Shown here in pieces: positions 1 to 51,442 of a DNA stretch of 51,442 nucleotides (the stretch's first letter is position 1; each line of letters opens with the position of its first letter). Origin of the DNA: an uncultured Bacteroidota bacterium. GTDB taxonomy: Bacteria > Bacteroidota > Bacteroidia > Flavobacteriales > Flavobacteriaceae. The stretch spans positions 1-51,442 of the forward strand of contig CABYMF010000008.1 in the NCBI GenBank assembly GCA_902519955.1. Direction: 5' to 3'. A program made the position numbers and the translations under genes. The notes below the pieces were generated by a model, which was not told the origin of the DNA, searched no databases, and saw only the letters and a program-made list of their open reading frames with translations.

Positions 1-1706
1 CCAGCTAAAGGGCCATTTTTCATTGAATCCTTGAAACCCTTCTCAACAGATGGAATATATTCTCTTGGAATATTCCCACCTTTGATTAGGTTTACAAATT
101 CTAGGCCTGCTTTACCCTTCTCTCCTGGTTCAATTGTAAATACAATATCTGCAAATTTTCCTCTACCACCAGTTTGTTTTTTGTATGTCTCTCTATGATC
201 AGCAGATTGAGTTAATGATTCTTTATACTCAACTTGAGGCTGGCCTTGATTAACTTCAACTTTAAATTCTCTTCTTAATCTATCAACAATAATATCAAGG
301 TGAAGCTCTCCCATACCTGATATTACAGTTTGGCCTGATGCTTCATCAGTTTTAACTTGAAAAGTAGGATCTTCTTCAGCTAATTTTCCAAGAGCCATTC
401 CTAGCTTATCAACATCTACTTTAGTTTTTGGTTCGACTGCAACACCAATAACTGGGTCAGGAAACACCATACTTTCTAATACTATTGGATGCTTCTCAGA
501 AGATAATGTGTCTCCTGTCTTTATATCCTTAAATCCAACTGCAGCACCAATATCACCAGCTTCAATATAGTCTATTGCGTTTTGCTTATTTGAGTGCATC
601 TGATAAATTCTAGAAATTCTTTCTCTATTATCAGACCTGTTATTTAAAACATATGAACCAGCATCTAATCTACCAGAGTAAACTCTAAAAAAAGCGAGTC
701 TTCCTACATAAGGATCTGTGGCAATTTTAAAAGCGAGTGCTGAAAAAGGCTCAGATACTTTTGGAAGTCTTGAAATTTCATCTTCTGAATTTGGTTTTGT
801 ACCTGTAATAGCATCTTTATCTTCTGGTGAAGGCAGATATCTACATACAGCATCTAATAAAAACTGAACACCCTTATTTTTAAATGCAGAACCACATATC
901 ATTGGAATTATACTAATATCCTGAGTCGCAGCTCTTAATGCATTATGAACTTCATCCTCAGTTATAGAATCTGGATCTTCAAAATACTTTTCTAGAAGAT
1001 TTTCATCATACTCTGCTACAGCTTCAATAAGCTCTCCACGAAGTCTTTCAGACTCATCTTTTAAATCATCTGGAATATCAACAATATCGAAAGTTGAGCC
1101 AAAATTATCTTCATGCCATACAATAGCCTGATTCTTGACTAGATCAACAATACCTTTAAAATCCTCTTCGTCACCAATATTAAGTACAATTGGAACAGCC
1201 TTAGAACCAAGTTTTTCAATAACTTGATTACATACACCAAGAAAGTTAGAGCCCTGTCTATCCATTTTGTTTACAAAACCTATTCTAGGAACTTTATAGT
1301 TATCAGCAAGCCTCCAATTAGTTTCAGATTGTGGTTCAACACCATCTACAGCTGAGAATAAGAATACAAGTCCATCAAGGACTCTTAGAGATCTGTTAAC
1401 TTCTACTGTAAAATCAACGTGACCTGGTGTATCAATAATATTGAAGTGATAAGCCTTAGTGCTATCAAAAGCTTTGCCTTGATTAGTAGGAAAGTTCCAA
1501 TTACATGTAGTTGCAGCAGAAGTAATAGTTATTCCTCTCTCTTGCTCTTGTTCCATCCAATCCATTGTAGCTGCCCCATCATGAACCTCACCAATCTTAT
1601 GACTAACTCCAGTGTAGAATAAAATTCTTTCAGTAGTAGTAGTCTTCCCAGCATCAATGTGAGCAGCAATACCAATGTTTCTTGTAAATTTTAAATCTCT
1701 TGACAT
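1..1706 (-). CDS. fusA: Elongation factor G (3' end cut off by window edge)
   Basis: This is the translocation GTPase that moves tRNA and mRNA through the ribosome after peptide transfer. Reading leftward from the ATG at 1704-1706 gives [20 protein letters not shown], with the P-loop AHIDAGKT near residues 15-22, the G2/switch RGITI near 58-62, DTPGH near 92-96 and NKMD near 146-149. The frame stays open to the window edge, about 568 codons of a family norm near 700, so the end of domain IV and domain V lie outside. It is the third gene of an rpsL-rpsG-fusA (str) operon, 9 bp after rpsG. I see no sign of damage. The family assignment is certain; only the C-terminus is unseen. Confidence 0.97.
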
Positions 1707-1715
1707 AATTGAATA

Positions 1716-2192
1716 TTAAAATCTAAAGTGTGAGAAGGCTTTGTTTGCTTCAGCCATTTTGTGAGTGTCAACTCTTTTCTTTACAGCAGCACCCTCTTCT
1801 TTTGCAGCAGCAAGTATTTCTTGAGCCAATTTAACTGCCATAGACTTTTCATTTCTTTTCCTTGAAGAGGAAATTAACCACTTCATTGCAATTGAAATTT
1901 TTCTATCAGGTCTTATTGGTGTTGGTATTTGAAAAGTAGCGCCACCAACTCTTCTACTTCTTACTTCAACATGTGGCATTACGTTGGAAAGAGCATCTTT
2001 CCATAATTCTAATGAGGTTTTTTCATCATCTTCTTTCTTGCTCTCTACTATATCAATAGCGTCATAAAACAGTTTGTAGGCGGTTGATTTTTTACCCTGA
2101 AGCATGAGATTGTTAACAAATCTTGTAACCAATTGATCGTTAAATTTAGGATCAGGAAGTAGAGCTCTTTTTTTGGATTGTTTCTTTCTCAT
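1716..2192 (-). CDS. rpsG: 30S ribosomal protein S7
   Basis: S7 is the primary 16S rRNA-binding protein that nucleates the 30S head and lines the exit-site tRNA channel. The 158-residue product has the usual length and the family motifs [14 protein letters not shown] in the middle and AHKM-type residues ([15 protein letters not shown]) at the end. It lies 8 bp after rpsL and 9 bp before fusA, the conserved str operon order, and is presumably co-transcribed from the promoter in front of rpsL. Nothing is unusual. Confidence 0.97.
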
Positions 2193-2200
2193 TTAGGGAT

Positions 2201-2575
2201 TTATTTTTTTGGTTTTTTTCCTCCATACTTGGATCTTCGTTGAAGTCTCCCTTCTACACCCGCTGTGTCAAGCGCTCCTCGAACAATATGGTATCTAACT
2301 CCTGGTAAATCTTTTACTCTTCCACCTCTAACTAAAACGATTGAGTGTTCCTGAAGATTGTGGCCCTCACCTGGAATATATGCATTTACCTCTTTTCCAT
2401 TAGTAAGCCTAACTCTCGCAACCTTTCTCATAGCTGAGTTTGGCTTCTTAGGAGTAGTAGTATAGACTCTAGTACAAACACCTCTTTTTTGAGGTGATTT
2501 ATTAAGGGCAACAGACTTACTCTTCTTGGTTGAAGAAGTCCTACCTTTTCTTACTAATTGCGATATTGTTGGCAT
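2201..2575 (-). CDS. rpsL: 30S ribosomal protein S12
   Basis: S12 sits at the decoding centre and helps control accuracy. The 124-residue protein carries the conserved [20 protein letters not shown] stretch and [12 protein letters not shown]. The latter holds the Asp that RimO methylthiolates in other bacteria. The lysines at both streptomycin-resistance hot spots (KKPNSA and VKDLPG) are the wild-type residues. It is the first gene of the rpsL-rpsG-fusA operon, and a TAAATTTG -7 element lies 33 bp upstream of its start. Confidence 0.97.
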
Positions 2576-2607
2576 ACAATAATTATTAAATTCCGTATTA
2601 AAGCGTG

Positions 2608-2615
2608 CAAATTTA
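2608..2615 (-). promoter_or_regulatory. Candidate Bacteroidota -7 promoter element for rpsL-rpsG-fusA
   Basis: Read leftward the bases are TAAATTTG followed by CACG. This matches the TAnnTTTG -7 element known for the Bacteroidota housekeeping sigma factor. It would start transcription near 2604 and give a leader of roughly 29 nt. I see no convincing -33 TTTG element. The extended TTTGCACG also occurs in front of rpmB. Confidence 0.6.
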
Positions 2616-2678
2616 AAATTTTTTTTTGGTTATTGTATGTATAATTGCATGTTTTTTTAAAAAAAACAATTATAAATC

Positions 2679-3872
2679 TTAACAGATTACTCCTGAGGCA
2701 ATTAATTGAGAATTATCATATATGGCAAGGAATTGACCTTGAGTTATAGCAGTTTGAAAATCATCAAATTCAACATATAAAAAATCAAGATACTTATGAA
2801 TAGAAATTTTTTGAAGTTTTTGCCTGTATCTTATTCTAGCTTTAAGTTTTAAATCTCCTAGATTTTCAAAATTAAAATCATCATTTACCCAATTTAATTG
2901 AGATAATTTAACCTTTAGAGCCTTCTTTTTTAAACCTGGATGATTCTTTCCTTCACCAACAAATATCTCATTAGTTTGAGTGTTGGTTGAAATAACAAAG
3001 AGAGGATTCTTATATCCCCCTATAGCTAGACCTTTTCTTTGACCAATGGTATAATAATGGGCTCCATTATGATTTCCAATAATTTTTCCATCTGATAAAG
3101 AATATACTATTTGATCACTCAAACTCGTCATTCTTTCATTTTCGTTTATGAAATTTGATGTTCTATCATAAAGTTTAGAATCGGATGGAATCTCAATTAC
3201 ATTACCTTTCTTTTTTTTAAGTTTTTGTTGAAGAAAATCAGGTAAGCTTACCTTTCCAACAAAGCATAATCCTTGAGAATCTTTTTTTTCAGCTGTAACT
3301 AAATTATTTTTTTTAGCAATTTCTCTTACTTCATTTTTCATTAGATCTCCTAATGGAAATAATATTTTATTTAATTGTGATTGATTTAATTGACATAAAA
3401 AATATGATTGATCTTTAGTGTGGTCTTTTCCTGAGTGTAACTCGTATTTAATGTTATTTTTATTTAAACTATTTGTTTTAATTCTAGAGTAGTGACCTGT
3501 TGCAACATAATCTGCACCTAAGGAAATTGCAATATCAAGAAAAACATCAAATTTTATCTCTCTGTTACACAAAATATCAGGATTTGGTGTATTTCCTCTA
3601 GAATATTCATCAAACATATAATCAATTATTTTTTCTTTATAATCTTTACTTAAATCAACTACTTGAAATGGAATATTAAGCTTTTCGGCTACCAACATTG
3701 CATCATTACTGTCTTCTAACCATGGACATTCCTCAGATAGAGTAACACTTTCATCATGCCAATTCTTCATAAATAGTCCAATTAGGTCATACCCCTGTTC
3801 CTTTAGTAAAAAAGCCGCAACACTTGAGTCAACACCTCCGGATAAGGCAACTACAACTTTAGTTTTTTTCAT
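2679..3872 (-). CDS. mnmA: tRNA-uridine 2-sulfurtransferase MnmA
   Basis: MnmA adds the 2-thio group to the wobble uridine of Lys, Glu and Gln tRNAs, using ATP and a persulfide donor. The PP-loop SGGVDSS is at residues 11-17. The two catalytic cysteines are recognisable in [14 protein letters not shown] (Cys102) and SQGLCFVGK (Cys202), and GHYSR and TIGQRKGL are also present. At 397 residues it is slightly longer than the 360-380 typical of the family; the extra length is a lysine-rich loop around 215-245. It is the last gene of pyrG-yidC-mnmA, 6 bp after yidC. Confidence 0.95.
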
Positions 3873-3878
3873 TAGAAA

Positions 3879-5666
3879 TTATTGTTCTCTTCTTTTCTTT
3901 TGTTTCTCAGCTTCTTCTAGAGCCTTTTGTAGTCTAGCTCTGAAACCACCTACTTTTAGTGGCTTCTTTTTATTTTCCTCAATTTGAGTTAATATTTTAT
4001 TATCATCTATAATGAAATTCTTAATGACTAACATTAATACAATCGTAAGTATATTAGAAATAAAGTAATATAAACTTAGTCCACTGGCATAATTGTTAAA
4101 GAAAAATAACATCATTATTGGCATCATATACATTATAACTTTCATATTAACTCCCCCAGTTTGAGATGCTGGCATCATTTGTTGTCCAGTGGTCATTTTT
4201 GTGTAAAAGAAAATTGCAATAGATGCTAAAATTGGAAAAAGACTAATGTGATCACCATAAAGAGGGATGTAAAAACCTAAATCAAGTATTGAATCATATG
4301 AAGAAAGATCGTCTGCCCATAAAAAACTTTTACCCCTCAAGCTAAATGCTGCAGGAAAAAATACAAAAAGTGCAAAAAATATAGGCATTTGCAAAAATGC
4401 TGGTAAACATCCAGACATTGGGTTAGCTCCTGATTTAGTGTAGAGGTTCATAGTTTCTTGCTGCTTCTTCATTGGATCATCTTTAAATTTCTCATTAATT
4501 ACCTCAAGCTCAGGTTTTAAAACTCTCATTTTAACTTGAGATTCATATGATTTGTATGTTAGAGGAGCAATTGCAACTTTTACAATTATTGTCATTAGGA
4601 TTATAGATAATCCATATGAAAAATAGTTAGTTAGAAAAGAAAAGAGTGGAAAGAAGATAAATCTATTTAACCAACCAAAAATTCCCCAACCAATTTGAAC
4701 AGAGTTTTCAAGATTTAGATTATACTCTTTGAGAGTCTCATAATCAGTAGGACCAAAATACATACTAAAACTCAGATTATTATCTGAATTAAGATTCAGC
4801 GGAACACTTGCAAGAAACCTCTTTGTAAACTTATTATCTAAAGTTTCATTACTTGCTAAATCTTCAGAGCTTATATCAACATCGTTTAATTGATCATTTA
4901 AAATAAGAATTGAACTAAAAAAATGTTCTCTAAAGGAAATCCAATTAACGTTGTTTATATTTTTATTAGTTGAACCTGCAATAGATAGATAAGAGTCTTT
5001 ATTCTCTTCAAAACCATATGCAAGTGCAGTATATCTATTTTCATAATCAATACTCTTTGAATTTCTGAAAGAGTCTCTACCCCATATCAATTCAACATTA
5101 TCATAGTTATTCGATATATTTGTGTCATTTAATTTAATATCAAATTCAACAATCCTTGACTTATCCTGTAATTTAAAGATTAGATCTAATGATCTTTGTT
5201 CATCAATAATACCTGTTAATACAACTTCTGAATCTGGTTTAATAATTTGGTATGTATAGTTTAAGTCTGCAGAGTTGATTACAGAATTTCTACTAATAGG
5301 AATGTTATAGCTAAAAATCGATTTATTATCATTAACAAGAAAAAGTGGCTCATCATTATAATTTGAAAAGTTTTTAAGTAAAATTTTATTTATCTCAGCT
5401 CCACCAGTGCTTATTTCAAATAAAAGATTTTCATTTTCAAGACTAATAATCTCCTCCTCAAATCTTTGATCAATTTTTAAATTATTTGAACTTAAATTAT
5501 CATCTTTAATTATATTTTCATCGGTTTCTACAACTAAATTTTCAGGTTCACTAATTTGTTGGTTCTCAATCATACTTGATTGATTATCATAAAACCAAAA
5601 CATTAAAATTGCAGATATTAGCAAAAACCCAATGAACTGTATAGGATCAAATTTATTCTGTTCCAT
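3879..5666 (-). CDS. yidC: Membrane protein insertase YidC
   Basis: YidC inserts and folds inner-membrane proteins, alone or with SecYEG. The 595-residue product has an N-terminal membrane anchor (about residues 8-25) and then a large periplasmic domain of about 300 residues, the Gram-negative type. The conserved C-terminal bundle starts around residue 340, with the cytoplasmic loop motif QVKMRVLKPELEVINEKFK and the MPIFFALFVFFP helix. The tail is basic (KKKPLKVGGFRARLQ), as usual for ribosome contact. It lies 2 bp after pyrG and 6 bp before mnmA, so the three are probably one transcript. Confidence 0.96.
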   Translation of the reverse strand: MEQNKFDPIQFIGFLLISAILMFWFYDNQSSMIENQQISEPENLVVETDENIIKDDNLSSNNLKIDQRFEEEIISLENENLLFEISTGGAEINKILLKNFSNYNDEPLFLVNDNKSIFSYNIPISRNSVINSADLNYTYQIIKPDSEVVLTGIIDEQRSLDLIFKLQDKSRIVEFDIKLNDTNISNNYDNVELIWGRDSFRNSKSIDYENRYTALAYGFEENKDSYLSIAGSTNKNINNVNWISFREHFFSSILILNDQLNDVDISSEDLASNETLDNKFTKRFLASVPLNLNSDNNLSFSMYFGPTDYETLKEYNLNLENSVQIGWGIFGWLNRFIFFPLFSFLTNYFSYGLSIILMTIIVKVAIAPLTYKSYESQVKMRVLKPELEVINEKFKDDPMKKQQETMNLYTKSGANPMSGCLPAFLQMPIFFALFVFFPAAFSLRGKSFLWADDLSSYDSILDLGFYIPLYGDHISLFPILASIAIFFYTKMTTGQQMMPASQTGGVNMKVIMYMMPIMMLFFFNNYASGLSLYYFISNILTIVLMLVIKNFIIDDNKILTQIEENKKKPLKVGGFRARLQKALEEAEKQKKRREQ

Positions 5667-5668
5667 AA

Positions 5669-7282
5669 TTATTTATTAAGATAATTTTTTAAACTAGCTT
5701 TTACAAAGTTTACAAAAATTGGATGAGGATTATAAACACTACTCTTATATTCTGGATGAAATTGAACTCCTACGAACCATGGATGATCAGTATTTTCTAC
5801 TATTTCAATAAGTTTTGTTTCAGGATTTGAGCCTGCAATTATAAATTTATCATCAAATATTTTATCTGTATAATTATTATTGAATTCATATCTATGTCTA
5901 TGTCTTTCTGAAATTAATTTTTTCTTATATGAAGTAAAAGATTTTGTATTTTTTTCAATTTCACAATCCCAAGCTCCAAGTCTCATAGTACCTCCCTTAT
6001 TAATAATTTCCTTTTGTGACGTCATTAAATCTATAACTGGGTCTTTGCATTTCTCTGATATCTCTGTTGAATTAGCGTATCTCATCTTTTTAACATTTCT
6101 AGCATACTCAATTACAGCCATTTGCATTCCAAGACATATACCAAGGAAAGGAATCTTATTTACTCTAGCGTATTCAACTGCAATAATTTTCCCATCAAGT
6201 CCTCTTTGACCAAAACCTGGTGCAACAATTATTCCATCTAATTGAAATAATTCTTTTGAAATATTTTCTTTATCTAAATATTCAGAATGAATTGATTTAA
6301 CAACAACCTTTACCTCATTTTCTGTTCCAGCATGAATAAGAGATTCTAAAATTGATTTATATGAATCATCCAACTCCACATATTTACCAACTAGGCCTAT
6401 ATTTATTTGATGTGTTGGATTCTTTAATTTATGAAGAAAATTTTTCCATTTATCAAGGTCAGGCTCAGATTCTTTAATTTTAAATTTTTCTAATGTTACC
6501 TTGTCTAGACCCTCATCCATCATTTTAATAGGAACATCATAGATAGTTTCTACATCGATTGATTGGATTACACAATCAAATCTAACATTACAGAATAATG
6601 CTAATTTATTTTTTATCTCGTCAGTTAACTCCCTTTCTGATCTACAAACGATAACATCTGCTTTTAAACCTAATTCCATAAGAGTTTTAACTGAATGTTG
6701 AGTTGGTTTCGTTTTTAATTCACCTGTTGCAGATAAATAAGGGATTAATGTTAAATGAATGACCATTGAGTTTTCAGGACCTTCTTCATAAATAACCTGT
6801 CTAACTGCTTCTAGAAACGGTAATGACTCAATATCACCAACAGTTCCACCAATTTCAGTAATTATTATATCTAAATTATTTTTGTGATTAATATTTCTAA
6901 TATTTTCCTTAATCTCATTAGTAATATGCGGGATTACCTGAACTGTTTTTCCAAGAAACTCTCCTTTTCTTTCCTTTTCTATTACATTTTGATAAATTTT
7001 TCCGGTTGTAATATTATTTTTTTGTGAAGTATTTATACTTAAAAACCTTTCATAATGACCTAAATCAAGATCTGTTTCAGCTCCATCATCGGTAACATAA
7101 CATTCCCCATGCTCGTATGGGTTGAGTGTGCCTGGATCAACATTAATATATGGATCTAACTTTTGGATTGATACTTTTAAACCTTGAGCTTGAAGAAGTC
7201 TTGCTAATGAAGCAGATATGATACCCTTACCAAGAGATGAGGTAACACCGCCTGTGACAAAAATATATTTAGGTTTATTCAT
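5669..7282 (-). CDS. pyrG: CTP synthase
   Basis: The enzyme converts UTP to CTP using ATP and glutamine. The synthetase domain opens with KYIFVTGGVTSSLGKG (P-loop, residues 11-21). The class I glutamine amidotransferase domain has nucleophile Cys383 in FLGICLGMQM and the His/Glu pair in VQFHPEYKSS near 509-511. Its 537 residues match the family. It is the first gene of pyrG-yidC-mnmA. A TAAATTTG element and two TCCGGA palindromes lie just before the start, and the second palindrome runs into the start codon (see separate entries). Confidence 0.97.
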   Translation of the reverse strand: MNKPKYIFVTGGVTSSLGKGIISASLARLLQAQGLKVSIQKLDPYINVDPGTLNPYEHGECYVTDDGAETDLDLGHYERFLSINTSQKNNITTGKIYQNVIEKERKGEFLGKTVQVIPHITNEIKENIRNINHKNNLDIIITEIGGTVGDIESLPFLEAVRQVIYEEGPENSMVIHLTLIPYLSATGELKTKPTQHSVKTLMELGLKADVIVCRSERELTDEIKNKLALFCNVRFDCVIQSIDVETIYDVPIKMMDEGLDKVTLEKFKIKESEPDLDKWKNFLHKLKNPTHQINIGLVGKYVELDDSYKSILESLIHAGTENEVKVVVKSIHSEYLDKENISKELFQLDGIIVAPGFGQRGLDGKIIAVEYARVNKIPFLGICLGMQMAVIEYARNVKKMRYANSTEISEKCKDPVIDLMTSQKEIINKGGTMRLGAWDCEIEKNTKSFTSYKKKLISERHRHRYEFNNNYTDKIFDDKFIIAGSNPETKLIEIVENTDHPWFVGVQFHPEYKSSVYNPHPIFVNFVKASLKNYLNK

Positions 7283-7305
7283 CCGGATAGAATAATATTT
7301 CCGGA
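7282..7305 (-). promoter_or_regulatory. Pair of TCCGGA palindromes overlapping the pyrG start
   Basis: TCCGGA occurs at 7300-7305 and again at 7282-7287, separated by 12 AT-only-plus-one-C bases. The last A of the second copy is the A of the pyrG ATG. The copies could pair as a 6-bp RNA stem hiding the start codon, or act as a DNA operator around the transcription start. If transcription starts about 4 nt after the -7 element, only part of the first copy is in the mRNA, which favours the DNA reading. Function is inferred only. Confidence 0.35.
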
Positions 7306-7307
7306 CT

Positions 7308-7315
7308 CAAATTTA
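7308..7315 (-). promoter_or_regulatory. Candidate -7 promoter element for pyrG-yidC-mnmA
   Basis: The minus strand reads TAAATTTG, a match to TAnnTTTG, 26 bp upstream of the pyrG ATG. No clear -33 element is visible. Confidence 0.55.
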
Positions 7316-7339
7316 CAAAATATTAAAATATTATATAAT

Positions 7340-8728
7340 TTATTGATCAATAATCTCTTCAATATCATATTCTCTGTGCCTAAGAATGAACATTGAGGAG
7401 TTAAATAAACCACCTAAAGTATCCTTTTTATATAAAAATTTAGATTCTGTGTATGATTGCTCATCATATTTAGTAGTTCTATTTAAATTTTTATCAACTA
7501 GAACTCGAAGTAAAATATCTTTAGTAACATCATAGCCTCGAATAACATCTTTATTTGGAAGACTCCCGAATAAATTTAAATACTTACTTTCAAATTTTGA
7601 AATTGAATCATTATTTGTTTTTTTTGAAATTGATGTATAGGTAAAAGCAAGGTTTCCAAGATCTTTAATGTTAATGCTAGGGTCATCATACTGATTTCCT
7701 CTGTAGGTAGTATATAATTTTACATCTCTTTCAGAAGATATTTGAGAGTTAAGTTGAGATACTACACTTGAAATCAATGTAAATATTTCAGATTCTATTA
7801 TTACCTTATTTGGAAGAGAATCAACCAAAAGAGAATCCAAAAGTTCTGGTAAAACATAACCTTCAAATTCAGGTTTTATTTTAATTGAATTAGGAAATAT
7901 CTCTGATAGTTTAGAGTCAATTTCATTATTTAAAGAATCGGCTATTATTATGATATTTTCGTCTCTATTTAAATTTTTATCTAAATAATTTATCATTCTC
8001 TCTCTCAAAAGTTTTTTTGGTGTAACAGACTGAATTACACCTTTTATTATCTTAATTGGATTAGTTGATAAAGGAAATACTTTAGGAATTGATTCTAGTA
8101 TTTCAATATTTGAGAATGTTTCAAAATTTCTTGGGATAAGAGGTCCAATTATCACGTCTGAATCTTTAACTACATTCTCTGATGATATTTCATTAATTTT
8201 ATTTATTGAATTTTCAGTATCAAAAACATTAAGATTTATTGAAACATTTAATTCTCTTAGATCTTCAATAGCGTAGAGAATTCCAGAGTAAAAGTCTAAA
8301 GTAATAGTATATAAGTTTCTGTCTTCAAATAGTGTCTCAACTTCCTCAATAGAATCATAGTTGACAGTATTCGATCTAAATGGAAGAAGGACCGAGAGAT
8401 TTAATTGATTATCTCTTTTTCTTTTCTTTACAAAAATTGAATCCAACCTTAATAAGTCATCTTCTTTGGGCAGAGAGTCTTTTTCAACAAATGTCTTCTC
8501 TTGAATTGATTCTATAACAGGAATTAAAATTTTTGATTTTCTTTTTAATCTTGAGTTACGAAGTTGTGGATTAAGCTCTAGTATATCATCTATATTGATC
8601 TTATACTTCTGTGAAATTGAAAAAAGAGTTTCTTTTCTCTCTAATTCATGAACAATAGTGTCAGTTACAATATTTTGAGAGAATATTGGTTGTAATGTAA
8701 TTAATAAAAAAATAAATACTCTTTTCAC
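7340..8728 (-). CDS. Secreted LysM protein with periplasmic-binding-protein-like domain
   Basis: The 462-residue product starts with a signal peptide (MKRVFIFLLITLQPIFSQ), so it acts in the periplasm or at the cell wall. A LysM peptidoglycan-binding module follows at about residues 27-72, with ETLFSISQKYKI, ILELNPQL and KRKSKILIPV. The rest (about 105-462) resembles the type 1 periplasmic amino-acid-binding fold, with DVIIGPLIPRN and KVFPLSTNP typical of the ligand-cleft region. Such LysM plus binding-protein fusions are common in Bacteroidota but usually longer, so this copy looks trimmed. A role in cell-wall sensing is possible but not shown. It abuts the previous gene with no spacer and is last in bshC-guaA-unknown-LysM. 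Confidence 0.8.
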   Translation of the reverse strand: MKRVFIFLLITLQPIFSQNIVTDTIVHELERKETLFSISQKYKINIDDILELNPQLRNSRLKRKSKILIPVIESIQEKTFVEKDSLPKEDDLLRLDSIFVKKRKRDNQLNLSVLLPFRSNTVNYDSIEEVETLFEDRNLYTITLDFYSGILYAIEDLRELNVSINLNVFDTENSINKINEISSENVVKDSDVIIGPLIPRNFETFSNIEILESIPKVFPLSTNPIKIIKGVIQSVTPKKLLRERMINYLDKNLNRDENIIIIADSLNNEIDSKLSEIFPNSIKIKPEFEGYVLPELLDSLLVDSLPNKVIIESEIFTLISSVVSQLNSQISSERDVKLYTTYRGNQYDDPSINIKDLGNLAFTYTSISKKTNNDSISKFESKYLNLFGSLPNKDVIRGYDVTKDILLRVLVDKNLNRTTKYDEQSYTESKFLYKKDTLGGLFNSSMFILRHREYDIEEIIDQ

Positions 8729-9244
8729 CTATTTCTGTCTTTCAAGTTTCCATAATTCATAATGCTCATTGTTAACTATGTATGACCAATGTAATAAAGA
8801 CTGTTGAATTCTTGGAGAAATATCCTTTGAATTTTCAATCCCTAATCCAGACTTATAAATTTTATTATAAATAGAATTTCTAAATCTTCCTTTAGGTCCA
8901 CAAAATGCAAGCCATCTTTTTATCTGCCTTTCATCATCTTCATGCCTTCTTCCTTCATAGTATTTACAATACCACTCAAACCAGCCTCTTGGGTCATCTT
9001 TATGGATCCAACCTTTAGCCTCCCACTCTTCTTGAGATTGACCCGATTTAATATTAAAAAAATTCAACTTTCTATTGTAATCTATTGACAAATAATAACT
9101 TTTATCTATTTCTGAAAACCAATTTTTTGGGAATTTCCTGTAATCAACTAGTTGATTAAAATATGTTCCACCAAAGATTCCCTTTATAAGCATTTGCTTT
9201 GGAGTTAACATTGGCTTAAATGAATTATAAAGATCTTGAGTCAT
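8729..9244 (-). CDS. Conserved protein of unknown function
   Basis: I do not know a function. The product is 171 residues if translated from the ATG at 9242-9244, one base after the guaA stop; an in-frame TTG at 9257-9259 would add five residues and overlap guaA. It has no signal peptide or membrane span and is rich in Trp, Tyr, Arg and Asp. The signature GWIHKDDPRGWFEWYCKYYE, then GRRHEDDERQIKRW and a late LLHWSY, is one I recall from uncharacterised proteins in bacteria, fungi and plants. It sits between guaA and the LysM gene with 0-1 bp spacers, so it is translated with them. A soluble cytosolic protein is the only inference I would make. Confidence 0.8.
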   Translation of the reverse strand: MTQDLYNSFKPMLTPKQMLIKGIFGGTYFNQLVDYRKFPKNWFSEIDKSYYLSIDYNRKLNFFNIKSGQSQEEWEAKGWIHKDDPRGWFEWYCKYYEGRRHEDDERQIKRWLAFCGPKGRFRNSIYNKIYKSGLGIENSKDISPRIQQSLLHWSYIVNNEHYELWKLERQK

Positions 9245-9245
9245 T

Positions 9246-10775
9246 TTATTCCCATTCAATTGTTGCAGGAGGCTTTGAACTTATATCGTATACCACCCTA
9301 TTAATTCCTGAAACTTTATTTATTATATTATTTGATACTTGTTTTAAGAAATCATTAGGGAATTCATACCAGTCTGCAGTCATTCCATCAGTCGATACAA
9401 CTGCTCTAAGTGCAACACATCTTTCATAGGTTCTTTCATCTCCCATTACTCCTACACTCTTTACTGGTAGCAAGATTGAACCTGCTTGCCAGATTTTATC
9501 ATATAAATCCCATTCTTTCAAACCGTCTATATATATTTTGTCAGCTTCCTGTATTAACCTAATACTTTCATAATTAACCTCTCCAATAATTCTGATACCT
9601 AGTCCAGGACCTGGAAATGGATGTCTGTTTAATATATCCTTAGACATATTTAAAGAGTTTCCAATTTTTCTTACTTCGTCCTTGAATAACGTTTTTAGAG
9701 GTTCTACAACCTTTAGGTTCATTTTTTCAGGTAATCCTCCTACATTATGGTGAGACTTAATAGTAGCAGATGGACCTTTTACTGATATAGATTCAATTAC
9801 ATCAGGATAAATCGTACCTTGAACTAACCATTTAGCATCTTCAATTTTTTTTGATTCCTGTTCAAAAACCTCAACAAAAATATTACCAATAATTTTTCTT
9901 TTTTTCTCAGGATCTGAGACTCCTTTTAAAGCATTTATGAATAAATCAGAGGAATCGACTCCTTTAACATTAAGACCCATCCCTTCATATTGTTTTAACA
10001 CTTCATCAAATTCACCTTTTCTTAAAAGCCCATTATTAACAAATACACAATAGAGGTTATCACCGATGGCTTTATCTAATAAAACAGATGCAACACTTGA
10101 ATCAACACCCCCAGAAAGTCCAAGAATTACTTTATCATTCTTAAGCTTTGTTTTCAAATAATCAACAGTTCTATCAATAAATGACTCTGGGTTCCATTCC
10201 TGAATAAAGCCTAATTCTTTTATAAAAAAGTTTTCAAAAATTTTCAATCCATTCTCAGTATGGAAAACCTCTGGGTGAAATTGTAATGCATATAAGTTGT
10301 ATTCTTCAATTGAGTATGCTGCATTTGAGACAGAATTTGTACTAGCTATAACTTTTGCTCCAGATGGTAACTTTGATATTGTATCTCCGTGGCTCATCCA
10401 AACTTGATTATTTATATTGATACCTTCAAATAGAGAACAACCCTGATCAATAAAAGACAGATTTGCACGTCCATATTCTCTTGAATTTGAATTTTTAACA
10501 CTTCCGTTAAATTTTTTTGCAACTAGTTGAGCTCCATAACAGATTGCAATAACAGGCTTTGAACCCATTATCATTTTAAGATCTATATCAGGCGAATCAA
10601 TTTGATTGACTGAAAAAGGTGATCCAGATAAAACAACTGCTTTGAATTGATCCATATCACTTGGTAGGTTGTTAAAAGGTGATATTTCGCAGTAGATAAA
10701 AAGCTCTCTGATTCTTCTTGCTATGAGCTGGGTATACTGTGAACCAAAATCAATTATTAAGACTTTATTTTGCAT
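9246..10775 (-). CDS. guaA: GMP synthase (glutamine-hydrolysing)
   Basis: The enzyme converts XMP to GMP with ATP and glutamine. The glutamine amidotransferase domain carries nucleophile Cys79 (AICYGAQ) with His167 and Glu169 in LQFHPE. The ATP-pyrophosphatase domain has the PP-loop [10 protein letters not shown] near 219-227, and [16 protein letters not shown] and the C-terminal PPATIEWE close the family pattern. The ATG at 10773-10775 gives [17 protein letters not shown], the normal family N-terminus. An upstream TTG at 10779-10781 is less likely. It lies 21 bp after bshC and ends one base before the next gene. Confidence 0.97.
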
Positions 10776-10796
10776 GGACAAAAATACAACTATATA

Positions 10797-12404
10797 TTAA
10801 TCTTCAAGATTAATAACTAATATTTTATCATCTGGAATAAGCACTTTATCAACTAAATGATCAATTAGAGCTTGTCCTTTTACAGAATAGAAATTTGCAA
10901 AGTTTAGGTGTCTTTCTTGATCTACATTATTGGGATGAAGTGATTCAAAAATTATTTTGATATTATTTATCTGTTCTTGATGATTTTTCTTCTCTGCTTT
11001 TATCAATTTCTTTTCAAGATCGTCAATACCTTTCATCTGTTTTTTTTCTTGAGCATTTAATGCTCCCTCAAAAGACTTGTTAGTTTTATTTGATAAATCT
11101 CTAAGTTTATTAAATTGATCACTTAATGTTTCCTTAATTGAATCAAAGCTTACATTAACAGTTGAAAGTTTCTTTAATTTATAATTTACTAAATCGTTAA
11201 TACTTTTGAAGAAATACTCTAATTCTACATCTGTTTTTTTAATTTTTAATGATGTCTTTTGATCAATTATAAAAGCACTAGATCTAAGTTTGAGGATTGG
11301 ATACTGTAGATTTGAATTATCAAAAAATAATTTAAGCTGCATCCAATATTTTAATTCATTTGGACCACCTACATAACAAATATTTGGTAATATTTTCTCT
11401 TGAAACAAAGGCCTCATCAATACATTTGGAGAAAATCGTTCAGGATTGGATTCAATCTGATTAATAAACTCCTGAGTTGAATATTCCTTTTCATCATCAA
11501 CTAATATTGCATTATTTTTTCTTCTGATTCTCTTTCTACCCTTTGAAGTAATCTTGAAAAAATTAATTTCAGATGGGTTTACCTGCGGTTTGTAGGATTC
11601 AATGTCTTTCTTATTTTTTTCTATTTGATTTTCTGTATCAATTTTGCATCTAGAGTCAATTATCTCATTTTTAAAATTTTCAATAAATAGCTCTTTAAAT
11701 GCTTTTTTATCAGGATCAATAATTATTAGTCCATGCTTTCCAAAAAGAGAATTAATAAATTTTAGAGTTGAGAATGATAGACTATCTTCATTAATATAAC
11801 TTTGATTTATTAATTCTTCAAGTTGGATTTTAAATTCAGCATCAATGATTTTTGATTTGTAATCATCAGTTATTCTGTTAAAGTCATTAAGTATTATTTT
11901 TCCGACTCTATTATTATATGAATCAATGTCCCATTTAATCTGCTCATTAGAAATATTTACATATGAAATTTCATCAAAATCATGATCCTCACTTGCAAGC
12001 CAAAAAATAGGTACGTAATTAAAATTTTTAATTTTTGAGTTAAGATATCTAGCCATACTTATTACTTGAGCAATTTTGTAGATAACCATTAAAGGTCCAG
12101 TAAAAAGATTTAATTGATGGCCAGTAGTAATTGTAAATGTATTCGAGTCTGTAAGGGAGTTTATATTTTTAGAAGTCTCTTTGTTTAACTTGACTTCAGA
12201 GTATTGTTTTTTCAACTGATCAACAAGAACTTTTCTATTTTCATCTGGAAAGACTTCTTTTTTATCTATGGTTTGTTTTAGAATATTTTTTTCTTCATAA
12301 AAATAATCAATAATTCCATCAAGAATTTTATCCTTTTGTATAAATTTATTAATAAGGTTGTCTCCAATAAGACTTAGATCTTTTTGGATATTTTGGCTTC
12401 TCAT
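10797..12404 (-). CDS. bshC: Bacillithiol biosynthesis cysteine-adding enzyme BshC
   Basis: BshC is the proposed last enzyme of bacillithiol synthesis, joining cysteine to glucosaminyl-malate. The 535-residue product has the family landmarks TITTGHQLNLFTGP (residues 91-104) and VPIFWLASEDHDFDE (131-145), then a C-terminal coiled-coil region rich in Lys and Glu (about 420-490) as in the known structure. No bshA or bshB is in this window. It is the first gene of a four-gene leftward operon and diverges from the secreted BNR protein gene across a 72-bp spacer. Presence of this enzyme suggests bacillithiol as the low-molecular-weight thiol. Confidence 0.93.
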   Translation of the reverse strand: MRSQNIQKDLSLIGDNLINKFIQKDKILDGIIDYFYEEKNILKQTIDKKEVFPDENRKVLVDQLKKQYSEVKLNKETSKNINSLTDSNTFTITTGHQLNLFTGPLMVIYKIAQVISMARYLNSKIKNFNYVPIFWLASEDHDFDEISYVNISNEQIKWDIDSYNNRVGKIILNDFNRITDDYKSKIIDAEFKIQLEELINQSYINEDSLSFSTLKFINSLFGKHGLIIIDPDKKAFKELFIENFKNEIIDSRCKIDTENQIEKNKKDIESYKPQVNPSEINFFKITSKGRKRIRRKNNAILVDDEKEYSTQEFINQIESNPERFSPNVLMRPLFQEKILPNICYVGGPNELKYWMQLKLFFDNSNLQYPILKLRSSAFIIDQKTSLKIKKTDVELEYFFKSINDLVNYKLKKLSTVNVSFDSIKETLSDQFNKLRDLSNKTNKSFEGALNAQEKKQMKGIDDLEKKLIKAEKKNHQEQINNIKIIFESLHPNNVDQERHLNFANFYSVKGQALIDHLVDKVLIPDDKILVINLED

Positions 12405-12476
12405 ACCTTAATTTTTGTAAATATATCTGAATTTTTGAAAATTGAATGTAACTTAGAGTAAACTAACTTAGATACC

Positions 12477-15400
12477 ATGAAAAATTTAAAATTATTTTTT
12501 GTTTTATTAATTAGTGCACCATTGTCTTATGCTCAGGAAATTGAAGAAAAGCTCGAGGAAGTAAAATATAGAAATATTGGACCATTTAGAGGAGGCAGAT
12601 CTGTTTCATCAGTCGGTGTTGTAAATGATCCTTTAACTTATTATATGGGAACTGCAGGCGGGGGTTTGTGGAAAACAACAAATGCTGGAAGCGAGTGGTT
12701 TAATATATCAGACGATTATTTTAAAACCTCTTCTGTCGGAGCAATAGCAGTTTCAGAAAGTGATAGTAGAATAATTTATGTTGGAATGGGTGAACATTCA
12801 CCAAGAGGAGTTACAACATCTTATGGAGATGGAATTTATAAGTCAACTGATGCAGGTCAAACATGGGATCATCTAGGTCTAGATAATACTCAACAAATTT
12901 CAAGAATTATAATTCATCCTGATGATAATAACATAGTTTACGTTGCTGCCCAGGGAGCAATAAATGGACCTACAAAGGAAAGAGGGGTTTATAAGTCAAT
13001 TGACGGTGGAAAAACTTGGAAGAATGTTTTGTTTGTTAATGAGTTAAGTGGAGCATCAGAAATATCAATTGATATTAATAATCCCAAAGTATTGTATGCA
13101 ACTATGTGGGAACATCAAAGACTTCCATGGAAAGTTATCTCTGGAGGTGAGGGAAGTGGGGTCTACAAGTCAACTGATGGTGGTGAAAATTGGTTCAAAA
13201 TAGAAAATGGTCTCCCTGATGAATTAGGTAAATTAGCAATCTCCGTATCAAGAGCTAATTCTAATAAAGTCTATTTATTAGCAGAGAGTGATACTAACAA
13301 AAGACTAGGTGGACTATTTGTATCTAATAATGCAGGTGAAAGCTGGTCAAGAGTCAGCAAATTTGCAGAGTTGACATCCAGGGCTTGGTATTACATTGAG
13401 GTGTTTGCAGATCCCAATGATGAGAATACTGTCTATGTATTAAGTGCAAGAGCTTTTAGATCAATTGACGGAGGTAAATCATGGGAAAGAATCTACAGTG
13501 GACATAGTGATTATCATGACCTTTGGATTAACCCAAATAATTCAAAAAATATGATTATGTCTGATGATGGTGGTGGTGAAATCACATTTGATAATGGTAG
13601 CTCGTGGTCAAGTATAGATATTATGCCTACAGCTCAGTTCTACAGGGTTAATGTAGATAACCTATTTCCTTACAATTTATATGGTGGTCAGCAGGATAAC
13701 TCGACAGTTAGAATAGCTAGTATTGGTTCTGGTGGTGGTATCTCAGAAAGAGATTGGTCATCTACAGCAGGTGGAGAAAGTGCCTTTTTAGCTTTTGATC
13801 CTGATAATCCTCAATTAGTTATGGGTGGTAGTTACTTAGGAAGTGTAAATATTTACGATACAAAAGCCAAAGCAAGAAAAAAAGTAATGATTGAGCCAAT
13901 AAACTATATAGGGAAAGCATCTAGAGATATGAAATACAGATTTAATTGGAATGCACCTATTATTTGGTCTCAGCACGAACCAAATACGTTTTATCATGCT
14001 GCTCAGCATCTATTTAAAACAAAAGATTTGGGTAAATCATGGGAAATTGTATCACCTGATTTAACTAGAGATGAAGATGAAAAACAAGGAAACGGTGGAG
14101 GACCATACACAAATGAGGCAGTTGGAGCAGAAAATTATGGGACAATAAGTTATGTAATTGAATCTCAACATGAACCTAATACTATTTATACTGGTTCAGA
14201 CGATGGACTAGTTCATATAACGAAAGATGGAGGAAAAACATGGAACAATATCACGCCTAAAGGCTTGGAGGAAACCATTATTAATGCAATTGATATCTCA
14301 CCTCATGAAAAGGGAACAGTATATATAGCTACTACTAGATATAAGTTTAATGATAAGTCTCCTGGATTATATAAATCAACTAATTATGGTAAATCATGGA
14401 AAGAAATTACTGGTAACATACCATATGGTGCATATACAAGAGTAGTAAGAGAAGATGAAAAAAGAAAGGGTTTATTAATCGCAGGTACTGAATTAGGTGT
14501 TTACATTTCTTTTAACGATGGAAAGAATTGGGAAAGATTCAACCTTAACATGCCAGTTCTAGCTATTACAGATCTTATGATAAGGCATGATGATCTAATT
14601 GTTGCGACTCAGGGGAGATCATTTTGGATTTTAGATGATATGGGATTAATAAGGCAAATGGATAATTCCCAGGAAACCAAACTTTATCAACCTGAAAACT
14701 CAACTATTGGTAATTGGTACAGTCAACTAAACTCAAATTATTCAGATGGCACATCAACATTCACAGGTGTTAATCCTGCTAATGGGGTTGTTATTTATTA
14801 TAATTTAAGCAAAGATGATATTGATAAGAAGATAACAATAAAGATTTTTGACAAAGACAATAATCTTGTAAGAGAAATAGATAATCAATATGATAATGAG
14901 TTCATTACATATAACGGGGGTCCTTCGAGAGAACCTGTTTTATCAAGCAAAAGTGGTATAAATAGATTTGTCTGGAATGCAAGACATAAATCACTCAGCG
15001 GGGTTCCATATGCTTATATTGAAGGAAGATTTAGTGGTCATAAAGCAATACCTGGAATGTATAGAATGACTCTTGAGGTAGGAGAAAAAGTATTTACTTC
15101 AAATTTTGAAATTCTTAAAAATCCGAATTTTAATGTTTCAGATAAAGACTATGCCGAGTTTGACAAATATACCGCTCATATGGAAAAGAACTTTAATATA
15201 ATGGCTGATTACATTAATAGTAACAAAAAATTAATTGATAAACTGAAAAATCTTCTTAGTGATATTGAAGATTCAACAATTAAAAACGATGGTCAAATAT
15301 TATTAAACAAAATGGATAGCTGGGATAAAAAAATGATGCAAAGAAAGTCCTTAGCTTATGATGATGTTGAAAACTTTCCAAATAAATTTTTAGCAGATTA

Positions 15401-15584
15401 TTTATTTATACTTGATGAAATTAAGGGTGATATTCCAAATGTTAGTGAGGGAATTTTAAAATCTTTAGAGTCTCTTGATAAAAAATGGGATTCATTAAAA
15501 GAAGAAATTGATAATATCAATGAAAATGATATACCAAATTTTAACAATGAATTGTGGAAATCAGGTGTTGGAGCATTGAATTAA
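12477..15584 (+). CDS. Secreted BNR/VPS10-like beta-propeller protein
   Basis: The 1035-residue product has a signal peptide ([20 protein letters not shown]). Repeated BNR/Asp-box motifs of the form S-x-D-G-G-x-x-W follow through about residue 690, for example [36 protein letters not shown] and [10 protein letters not shown]. The blades fit the sortilin/VPS10 type of beta-propeller. The last 350 residues are a beta-rich domain, then a helical charged tail. Databases often call such Bacteroidota proteins glycosyl hydrolases, but I see no proof of catalysis; a surface or periplasmic binding role is equally possible. No T9SS C-terminal sorting domain is evident. It stands alone, divergent from bshC. 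Confidence 0.85.
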
Positions 15585-15686
15585 ACAACATAAATCTCGT
15601 TACTTTCTGTATTGAAAAATAGATAAATGCTTGATAAAAAATGATTTATACTAATCTACGAATTATCTGGTTAGTGAGTTCTGGAT

Positions 15687-15905
15687 TTAGAAAAAGTCAA
15701 AATAACCATTTACCCATAAATAATAACCCATAAACAACCCGATAATAATACCAATTATAGAGCCAATTATTTTTCCTCTTTTAATATTAATTTCTTTGCT
15801 CTCTAACATCAAATCTTTTGGAATTAAGGGATGTATTATTGACACCAATATTGCAAAAACACCAAGTAAAATGCAAAATATAAAAATGTAATCAATGGTT
15901 TCCAT
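15687..15905 (-). CDS. Small membrane protein of unknown function
   Basis: The 72-residue product has two hydrophobic segments, about residues 6-26 (FIFCILLGVFAILVSIIHPL) and 45-66 (GKIIGSIIGIIIGLFMGYYL). They are separated by a charged loop (KDLMLESKEINIKRGK). I do not recognise a family. It starts from ATG with no obvious ribosome-binding site, as usual here, and no strong promoter motif was seen. It sits between two transcription units, convergent with the BNR gene and 66 bp from the repeat tail of the DUF4295 gene. Confidence 0.65.
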   Translation of the reverse strand: METIDYIFIFCILLGVFAILVSIIHPLIPKDLMLESKEINIKRGKIIGSIIGIIIGLFMGYYLWVNGYFDFF

Positions 15906-15971
15906 ATCTCTAAATTACTAATAGAAACAGTACTTAACAAGAAGAGATTCTAAAGTGGTGGGGAGACTGAA

Positions 15972-16313
15972 TTATTCAGATTTTTCCTCTGCAGCTGGCT
16001 CCTCAGCTTTTGCTTCCTCTGCAGCTGGCTCCTCAGCTTTTGCTTCCTCTGCAGCTGGCTCCTCAGCTTTTGCTTCCTCTGCAGCTGGCTCCTCAGCCTT
16101 TGCTTCCTCTGCAGCTGGCTCCTCAGCCTTTGGCTTAGGTGGTTCTTCTTTCTTTACAATTGGCTTACCAGCTAACCAGTCATTGACAAGATCTTGTGGA
16201 AGAATTCTTTCCTCAAATGAATAGCTATCAGAACCATTTTTTTTGATCATTCTAATTGCTTTTGCAAGTTTTTTTGAGCCAGTTTGTAAACTAGCAACAG
16301 CTTTTTTTGCCAT
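15972..16313 (-). CDS. DUF4295 ribosome-associated protein with repeat acidic tail
   Basis: The first 50 residues (MAKKAVASLQTGSKKLAKAI, then RMIKKNGSDSYSFEERILP) match DUF4295, a short basic family found after rpmB-rpmG in Bacteroidota. The location, 1 bp after rpmG, supports a ribosomal role. I recall extra large-subunit proteins being described in a Flavobacterium ribosome structure, but cannot confirm this is one. Unlike ordinary ~50-residue members, this protein is 113 residues. After the KPIVKKEEPPKPK linker come five copies of a ten-residue unit AEEPAAEEAK, the last ending in KSE. The tail is very acidic on an otherwise basic protein. It is encoded by a near-perfect 30-bp tandem repeat. 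Confidence 0.88.
   Translation of the reverse strand: MAKKAVASLQTGSKKLAKAIRMIKKNGSDSYSFEERILPQDLVNDWLAGKPIVKKEEPPKPKAEEPAAEEAKAEEPAAEEAKAEEPAAEEAKAEEPAAEEAKAEEPAAEEKSE
15991..16132. repeat. 30-bp tandem repeat, four full copies plus a partial fifth
   Basis: The unit gcagctggctcctcagcttt followed by tgcttcctct starts at 15991, 16021, 16051 and 16081. A fifth copy from 16111 diverges after about 22 bases. The first three copies are identical; the fourth differs by one T to C change. The unit is clearly richer in G+C than the surrounding DNA. It is in frame with the DUF4295 gene and gains or losses of a unit would add or remove ten residues without a frameshift. Confidence 0.95.
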
Positions 16314-16314
16314 C

Positions 16315-16497
16315 TTATTTTATTTCTTTGTGAACAGTCATTTTCTTCAGAATAGGATTGAATTTCTTAATTTCTAATCTATCTGGAGAATTTTTTTTAT
16401 TCTTAGTTGTTATATATCTAGAAGTACCTGGCTTTCCTGAGTCTTTATGCTCAGTACACTCCAAAATTACTTGAACTCTATTACCTTTTTTTGCCAT
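16315..16497 (-). CDS. rpmG: 50S ribosomal protein L33
   Basis: L33 is a small protein of the large subunit near the exit site. The 60-residue product ([20 protein letters not shown]) shows the family core with [12 protein letters not shown] and the ending [10 protein letters not shown]. Only one cysteine is present where zinc-binding L33 forms have four, so this is the zinc-free (C-) type. It lies 1 bp after rpmB and 1 bp before the DUF4295 gene. Confidence 0.95.
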
Positions 16498-16498
16498 T

Positions 16499-16735
16499 TT
16501 ACTTAATTAAACCTTGTTTTCTAGCTTCTTTTAAAACTTCCGAAATACCTTTTTTATTAATAGTTTTCAAAGCAGATGCTGAAACCTTAAGAGTAACCCA
16601 TTTATTCTCTTCAGGAATGAAGAAACGCTTCTTAATGAGATTTACATCAAATCTTCTTTTTGTCCTATTCAATGACTTAGAAACATTGTTTCCAAACATG
16701 ACTTTTTTTCCAGTAATTTCACAAGTCTTAGACAT
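16499..16735 (-). CDS. rpmB: 50S ribosomal protein L28
   Basis: The 78-residue product begins [20 protein letters not shown] and contains [19 protein letters not shown], the normal L28 pattern. It is the first gene of rpmB-rpmG-DUF4295. A TAGTTTTG element 25 bp upstream is the probable promoter. Confidence 0.95.
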
Positions 16736-16759
16736 AACGCACTAATTTTTTGTAACGTG

Positions 16760-16767
16760 CAAAACTA
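16760..16767 (-). promoter_or_regulatory. Candidate -7 promoter element for rpmB-rpmG-DUF4295
   Basis: The minus strand reads TAGTTTTG followed by CACG. It fits TAnnTTTG and shares the TTTGCACG extension with the rpsL promoter. The predicted leader is about 21 nt. Confidence 0.55.
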
Positions 16768-16796
16768 ATGTATTTAAGTTTAATAAAAAAATAATT

Positions 16797-17264
16797 TTAT
16801 TGCTTAATAATTTTATCGAAAAAAAGCTGAAAAGAGCTTTTTGTTGCTTCTATAATGAAGTCTTCTCTATTGCAATTAAAATGAAATTTCTGACAGAAAA
16901 TCTCATTATTAGATAAAATAGCAATAAAGCAGTCACCTAGATTTGTTCCAGGTGAGTCAACAGAGGGTCCAGCATTACCAGTAATTGCTATTGAATAATC
17001 AGTGTTGAATTTTTCTTTTACACTCTCAGCCATTTTAACTGTAATTTCTTGACTTACCGTAGAATAATTATCCAATTCACTTTCACTAATTTGAAGAATA
17101 TTTTTTTTAGAGTATCTAGTATAAGAAACAATTGAACCAATAAAGATTTTAGACGCACCTGGTATTTTAGATATAGATGATGATAAATTTCCACCAGTAC
17201 AACTTTCAGCAAAAGAAATTGTTTTGTTGTTAGAATTTAAATAATCAAATACCTTCTCAATCAT
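16797..17264 (-). CDS. CinA C-terminal domain protein (NMN deamidase type)
   Basis: The 155-residue product is a stand-alone version of the C-terminal domain of CinA. In other bacteria this domain removes the amide from nicotinamide mononucleotide (PncC activity) in NAD recycling. The motifs SFAESCTGGNLSSSISKIPG (about 17-36), VSYTRYSKKN, and AITGNAGPSVDSPGTNLG are family marks. The N-terminal molybdopterin-binding-like half is absent, which is common. It is last in the E2-exonuclease-FAH-CinA operon, 1 bp after the FAH gene. Confidence 0.88.
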   Translation of the reverse strand: MIEKVFDYLNSNNKTISFAESCTGGNLSSSISKIPGASKIFIGSIVSYTRYSKKNILQISESELDNYSTVSQEITVKMAESVKEKFNTDYSIAITGNAGPSVDSPGTNLGDCFIAILSNNEIFCQKFHFNCNREDFIIEATKSSFQLFFDKIIKQ

Positions 17265-17265
17265 T

Positions 17266-17877
17266 TTATTTTACTTTAAGTGTAAACATTTTGTCTTTCG
17301 TTATGAATCCTTCAAGGATATCTCCACTCTCAACTCTCGACACTCCAGATGGTGTTCCTGTAAAAATTAGATCCCCAATTTTCAATGTAAAATATTGAGA
17401 GACATAAGATATTAGTTCATCTATTTTCCATAACATTTCAGATGAACAACCTGACTGAACTAATTCATTATTTTTTTTAAGACTAAATTTTATAGATAAT
17501 AAATCCTCTAAATCATTTTTATTAACAAATTTGCCTACCATACATGAGTTATCAAAAGCTTTTGACTTTTCCCAGGGATGACCTTTCTCTTTTAAGTTAT
17601 TTTGAATATCCCTAGCTGTGAAATCAATTCCTAGTCCTATCTCATCATAATACTTATGAGAAAAAGAATTATCTATATGTTTCCCTACCTTATTAATTTT
17701 AACAACTAATTCAACTTCATGATGAATATCATCTGAAAAAGATGGTATAATAAAGTTTTGATTTTTTGCAATTACTGCAGAATCTGGTTTTAAAAAAACT
17801 ACAGGATCTTTAGGCTTTTGATTAGACAATTCCTTTATATGATCAATGTAATTTCTACCTATACAAATAATTTTCAC
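17266..17877 (-). CDS. Fumarylacetoacetate hydrolase family protein
   Basis: The 203-residue product matches the short FAH family (YcgM/FAHD1 type), which splits acylpyruvates or decarboxylates oxaloacetate with a bound divalent metal. Visible motifs are KIICIGRNYIDHIKEL at the start, PVVFLKPDSAV, the metal-site HHEVELVVKI near residue 58 and GDLIFTGTPSGVSRVESGD near the end. The exact substrate cannot be read from sequence. It is 4 bp after the exonuclease gene and 1 bp before the CinA-like gene. Confidence 0.87.
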   Translation of the reverse strand: MKIICIGRNYIDHIKELSNQKPKDPVVFLKPDSAVIAKNQNFIIPSFSDDIHHEVELVVKINKVGKHIDNSFSHKYYDEIGLGIDFTARDIQNNLKEKGHPWEKSKAFDNSCMVGKFVNKNDLEDLLSIKFSLKKNNELVQSGCSSEMLWKIDELISYVSQYFTLKIGDLIFTGTPSGVSRVESGDILEGFITKDKMFTLKVK

Positions 17878-17881
17878 CTTA

Positions 17882-18649
17882 CTAATCGTTGATTAAACTT
17901 AATTTTAATTTTGTAAAAATCATCTTGGTATATTCAGGAAAATCTCCTTTCATTATCCAAGAATAATAACCTTTATCAGATTTAAACACATCTGTTACCT
18001 TCTGACCAGTATATTTTCCAAAGGCAAATATTGCATCATTATCCGAATCAATTCTAATTTTACCTGCAAAATCAAGGTTATTATTTCTTTTCGTGTATTC
18101 ACACAAAAAATCCATATTTGGTTCTAAATCATCATATCTGTCTAATTGTGCTTTAAATACTTCATATGTTGCAATTGTATCATCAAGAGCAGAGTGGGCA
18201 TTCTCTAAGTCTTTATTACAGTAAAATTTTAAAGCTGCTGATAGGTTCCTAGGTTCCTTTTTATGATAAATTACTTGACTATCTATCATTCTAATTCGAG
18301 AAAAATCAAAATCAATATCTGCTCTAATTAACTCTTCAACTAAGATTGGAATGTCAAACTTGATTGCGTTGAATCCAGCTAGGTCACAACCCTTTATAAA
18401 TTGATAAATTTCATTTGAATAATGAGCAAAATTTGGTTCTTTCTCTACCATCTGATTTGAAATTCCGTGTACTTGTATTGCCTGAGGAGAGATATCCATT
18501 TCAGGATTAATTCTCCATACCTTTTGAGACTCTTGATTATTGGTATCTACTCTCAGAATGGCAATTTCAACAATCCTATCTTTGCCAACCTTAGCACCAG
18601 TTGTTTCAAGATCGAAAAAGCAAATTGGTCTATCTAGCTTGACTCTCAT
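17882..18649 (-). CDS. DnaQ-like 3'-5' exonuclease
   Basis: The 255-residue product has a DEDDh exonuclease fold. Exo I is FFDLETTGAKVGKDRIVEIA near residues 11-30, Exo II is in AGFNAIKFDIPIL, and Exo III has HSALDDTIATYEVF near 156-169. A C-terminal module (about 205-250) with FAFGKYTGQKVTDVFKSDKG resembles the small DUF3820-type domain often added to Bacteroidota exonucleases. It could proofread or trim DNA; it is separate from any polymerase. The gene lies 1 bp after the E2 gene, an operon link that does not suggest a shared pathway. Confidence 0.9.
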   Translation of the reverse strand: MRVKLDRPICFFDLETTGAKVGKDRIVEIAILRVDTNNQESQKVWRINPEMDISPQAIQVHGISNQMVEKEPNFAHYSNEIYQFIKGCDLAGFNAIKFDIPILVEELIRADIDFDFSRIRMIDSQVIYHKKEPRNLSAALKFYCNKDLENAHSALDDTIATYEVFKAQLDRYDDLEPNMDFLCEYTKRNNNLDFAGKIRIDSDNDAIFAFGKYTGQKVTDVFKSDKGYYSWIMKGDFPEYTKMIFTKLKLSLIND

Positions 18650-18650
18650 A

Positions 18651-19955
18651 CTAAATTGTTTGGTTCATATCCCATTCTTCAAGATATTCGGCGACCCTTT
18701 TAACAAAGCTGCCACCAACTGAACCATTTATAATTCTATGATCATAAGTATGAGATAGAATAAGTTTCTTTCTGATACCAATGAAATCTCCTTTATCTGT
18801 TTCAATTACAGAAGGTAACTTTCTTATTACACCTATGGCTAGAATTCCAACTTGAGGTTGGTTAATGATTGGCGTACCCATTATTGAACCAAAATTTCCA
18901 ACATTTGTTACAGTATATGTTCCATCAGAAATTTCCTCAGGTTTTAGTGAGTTAGATCTAGCTCTCCCTGATAAATCATTAACAGCTAATGTTAGACCTT
19001 TTAAATTTAGGTGATCTGCATTCTTTATTACTGGCACAATCAAATTTCCATTTTCTACAGCTGTGGCCATACCAATATTTATAGATTTTTTGATTATGAT
19101 TTTTTCATCAACTATAGAACTATTCAAAATTGGATAATCTTTTAGGGATTTTACAACTGCATCAATAAAAAGTGGAGTAAATGTAAGTTTCTGACCCTCA
19201 TTTTCAAAAAATGATTTTTTATATTTTTCTCTCCAATCCCATAAATTAGTTACATCAACTTCTACAAAAGATTGAACATGAGCAGAGATCTTTTTACTAT
19301 TCGACATGTGGTCAAAAATAATCTTACCCATTCTATCAAGTTCTAAAATTTGGTCTTCTCTGGAAGAATTTATTTCAGCTGAAATATTATCATTTGCATC
19401 ATTAGATCTAGAGCTAACATAGGATAATATATCCTGCTTTGTAACTCTCCCATCTTTTCCACTACCAACTATTGAATCAAGTTCTTGATTGCTAATTTTT
19501 TCTTTTTTTGCAATATTTTTTACTAATGGTGAATAGAATTTATCAGTCTTAGTCTCATCTTTGAGACTATGAATTAGATTTTCTTTATCTAATAATTCAA
19601 GTGATGGAATGTCATCTAGTTCAATCTCATCTGATGGTTTCTCATCACTCTCTAGTTGAATAACTTCTTTTTTTGTCTCTTTAGGTTTAATAATTGGTTG
19701 GTCATTTTCAATCATTTCTGTTTCAATCTCAGCTATAACCTCTCCAACTTTAACTATATCATCTACCTCAAAATTCTTTTTAATAAGCTTTCCTTTGTAT
19801 TCAGATGGTACATCCGAGTCTACTTTATCTGTCGCAATCTCAACCAAAGATTCATCAATTTCAACAGTGTCTCCTACATCTTTTAACCATCTGGTTATAG
19901 TTGCTTCAGCAATACTTTCTCCCATCTTAGGAAGCTTTAATTGATATTTTCCCAT
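18651..19955 (-). CDS. 2-oxoacid dehydrogenase E2 (dihydrolipoyl acyltransferase)
   Basis: This core subunit transfers acyl groups to CoA in a pyruvate, branched-chain or 2-oxoglutarate dehydrogenase complex. One lipoyl domain fills residues 1-80 with the lipoylated Lys44 in IATDKVDSDVPS. An acidic linker follows, then a peripheral-subunit-binding domain (about 140-180) and the catalytic domain to 434. The active-site His406 is present in SHTYDHRIING, but the usual Asp of the HxxxD motif is Asn410. Similar Asn forms are, as I recall, common in Bacteroidota. No E1 or E3 gene is adjacent, so the complex type is open. A TAAATTTG promoter element lies 15 bp upstream. Confidence 0.9.
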   Translation of the reverse strand: MGKYQLKLPKMGESIAEATITRWLKDVGDTVEIDESLVEIATDKVDSDVPSEYKGKLIKKNFEVDDIVKVGEVIAEIETEMIENDQPIIKPKETKKEVIQLESDEKPSDEIELDDIPSLELLDKENLIHSLKDETKTDKFYSPLVKNIAKKEKISNQELDSIVGSGKDGRVTKQDILSYVSSRSNDANDNISAEINSSREDQILELDRMGKIIFDHMSNSKKISAHVQSFVEVDVTNLWDWREKYKKSFFENEGQKLTFTPLFIDAVVKSLKDYPILNSSIVDEKIIIKKSINIGMATAVENGNLIVPVIKNADHLNLKGLTLAVNDLSGRARSNSLKPEEISDGTYTVTNVGNFGSIMGTPIINQPQVGILAIGVIRKLPSVIETDKGDFIGIRKKLILSHTYDHRIINGSVGGSFVKRVAEYLEEWDMNQTI

Positions 19956-19969
19956 TAGAATAGTATTTG

Positions 19970-19977
19970 CAAATTTA
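19970..19977 (-). promoter_or_regulatory. Candidate -7 promoter element for the E2 operon
   Basis: The minus strand reads TAAATTTG then CA, in the 35-bp gap between recR and the E2 gene. The predicted leader is only about 11 nt. It implies that the E2-exonuclease-FAH-CinA unit can be transcribed independently of recR. Confidence 0.55.
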
Positions 19978-19990
19978 CAATATTAAATTA

Positions 19991-20611
19991 TTACTGATTT
20001 GAAATATTGCTTTCATATGGACGCCTGTTTTGAATACTTCTTGCTAGTGTAACTTCATCAGTATATTCTAATTGATCTCCAACAGGTATTCCTCTTGCTA
20101 AGACAGAAACCTTAACATCAAGTTTATTTAATATTTTAAATAGGTAAAAACTTGTTGTATCGGCCTCTATTGTTGCACTTAAAGCAAAAATTATTTCATT
20201 AATTTTCTTATCAACTATCTTTTTTTCAAGACTATTGATATTTAAGTCCTCAGGACCTATTCCTTCAATTGGAGAAATTACTCCACCTAATACATGATAC
20301 AATCCATTATAAAGATTGGTATTCTCAATAGCAATAACATCTCTAATATCTTCAACTATACAGATTATCGATTGATCTCTTGATGGATTTGAACAAATAT
20401 CACAAATATCTTTATCAGAAATATTATGGCATTCAGAGCAATGTTTGATCTGAGTTTTAAAATCAAGAATACTTTCAGATAAGTCTCTTGAATATTCTTT
20501 TGGTTTTCTAAGAATCTCTAATGCAATTCTTAGTGCAGATCGTTTTCCAATCCCAGATAATTGTGAAATATTATAGACTAAATTTTCAAGAAGTTTCGAT
20601 GGAAATTCCAT
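19991..20611 (-). CDS. recR: Recombination mediator protein RecR
   Basis: RecR works with RecO (and RecF) to load RecA onto single-stranded DNA during gap repair. The 206-residue product has the helix-hairpin-helix LSGIGKRSALRIALEIL, a four-cysteine zinc finger (Cys58, 61, 70, 73) and a Toprim domain beginning IICIVEDIRDVIAIENT. It continues through GPEDLNI and ends with ARGIPVGDQLEYTDEVTLA. Length and domain order are normal. It diverges from the symporter gene at 20656 across 44 bp. Confidence 0.95.
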   Translation of the reverse strand: MEFPSKLLENLVYNISQLSGIGKRSALRIALEILRKPKEYSRDLSESILDFKTQIKHCSECHNISDKDICDICSNPSRDQSIICIVEDIRDVIAIENTNLYNGLYHVLGGVISPIEGIGPEDLNINSLEKKIVDKKINEIIFALSATIEADTTSFYLFKILNKLDVKVSVLARGIPVGDQLEYTDEVTLARSIQNRRPYESNISNQ

Positions 20612-20655
20612 TAAGCTAATTTAGAAATATTCGTTGTAAGTTCTTTTGTATATTT

Positions 20656-22116
20656 ATGAAAATGTTGTCTCCACAAATTATTTTATTTGCAATAGTATCT
20701 TATTTTTTGATACTAACTGCCATTTCATATTTTACCGGTAAAGAGGATAATAATGAAACATTTTTTAACGCAAAGAGAAGCTCAAATTGGGCTGTTGTTG
20801 CATTTGGAATGGTTGGAGCTTCTCTTTCTGGAGTTACTTTTATTTCAGTACCTGGATGGGTTGGTGAATCTCAATTTACATACTTTCAGGTTGTAATAGG
20901 TTACTTAATTGGATATTTAATAGTTGCCAACATCTTATTACCAATTTATTATAATCTTGGGTTAACATCCATATATGAATATTTATATGACAGATTCGGA
21001 AAAAAATCTCATTTAGTTGGATCGATTTCATTTTTAATATCAAGAGTTTTAGGTGCATCTTTTAGATTATATCTAGTTGCTATTGTACTTCAAGAATTTG
21101 TTCTGGACGATTTTGGAATACCTTATGAAATAACTGTAATTATATCAATTCTATTAATATGGCTATATACAAGAAGAGGGGGAATAAAAACAATAGTTTG
21201 GACAGATACTATACAGACAACTTTAATGATACTTGCAGTTGTTTTGTCAATTCATTACTTAAATAAAGATATTGGTTGGACATTTGCAGAGTTTGTTACT
21301 TCAAGTGAATTCCAAGAATTTAATAAAATATTTGTGACAGATAGTATTATGGAAAGAAATTACTTTTTAAAGTCAATAATTGGAGGGGCTTTCATAACAA
21401 TTTGTATGACAGGTCTTGATCAAGATATGATGCAAAAAAATCTTACTTGTAAGAATATTAAAGAAGCAAAGAAGAATATGATTGTTTTTAGCTTTATTTT
21501 GACAGCTGTTACATTCCTATTTATAGTTCTAGGATCGCTTTTATATATATATTCTAATCAGAATGGTATTAATATTCCATTAGTTGATAATAGTCCTAGA
21601 ACTGATCTTCTATTCCCTGAAATTGCATTAAGATCTGGACTTGGTGGGTTTTTAGGAATAACTTTTATACTTGGTTTGATAGCTGCAGCGTATAGCAGTG
21701 CTGATAGTGCATTAACCTCTCTAACTACATCTGTTTGTGTAGACATATTAAGAATAGATAGTAATAAATCCATTTCAAAAAAAACTAGAAAATATGTTCA
21801 TGTATTAATGAGTGCTTTACTTATTGCAGTAGTAATCTTTTTTAGATATTACTTGGATAAAAATGTTATTGATAGTCTACTAACTGTTGCTCAGTATACA
21901 TATGGACCACTTCTTGGTCTATTTGCTTTTGGAATATTCACAAATTATAAAATAGACGACAATAAAGTCTATTTTGTAGTAATAGTTAATATAATTCTAA
22001 TAATATTGTTTGGAAATATTCCTCCAGAACTAATTGGAGGTTACACAATAGGCTATGAACTTCTGCCATTCAATGGATTAATAAACTTTATTGGGCTTTA
22101 TTTGATTAGAAAATAA
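20656..22116 (+). CDS. Sodium:solute symporter (SSS family)
   Basis: The 486-residue protein is an integral membrane transporter of the SSS family, with about 12-13 hydrophobic segments. Family marks are the early FNAKRSSNWAVVAFGMVGASL (about 37-57), RRGGIKTIVWTDTIQT in the middle, and AAAYSSADSALTSLTTS near 345-361, which fits the second sodium-site helix. The solute cannot be told; some relatives are listed as iodide, vitamin or proline carriers. It starts at ATG 20656 (in-frame second ATG 20662). It stands alone between recR and htpG. Confidence 0.88.
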   Translation: MKMLSPQIILFAIVSYFLILTAISYFTGKEDNNETFFNAKRSSNWAVVAFGMVGASLSGVTFISVPGWVGESQFTYFQVVIGYLIGYLIVANILLPIYYNLGLTSIYEYLYDRFGKKSHLVGSISFLISRVLGASFRLYLVAIVLQEFVLDDFGIPYEITVIISILLIWLYTRRGGIKTIVWTDTIQTTLMILAVVLSIHYLNKDIGWTFAEFVTSSEFQEFNKIFVTDSIMERNYFLKSIIGGAFITICMTGLDQDMMQKNLTCKNIKEAKKNMIVFSFILTAVTFLFIVLGSLLYIYSNQNGINIPLVDNSPRTDLLFPEIALRSGLGGFLGITFILGLIAAAYSSADSALTSLTTSVCVDILRIDSNKSISKKTRKYVHVLMSALLIAVVIFFRYYLDKNVIDSLLTVAQYTYGPLLGLFAFGIFTNYKIDDNKVYFVVIVNIILIILFGNIPPELIGGYTIGYELLPFNGLINFIGLYLIRK

Positions 22117-22177
22117 TGTCAATTTGTCATATTTATTGATTGGTATTTTTTTTGCAATAATTTAACTAAAAATTATC

Positions 22178-24043
22178 ATGGCTAAAGGAAAAATTAATGT
22201 TTCTGTTGAGAATATATTTCCACTTATAAAAAAATTTTTATATAGTGATCAAGAAATTTTTTTGAGAGAGCTTATTTCAAATGCTACAGATGCTCTAACA
22301 AAAATCCAACATTTATCTAGCATAGGAGAAGTTAAAGGGGAAATCGGGGATCTAGGTGTTGAAGTGAAGGTAGACAAAAAGAAGAAAACGCTACATATTA
22401 TTGATAATGGAGTTGGAATGACTACTGATGAAGTAAAAAAATATATTAACGATGTTGCTTTTTCAGGAGCTGAAGAATTTCTTGAAAAATATAAAGAAAC
22501 TTCAAACGATACTGGAATAATTGGTCATTTTGGTCTAGGTTTTTATTCTTCATTTATGGTTGCTGATAAAGTTGAAATAATTACTAAATCCTTCAAAGAT
22601 GACCCTGCAGCACACTGGATATGTGATGGTTCACCTGAATATAGCTTGAAAAAGAGTGATAAGAAAAACAGGGGTACTGAAGTTATTCTTCATGTCTCAA
22701 AAGATTCAAAAGATTATCTTGAAGAAAGTAAGATTACAGAGCTTCTAAACAAATACAACAAGTTTATGCCACATCCAATTAAATTTGGAACAAAGGAGGA
22801 AACTGTTCCAGGAAAAGATGAAGAAAAAGATGAAAAGAAAACTGTTGATAATATCATTAATAACCCAAATCCAGCATGGACAAGACCTCCGTCTGAGTTA
22901 AAGGATGAAGATTATAAACAATTTTACAGAGAGTTATATCCATACCAATTTGAAGAACCATTATTTCATATTCATCTTAATGTTGATTATCCATTTAATC
23001 TAACAGGGATATTATATTTTCCTAAAATATCTAATGATCTTAATCTTCAAAAAGATAGAATACAACTTTATCAGAATCAGGTATTTGTTACAGATAACGT
23101 AGAAGGAATTGTACCTGAATTTTTAGGACTATTAAAAGGAGTTATAGACTCCCCAGATATTCCTCTTAACGTATCTAGAAGTTATCTTCAATCAGATTCT
23201 TCAGTTAAAAAAATAACCAATTATATTACAAGAAAAGTTGCAGACAAGTTAAGCTCAATATTCAAAAATGAAAGGGAAAATCTTGAAAGCAAATGGAATG
23301 ACATCAAAGTTGTAATTGAATATGGAATGCTTACAGAAGATAAATTTTATGAAAAGGCTGAATCCTTTAATTTATATCCTTCAGTTGATGAAAAGTATTA
23401 CACATATCAGGAGTTAGAGGATAAAACCAAAGATTTACAGACTGATAAAGATGGAAACCTAATCATTCTATATGCACAGAATAAAGATGAACAGTACACC
23501 TACATTGAATCTGCAAAGGAGAAAGGCTATGAAGTTTTATTGTTAGATTCACCTATCATACCCCATCTGATTCAGAAACTTGAATCTAAAAAAGAAAAAC
23601 TCAAGTTCTCAAGAGTTGATTCTGATACATTAGAAAATCTTATTAAAAAGGATGATCAAATAATCTCAAAATTGTCAGATGAAGAAAAAGAAAAGTTAAA
23701 ACCAATGATTGAGAATGCAGTTTCTGATGATAAATATACAGTTCAACTTGAGCCTTTAGACAGTAAGTCTTTACCTTTTATGCTTGCTCAACCAGAGTTT
23801 ATGAGAAGAATGAAGGAGATGCAACAGACGGGTGGCGGAGGAATGGGAAGTATGCCAGACATGTTCTCTTTAATTGTGAATACTAACCATGAATTAGTGA
23901 GTAAAATATTAAATACAAGGACAGAGAAAAAAAGAAATAGTCTAATAAAACAGTCTGTAGATCTTGCTAAACTTTCTCAAAATACTCTAACTGGTAAGGA
24001 ACTCACTGAATTTATAAACAGAAGTATAGATCTAATCAAATAA
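22178..24043 (+). CDS. htpG: Molecular chaperone HtpG (Hsp90)
   Basis: HtpG is the bacterial Hsp90, an ATP-driven dimeric chaperone in the cytoplasm. The GHKL ATPase domain has FLRELISNATDALTKI near 27-43, IIDNGVGMT, and GHFGLGFYSSFMVADKVE. The middle domain has the catalytic-arginine region PLNVSRSYLQSD, and the C-terminal domain continues to residue 621, a normal length. A glycine/methionine-rich stretch (QQTGGGGMGSMPDMF) near 550 is a small extra. The spacer upstream has a run of T then GCAATAA but no clean promoter match. The 3' end overlaps the convergent nuclease gene by 12 bp. Confidence 0.97.
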   Translation: MAKGKINVSVENIFPLIKKFLYSDQEIFLRELISNATDALTKIQHLSSIGEVKGEIGDLGVEVKVDKKKKTLHIIDNGVGMTTDEVKKYINDVAFSGAEEFLEKYKETSNDTGIIGHFGLGFYSSFMVADKVEIITKSFKDDPAAHWICDGSPEYSLKKSDKKNRGTEVILHVSKDSKDYLEESKITELLNKYNKFMPHPIKFGTKEETVPGKDEEKDEKKTVDNIINNPNPAWTRPPSELKDEDYKQFYRELYPYQFEEPLFHIHLNVDYPFNLTGILYFPKISNDLNLQKDRIQLYQNQVFVTDNVEGIVPEFLGLLKGVIDSPDIPLNVSRSYLQSDSSVKKITNYITRKVADKLSSIFKNERENLESKWNDIKVVIEYGMLTEDKFYEKAESFNLYPSVDEKYYTYQELEDKTKDLQTDKDGNLIILYAQNKDEQYTYIESAKEKGYEVLLLDSPIIPHLIQKLESKKEKLKFSRVDSDTLENLIKKDDQIISKLSDEEKEKLKPMIENAVSDDKYTVQLEPLDSKSLPFMLAQPEFMRRMKEMQQTGGGGMGSMPDMFSLIVNTNHELVSKILNTRTEKKRNSLIKQSVDLAKLSQNTLTGKELTEFINRSIDLIK

Positions 24044-24802
24044 ATAATTAAGGATTTTAGCTAGTCTAATTCCGCCAATTAACAGTAGATCTTTTACAGT
24101 TCCAAAATTTTTGTATTGGTATTCATAACCTAGTTTATCATCAATAGATACATCACCATATATCTTGTTAGTGTATTCATGAATCTCATCTACCCAATTC
24201 AGGACATCACCTCTTTTAAAATCATTAGCTTCTTCTGCAGATATTAAGAGATCTGGATTTGGAAGATTTAATGCTAGCTCACTATAGCTCATGTTATGAC
24301 TATTAATCATTTCAGAGTCCCATACCCTATGAAGATTTGAATTTCTTCCAAACCATTTTACATATATTCTATTGGCGCCTCTATCCTGATACCTTCCAAT
24401 ATGTAACGGCTGATGAAGATCACCAATGAAATGAACAAGTAATTTTAAATAGAATGATTTGTCTGTATTAGATACTGAGTCGCTCTCTAAGATATCAATA
24501 CATTTATTTATAGCAATAAAAACATCTCCCCTCTCTGAAGGAGTAATTTCTTCATATTCATCATCCAATTCCATATTTAAAAAATGCCAATTATAATACT
24601 TATCATATCTACTATCAGACTTTATATCATCAGCATGGGTTGAGGCATTTACAAGGGTTTCTCCATTAAGTATCTTGTTAATTTCTAATCTCGCATTATC
24701 AGTTAAATAATTACTTGCAACTTCTGCTATTACTCTATGGCCAGTAGACCCCCAATTTATGCTTGAGAAGATACCAATAATAATAAAAATTGTGAGTCTC
24801 AT
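24032..24802 (-). CDS. Secreted S1/P1-type nuclease
   Basis: The 256-residue product has an N-terminal signal peptide ending near residue 16, then the WGSTGHRVIAEVAS start typical of mature S1/P1 nucleases, whose N-terminal Trp binds zinc. Further zinc ligands are recognisable in NWHFLNM, HFIGDLHQPLHIGRYQDRG and LHRVWDSEMI. These enzymes cut single-stranded DNA and RNA and release 3' phosphates outside the cytoplasm, probably for phosphate and nucleoside scavenging. It has its own TATATTTG element and overlaps the end of htpG by 12 bp. Confidence 0.92.
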   Translation of the reverse strand: MRLTIFIIIGIFSSINWGSTGHRVIAEVASNYLTDNARLEINKILNGETLVNASTHADDIKSDSRYDKYYNWHFLNMELDDEYEEITPSERGDVFIAINKCIDILESDSVSNTDKSFYLKLLVHFIGDLHQPLHIGRYQDRGANRIYVKWFGRNSNLHRVWDSEMINSHNMSYSELALNLPNPDLLISAEEANDFKRGDVLNWVDEIHEYTNKIYGDVSIDDKLGYEYQYKNFGTVKDLLLIGGIRLAKILNYLFD

Positions 24803-24823
24803 TTATTTTTGCCTAATTTAAAT

Positions 24824-24831
24824 CAAATATA
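24824..24831 (-). promoter_or_regulatory. Candidate -7 promoter element for the S1/P1 nuclease gene
   Basis: The minus strand reads TATATTTG, matching TAnnTTTG, 22 bp before the start codon. The rest of the 155-bp divergent spacer to the lipoprotein gene shows only AT-rich sequence. Confidence 0.5.
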
Positions 24832-24957
24832 ATACTCTAATAAAGATTATCTTATTTAGCCATAAAATATTAATTTTAGATTATAAAAAACTCATTGAAA
24901 AATTACCTTAATTTAGACCAATAAATTTAAAGCTTACATACTGGATAAATATTTAAT

Positions 24958-25644
24958 ATGAAAAAAATAATAATTCTAATCATAACAACGCTTATAATTT
25001 CTTGTAATTCAAATCAAAAAAACATGAATATTTCAGGAAATATTGATGGTTTGAAAAAAGGGGTGTTGTATCTCCAAACAGAAAAAGACTCTTTGGTGGT
25101 TAACTTAGATTCAGTTTATTTAAGAGGAGGGGGTAATTATAAATTGAGTACAAATATTGAAGAACCTGACATTTATTATCTATACCTTGATAAGGAAGAC
25201 GGTGACTCATTAAATGATATTATTGCGTTTTTTGGAAATAAAGGTGAAATAGAAATTAACACAAGACTTACTACTTTTGACTCTAGTTATGAAATTTCAG
25301 GATCAAGAAATAGTGATCTATTTCAAGAGTATAATTCCATAATGAGACAATACAATTCAAAAAATCTTGATTTACTTGAAATATTTTATAACTCACAAAT
25401 TGAAAATAATCAAAAAAAAATAGATTCAGTTAACTTGGAATTAGAAAAATTAATTAGAAAAAAATATTTATATACTTTAAACTTTTCGATAACGAATGCA
25501 AATAATGAAATATCACCGTATATAACAGTAAGTCAAATACCTGACGCAAATATTGATTTACTCAAAATGATTTACGATACTCTACCATACAACATAAAAG
25601 ATTCTAAATACGGAAAAATTTTAAAAGAAATTACAATTAATTAA
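24958..25644 (+). CDS. DUF4369 lipoprotein without thioredoxin domain
   Basis: The 228-residue product begins MKKIIILIITTLIISCNSN with a lipobox Cys at residue 16, so it should be a lipoprotein. NMNISGNIDGLKKGVLYLQ and the beta-rich stretch to about residue 120 match DUF4369. A long helical region follows, with KYGKILKEI just before the stop. In most Bacteroidota proteins of this kind a TlpA/AhpC-type thioredoxin domain begins right there; here the frame ends with ITIN. It may be a domain-loss form of a disulfide reductase or an independent lipoprotein. The last 4 bp overlap the convergent pterin synthase gene. Confidence 0.8.
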   Translation: MKKIIILIITTLIISCNSNQKNMNISGNIDGLKKGVLYLQTEKDSLVVNLDSVYLRGGGNYKLSTNIEEPDIYYLYLDKEDGDSLNDIIAFFGNKGEIEINTRLTTFDSSYEISGSRNSDLFQEYNSIMRQYNSKNLDLLEIFYNSQIENNQKKIDSVNLELEKLIRKKYLYTLNFSITNANNEISPYITVSQIPDANIDLLKMIYDTLPYNIKDSKYGKILKEITIN

Positions 25645-26048
25645 CCACTATACTCTACAAAGTTTCTAGGTGTTTCGTATAGAGCAATTTTTAATTCATA
25701 ATTATCATCAAAATGAGGAATAAGTCTATTATAAATTAAAACAGCAATGTTCTCAGCAGAAGGATTTGATGATTTGAAGTCATCGATATCCAGATTTAGG
25801 TTTTTATGATCCAGATAATCTTCAACTTCCTTTTTGATGATATTTTTAAGTTTACCAAGATCATATACGTATCCAGTTTCTTTATTAATCTCACCTGTTA
25901 AGCTAACTATTAACTCATAATTATGGCCATGATAATTTTCATTAGCACATTTACCAAAGACTTCTTTGTTTTTTGCATCACTCCAATCAGGTCTGAACAA
26001 TTTGTGAGCTGCATTAAAGTGTGCTTTTCTACTTACAGTTACTTTCAT
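25641..26048 (-). CDS. 6-pyruvoyl/6-carboxytetrahydropterin synthase family protein
   Basis: The 135-residue product is a T-fold enzyme acting on dihydroneopterin triphosphate. Zinc ligands His15, His40 and His42 are visible (HFNAAHKL, YHGHNYEL) and the catalytic Cys34 lies in FGKCANENYHGH. The spacing is Cys-x5-HGH, as in animal 6-pyruvoyl-tetrahydropterin synthase, whereas bacterial QueD has Cys-x3-HGH. Names based on QueD (queuosine pathway) should therefore be used with care. No other queuosine or biopterin gene is adjacent. It overlaps the start of idi's stop region by 4 bp and is probably the last gene of the rpoBC transcript. Confidence 0.88.
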   Translation of the reverse strand: MKVTVSRKAHFNAAHKLFRPDWSDAKNKEVFGKCANENYHGHNYELIVSLTGEINKETGYVYDLGKLKNIIKKEVEDYLDHKNLNLDIDDFKSSNPSAENIAVLIYNRLIPHFDDNYELKIALYETPRNFVEYSG

Positions 26049-26563
26049 TTCTTTAAATAATTATAAAAATACTCAAAAGCTATTTTAAACCAAACTGTGT
26101 AATTATCTTCATTTTTGATAATATCATTATTTAGTATTTCCATATCAACCCATTTAAAATCTTCAGCTTCATTTTTATTTAATATAGGATCGTTATCAAA
26201 AACACCATAAAAAACATGATCAAATTCATGTTCAGTTAATTGATTGTCAAGTTCAGCTTTATAAATAAAGTCATAGACTTTTCTTAAACTTGTTTTTATA
26301 CCCATCTCTTCATCAAGCCTTCTATTAGCTGCATCTAAGATATCTTCACCTTCTCTTGGATGACTACAACATGTATTTGTCCATAATCCGCCAGAGTGAT
26401 ATTTTGAAGAAGCTCTTTTTTGAAGTAGTAGCTCATATTTAGAATTAAAAATAAAAATTGAAAAGGCTCTATGTAAAACACCCTTCTTATGAGCCTCAAG
26501 CTTTGGCATTAACCCTACTTGTTTGTCATTTTTATCTACAAGAATTACCTTTTCCACTGACAT
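26045..26563 (-). CDS. idi: Isopentenyl-diphosphate delta-isomerase, type I
   Basis: This enzyme interconverts IPP and DMAPP, the building blocks of isoprenoids such as quinones and carotenoids. The 172-residue Nudix-fold protein has GVLHRAFSIFIFNSKYELLL, the catalytic Cys in TNTCCSHPREGE (65/66), RRLDEEMGI (Nudix helix), and the catalytic Glu in LTEHEFDHVF (about 111-113). It begins 9 bp after rpoC and overlaps the pterin synthase gene by 4 bp, so it appears attached to the RNA polymerase operon. Confidence 0.93.
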   Translation of the reverse strand: MSVEKVILVDKNDKQVGLMPKLEAHKKGVLHRAFSIFIFNSKYELLLQKRASSKYHSGGLWTNTCCSHPREGEDILDAANRRLDEEMGIKTSLRKVYDFIYKAELDNQLTEHEFDHVFYGVFDNDPILNKNEAEDFKWVDMEILNNDIIKNEDNYTVWFKIAFEYFYNYLKK

Positions 26564-26572
26564 TGAGTTAAA

Positions 26573-29500
26573 TTAATAATTTAGCTCTTCTTCCTCTTTA
26601 TTGATTAGTAGGCTATTGTACTCATCTTTAGGGCCAACAATGATATCATCATATTTTCTCATTCCTGTTCCTGCAGGAATTCTATGACCAACAATCACAT
26701 TCTCTTTTAAACCTTCTAGCATATCATTTTTTCCGTTAACCGCAGCTTCATTTAAAACTTTCGTTGTCTCCTGGAAAGATGCTGCTGAAATAAATGATTT
26801 TGTTTGAAGCGCAGCTCTTGTAATACCTTGAAGCTGAGTTGAAGCTGTTGCAGGTTTTGCATCTCTAGCATCAACTAGCTTTTTATCATCTCTTTTTAAC
26901 AATGAGTTTTCGTCTCTCAAATTCCTAGCAGAAACAAGTTGTCCGACTTTTAAGTTTTCACTATCCCCTGAATCCTCAACAACTTTCATCCCATAAAGTT
27001 TATCATTTTGAGCAATAAACTCGTCCTTGTAAGTGAGTTGATCCTCAAGGAATAGAGTATCTCCAGTGTCAATAATTTTAACTTTTCTCATCATTTGTCT
27101 TACTACCACCTCAAAATGTTTGTCATTTATTTTAACACCCTGAAGCCTGTAAACCTCTTGGACTTCATTAACAAGATACTGCTGAACAGCAGAAGGGCCT
27201 TTTATGTTTAAGATATCTTTTGGTGTAATTGAACCATCTGATAATGGCATACCTGCTTTAATAAAGTCATTTTCTTGAACAAGAATCTGATTTGACAGTT
27301 TAACTAAATATTTTTTAATATCACCAAACTTAGATTCAACAATGATTTCTCTATTTCCTCTTTTAATCTTTCCGAAGGATACAACTCCATCAATTTCAGA
27401 AACAACAGCTGGATTAGAGGGGTTTCTTGCTTCAAATAATTCAGTTACCCTGGGTAAACCACCAGTTATATCACCTGATTTAGCTGATTTTCTTGGAATT
27501 TTAACCAGAATTTTACCCTTTTCAATTGATTCGTCCTCATCAACCATAATATGTGCCCCTACAGGTAAGTTATATGATCTAAGAGTTACCCCTTTTTTAT
27601 CTTGAATAAGAAGTGTTGGGATAAGTTTTTTATCTCTTGAATCTGTAATAACTTTTTCTTTAAACCCTGTTTGTTCATCAATCTCAACTTGATAAGTTTT
27701 ACCAACTTCAATATTTTCATAAACAATTTTTCCTGAAAATTCAGAGACAATCACACCATTGAAAGGATCCCAATTACATATGATATCACCTTTCGATAAC
27801 TTTTGTCCATTTTTAATATTTAGATATGAACCATAAGGTATGTTATTAGTACTTAAAACATTTTTTGTTTTAGAGTCTAAAATCTTAATTTCTGTAGTTC
27901 TAGATATAACAATATTTGAAGAATTACCTTCACTATCTTTAGTTTTGACAACTTTTAAGTCTTCAATCTCAGCAACACCATCAAATCTTGATATTAAAGA
28001 GTTCTCCTCAGAAATATTTCCAGCTACACCACCAACGTGGAATGTTCTCAGAGTTAATTGAGTTCCTGGCTCACCGATAGACTGAGCAGCAACAACACCG
28101 ACAGCTTCTCCAATTTGAATAGACTTACCAGTTGCAAGATTTCTTCCATAACAACTAGCACAAATTCCCTTTTTAGTTTCACATGTTAATGCAGATCTAA
28201 CTTCGACAGATGTAATAAGAGTGTTTTCAATTTTACTTACAGTGTCTTCATCAATTAATTTACCACCTTCAATTATCACTTCATTAGTTGAAGGATCAAT
28301 TATATCATTTAGTGCAACTCTACCTAAAATTCTCTCACCAAGAGTCTCGACAATTTCCTCATTTTTTTTGAGTGCAGTCACCTCAATTCCTCTAAGGGTT
28401 CCACAATCAAACTCATTAACAACAACATCTTGTGAAACATCATGTAATCTTCGAGTCAGATATCCTGCATCAGCAGTTTTTAGTGCAGTATCGGCTAACC
28501 CCTTCCTTGCTCCGTGTGTAGAAATGAAGTATTCTAAAATAGAGAGACCTTCCTTAAAGTTTGACAGTATAGGATTTTCAATAATCTCACCACCACCAAC
28601 ATTAGATTTTTTTGGCTTAGCCATTAAACCCCTCATCCCAGTTAACTGTCTTATTTGTTCTTTTGAACCTCTAGCTCCTGAGTCAAGCATCATATAAACT
28701 GAGTTGAATCCTTGCTGGTCTTCGCTAATTTGTTTCATAGCAAGCTCAGTAAGTGTTGCATTAGCAGATGTCCAAACATCAATAACCTGATTATATCTTT
28801 CATTGTTAGTGATAAGACCCATATTATAGTTACCAATAATTCCATCAACCTGATTATTTGCATCATCTATAAGATGTTGTTTCTGCTCAGGTATAATAAT
28901 ATCACCTAAACTAAACGATAATCCACCTCTAAATGCAAATGTATATCCCAAATCCTTAATTTTATCTAAGAATTCTGCAGTTTCAGGGACAGATGTAACA
29001 TGTAGAATTTGTCCAATAATTTCTCTAAGGTTCTTCTTTGTAAGAACTTCATTAAAAAATCCTGCTCTTTCTGGAACCACTTCATTAAAGAAAATTCTTC
29101 CTGGTGTAGTCTCTATAATTTCATAGGAATCATCAGATTTTAAAGTCTTGATCTTACATTTAATTAAAGCATTTAAATCTACAATTTTTTCATTGTATGC
29201 CATGTTTACCTCTTCAGGAGAATAGAAAGTCAGTCCTTCACCCTTTAATTTAAGTGATTCAGAGGATTTTCTTGATTTTGTCATATAGTAAAGACCCAAG
29301 ACCATATCCTGGGAAGGAACTGTAATTGGAGAACCATTTGCTGGATTTAATATGTTATGTGAGCCAAGCATTAAAAGCTGAGCCTCTAATATAGCTTCTG
29401 GACCCAATGGAAGGTGAACAGCCATCTGATCACCATCAAAGTCAGCATTAAATGCAGTACATGTTAGTGGATGCAGTTGAATAGCTTTCCCTTCAATAAG

Positions 29501-30871
29501 TTTCGGCTGAAACGCTTGTATACCAAGTCTGTGAAGAGTAGGAGCCCTATTAAGTAAGACAGGGTGACCTTTTAACACATTCTCTAGTATATCCCAAACA
29601 ACAGGTTCTCTTCTATCGATAATTTTTTTCGCAGACTTAACTGTTTTGACTATACCCCTTTCGATAAGTTTTCTAATTATAAAAGGTTTATATAACTCTG
29701 CTGCCATATCTTTAGGCAACCCACATTCGTATAATTTTAATTCTGGGCCAACCACAATTACTGATCTAGCTGAGTAATCCACCCTCTTTCCTAGAAGGTT
29801 TTGTCTAAAACGTCCTTGTTTTCCTTTTAATGAGTCAGATAATGATTTTAGTGGTCTGTTGGATTCTGTTTTAACTGCTGAAGATTTTCTTGTATTGTCA
29901 AATAAGGAATCTACAGACTCTTGAAGCATCCTTTTTTCATTTCTTAATATTACTTCTGGAGCTTTAATTTCAACTAACCTCTTTAACCTATTATTTCTAA
30001 TAATTACTCTTCTGTAAAGATCATTAAGGTCAGAAGTAGCAAACCTTCCTCCATCAAGCGGAACAAGAGGTCGTAATTCAGGAGGAATAACAGGAATTAC
30101 CTTAACTACCATCCATTCTGGAAGGTTTTCCTTTCTTTCATTCCCCTCTCTGAAAGACTCAACAACCTGAAGTCTTTTAAGAGCTTCAGTTTTTCTTTGC
30201 TTTGAAGTTTCATTATTTGCTTTGTGTCTCAGCTCATATGAAAGCTCTTCTAAATCAATTCTGGAAAGCAATTCAATCAGACATTCAGCTCCCATTTTGG
30301 CTATAAATTTCCTCTCATCAGAATCATCTAAAAACTGATTGTCAGGAGGGAGAGACTCCATTATTGTTAGATACTCTTCCTCTGTTAAAAAGTCCATCTT
30401 ATTAACAGGTTCACCCTCAGCATTATTTGCCTCTCCAGGTTGAATGACAACATATCTCTCATAATAGATAATCATGTCGAGCTTCTTAGAGGGGAGACCT
30501 AAGAGGTATCCTATTTTATTTGGTAAAGATTTAAAATACCAGATATGAGCAACCGGCACAACAAGATTAATATGACCGACTCTATCTCTTCTTACTTTCT
30601 TTTCTGTTACCTCAACACCGCATCTATCACAAACTATACCTTTGTATCTAATTCTTTTATATTTTCCACACGCACACTCATAATCTTTCACAGGTCCAAA
30701 TATTCTCTCGCAAAACAAACCATCTCTTTCAGGTTTATGAGTTCTATAATTTATTGTTTCAGGCTTTAGAACCTCTCCTCTGGAATTACCAAGGATAACT
30801 TCTGGTGATGATAGACCGATTGAAATCGTATTAAACTTCTTTTGTGTCAATAATTCGTTATTTTTTGCCAT
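26573..30871 (-). CDS. rpoC: DNA-directed RNA polymerase beta' subunit
   Basis: The 1432-residue protein is the beta' subunit of RNA polymerase. It shows the N-terminal zinc site [20 protein letters not shown], the catalytic magnesium motif [15 protein letters not shown], the trigger-loop region [16 protein letters not shown] and the second zinc cluster with [19 protein letters not shown]. Its length is typical for Bacteroidota. It is 9 bp after rpoB. No frameshift or unusual insertion was seen. Confidence 0.98.
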
Positions 30872-30880
30872 TTTTTTTAT

Positions 30881-33800
30881 TTATTTTTCTTCTAATCTAA
30901 TATCTAAACCAAGACCTTTTAATTCATGCATTAAAACATTGAATGATTCAGGTAGCCCAGCTTCAGGAAGATTTTCACCTTTAACAATTGATTCATATGC
31001 TTTTGCCCTACCTATAACATCATCTGACTTTATAGTTAAAATTTCTTGAAGCGCACTTGATGCTCCATATGCTTCAAGAGCCCAAACTTCCATCTCACCA
31101 AATCTTTGACCACCAAATTGAGCCTTACCTCCAAGAGGTTGCTGAGTAATTAAACTATATGGACCAATAGATCTAGAATGCATTTTATCATCAACCATAT
31201 GCCCAAGTTTTAACATATATATCACTCCTACAGTTGCAGCTTGATCAAATTTTTCTCCAGTACCACCATCATAAAGATGAGTGTGCCCAAACCTAGGCAC
31301 GCCTGCTTTATCAGTAAGCTCATTTATTTCATCAAGTGTAGCTCCATCAAAAATAGGTGTTGAAAACTTTCTACCAAGTTCCTTCCCTGCCCATCCAAGA
31401 ACAGTTTCATAGATTTGTCCAATATTCATTCTAGATGGAACACCTAAGGGATTTAAAACAATATCTACTGGTGTTCCATCTTCAAGGAAAGGCATATCTT
31501 CTTGTCTAACAATTCTCGCAACAATACCCTTATTACCATGTCTACCAGCCATCTTATCACCAACTTTAAGTTTCCTTTTCTTTGCAATGTAAACCTTAGC
31601 AAGTTTTTTGATTCCAGGAGGAAGTTCATCTCCTACACTAATTGTGAATTTATCTCTTCTAAGAGAACCTTGAATATCATTTTCTTGTATTCTATAATTG
31701 TGAAGAAGAGTTGATATAGTAGCATTTAAATCATCCGATGTAGTCCATACTCCCTTAGTAAGATGAGTGTAATCCTCAACATTTGATAACATCTTATTAG
31801 AGAATTTTTTTCCTTTTATTAAAACTTCATCACCAAGATCATTAAAAACTCCTTGACAAGTCTTCCCACTAACAACTGATGAGAGTTTATCAACAAGTTT
31901 TAGCCTTAAATCCTCAAGAATTTTATCATATTTAATTTCTAGCAACTCTAAATCAACTTTATCCTGAGACCTCCTTCTTTTATCTTTGAATGATCTAACA
32001 AATAATTTCTTGTCAATAACAATTCCATTGAGAGATGGAGGAGCTTTAAGTGAGGCATCTTTTACATCTCCTGCCTTGTCACCAAATATTGCTCTAAGTA
32101 ATTTTTCTTCAGGTGTTGGATCTGATTCTCCTTTAGGAGTTATTTTACCGATAAGAATATCACCTGCTGTTACATCAGCTCCTACTCTTATCATACCATT
32201 TTCATCAAGCTCTTTTGTAGCTTCTTCACTAACATTTGGAATATCATCAGTCAGCTCCTCGGTGCCTAACTTAGTATCTCTAACATCCAGAGAATATTCG
32301 TCTATATGTATTGAAGTAAAGATATCTTCCCTAACAACTTTCTCTGATATAACAATAGCATCCTCAAAGTTATAGCCTTTCCAAGGCATAAAGGCAACTT
32401 TAAGATTTCTTCCAAGAGCAAGTTCACCATTTTGAGTTGCATAACCCTCGCATAGGACTTGACCTTTTACTACTTGATCACCTTTACTTACAATTGGCTT
32501 TAAATTTATACATGAACCTTGATTTGTTTTTTGGAATTTAATAAGATTATAAACTTTAGTATCATCATCAAAGCTCAGTAACTTTTCATTACTAGAGAGT
32601 TTATATTTAATTATAATTTTATTGGCATCAACATAATCAACCACACCATCTCTTTCAGCATTAATTAGCACTCTTGAATCAGTAGCTACTGATTTCTCCA
32701 AACCGGTCCCAACAATAGGAGACTCGGGTTTAAGCAGAGGTACAGCTTGACGCATCATATTTGATCCCATTAATGCACGGTTAGCATCATCATGTTCTAA
32801 GAAAGGAATTAATGAAGCAGAAATTGATGCGATTTGATTTGGAGCTACATCAGTATAATTGATATTGTCTGGAGTCACAACAGGAAAGTCTGCTTGATCT
32901 CTTGCAATAACTTTTTCAGCTTTTATTTTACCAGAATTATCATAATTAATATTAGCTTGGGCAATTAATTTATTCTCTTCTTCTTCTGCAGATAAATAAG
33001 TTATATTTTTGAGATCAATTTTTCCATTTTTTACCTGTCTATATGGTGTTTCAATAAATCCAAGATTATTTACTCTTGCAAATACAGATAAAGATGAAAT
33101 AAGACCAATGTTTGGTCCTTCAGGAGTTTCAATTGGACATAGTCTTCCATAATGAGTGTAATGAACATCTCTTACCTCAAATCCTGCTCTTTCTCTTGAT
33201 AAACCTCCAGGTCCAAGAGCAGAAAGTCTTCTTTTGTGTGTAATCTCAGCAAGTGGATTTGTTTGGTCCATAAACTGAGAAAGTTGATTTGTACCAAAAA
33301 AAGTATTAATTACAGAAGATAAAGTTTTAGCATTAATAAGATCAATTGGAGTGAACACTTCATTATCTCTAACATTCATTCTTTCCCTAATAGTTCTTGC
33401 CATCCTTGCAAGCCCAACACCAAATTGAGATGAAAGTTGTTCACCCACAGTTCTAACTCTTCTATTTGAGAGGTGATCAATATCATCAATTTCAGCTTTA
33501 GAATTTATTAACTCAATGAGATATTTTATAATGGTAGTAATATCTAGCCTTGTTAAAGTCCTTTCTTCCATATCAACATCAAGGTTTAACTTTTTATTCA
33601 TTCTGTATCTTCCTACTTCTCCAAGATTATATCTTTGATCAGAGAAAAATAATTTATCTATTATACCTCTTGCAGTTTCTTCATCTGGTGGCTCCGCATT
33701 TCTTAATTGCCTGTATATGTATTCAACAGCTTCTTTTTCAGTATTAGTTTGATCTTTTTGAAGGGTGTTATAAATAATAGCATAATCTGAATTTTGAGCA

Positions 33801-34690
33801 TCTTCTTTGTGAATTAAAATGGTCTTAACATCTGCATCCATTATTTGATCAATATGATCTTTTTCTATTACTGTATCTCTGTCAATTATAATTTCATTTC
33901 TTTCAATTGAGATAACTTCTCCAGTGTCCTCATCAACGAAATCTTCATGCCATGTTCTTAAAACTCTAGCAGCTAATTTTCTGTTTAGTGCTTTTTTTAG
34001 ACCTGATTTTGTTACTTTTATTTCTTCAGCAAGATCAAAAATTTCTAGTATTTCCTTATCACCTTGATACCCAATAGCTCTAAATAAAGTAGTAACAGGT
34101 AATTTCTTCTTTCTATCAATATATGCATACATTACACTGTTAATATCAGTAGCAAATTCAATCCAAGAGCCTTTAAAAGGTATTACTCTTGCAGAGTAAA
34201 GTTTAGTTCCGTTAGCATGGAAAGATTGTCCAAAAAATACACCTGGAGATCTATGAAGTTGAGAGACTACAACTCTTTCAGCACCATTAATAATAAAAGT
34301 TCCACTTGGAGTCATGTAAGGAATAGAGCCCAAGAAGACATCTTGAACTATAGTCTCAAAATCTTCATGTTCAGCATCAGTACAATAAAGTTTTAGTCTT
34401 GCCTTCAGTGGAACAGAATAACTTAAACCTCTTTGAATACACTCATGCATTGAGTATCTTGGTGGATCAACAAAATAATCTAAAAACTCTAGTACAAACT
34501 GATTTCTAGCATCAGTTATAGGAAAGTTTTCTTTAAATGTGTTAAATAAACCCTCTTCTACTCTTTCATCAGACTTTGTCTCGAGTTGGAAGAAATCTTG
34601 AAATGATTTAATCTGTATATCTAAAAAATCAGTTTCAACATTTACAGTTTTAGTGTTAGAAAAATTTGTTCTAAATTTATTATTAGTCAT
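30881..34690 (-). CDS. rpoB: DNA-directed RNA polymerase beta subunit
   Basis: The 1269-residue beta subunit has the rifampicin-pocket stretch [20 protein letters not shown] with no classical resistance change. [48 protein letters not shown] and the C-terminal [20 protein letters not shown] are also present. It follows rplL after a 76-bp gap that contains a hairpin, and precedes rpoC by 9 bp. Confidence 0.98.
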
Positions 34691-34717
34691 ATTTTAGAGT
34701 TTTATTCAAACAAGCAT

Positions 34718-34746
34718 AGGCCTTTAGATAAAATTTCTAAAAGCCT
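34718..34746 (-). promoter_or_regulatory. Hairpin between rplL and rpoB (attenuator or processing site)
   Basis: On the transcript strand AGGCTTTTAGA and TCTAAAGGCCT flank a 7-nt loop. All 11 positions pair, one as G-U, and the flanking bases can add a twelfth pair. No T-run follows, so it is not a standard intrinsic terminator. In Escherichia coli the same gap holds an attenuator and an RNase III site, so control of the ribosomal-protein to polymerase ratio is a reasonable inference. Confidence 0.55.
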
Positions 34747-34766
34747 AAAAATGAAGTTATTTTAAA

Positions 34767-35147
34767 TTACTTAAGTTCAACCTCAGCTCCAGCTTCTTCA
34801 AGTGATTTCTTTAGTCCTTCAGCATCGTCTTTTGATACTGCTTCCTTAATTGAACTAGGAGTATTATCAACAAGATCTTTAGCTTCTTTAAGCCCTAATC
34901 CGGTTAACTCCTTGACCAATTTAACTACTGCAAGTTTTGAGCCTCCAGCTGATTTTAAAACAACATCAAATTCTGATTTTGCTTCAGCTGCGTCATCTCC
35001 ACCTGCACCAGGACCTGCTGCTACCGCCACTGCTGCTGCTGCTGCAGGTTCGATACCATATTCATCTTTAAGAATATCAGCTAATTCGTTAACTTCTTTA
35101 ACCGTTAAACCAACTAACTGTTCCGCGACTTTTTTTAGATCTGCCAT
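34767..35147 (-). CDS. rplL: 50S ribosomal protein L7/L12
   Basis: L7/L12 forms the flexible stalk that recruits translation GTPases. The 126-residue product has the N-terminal dimerisation helix ([20 protein letters not shown]), an Ala/Gly-rich hinge ([20 protein letters not shown]) and the C-terminal domain with [20 protein letters not shown]. It lies 41 bp after rplJ. The order L10-L7/L12 and the hairpin that follows are typical of this operon. Confidence 0.97.
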
Positions 35148-35188
35148 TATTAGAGTTTTTAATTATTAATTATTATTATACTTAACTT

Positions 35189-35803
35189 TTATTCAGATTC
35201 ATCTTTTGATTCATCCTCAGAGGTTTGTTCCTCTGCGTTATTTTTTTCATCTTCAGCTTCTGCCTCCTCTGCTTTTGCCTCCTCTGAAGGTTTATCACTT
35301 AGTGTCTTGACAAGCCCAGCAATTTTTCCGCTACTAGATTTTAATGCAGAAATAATATTCTTGGCTGGGGATTGAAGAATTGATATAATCTCTCCTATAA
35401 CTTCTTCTTTTGATTTTAATTTAAATAATGCTTCTATATGTTCATCTCCGATATAAATCGCCTCATCAACAAATGCTCCTTTTAATATAGGTTTGTCACC
35501 ATCCTTTCTAAATTTCTTGATAACTTTTGCAGGACTATTGCCTACATCAGAAAGCATTATTGTTGTATTACCTTTTAATAAATCTTTAAGTTCTCCAAAA
35601 TCACTTTCAGAATCACTCATAGCTCTTTCAAGGAAAGTATTCTTAACAACTGAAAGTTTTACATTAGAATTAAAACACTCTTTCCTAAGCTTACTTGTTT
35701 GAACAGAATCAAGACCTGCAATGTCTGTCAAATAGATTGACTTGTAATCAGCAAGTTGATATTTTAAATCCTTTACAAGTTTAACTTTTTCTTCTTTGTT
35801 CAT
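35189..35803 (-). CDS. rplJ: 50S ribosomal protein L10 with long acidic tail
   Basis: L10 anchors L7/L12 dimers to the 50S base. The first 170 residues follow the family: EEKVKLVKDLKYQL, KLRKECFNSNVKLSVVKNTF and the helix that binds L7/L12. After SDKPS there is an extra acidic tail of about 30 residues (EEAKAEEAEAEDEKNNAEEQ, then TSEDESKDESE), taking the length to 204. Repeated E/A/K codons resemble those in the DUF4295 tail. It is 6 bp after rplA, too close to hold a separate L10 leader. Confidence 0.96.
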   Translation of the reverse strand: MNKEEKVKLVKDLKYQLADYKSIYLTDIAGLDSVQTSKLRKECFNSNVKLSVVKNTFLERAMSDSESDFGELKDLLKGNTTIMLSDVGNSPAKVIKKFRKDGDKPILKGAFVDEAIYIGDEHIEALFKLKSKEEVIGEIISILQSPAKNIISALKSSSGKIAGLVKTLSDKPSEEAKAEEAEAEDEKNNAEEQTSEDESKDESE

Positions 35804-35809
35804 CTTTAA

Positions 35810-36499
35810 TTATTCAAATTTTGATTCGATAGCAATACCCGGACTCATTGTACTTGACATAGATATACTTTTAATGTATTCACCTTTTGCTCCTGAGGGC
35901 TTAAGCTTAACTATTGTGTTTAGCAATTCATTAGCATTGTCTTTAATCTTGTCAGCAGTGAAAGAAACTTTACCAATAGAAGCATGGATAATTCCAGATT
36001 TGTCTACTTTGAAATCAATTTTACCTCCTTTAATATCTGAAACTGCTTTTGATATGTCCATAGTTACAGTACCTGTTTTTGGGTTAGGCATCAATCCTCT
36101 AGGGCCTAAAACTTTACCAAGCGGACCTAACTTACCCATAATACTAGGCATAGTAACAATAACATCAACATCTACCCATCCTTTTTTTATTTTATCAATG
36201 TAATCATCAAGTCCAACAAGATCAGCACCAGCTTTTTTTGCTTCATCTTCTTTATCAGGTGTCACTAAAGCTAAAAGTTTCAATGATTTACCTGTTCCGT
36301 GCGGAAGAGAAACTACTCCTCTAACCATCTCATTAGCTTTTTTTGGGTCAACACCAAGTCTAACAGCCAAGTCAACAGATGAATCAAATTTTGTGGTTGT
36401 TATTTCTTTGACTAAAGAAGAAGCCTCTGCTAATGTATATGACTTTTCAGAGTCTATCTTTTCAATAGAAGATTTTCTATTTTTTGATAATTTTACCAT
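35810..36499 (-). CDS. rplA: 50S ribosomal protein L1
   Basis: L1 forms the mobile L1 stalk that helps release tRNA from the exit site, and in other bacteria represses its own operon. The 229-residue product shows [20 protein letters not shown] and the motif [20 protein letters not shown]. It sits 2 bp after rplK, the usual translationally coupled pair. Nothing is unusual. Confidence 0.97.
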
Positions 36500-36501
36500 A
36501 T

Positions 36502-36945
36502 CTATTTAATTGGTGGTTCACCTCCATTTACTTTAATTCCCATTGACCTTGCTGTTCCAGCCACCATTTTCATAGCAGATTCAACAGTGAAGGCATTTAA
36601 ATCAACCATCTTGTCTTCAGCAATACTTTTTACTTGATCCCAAGATACAGTGGCTACCTTTTCTCTATTAGGTTCACCTGAACCTTTCTTCTTTTTAGCT
36701 GCTTCTAATAATTGAACAGCTGCAGGTGGAGTTTTGATAATAAAATCAAAACTCTTATCCTTAAAGACACTTATAACAACAGGCAAAACCTTACCTGGCT
36801 TATCTTGACTTCTAGAATTAAATTGTTTACAAAATTCCATAATATTAACTCCAGCTGCACCAAGTGCAGGGCCTACAGGTGGAGAAGGGTTAGCTGCTCC
36901 TCCTCTAATTTGTAATTTTAATACTTTATCTACTTCCTTTGCCAT
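36502..36945 (-). CDS. rplK: 50S ribosomal protein L11
   Basis: L11 lies at the GTPase-associated centre. The 147-residue protein contains [20 protein letters not shown], then [12 protein letters not shown] and [13 protein letters not shown]. It ends [13 protein letters not shown], all standard. It starts 2 bp after nusG. Confidence 0.97.
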
Positions 36946-36947
36946 AT

Positions 36948-37499
36948 TTATAATTTTTCAACTTGCATGTAACTTAATTCTAGAGGAGTTTTTCTACCAA
37001 ATATTTTAACCATTACTTCAAGTTTTCTTTTTTCTTCGTTGACGTTGTCAATTGAACCAGTAAAACCGTTAAAAGGACCATCAATAACTTTAACATTCTC
37101 ACCTATTGTAAAAGGAATATTAATTTGTTCACCTGAGATAGCTAATTCATCAACTTTTCCTAACATTCTATTTACTTCTGTCTGTCTCAGAGGAATAGGC
37201 TCACCGCCTTTAGTTTCTCCTAGAAAACCTAAAACATTAGAGACTGACTTAATAACATGTAAAATTTCTCCAGAGATATCTGCTTTCATCATTATATATC
37301 CAGGAAAATAAGTTTTTTCTTTTGAAATCTTTTTTCCTTTTCTAATTTGAACTACTTTTTCAGTAGGGACTAACATTTCTTCAATTTGTTTATCAAGTGA
37401 AACTCTTGAAACTTCAGTCATGATATAGTCCTTTATCTTAACTTCTTGACCCGTTACGACTCTAATTACATACCATTTTTTTTCTACTACTTCCACCAT
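36948..37499 (-). CDS. nusG: Transcription termination/antitermination factor NusG
   Basis: NusG binds RNA polymerase and links it to ribosomes or Rho. The 183-residue protein has the NGN domain ([40 protein letters not shown]) and a C-terminal KOW domain ([20 protein letters not shown]). It abuts secE with no spacer and is 2 bp before rplK. Confidence 0.96.
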
Positions 37500-37691
37500 C
37501 TATCCTATTAAATTAAAATAAAGTTTAACTACTCTTGAGAGAACTGAGTCAGCTCCCCATATAACTAAAGAGAAGATGACTGAAAATACTATCACTAAAG
37601 CAGATAGGTTTAACAATTCTGAACGGGGTGTCCATTTGACATTATCCCTCAGTTCTGTTACAGATTCCTTTATAAAGTTTATAATCGACAT
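37500..37691 (-). CDS. secE: Preprotein translocase subunit SecE
   Basis: SecE is the small essential subunit of the SecYEG channel. Starting at ATG 37691 gives 63 residues, MSIINFIKESVTELRDNVKW, with the conserved amphipathic helix, the W-x-P-R-S-E turn and one membrane span (LNLSALVIVFSVIFSLVIWG). An ATG directly before it (37694) would add one residue. The frame extends further upstream but only through tRNA-Trp, so longer versions are wrong. The start is 15 bp after the tRNA end. Confidence 0.93.
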   Translation of the reverse strand: MSIINFIKESVTELRDNVKWTPRSELLNLSALVIVFSVIFSLVIWGADSVLSRVVKLYFNLIG

Positions 37692-37705
37692 CATCTTTAT
37701 TTGTG

Positions 37706-37778
37706 CACGGGTTGAGAGACTCGAACTCCCGACACCTGGTTTTGGAGACCAGTGCTCTACCAACTGAGCTAAACCCGT
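37706..37778 (-). tRNA. trnW: tRNA-Trp (CCA)
   Basis: The minus strand folds into a complete 73-nt cloverleaf: acceptor ACGGGTT pairing with AACCCGT, D arm TAGCTCAGTTGGTAGAGC, anticodon stem CTGGT with loop CTCCAAA (anticodon CCA) and T arm with GTTCGAGTC. The 3' CCA is not encoded. It lies between tuf and secE, its usual place in Bacteroidota and Escherichia coli. Confidence 0.97.
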
Positions 37779-37846
37779 TTATATTTTACACAAAAGGCAT
37801 CAAGCGAATTTGCAAGACACCCTTAGAGTTAATTAAACTTTGTTTA

Positions 37847-39034
37847 TTAATCTAAAAGTTCAGTCACCTGACCTGCACCGACAGTTCTACCACCTTCACG
37901 GATTGCAAATCTTAAACCAACATTTAGCGCTATGGGTGATATTAACTCAACCTCAATAGTTAAGTTATCACCTGGCATCACCATCTCTACACCACTTGGA
38001 AGCACAATATTACCTGTAACATCTGTAGTTCTTACATAGAACTGAGGGCGATAATTGTTGTGGAATGGAGTATGACGACCACCTTCTTCTTTTTTCAAAA
38101 TATACACCTCAGCCTTAAATTTAGCATGAGGAGTAACTGAGCCTGGCTTACAAATAACCATACCTCTTGAAATATCAGTTTTTTCGATTCCTCTCAAAAG
38201 GATACCAGCATTATCACCAGCCTCTCCTTTGTCAAGAATTTTTCTAAACATCTCAATACCTGTTATTGTTGATTTAAGCTTTTCAGCTCCCATTCCAATA
38301 ATATCCACTTCATCACCAGAATTCGCAATACCAGTTTCAATTCTACCTGTAGCAACAGTTCCTCTACCAGTTATTGAGAATACGTCTTCTACAGGCATTA
38401 AAAAGTCTTTATCAACTTCTCTTTTAGGTAGCTCAATGTAGCTATCAACACCTTCCATAAGCTTCATAACACTGTCAACCCATTTCTGTTCACCATTCAA
38501 AGCACCTAGCGCAGAACCGAGAACTACAGGAGTATTATCTCCATCATAATCATAAAAAGATAGAAGATCTCTAACTTCCATTTCAACTAATTCTAAAAGC
38601 TCAGCATCATCAACCATGTCAGCTTTATTTAAAAAGGCAACTATTCTTGGAATACCAACTTGTCTTCCTAATAATATGTGCTCTCTAGTCTGTGGCATGG
38701 GTCCATCAGTTGCGGCAACAACTAATATAGCACCATCCATTTGAGCAGCACCAGTAACCATGTTTTTTACGTAATCAGCGTGTCCTGGACAATCTACATG
38801 AGCGTAGTGACGATTAGCCGTTTGATATTCAACATGAGATGTGTTAATTGTAATACCACGTTCTTTTTCTTCAGGTGCATTATCAATTGAATCAAAGCTT
38901 CTAGCTTCTGAGAATCCAGCGTCTGCTAGAACTTTAGTAATTGCAGCTGTAAGGGTAGTTTTGCCGTGATCAACGTGACCGATTGTACCAATGTTTAGGT
39001 GAGGTTTCGACCTATCAAAATTTTCTTTAGCCAT
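37847..39034 (-). CDS. tuf: Elongation factor Tu
   Basis: EF-Tu carries aminoacyl-tRNA to the ribosome. The 395-residue protein has [15 protein letters not shown] (P-loop), [14 protein letters not shown] (switch I), [14 protein letters not shown] (switch II) and NKADM for guanine. Domains 2 and 3 follow to the conserved AGQVTELLD end. Only one tuf copy is in this window. It is preceded by a TAAATTTG element and leads tuf-trnW-secE-nusG-rplKAJL-rpoBC. The tRNA genes that normally sit just before it are 9.2 kb away. Confidence 0.98.
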
Positions 39035-39065
39035 AACAGTATATTTTTCTTTTTTTTACGAGCTG

Positions 39066-39073
39066 CAAATTTA
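39066..39073 (-). promoter_or_regulatory. Candidate -7 promoter element for tuf
   Basis: The minus strand reads TAAATTTG then CAGC, 32 bp before the tuf start, with a predicted leader of about 28 nt. A promoter here makes tuf independent of the distant tRNA cluster. Confidence 0.6.
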
Positions 39074-39168
39074 TAATTTTTTTCTAAAAAAATAAGCTAT
39101 TTATCTTTTTTTTTTCATTGTTTAAAAAAATTGCTTTTTTTCTATGTTTACCATATCTTCAAAGAATT

Positions 39169-40215
39169 ATGAAAAGAAGAAAATTTATAAATAATTTATT
39201 GTTTGGATCAGCAGGATTATCATCATTAAACCTTGCATATTCAAATTTTAGAGACTATGTAAGTTTTCCATATAAACTATCATTAGCACAGTGGTCATTT
39301 AATAGATATATTTTTAGCGGTAATTATAATCCCTATTCATTTGCAAAATCTGCTTATGAGCTAGGATTTGAAGGTCTAGAATATTTAGCTGTTGCCTACA
39401 AAAATGACTTATTTAATTCAAGTTTAAGTAAAAAGAAATTTGGTTTAAAAGAGGTTAAAGAGATTGCCTCCAAATCACTTTCTAGATCTAACGAATTTGG
39501 TCTTAAAAATTTATTAATTATGGTTGATGGTGAGGGTAACCTTGCAAATAAGGATAGAAAATTTAATGATCTTTCTGTTGATAATCATAAAATTTGGATT
39601 GATTGTGCCCATGAAATGGGTTGTCATTCAGTGAGGGTAAATCTCGATAGCGATGGTTCATTTGAAGACTGGAAAAATAATTCTATAATTAGTTTAAATA
39701 AATTATGTGAATACGCCAAGCCCTTAAACTTAAATATAATAATAGAAAATCATTCTACATTTTCAAATAATGGGTTGAGTTATGCAGCAAATGCGGATTA
39801 TATTATAGAAGTAATTGAAAATATTGATTTTAAAAATATTGGAACATTACCTGACTTTGGAAACTTTTGTCTAAAATTTGGTACTAAAAATAGTATTTCA
39901 ACAGTAATTGAGGGATTAGATTCAAATGAAGTGAAAATTCCATCATATTATGATAATTGTAAACTTAGATATAATATGTATGAAGGAATAAGAAAACTGC
40001 TTCCATACGCAAAAGGTTTAAGTGCAAAAACACATGGTTTTGATGAAAATGGCAATGATATCAACATTAATTTCGTAAAAATGTTACAAATAGTAAAAGA
40101 TTTTGGTTATTCAGGTTTTGTAGGTGTCGAACAAGAGGTATATGGACTTGATCCAATTGAAGCAATACAATTAACAAAAAATCTTATATTTAAATCTTGG
40201 AATAAATTATCATGA
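39169..40215 (+). CDS. Tat-exported sugar phosphate isomerase/epimerase-like protein
   Basis: From the ATG at 39169 the product is 348 residues and opens MKRRKFINNLLFGSAGLSSL, a twin-arginine-like export signal (a TTG at 39118 would add 17 unlikely residues). The body matches the xylose isomerase-like TIM barrel family (AP endonuclease 2 superfamily): YKLSLAQWSFNRYIF, GFEGLEYLA, NIIIENHSTFSNNG, TLPDFGNFC and GFVGVEQEV. Such proteins isomerise or epimerise sugars; the substrate is unknown. It shares a 4-bp ATGA overlap with the DoxX-like gene, so the two are co-translated. Confidence 0.85.
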   Translation: MKRRKFINNLLFGSAGLSSLNLAYSNFRDYVSFPYKLSLAQWSFNRYIFSGNYNPYSFAKSAYELGFEGLEYLAVAYKNDLFNSSLSKKKFGLKEVKEIASKSLSRSNEFGLKNLLIMVDGEGNLANKDRKFNDLSVDNHKIWIDCAHEMGCHSVRVNLDSDGSFEDWKNNSIISLNKLCEYAKPLNLNIIIENHSTFSNNGLSYAANADYIIEVIENIDFKNIGTLPDFGNFCLKFGTKNSISTVIEGLDSNEVKIPSYYDNCKLRYNMYEGIRKLLPYAKGLSAKTHGFDENGNDININFVKMLQIVKDFGYSGFVGVEQEVYGLDPIEAIQLTKNLIFKSWNKLS

Positions 40216-40589
40216 AAATTATAAATAGGATATTAACTGTTGTTGTTTCTTTAACAGTCATAAATGTTTGGCTATTTAGATCCAACAGGTCAACATCTTA
40301 CAGAGGCGGTGATGCAGCTAGTCTTCTGGAAGAATTTCAAGTTTATGGACTTGAAGATTATTTTTTAATTATTGGAATTATTAAAGTTTCTCTTGCAATT
40401 ATGCTTCTTTTGAGTTTATATTTTAAGAAACTGAGCTTTTTCGCCTCTTCAGGTATTGGCATTATGATGCTTGTTGCGGTTTATATGCATATTAATGTAG
40501 GTGATGAACTCATTAAATCTATGCCCGCATCAGTAATGCTAGCAAGTTGTCTAATTATAGCATATTCTTCAAAAAAATCTGTTAAATGA
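40212..40589 (+). CDS. DoxX-like membrane protein
   Basis: The 125-residue protein has four hydrophobic segments. The stretch YRGGDAASLLEEFQVYGLED after the first helix is the pattern I know from DoxX-like proteins of Bacteroidota. Function in this branch is not established. It starts within the stop codon of the isomerase-like gene, implying coupled translation. Confidence 0.7.
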   Translation: MKIINRILTVVVSLTVINVWLFRSNRSTSYRGGDAASLLEEFQVYGLEDYFLIIGIIKVSLAIMLLLSLYFKKLSFFASSGIGIMMLVAVYMHINVGDELIKSMPASVMLASCLIIAYSSKKSVK

Positions 40590-40613
40590 TTTTACAGCAA
40601 TTGTGAGATATAA

Positions 40614-40621
40614 TATATTTG
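40614..40621 (+). promoter_or_regulatory. Candidate -7 promoter element for the 118-residue membrane protein
   Basis: TATATTTG matches TAnnTTTG, 23 bp before the ATG at 40645. It lies in the 55-bp gap after the DoxX-like gene and suggests a separate transcript. Confidence 0.45.
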
Positions 40622-40644
40622 GGCAAATCAATAAATTATAGAAA

Positions 40645-41001
40645 ATGGAAATAAGAAGTATTCAAAAATTTAATTTAATTAACTCAATTGCACTTATCTC
40701 AATGTCAGCTTGGGGGTATATTGACACTAATTCATTCACAGCTCTAATTCCCGCTTTTTTTGGAGTTATATTACTTCTTCTTGGAACAATGCTCACAAAT
40801 GAAAAGCTTGTAAAATTATCTGCTCACTTAGTAGTCTTATTTACTTTATTAATTTTGCTGGCATTAATTATACAAGTCCTGCCAGGTGTTGTTGAAAGAG
40901 GAGGGGTTGGATTAATCAGAGTTATATTAATGATCTCAACTTCAGCAATTGCAATGATTATTTTTATCAAAAGTTTTATAAAAAACAGAAAGTCAAAATA
41001 A
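40645..41001 (+). CDS. Four-helix membrane protein of unknown function
   Basis: The 118-residue product has hydrophobic segments at about 10-27, 31-49, 56-76 and 86-108. The second contains SFTALIPAFFGVILLLLGTM, a pattern I recall from uncharacterised small membrane proteins of marine bacteria. The C-terminus is basic (KSFIKNRKSK). No function is known to me. Confidence 0.7.
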   Translation: MEIRSIQKFNLINSIALISMSAWGYIDTNSFTALIPAFFGVILLLLGTMLTNEKLVKLSAHLVVLFTLLILLALIIQVLPGVVERGGVGLIRVILMISTSAIAMIIFIKSFIKNRKSK

Positions 41002-41024
41002 TTGATTTTTCGTAACTTCTAGTT

Positions 41025-41180
41025 ATGAAAAAAATCGATAAGTCATACTTTCAAAAGAAAATAAATAAACTTAACAAAAAGATTCATAGAGCTGAAACTC
41101 AACAAGAAGAAAATAAAGTTTGGTGGAGAAAATTAAAACTTTATAAACTTAAGAAAAGACTTAATAATAGTTATTCATAA
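41025..41180 (+). CDS. Small basic protein, 51 residues
   Basis: An ATG at 41025 opens 51 codons ending with TAA at 41178-41180: MKKIDKSYFQKKINKLNKKI, then a Glu/Gln patch and WWRKLKLYKLKKRLNN. It is very basic and probably helical. It fits exactly into the 180-bp gap between the four-helix protein and the subtilase and ends 1 bp before the subtilase ATG, the spacing of a true operon member. The family is unknown; there is a faint likeness to short helical-hairpin proteins such as DUF465. Confidence 0.5.
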   Translation: MKKIDKSYFQKKINKLNKKIHRAETQQEENKVWWRKLKLYKLKKRLNNSYS

Positions 41181-41181
41181 A

Positions 41182-42759
41182 ATGAAAAAAATAATTTTCT
41201 TAGCATTTTGTCTAACTATCTATTCATGTAGCACAATCAAATTTACAAATGACTTTTTAAATTTAAATTATAAAGAATTTAAATTTGAAATTACAGACTC
41301 TCAAAGTAAAAATTGGCATAACCTAGATCTAGAAAAAGACTCAATTCCAGGTATGAGTGTTGAAAGAGCATATCAAGAACTTTTGAGTGATCTTGAAGCC
41401 AAAAAAGTAGTTGTGGCTGTTATAGATGCTGGCATAGATATTAATCATGAAGATCTTAAAGATTACATTTGGGTAAATGAAAATGAAATACCAGATAATC
41501 AAATTGACGATGACAAAAATGGGTATGTGGATGATATTAATGGATGGAATTTTCTTGGTAAATCCTATAATGAAACATTAGAAATGTCTAGATTAATCAG
41601 AGATGAAAAGACTGATAATCCCTATTATGCTGATGCATTAAAAACTATAGAGGATAAACTTAGCGAAGCAAAACAAGATTTAAAGTTTTATCAACCTATC
41701 CTTGAAAATTATAAAATTGCAACTAACATAATAAAAAAACATCTTAATGTTGAGTCTTTTGAAATTAATGAAATTCAAGATTTAGATCCAGAAGATGAAT
41801 TTGTACAAAGAGCAAAAGCTTTTTTAACATATTCTGAATCAGTTGATTTGGATCTTAAACGTTTAGAGGGACTAGTAAGACAGTTCTCAGATCACATTAA
41901 TTATCATTACAATATAAATTTTAACGGCAGAGAGATTGTGGGGGATGATGTATATAATTTAGATGACAATATATATGGAGATTCCGAAGTTATTCACTCA
42001 AAAGAGTCAGAGAGTCACGGGACTCATGTATCTGGGATTATTGGTGCTAACAGAAATAATAACCTGGGCATGAAAGGTGTGAATAATAATATTGAATTAA
42101 TGGCTATTAGAGCTGTGCCAAATGGTGATGAATATGATAAAGATATATCACTAGCTATTAGATATGCTGTTGATAATGGTGCAAAAGTTATTAACATGAG
42201 TTTTGGTAAATCCTTTTCAACTAATCCTGAGTGGGTTTATGATGCAATCAAATACGCAGAAAAAAAGAGTGTTCTTATAGTACATGCTGCTGGGAACGAT
42301 GATAAGGACCTCGATGATTCAAATGACAAGAACTTTCCAAATGATCATGACTACAAAAGTGAATTTGTAAAAAATTATATTTCTGTAGGAGCAAGCACAT
42401 TAAATTTTAATGAAGATTTAGTTGCATACTTTTCAAACTATGGTCGAAAAAATGTAGACATTTATGCTCCTGGATATGAAGTATATTCTTCTACTCCTAA
42501 TAATAAATATGATTTTAAAAGTGGAACCTCAATGGCTGCTCCCTCAGTAACAGGAGTTGCATCTCTTGTACTTTCTTACTTTCCTAAAATCTCTGCAAAT
42601 AGATTGAAAGAGATAATATTAGAAAGTGGTTTAGAGGTTAATTTTCATGTTAACCATGACGAAAAAAATATATTATTTGAAGACTTATCTAGAAGTGGTA
42701 AAATTGTTAATGCATATAATGCTTTACTGTTAGCTTCAGGTAAAAGAAATAAAGAATAA
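41182..42759 (+). CDS. Subtilisin-like (S8) serine protease, lipoprotein
   Basis: The 525-residue product starts with a lipobox signal (MKKIIFLAFCLTIYSC, Cys16), so it is probably anchored outside the cytoplasm. The S8 triad is complete: Asp82 in VVAVIDAGIDINHED, His279 in SHGTHVSGIIG, Ser450 in KSGTSMAAPSVTG, with oxyanion Asn372 in HAAGND. Between Asp and His lies an insert of about 190 residues with a charged helical part (130-240); similar long inserts occur in Bacteroidota S8 proteins. No T9SS tail is seen. It follows the small basic gene by 1 bp and converges with rlmN. Confidence 0.9.
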   Translation: MKKIIFLAFCLTIYSCSTIKFTNDFLNLNYKEFKFEITDSQSKNWHNLDLEKDSIPGMSVERAYQELLSDLEAKKVVVAVIDAGIDINHEDLKDYIWVNENEIPDNQIDDDKNGYVDDINGWNFLGKSYNETLEMSRLIRDEKTDNPYYADALKTIEDKLSEAKQDLKFYQPILENYKIATNIIKKHLNVESFEINEIQDLDPEDEFVQRAKAFLTYSESVDLDLKRLEGLVRQFSDHINYHYNINFNGREIVGDDVYNLDDNIYGDSEVIHSKESESHGTHVSGIIGANRNNNLGMKGVNNNIELMAIRAVPNGDEYDKDISLAIRYAVDNGAKVINMSFGKSFSTNPEWVYDAIKYAEKKSVLIVHAAGNDDKDLDDSNDKNFPNDHDYKSEFVKNYISVGASTLNFNEDLVAYFSNYGRKNVDIYAPGYEVYSSTPNNKYDFKSGTSMAAPSVTGVASLVLSYFPKISANRLKEIILESGLEVNFHVNHDEKNILFEDLSRSGKIVNAYNALLLASGKRNKE

Positions 42760-42760
42760 T

Positions 42761-43798
42761 CTACTTGTTAGCTAATTGACCACAAGCTGCATCTATATCT
42801 TTACCTCTGGATCTTCTAACTGTTACAGTAATTTTATTTTTTTCCAATATGTCTTTATATAAATTAACCATTTTTGGATTCGCTGATTGGAAATTCTGAT
42901 CACCTATTGAGTTGTATTCGATCAAGTTTACTTTTGAAGGAATTGATTTACAATAATTGACTAAAGCGTTGATATGCTCAATACTATCGTTAATGTCTTT
43001 CCAAACTATATACTCAAAAGTTATCTTCCTTTTAGTCTTTAAATACCAGTATATTAATGAATCTTTGATTTCGTCTAATGAAAACTTTTTAGAGAATGGC
43101 ATTATTTTATTTCTTGTTTCCTCAATTGCAGAGTGAAGAGAAAGTGCAAGATTAACTTTTAGGTTTTCATCGGCTAATTTTTTAATCATTTTAGGAATAC
43201 CAGATGTTGAAACGACAATTCTCTTTTGAGACATATTAAGACCTTTATCAGAAGAAATTTTTTCTATTGATTTAATAAGATTATTATAATTCATCAACGG
43301 CTCCCCCATCCCCATGTAGACAATGTTTGAAAGTGGTCTGTTAAAATATTTTAAACTCTGTTTATTAATTGTTACCACCTGATCATATATCTCATCAGGA
43401 TTAAGGTTCCTCATTCTTTTTAATTTTGATGTAGCACAGAATTTACAGTCAAGGCTACATCCAACTTGAGAGGAAACACATGCTGTAGTTCTATCATCAG
43501 TGGGAATAAGAACAGATTCAACAGTATGATCATCATGAAGCTTTACTGCATTTTTTATTGTTCCATCAGAGCTTTTTTGAATTTTATCTACTTGAATGTG
43601 ATTTATAACAAAATGATTATCAAGAACATCCCTTAGATCTTTTGATATGTTAGTCATCTCATCAAATGAGTAACTGGACTTTCTCCAAATCCATTCATAG
43701 ACTTGTCTTCCCCTGTATGAGTCAAACCCTTTTTTCTCAAAGAATTCAATTATTTGATCTTCAGATAAACCTCTAATATCAATTTTCATTTCGAGCAT
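42761..43798 (-). CDS. rlmN: 23S rRNA/tRNA adenine C2-methyltransferase RlmN
   Basis: RlmN is a radical-SAM enzyme that methylates A2503 of 23S rRNA and A37 of some tRNAs. The 345-residue product has the cluster motif CSLDCKFC (Cys114, 118, 121), GMGEPLMNYNNL, ISTSGIP-like VVSTSGIPKM and the C-terminal catalytic cysteine in DIDAACGQL (339). The start may be 43798 or the next ATG at 43789. It diverges from the SDR gene at 43830 across a 31-bp gap. Confidence 0.94.
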   Translation of the reverse strand: MLEMKIDIRGLSEDQIIEFFEKKGFDSYRGRQVYEWIWRKSSYSFDEMTNISKDLRDVLDNHFVINHIQVDKIQKSSDGTIKNAVKLHDDHTVESVLIPTDDRTTACVSSQVGCSLDCKFCATSKLKRMRNLNPDEIYDQVVTINKQSLKYFNRPLSNIVYMGMGEPLMNYNNLIKSIEKISSDKGLNMSQKRIVVSTSGIPKMIKKLADENLKVNLALSLHSAIEETRNKIMPFSKKFSLDEIKDSLIYWYLKTKRKITFEYIVWKDINDSIEHINALVNYCKSIPSKVNLIEYNSIGDQNFQSANPKMVNLYKDILEKNKITVTVRRSRGKDIDAACGQLANK

Positions 43799-43816
43799 AA
43801 ATTTAAACTAATTAGT

Positions 43817-43824
43817 TAGATTTG
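43817..43824 (+). promoter_or_regulatory. Candidate -7 promoter element giving a near-leaderless mRNA
   Basis: TAGATTTG matches TAnnTTTG and ends 5 bp before the ATG at 43830. With the usual spacing, transcription would begin about 2 nt before the start codon. Confidence 0.45.
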
Positions 43825-43829
43825 CTTAT

Positions 43830-44627
43830 ATGAAAAATTCTTATGCTATAGTGACGGGCGCAACTTCAGGAATAGGACTTGAGATTTCAAAAGATCTTGC
43901 AAAAAGAGGATATAACTTAATATTAGTAGCAAGAACCAGAGAAAAATTAGATAGTGTATCAAAAGAACTAGCTAATGAATACAATGTAGATTGTGATTTT
44001 ATTGCCTCAGATTTAACCCTAATTAATTCCCCAAACGAAATTTATGACTATACAAGACAAAAAAAATATAATGTTAATATCCTCATTAACAATGCAGGAT
44101 ATGCTTTGCCAAATGCATTTCATGAAAATTCATTAGAGGATGAAGAAAAATGCTTAAGAGTTCTTGGAACCTCTGTTATTGCTCTTACTAAAAAATATAT
44201 CAATGATATGATTTCAAATGGTGGAGGAAAAATCATGATTGTGTCATCAGTTGCTGCATATGCACCAGCTTCATCTCTTCAGTCTCTTTATGGGCCTGTT
44301 AAAACGTTTATGAATAGATTTAGTGAATCACTAAGTTTTTATAATAAATACGGTATTACCTCAACAGCAGTTTGTCCAGGTTATACAGTAACAAACTTTC
44401 ACACAGCGAGTGGTGTTCAAGCTGAAATGGACAGTGTTCCCAGTTTTTTAAAGAAAAGTGCAAAAAGAATTGCAGAAGAAGGTGTGGATGCAATGTTTAA
44501 AGGGAAGAAAATATCTGTACCTACGAAAACATGGAAAGTAATAGTATTCCTCTTGAAAATTATACCTCATTCTGTTTTTAGACTAGTTAGTGGATTACTC
44601 GCACCAGGAAGATATGATGATGTTTAA
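43830..44627 (+). CDS. Short-chain dehydrogenase/reductase (DltE-like)
   Basis: The 265-residue enzyme has a Rossmann NAD(P) site TGATSGIG (residues 9-16), NNAG near 87-90, and the catalytic Ser140, Tyr154 and Lys158 (YGPVK). RTREKL after the second strand suggests NADPH preference. The substrate is unknown. It ends 4 bp inside the convergent SDR gene, a tail-to-tail overlap. Confidence 0.9.
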   Translation: MKNSYAIVTGATSGIGLEISKDLAKRGYNLILVARTREKLDSVSKELANEYNVDCDFIASDLTLINSPNEIYDYTRQKKYNVNILINNAGYALPNAFHENSLEDEEKCLRVLGTSVIALTKKYINDMISNGGGKIMIVSSVAAYAPASSLQSLYGPVKTFMNRFSESLSFYNKYGITSTAVCPGYTVTNFHTASGVQAEMDSVPSFLKKSAKRIAEEGVDAMFKGKKISVPTKTWKVIVFLLKIIPHSVFRLVSGLLAPGRYDDV

Positions 44628-45403
44628 TAAGATTTTAGTAGACCTCCATCAATTGGTATTGAAGCTCCATTGATGTAGGCTGCATTATCTGAACTAAGAA
44701 AAGAGATCAAATACCCATATTCCTCTGGTCTTCCAAGACGTGAGGCAGGAACTAATGACTTCATTTTATCAAGTACTTCAGTTTCTGAAATATTCAATGA
44801 CTTTGATTTTTCTTTATTTAATTCTTTAATTCTCTCAGTATCAAAATATCCGGTTAAAATTGAATTAACAGTAATTCCATCGGGACCAAGATCTACAGAT
44901 AGACTCTTTGCCCATGCAACTACAGCAGATCTTATACTATTTGATAAAACAAGATAATTTAGAGGCTCCTTCACTGAAACTGAGGTAACATTAATTATTC
45001 TTCCCCATTTATTTTTCTGCATCCCAGGAATAACTAATGATGTAGTATGAACAACACTTTTAAATAACAAATCAAATGCTTCTTGATAAGAATCAATATT
45101 TTTTGATAAGGAATCTCCTGCAGGAGGTCCCTGTGTATTATTAACTAGAATATCTATCTTATTATTTTTAACATATTCTTCAATTTTAATTTTATAATCT
45201 TCAAATTTTGAGAAATCAACAACTAAATAACTATGATTACTTGAGTTGGGAAGTTGACCAACAATTTCTTTAAGTTTAGATTCGTTTCTTGCCATAAGAC
45301 AAACACTCGCTCCGGAATTTGCTAGTTCAGTTGCAATACCAAGTCCAATACCTTTACTACTTCCTCCTACTAGAGCTTTTTTTCCTATTAAATTTATTTT
45401 CAT
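44624..45403 (-). CDS. SDR-fold oxidoreductase with non-canonical active site
   Basis: The 259-residue product has the SDR cofactor motif GGSSKGIG (13-20), NNTQG in place of NNAG (88-92) and Ser141. At the YxxxK position it reads SNSIR: Ser154 for Tyr and Arg158 for Lys. The phrase LVLSNSIRSAV is one I recall from a recognised SDR subgroup that lacks the standard pair. The C-terminal INGASIPIDGG is ordinary. It overlaps the cupin gene by 4 bp, so they are probably translated together. Confidence 0.88.
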   Translation of the reverse strand: MKINLIGKKALVGGSSKGIGLGIATELANSGASVCLMARNESKLKEIVGQLPNSSNHSYLVVDFSKFEDYKIKIEEYVKNNKIDILVNNTQGPPAGDSLSKNIDSYQEAFDLLFKSVVHTTSLVIPGMQKNKWGRIINVTSVSVKEPLNYLVLSNSIRSAVVAWAKSLSVDLGPDGITVNSILTGYFDTERIKELNKEKSKSLNISETEVLDKMKSLVPASRLGRPEEYGYLISFLSSDNAAYINGASIPIDGGLLKSY

Positions 45404-45711
45404 CCTAAGTCATCTCTTTTTGGACTAAAAATATCCATTATTATACACTGGCTAATAGCTTTTCCTGAGTGAGGAACATTGGATGGTATTAGAAATGTTG
45501 ATCCATTAGTGCAAATATTTTTCTTACCATCAATTGTAAATTCAAACTCACCTTCAATAACATGCATTAATTGTTCATTTATGTGATTATGTTCGGGTAA
45601 GTTAGCCCCTTTTTCAATTTCCCAATATGCCCAAGTAAAGTCTGAACCATGTATAATTCTTCCGTGAAAGCCTGGCATAATTTCATTTGAATTTAATTCT
45701 TTAATATTCAT
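45400..45711 (-). CDS. Small cupin-domain protein
   Basis: The 103-residue protein is a single cupin barrel. The first metal-binding motif is NLPEHNHINEQLMHVIEGEF (two His and a Glu); the second is weaker, around IPSNVPHSGKA. Proteins of this size often bind or isomerise small acids or sugars, but no substrate can be read. It is coupled to the SDR gene by a 4-bp overlap, which suggests one pathway. A possible 40-codon gene lies just upstream. Confidence 0.85.
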   Translation of the reverse strand: MNIKELNSNEIMPGFHGRIIHGSDFTWAYWEIEKGANLPEHNHINEQLMHVIEGEFEFTIDGKKNICTNGSTFLIPSNVPHSGKAISQCIIMDIFSPKRDDLG

Positions 45712-45729
45712 TTTTTTAATTTTATTTTT

Positions 45730-45852
45730 TTATCGTAATAACCCCAATAAATAAAAAAGTGATACAACTATAATAATAACAATAAAGAAACTAATTAAAA
45801 TTCTTTTTGCAACCTTTATAGCGATACTATTTTTTTGTTTTTTTTGATTCAC
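45730..45852 (-). CDS. Possible small single-span membrane protein (GTG start)
   Basis: A GTG at 45850-45852 opens 40 codons to a TAA at 45730-45732: MNQKKQKNSIAIKVAKRILI and then a strongly hydrophobic stretch (SFFIVIIIVVSLFYLLGLL) ending in Arg. A basic N-terminus followed by one membrane span is a sensible small protein. It precedes the cupin gene by 18 bp in the same direction. No promoter motif or homologue is known to me, so it could be chance. Confidence 0.35.
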   Translation of the reverse strand: MNQKKQKNSIAIKVAKRILISFFIVIIIVVSLFYLLGLLR

Positions 45853-45956
45853 TTTGAAACTGTTGGACTTTAATTTTTTAAATTAAACAAAAATTCTAAT
45901 TTTATATAATAACTAAACAAAATCAACAAAACTTTTCAATTTAAACTTTTAGCTAA

Positions 45957-47645
45957 ATGAGTGGGACTTTTGAATTATTAGATTATCTAATCTTTGGACT
46001 CTATGCTTTAACTATATTAGGAATTGGTTTATGGGTCTCACGAGACAAAAAAGGAAAACAAAAAAATGCTGAAGATTATTTTCTAGCAAGTAAATCTCTT
46101 CCTTGGTGGGCAGTTGGAGCCTCATTAATTGCTGCAAATATTTCTGCTGAACAATTTATTGGTATGTCAGGATCAGGATTTGCTCTTGGTTTAGCGATTG
46201 CATCTTATGAATGGATGGCTGCAATTACTCTTTTAGTTGTTGGTAAATATTTCCTTCCTATTTTCATTGAAAAAGGTCTTTATACAATCCCAGAATTTAT
46301 TGAGAAAAGATATAGCACTAACCTAAAAACCATACTTGCTATTTTCTGGATTGCACTTTTTGTATTTGTAAACTTAACAACAGTATTATTTTTAGGAGGA
46401 AAGGCTCTTGACACTATTATTGGTGTTGGTGACGGATCTATTCTATTAAACAGCATTATTGGGCTTGGATTATTTGCTGCTGCATATTCCCTTTGGGGGG
46501 GTCTAGCCTCAGTTGCTTGGACAGATGTTATTCAAGTAGTAATTTTAATTTTTGGAGGTCTTTTAATGACATATTTTGCTCTTGCTAATGTAACAGATTC
46601 AGGAAGCTTTATTGATGGTATGAAGTACGTCTATGAAAAAGCACCTGAAAGATTTTCAATGATATTGTCTAAAGGGGAAATTATAAAACCAAATGGTGGT
46701 GATGCTTGGTGGGATTTACCAGGGCTTGCAGTATTAATTGGAGGTATGTGGGTAGCAAATCTTTATTATTGGGGGTTTAATCAATATATCATTCAAAGAA
46801 CACTGGCAGCTAAAAGTCTTGCTGAAGGCCAAAAAGGTATTGTTTTTGCGGCTTTCCTAAAATTAATAATCCCCGTCATTGTTGTTTTACCAGGTATTAT
46901 AGCGTATGTAATGAATATTGATGATTCAGGAATGCTCACAACTGCATCTGTTGACCCTGGATTTATTGGGGCTGCAGGAAATTTTGCAAATGACAATGCT
47001 GCACCTTGGTTAATCAAAAACTTTATTCCTGTTGGTGTAAAAGGCTTAATTCTTGCTGCACTTGCTGCCGCAATTGTTTCTTCATTAGCTTCAATGTTAA
47101 ACTCTACATCTACGATTTTTACAATGGATATATATAAGTCTCATTTTAATAAAAATGCTTCTGATGCCAAAATGGTATCAGTTGGTAGGATTACTGCAGT
47201 TATAGCTTTAATTATTGCAATAATAATTGCACCTCAGCTTGAAAGTCTTGGGCAAGTATTTATATTTATTCAAGAATATACTGGAGTGGTAAGTCCTGGG
47301 ATCTTAGCAGTATTTTTGATGGGTTTATTTTATAAAAAGGCAACAAATAACGGTGCTATATGGGGGGCTATATTATCAATTCCTATAGCAATGTACTTTA
47401 AAGTTGCCCCTAAAGGATGGAGTGGCGCATCAATTTTTGTTGAATTACCATTTATGCACCAAATGGGCTATACATTTATTGCTACTCTAGCTATCATTGC
47501 ATTTGTAAGTTATCTGGACGGAAATCAAGATGATCCAAAAGGTATTAACCTTACAAAAAAATTATTTGCAACAAATATGACATTTAATATTGGAGCATTT
47601 AGTGTACTCCTCATTACTGCATTCTTATATGCAATGTTTTGGTAG
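45957..47645 (+). CDS. Sodium/sugar cotransporter (SSS family, SGLT-like)
   Basis: The 562-residue membrane protein has about 14 hydrophobic segments. It shows the SSS marks DYFLASKSLPWWAVGASLIA (about 42-61), SAEQFIGMSGSGFALG, the WGGLASVAWTDVIQV motif, the QYIIQRTLAAKSLAEGQKG stretch and AAIVSSLASMLNSTSTIFTM. These fit the SGLT/galactose-type branch, so a sugar substrate is likely. It converges with a relic of an MFS sugar porter at 47653. Confidence 0.9.
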   Translation: MSGTFELLDYLIFGLYALTILGIGLWVSRDKKGKQKNAEDYFLASKSLPWWAVGASLIAANISAEQFIGMSGSGFALGLAIASYEWMAAITLLVVGKYFLPIFIEKGLYTIPEFIEKRYSTNLKTILAIFWIALFVFVNLTTVLFLGGKALDTIIGVGDGSILLNSIIGLGLFAAAYSLWGGLASVAWTDVIQVVILIFGGLLMTYFALANVTDSGSFIDGMKYVYEKAPERFSMILSKGEIIKPNGGDAWWDLPGLAVLIGGMWVANLYYWGFNQYIIQRTLAAKSLAEGQKGIVFAAFLKLIIPVIVVLPGIIAYVMNIDDSGMLTTASVDPGFIGAAGNFANDNAAPWLIKNFIPVGVKGLILAALAAAIVSSLASMLNSTSTIFTMDIYKSHFNKNASDAKMVSVGRITAVIALIIAIIIAPQLESLGQVFIFIQEYTGVVSPGILAVFLMGLFYKKATNNGAIWGAILSIPIAMYFKVAPKGWSGASIFVELPFMHQMGYTFIATLAIIAFVSYLDGNQDDPKGINLTKKLFATNMTFNIGAFSVLLITAFLYAMFW

Positions 47646-47652
47646 ACTAAGA

Positions 47653-47748
47653 TTAATTTTTAATTAATTTTTTACTTAATTCTTCAAGAGATACACCTTT
47701 TGTTTCTGGCATTATAAAATGAGTAAAAAGTAATTGAAGGACCATCAT
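47653..47748 (-). pseudogene. C-terminal relic of an MFS sugar porter
   Basis: The minus strand encodes MMVLQLLFTHFIMPETKGVS, then LEELSKKLIKN and a stop. PETKG-x-SLEEL right after a hydrophobic stretch is the hallmark end of major facilitator sugar porters (last helix plus cytoplasmic tail). A stop codon lies two codons upstream of the first ATG, and no other part of the ~450-residue transporter is found nearby. I read it as the remains of a deleted gene, not a functional peptide. Confidence 0.75.
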
Positions 47749-47795
47749 AAATTAACTCTACACTAAAAATATTTTCATAATTTGAGGTATTTAAA

Positions 47796-47951
47796 TTAGA
47801 AGTAGTCAATCAATTTTAATAAAAACTTATCTATAAATGAGAGTTGAGATTTGTGACTACCACCAGAATAGAGAAGAAAGCCAGCATTTATAATTAGGTC
47901 TATAAATATTACAACAAAAAAAATAATTATGTACTTAATGTTTTTTCTCAT
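47796..47951 (-). CDS. Possible small single-span membrane protein, 51 residues
   Basis: An ATG at 47949-47951 opens 51 codons to a TAA at 47796-47798: MRKNIKYIIIFFVVIFIDLI, then INAGFLLYSGGSHKSQ and SFIDKFLLKLIDYF. It has a basic start and one hydrophobic span of about 20 residues. It lies in the otherwise gene-poor 378-bp gap between the SSS symporter and the 64-residue protein, together with the MFS relic. I recognise no family and see no promoter match. Confidence 0.4.
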   Translation of the reverse strand: MRKNIKYIIIFFVVIFIDLIINAGFLLYSGGSHKSQLSFIDKFLLKLIDYF

Positions 47952-47993
47952 TTTTTTAACAATTAATGAAACTAATTTAAGACTATTCTAACA

Positions 47994-48001
47994 TAAATTT
48001 G
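47994..48001 (+). promoter_or_regulatory. Candidate -7 promoter element for the 64-residue membrane protein
   Basis: TAAATTTG followed by CAG, 22 bp before the ATG at 48024. It is the same extended TTTGCA form seen before tuf, rpsL, rpmB and rpsU. Confidence 0.5.
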
Positions 48002-48023
48002 CAGTAATTATAATTACTAATTT

Positions 48024-48218
48024 ATGATATTTGACCTCTTTGGCACATTATTTTCAATATTACTTTTTATTGTTGCAATAATAATAGTAAGAAGGTGGGA
48101 AAAAGAAAATATACTTGGAAAGAAATTTATTCTAGTCTTGAAAATAGTCTACTTCGGTGGTGCAATCTTTGGAGCCTTTTTGCTTATTTACCAAATTATT
48201 TTTAAAACTACATTGTAG
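48024..48218 (+). CDS. Small two-span membrane protein of unknown function
   Basis: The 64-residue product has hydrophobic segments at about 7-23 and 40-59, with a charged loop RRWEKENILGKKF between them. I recognise no family. A good -7 promoter element upstream supports it as a real gene. Its stop codon is 4 bp from the 3' end of the oppositely oriented tRNA-Thr and within a short inverted repeat. Confidence 0.6.
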   Translation: MIFDLFGTLFSILLFIVAIIIVRRWEKENILGKKFILVLKIVYFGGAIFGAFLLIYQIIFKTTL

Positions 48219-48220
48219 TT
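48206..48220 (-). terminator. Candidate terminator at the end of the tRNA operon
   Basis: AACTAC and GTAGTT flank a 3-nt loop, giving a 6-bp stem. On the minus strand it is followed by TTTTAAAAATAATT. It lies just past tRNA-Thr(GGT) and includes the stop codon of the 64-residue gene on the other strand. The stem is short, so this is tentative. Confidence 0.35.
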
Positions 48221-48221
48221 G

Positions 48222-48293
48222 AGCCAATAACGAGATTTGAACTCGTGACCTTTTCCTTACCAAGGAAACGCTCTACCCCTGAGCTATATCGGC
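48222..48293 (-). tRNA. trnT: tRNA-Thr (GGT)
   Basis: The 72-nt cloverleaf has acceptor GCCGATA against TATTGGC (one G-U pair), D arm TAGCTCAGGGGTAGAGC, anticodon stem TTTCC with loop TTGGTAA (anticodon GGT) and T arm ACGAGTTCAAATCTCGT. No CCA is encoded. It is the last of four clustered tRNAs and would normally be followed by tuf. Confidence 0.96.
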
Positions 48294-48304
48294 AGAAAAA
48301 GTTG

Positions 48305-48377
48305 AGCGGGAGACGAGGGTCGAACTCGCGACATTCAGCTTGGAAGGCTGACGCTCTACCAACTGAGCTACTCCCGC
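48305..48377 (-). tRNA. trnG: tRNA-Gly (TCC)
   Basis: The 73-nt cloverleaf has acceptor GCGGGAG against CTCCCGC, D arm TAGCTCAGTTGGTAGAGC, anticodon stem TCAGC with loop CTTCCAA (anticodon TCC) and T arm GCGAGTTCGACCCTCGT. No CCA is encoded. Confidence 0.97.
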
Positions 48378-48385
48378 ATTAGATG

Positions 48386-48467
48386 TGGGGAGAGCAGGAT
48401 TCGAACCTACGAAGGCGAAGCCAACAGTTTTACAGACTGCTCTCGTTGACCGCTTGAGTATCTCCCC
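48386..48467 (-). tRNA. trnY: tRNA-Tyr (GTA)
   Basis: The 82-nt gene has acceptor GGGGAGA against TCTCCCC, the anticodon loop CTGTAAA (anticodon GTA), a long variable arm as expected for bacterial tRNA-Tyr and the T arm GTAGGTTCGAATCCTGC. No CCA is encoded. Confidence 0.96.
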
Positions 48468-48485
48468 AATTTCAAAATTTCAAAG

Positions 48486-48559
48486 AGCCGATGGAGGGAC
48501 TCGAACCCACGACCTGCTGATTACAAATCAGCTGCTCTAGCCAGCTGAGCTACATCGGC
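48486..48559 (-). tRNA. trnT: tRNA-Thr (TGT)
   Basis: The 74-nt cloverleaf has acceptor GCCGATG against CATCGGC, anticodon stem GCTGA with loop TTTGTAA (anticodon TGT) and T arm GTGGGTTCGAGTCCCTC. It is the first of the leftward tRNA cluster Thr-Tyr-Gly-Thr. Confidence 0.97.
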
Positions 48560-48579
48560 TTGATATAAAAAACTGAGTG

Positions 48580-48586
48580 CAAAATA
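48580..48586 (-). promoter_or_regulatory. Weak candidate -7 element for the tRNA cluster
   Basis: The minus strand reads TATTTTG then CACTC, one T shorter than TAnnTTTG, 21 bp before tRNA-Thr(TGT). The 76-bp gap to the recombinase gene holds nothing else clear, so a promoter here is plausible but imperfect. Confidence 0.3.
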
Positions 48587-48635
48587 AAAGCTTTTTTCTG
48601 CTCAATCAAAGTAAAAGGAAATAAATTTTAAAATA

Positions 48636-49526
48636 TTATTTTGCTCTCGGATGTGAATTTTTAAAGACTTCTTTTACTCTTTTCATACTTGTATGACTAT
48701 AGACTTGTGTAGCAGATAAACTTGAATGACCTAACAACTCTTTCACTGAATTTATATCTGCTCCTTCATTAATTAAATGAGTCGCAAAACTATGTCTCAG
48801 TATATGTGGAGCTTTTTTAACTTTAGGAGAAACCAACTTGAAATATTCATTGACTGTTCTATAGACATATTTTTCGGAAAGTTGACTTCCAGACTTTGAA
48901 ACGAATAGATATTCAAGAGTTTTATTATTAAATTCATTAAATCTTAAATTTAGATAATCATTTATTGATTTTTTTAATTTGGGTAACATTGGAATAACCC
49001 TCTGTTTATTCCTTTTCCCCATAATTCTAATAGTTGAGGAATGCATATTAATATCTGATTCTTTAAGATTGATAAGTTCTATTCTTCTAACTCCAGTAAA
49101 ATAAAAGAATGTAATAATCGTTTTCTGCAGCACTCCTCTAAAATCACCTTTAAAAGAATCACTATCTAATAAAGAATTTATTTCTTCCTTGGAAAAAGGG
49201 ACCTGAATCTTTTTGGATTGTTTCAAAGGGCTATGTGCTATTAGAGGAGAAGAACTTATTGTATTAGTCTTAACCAAGAACTTATAAAATGATTTTAAAC
49301 TAGAAACCTTTCTATTTATTGATCTATTAGATAACTTTTTGTTAACTAATTCAATTATCCATAATCTTATAACTTTATATTCAGCATTTTCAATAGGATA
49401 TTTTTCAAAGTTTTCATTAATAAAAATTTTAAATTCTATTAAATCTTTCTTATATGCAAAAAGAGTATTTGAAGAATAGTTTTTTTCTATTTGTAAATAA
49501 TCAATAAATTTTTCAATTAACATCAC
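48636..49526 (-). CDS. xerC: XerC/XerD-type tyrosine recombinase
   Basis: The 296-residue protein has an N-terminal SAM-like core-binding domain (about 1-90) and a catalytic domain with Arg147 (TGVRRIELI), Lys171 (MGKRNKQR), His241 and Arg244 (HILRHSFATH), His267 (LLGHSSL) and nucleophile Tyr276 (TQVYSHTS). This is the layout of chromosome-dimer resolvases rather than phage integrases. It lies 39 bp after rpsU, the normal Flavobacteriia position, so it should be the housekeeping enzyme. XerC versus XerD cannot be settled by eye. The hpf gene that usually follows is missing. Confidence 0.9.
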   Translation of the reverse strand: MMLIEKFIDYLQIEKNYSSNTLFAYKKDLIEFKIFINENFEKYPIENAEYKVIRLWIIELVNKKLSNRSINRKVSSLKSFYKFLVKTNTISSSPLIAHSPLKQSKKIQVPFSKEEINSLLDSDSFKGDFRGVLQKTIITFFYFTGVRRIELINLKESDINMHSSTIRIMGKRNKQRVIPMLPKLKKSINDYLNLRFNEFNNKTLEYLFVSKSGSQLSEKYVYRTVNEYFKLVSPKVKKAPHILRHSFATHLINEGADINSVKELLGHSSLSATQVYSHTSMKRVKEVFKNSHPRAK

Positions 49527-49565
49527 ATCTAAGTTACGATGTTATCGAAAAAAAAGTAAGGGATA

Positions 49566-49760
49566 TTATAGATTTTCTTGATCCTTAAGCCTCTGTATAT
49601 ATTGTGCTTTTTTGATCTTAGTTCTGTGAACAATTGATGGCTTAACAAACTGCTTTCTGTCTCTAAGAGATCTCATAACGCCTGTTTTATCAAACTTACG
49701 CTTAAATCTCTTTAGAGCTTTGTCAATATTTTCACCGTCTTTAATTGGTATAATTAACAT
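49566..49760 (-). CDS. rpsU: 30S ribosomal protein S21
   Basis: The 64-residue protein (MLIIPIKDGENIDKALKRFK, then KFDKTGVMRSLRDRKQFVKP) is S21, which in Bacteroidota helps hide the anti-Shine-Dalgarno end of 16S rRNA. It is the first gene of rpsU-xerC. The region before the start reads AAAAAAACAAATTTTAG with no purine-rich Shine-Dalgarno sequence. This matters because some Flavobacteriia rpsU genes carry one for feedback control. Confidence 0.95.
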   Translation of the reverse strand: MLIIPIKDGENIDKALKRFKRKFDKTGVMRSLRDRKQFVKPSIVHRTKIKKAQYIQRLKDQENL

Positions 49761-49782
49761 CTAAAATTTGTTTTTTTGAATG

Positions 49783-49790
49783 CAAATATA
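49783..49790 (-). promoter_or_regulatory. Candidate -7 promoter element for rpsU-xerC
   Basis: The minus strand reads TATATTTG then CA, 23 bp before the rpsU start, giving a leader of about 19 nt. Confidence 0.55.
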
Positions 49791-49801
49791 AATAATTGTA
49801 T

Positions 49802-49817
49802 TTAATAAGCTTATTAA
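49802..49817. repeat. Perfect 16-bp palindrome at the end of the alanine symporter gene
   Basis: TTAATAAGCTTATTAA is its own reverse complement and overlaps the symporter stop codon (49814-49816), about 12 bp upstream of the rpsU -7 element. It could be a weak terminator stem or a protein-binding site, or chance in AT-rich DNA. Confidence 0.4.
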
Positions 49818-51310
49818 TTTCTACTATTAATTGCATTAACATATTTAGAAAGCTCCTCTTTAACTTTTGGAAACAAAATAAATAACCCAATCATATTAGG
49901 AAAAACAAGAGCTAGAATCATAGCATCTGAAAAAGCCCATACCGATGACATATCACCAGCTGCTCCGATAACAATAAACACTAAAAAGAGCAATTTATAT
50001 GTAAGGTCTGATATTTTACCTTTTCCAAAAACATACATCCAAGATTGAAGACCGTAATATGACCATGAGATCATTGTTGATAGTGCAAATAATACAACTG
50101 CTATTGCAAGGAAAGGTCCTGAAAAAGAAATATATTCTGCAAATGCTGCAGATGTAAGACCTGCTCCCTCAAGTTGTTGGCCATCAACCATTACGGCAGA
50201 AGATCCTTCAACTAAATTACCATAAGTAAATAAAGTATTATCTCCATTAAAAATTATAATAACAAGAGCAGTCATAGTACATATTACAACAGTATCAATA
50301 AATGGTTCAAGTAGAGCAACTAAACCTTCAGACGCAGGATAACTTGTTATAACAGCAGAGTGAGCAATTGAAGCTGAACCAGCTCCTGCCTCATTTGAAA
50401 AAGCACCCCTTCTAAACCCCTGGATTAGCACTCCAATAAAACCTCCTACTGCAGCAGTTGGAGAAAATGCGCCATTTACTATCATCGCAAACGCATCATC
50501 CACAAATGATAAATTTGAAAAAATAATGTAAAGACATGCAAGGACATACATTCCTGCCATAAAAGGAACTATTTTTTCAGTTACAGATGCAATTCTTTTT
50601 ATACCTCCAATTATTATAATTCCAACTACAACCATCATTACAACACCAACAATAGTTCTTGCTGATCCACCTGTCAAACCAAATAAGTCAACCATCTGAA
50701 GTGCAGCTTGATTTGACTGAGCTGCATTTCCACCTCCAAAAGAAGCACCAATACATAGAATTGCAAAAATTACTGCTAATATTTTACCAAGCTTTTCAAA
50801 ACCTCTCTCTTTTAATCCCTTCGATAGGTAATACATAGGCCCCCCATAAACTGTTCCATCCTGTCCAACATCTCTATATTTAACTCCAAGTGTACATTCA
50901 ACAAATTTTGATGACATACCAAGTAGCCCGCACAAAATCATCCAGAAGGTTGCACCAGGACCACCAATAGCAATAGCCATAGCGACTCCAGCAATATTAC
51001 CATTACCTACAGTACCAGATACTGCTGTGGCCAAAGCCTGAAAGTGACTAACTTCTCCACTTCCCTTCCTTTTTTCGTCTAATCCATCATATCTTCCCAT
51101 AACTGTCCTTAAGGAAAGTCCAAATCCACGAATATTAATAAATCCAAAGTAAAGAGTAAAGAATGCAGCTCCACCAACTAATAAAAAAATTATTGTTGGT
51201 ATACCTGTTCCAAAAAATTCATGAAGGATTAATCCCTCCCAGAAATTAGATATCGGTTGAAATGCTTCATTAATTCTCTCATCTATTCCTAATTTTTCTT
51301 GTAAAACCAT
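49814..51310 (-). CDS. Sodium:alanine symporter (AgcS family)
   Basis: The membrane protein is 498 residues from the ATG at 51308-51310 (MVLQEKLGIDERINEAFQPI). An in-frame TTG at 51418 would add 36 residues, but a promoter-like TATATTTG lies inside that extension, so the ATG is preferred. Family marks are HFQALATAVSGTVGNGNIAG, IAIGGPGATFWMILCGLLGM, KYRDVGQDGTVYGGPMYYLS and RRGAFSNEAGAGSASIAHS. It imports alanine or glycine with Na+. It lies upstream of rpsU and is separately promoted. Confidence 0.93.
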   Translation of the reverse strand: MVLQEKLGIDERINEAFQPISNFWEGLILHEFFGTGIPTIIFLLVGGAAFFTLYFGFINIRGFGLSLRTVMGRYDGLDEKRKGSGEVSHFQALATAVSGTVGNGNIAGVAMAIAIGGPGATFWMILCGLLGMSSKFVECTLGVKYRDVGQDGTVYGGPMYYLSKGLKERGFEKLGKILAVIFAILCIGASFGGGNAAQSNQAALQMVDLFGLTGGSARTIVGVVMMVVVGIIIIGGIKRIASVTEKIVPFMAGMYVLACLYIIFSNLSFVDDAFAMIVNGAFSPTAAVGGFIGVLIQGFRRGAFSNEAGAGSASIAHSAVITSYPASEGLVALLEPFIDTVVICTMTALVIIIFNGDNTLFTYGNLVEGSSAVMVDGQQLEGAGLTSAAFAEYISFSGPFLAIAVVLFALSTMISWSYYGLQSWMYVFGKGKISDLTYKLLFLVFIVIGAAGDMSSVWAFSDAMILALVFPNMIGLFILFPKVKEELSKYVNAINSRN

Positions 51311-51336
51311 AGTTTGTGTCAAATCTTTATAAGGGT

Positions 51337-51344
51337 CAAATATA
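51337..51344 (-). promoter_or_regulatory. Candidate -7 promoter element for the alanine symporter
   Basis: The minus strand reads TATATTTG then ACC, 27 bp before the ATG at 51310. Its position inside the longer open frame argues for the shorter protein. Confidence 0.5.
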
Positions 51345-51442
51345 AAATAAATCCCAGGAGATGAGTAATAATTAGAAATAAAAATAAAATGCTTAATTAA
51401 TTTATTTTTTTGGACCAATCCACTCTGAAATCCCCCCTAACA

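Follow-up and report, generated by a model that had tools for sequence, protein, structure and literature searches.

Repeat-built acidic tails on the ribosomal proteins bL38 and uL10 in the flavobacterial genus MED-G11

The window analysed here comprises positions 1 to 51,442 of contig CABYMF010000008.1 of an uncultured Flavobacteriaceae bacterium, whose genome assembly amounts to 1.04 Mb in 39 contigs and is 79% complete. Its minus strand carries rpmB (bL28; 16499..16735) and rpmG (bL33; 16315..16497), both identified as open reading frames with Pfam matches, and, one base downstream of rpmG on the same strand, an ATG-initiated open reading frame of 113 amino acids (15972..16313). The product of this frame matches PF14128 (DUF4295) over residues 2-47, with 51.6 bits against a cut-off of 27 and an E-value of 8e-14, and its best sequence matches among proteins of ribosome structures include F. 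johnsoniae L38 (PDB 7jil chain 4, E 5.1e-9) and a P. gingivalis chain of 9i5t. The AlphaFold model of the core contains two strands and a helix at a pLDDT of about 90. With this model Foldseek placed 7jil chain 4 at rank 1 (probability 1.00, TM by target 0.80, E 0.041) and found P. gingivalis 9i5t chain 15 with a TM by target of 0.74 and an E-value of 0.34; such weak E-values are expected at 36 residues, the part of the 50 bL38 residues that is modelled in 7jil. The comparison with the F. johnsoniae ribosome rests on PDB titles and on PMC10618245. By sequence and modelled fold the product is bL38, a protein of the large subunit already described in ribosomes of Bacteroidota, which gives a precise identity to what the initial annotation had called a ribosome-linked DUF4295 protein. 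The core resembles in sequence and fold the bL38 proteins of the F. johnsoniae 70S ribosome (7jil chain 4) and of P. gingivalis (9i5t chain 15), whereas these known proteins, of 49-50 amino acids, end where the tail described below begins.

Residues 1-51 form the basic core (16161..16313, minus strand; pI 9.9), delimited by means of Pfam, AlphaFold and pI calculation. After the KP motif comes a linker, IVKKEEPPKPK (16128..16160, minus strand), a KPI-type extension common to genus g53 (L064, L068), and then five 30-bp units (15978..16127, minus strand), defined by Tandem Repeats Finder and unit alignment. The initial annotation had read all five as AEEPAAEEAK; the number of units stands, with four of them encoding that peptide and the fifth, AEEPAAEEKS, ending in KS in place of AK. 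Tandem Repeats Finder delimited the array at 15984-16132, with a period of 30, 5.0 copies, 99% matches and a score of 284, far above chance. The 30-mers of units 2 to 4 are identical, in agreement with the three identical units reported earlier, and unit 1 is one base off. The G+C content of the array likewise exceeds that of its surroundings as first described (0.58, compared with 0.31 in the window), an excess owed mostly to the high G+C of Ala, Pro and Glu codons, GC3 being only 0.31 in the tail and 0.20 in the core. The mRNA of the array folded no better than its shuffled versions (z = 1.13), and a role of the repeat at the RNA or DNA level was rejected on account of this unremarkable fold. 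The whole tail, 62 residues C-terminal to the core, is strongly acidic, as had been noted, and lowers the pI of the complete protein to 4.8. It is predicted to be disordered, since AlphaFold assigns it a pLDDT of 42-69 without secondary structure.

The close named relatives of the window genome belong to MED-G11 (L081, L082), which an excerpt of PMC10734526 describes as an uncultivated genus of Flavobacteriaceae. Matches to bL38 were obtained in 21 of the 25 genomes of the genus, the four genomes without one, as well as the six without a uL10 match, all being incomplete (57-81%). At each of the 21 loci bL38 is preceded by rpmB and rpmG. The tail is present in all 16 uncut proteins and extends 38-88 residues after the KP motif, so that copy number changes in frame among relatives, as the initial annotation had anticipated, instead of being fixed; in the five cut proteins, tail units have begun in two and the contig ends before the tail in three. 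In other genera, 257 of the 259 bL38 frames are of 66 amino acids or fewer among the matches listed (259 of 289 matched genomes), which together with the solved structures bears out the norm of about 50 residues that had been given for DUF4295. Two proteins of genus g53 (L064, L068), of 81-89 amino acids, have a non-repeat extension with the same KPI start, which suggests that the extension may be older than the repeat. On the genomes compared, the repeat tail of bL38 is specific to MED-G11; the earlier description was therefore incomplete, in that the tail marks a whole genus and not one strain, and in that the same repeat is also found on uL10. The order-level search, for which a tailed relative served as query, gave matches in 298 of 395 genomes. 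Thermoguttaceae and Acetatifactor MAG loci (L122, L145) matched only an AEEAKAEE-like tail, an indication that such peptides arise elsewhere too.

The second protein bearing the repeat is encoded in the window by rplJ (uL10, 204 amino acids; 35189..35803, minus strand), assigned from its open reading frame and match. Its acidic tail of 34 amino acids and net charge -12 (35192..35293, minus strand) holds a degenerate repeat at the place where most relatives in the genus carry the KAEEPAAEE repeat of bL38. Sites matching the AEEPAAEE[AV] codon pattern number 44, in 13 of the 25 genus genomes, and every one of them is in bL38 or uL10; those matching the looser KAEEP pattern number 86 in the 25 genomes, 85 of them in these two genes. 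A genome-wide spread of the peptide was rejected, the sole KAEEP site elsewhere lying in a 617-amino acid frame (G304:C45, L245). All 17 genus uL10 proteins that are not cut before the tail possess one, of 27-75 residues; G187, G310 and G313 were left out as cut, and the partial protein of G302, found by pattern search (L163), was included. These tails are acidic to the end in 16 of 17 cases. In G299 (L201) the frame shifts after the repeat and the protein ends in a basic peptide, which reflects a sequencing indel or else a genuine frameshift close to the array. Among the open reading frames of the window that were screened, only bL38 and uL10 reach a net charge of -7 or below in their last 40 residues. 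Of the ribosomal proteins in two S10-spc-alpha stretches, only bL17 (L300, L301) has a clearly acidic end, which is short, with net charges of -7 and -5 over the last 40 residues. Among other genera, 138 of 139 genomes lack a uL10 frame longer than 197 amino acids, a second, sub-cut-off match in G097 being left uncounted. The exception is G136 of genus g137 (L289), whose uL10 has an acidic, proline-containing repeat tail after the same core. This tail differs from that of MED-G11 in its 27-bp unit, repeated 5.4 times (array 2033-2179 of L289) and encoding a TEDVSVEAP-type peptide, and bL38 of the same genome (L013) has no tail; the g137 tail looks like one of independent origin. The repeat tail of bL38 and its uL10 twin appear to be new, bL38 itself being known; no description of a repeat tail on either protein was found in literature searches with incomplete journal coverage.

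Comparison of close genomes indicates how the arrays change. bL38 tail length differs in steps of 10 residues between very close genomes, as in G312 (48 residues) and G306 (58 residues), and between G000 (62 residues) and G320 (52 residues), the core genes of which differ by 1.8% at the DNA level. In the latter pair, the complete bL38 units of each genome all carry the base differences that set it apart from the other, and at such low core divergence this points to turnover of units through slippage or unequal recombination. Units resemble each other more within a genome than between genomes, both in bL38 (mean identity 0.864 versus 0.779) and in uL10 (0.905 versus 0.749). These alignments show in-frame gain and loss of units and their homogenisation within genomes. 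Most units of the G299 bL38 have 9 residues. The net charge of the bL38 tail is always negative and is not tightly kept, ranging from -3 in G304 to -21 in G305. No DNA-level exchange between the two genes was detected, the identity of bL38 units to uL10 units being 0.759 in the same genome and 0.743 in different genomes, a difference reached by 382 of 5000 permutations; at the amino-acid level there was a weak same-genome excess (0.75 versus 0.722, 46 of 5000 permutations). Gene conversion between the arrays was rejected on the lack of a DNA-level excess within genomes, and the peptide is hence common to both genes although their DNA evolves apart.

Divergence at four-fold sites of core genes (K4) had a median of 0.45 over 210 genus pairs, with about 60 sites per pair. 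When the window tail was evolved under neutral substitution, it was still open in 0.36, 0.15 and 0.08 of the runs at branch lengths of 0.1, 0.2 and 0.3, respectively. The finding that 16 of 16 tails are long and open, against the frequent stops of the simulation, argues for selection, an argument to be read with the provisos that related genomes are not independent and that turnover of units could by itself clear away stops, with no selection on function. What selection would retain at the protein level is an acidic, flexible and unstructured chain and not an exact sequence.

The position of the two proteins suggests where such a chain might act. According to passages of PMC10618245, bL38 lies against uL6, uL14 and helix 95, which bears the sarcin-ricin loop, and the authors of that paper consider that the protein may influence GTPases; the contact detail in those passages refers to the Borrelia protein, which is displaced by 14 A from that of Flavobacterium. 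The GTPase-associated centre, according to passages of PMC5514047, includes the sarcin-ricin loop, the stalk and uL10. With bL38 at the helix of the sarcin-ricin loop and uL10 carrying the stalk, both proteins border the factor-binding centre, and the presence of the same acidic repeat on two proteins of this region suggests an acidic brush. We tentatively propose, at somewhat below even confidence, that the genus-specific, repeat-built tails of bL38 and uL10 are selected and form a disordered acidic brush beside the factor-binding centre. Such a brush would concentrate translation GTPases locally or shield the site from RNA and other ligands not wanted there, and repeat slippage or unequal recombination would permit a rapid change of its length. 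It would act in a manner loosely comparable to the P-stalk tails of eukaryotes, though lacking the hydrophobic end that those tails use. This lack, the degenerate state of the window's own uL10 tail and the loosely kept charge of the bL38 tails speak against this proposal.

Acidic tails at the GTPase-associated centre have a precedent in the eukaryotic P-stalk, whose proteins uL10, P1 and P2 bear, according to the same passages of PMC5514047, acidic tails that serve GTPases and terminate in a hydrophobic segment. The MED-G11 tails are alike in being acidic, C-terminal and, as predicted, flexible, and in being attached to proteins at this centre, uL10 being among the carriers in both systems. 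They differ in that the tail is also on bL38, in that it is a tandem 10-mer repeat and in that it lacks a hydrophobic end of the GFGLFD type: LF or FG occurs in 0 of 33 bL38 and uL10 tails, counted without the frame-shifted uL10 of G299 and the N-containing bL38 of G301, and consequently the tails are not classed as P-stalk type and homology is not claimed. bL12 of the window is an ordinary protein of 126 amino acids. That the tails constitute a length-evolvable acidic brush, tuned by slippage and convergent with the P-stalk tails as their bacterial counterpart, is an analogy that we regard as doubtful.

The same arrays could also be the outcome of tolerated growth, in which GC-rich units coding for Ala, Glu and Pro lengthen an exposed C-terminus through slippage and serve no function. 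The fast turnover of copy number and unit sequence, exemplified by G000 and G320, and the variable net charge are what such growth would give, but no tail has been lost from the uncut proteins of these genomes of about 1 Mb, the neutral simulation predicts frequent stops, and the peptide recurs on one other ribosomal protein but hardly anywhere else. Growth without function is in this light somewhat unlikely, yet a serious alternative. A tail acting as self-chaperone would neutralise the basic core before assembly and limit aggregation and stray RNA binding, its ribosomal position being incidental. The idea of acidic segments that act like chaperones is familiar, and the shift from a core pI of 9.9 to a whole-protein pI of 4.8 in the window, and of 4.5-5.1 in 12 of the 14 other uncut proteins free of N, fits it. 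However, ribosomal proteins of the S10-spc-alpha cluster that are more basic have no such tail, the core of uL10, with a pI of 8.8, is less basic, and whole bL38 stays basic in G304 (pI 8.8) and reaches 6.35 in G313, which leaves this explanation somewhat unlikely, though likewise a serious alternative.

Repeated peptides without fixed structure often serve as multivalent docking sites, and the tails might recruit a genus-specific partner, such as a hibernation factor, a chaperone, a protease or a membrane tether, in place of translation GTPases. Sharing of the motif by two adjacent proteins would give avidity, but the units differ in sequence from one species to the next, leaving no precise motif conserved, and recruitment of this kind seems very improbable. 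An assembly artefact or chimera, a danger named in the initial annotation and one that contig ends in or just before the tail at 5 of 21 bL38 loci (L033, L037, L041, L045, L049) and 3 of 20 uL10 loci (L196, L206, L208) might evoke, is scarcely credible and in practice refuted, because independent genomes, including the 1.1-Mb contig of MED-G11 FRAM18_bin151 (L082), carry similar arrays with the frame kept and the same two genes precede bL38 at all 21 genus loci. Assemblies broken by repeats or by strain variation would be expected to show contig ends at array edges.

Ribosomal proteins are usually regarded as slow-changing, and the tails of bL38 and uL10 contrast with this notion: in these marine bacteria with very small genomes, two proteins bordering the factor-binding site differ by the gain and loss of 10-residue blocks even among species that are nearly identical, yet stay acidic. 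Under the proposed reading of an acidic brush at the factor-binding centre, the tails may affect the access of translation factors to the ribosome. If they prove functional, the genus would offer a natural length series relating charge around the stalk and the sarcin-ricin loop to translation factors, and it would indicate that P-stalk-like tails can arise in bacteria.
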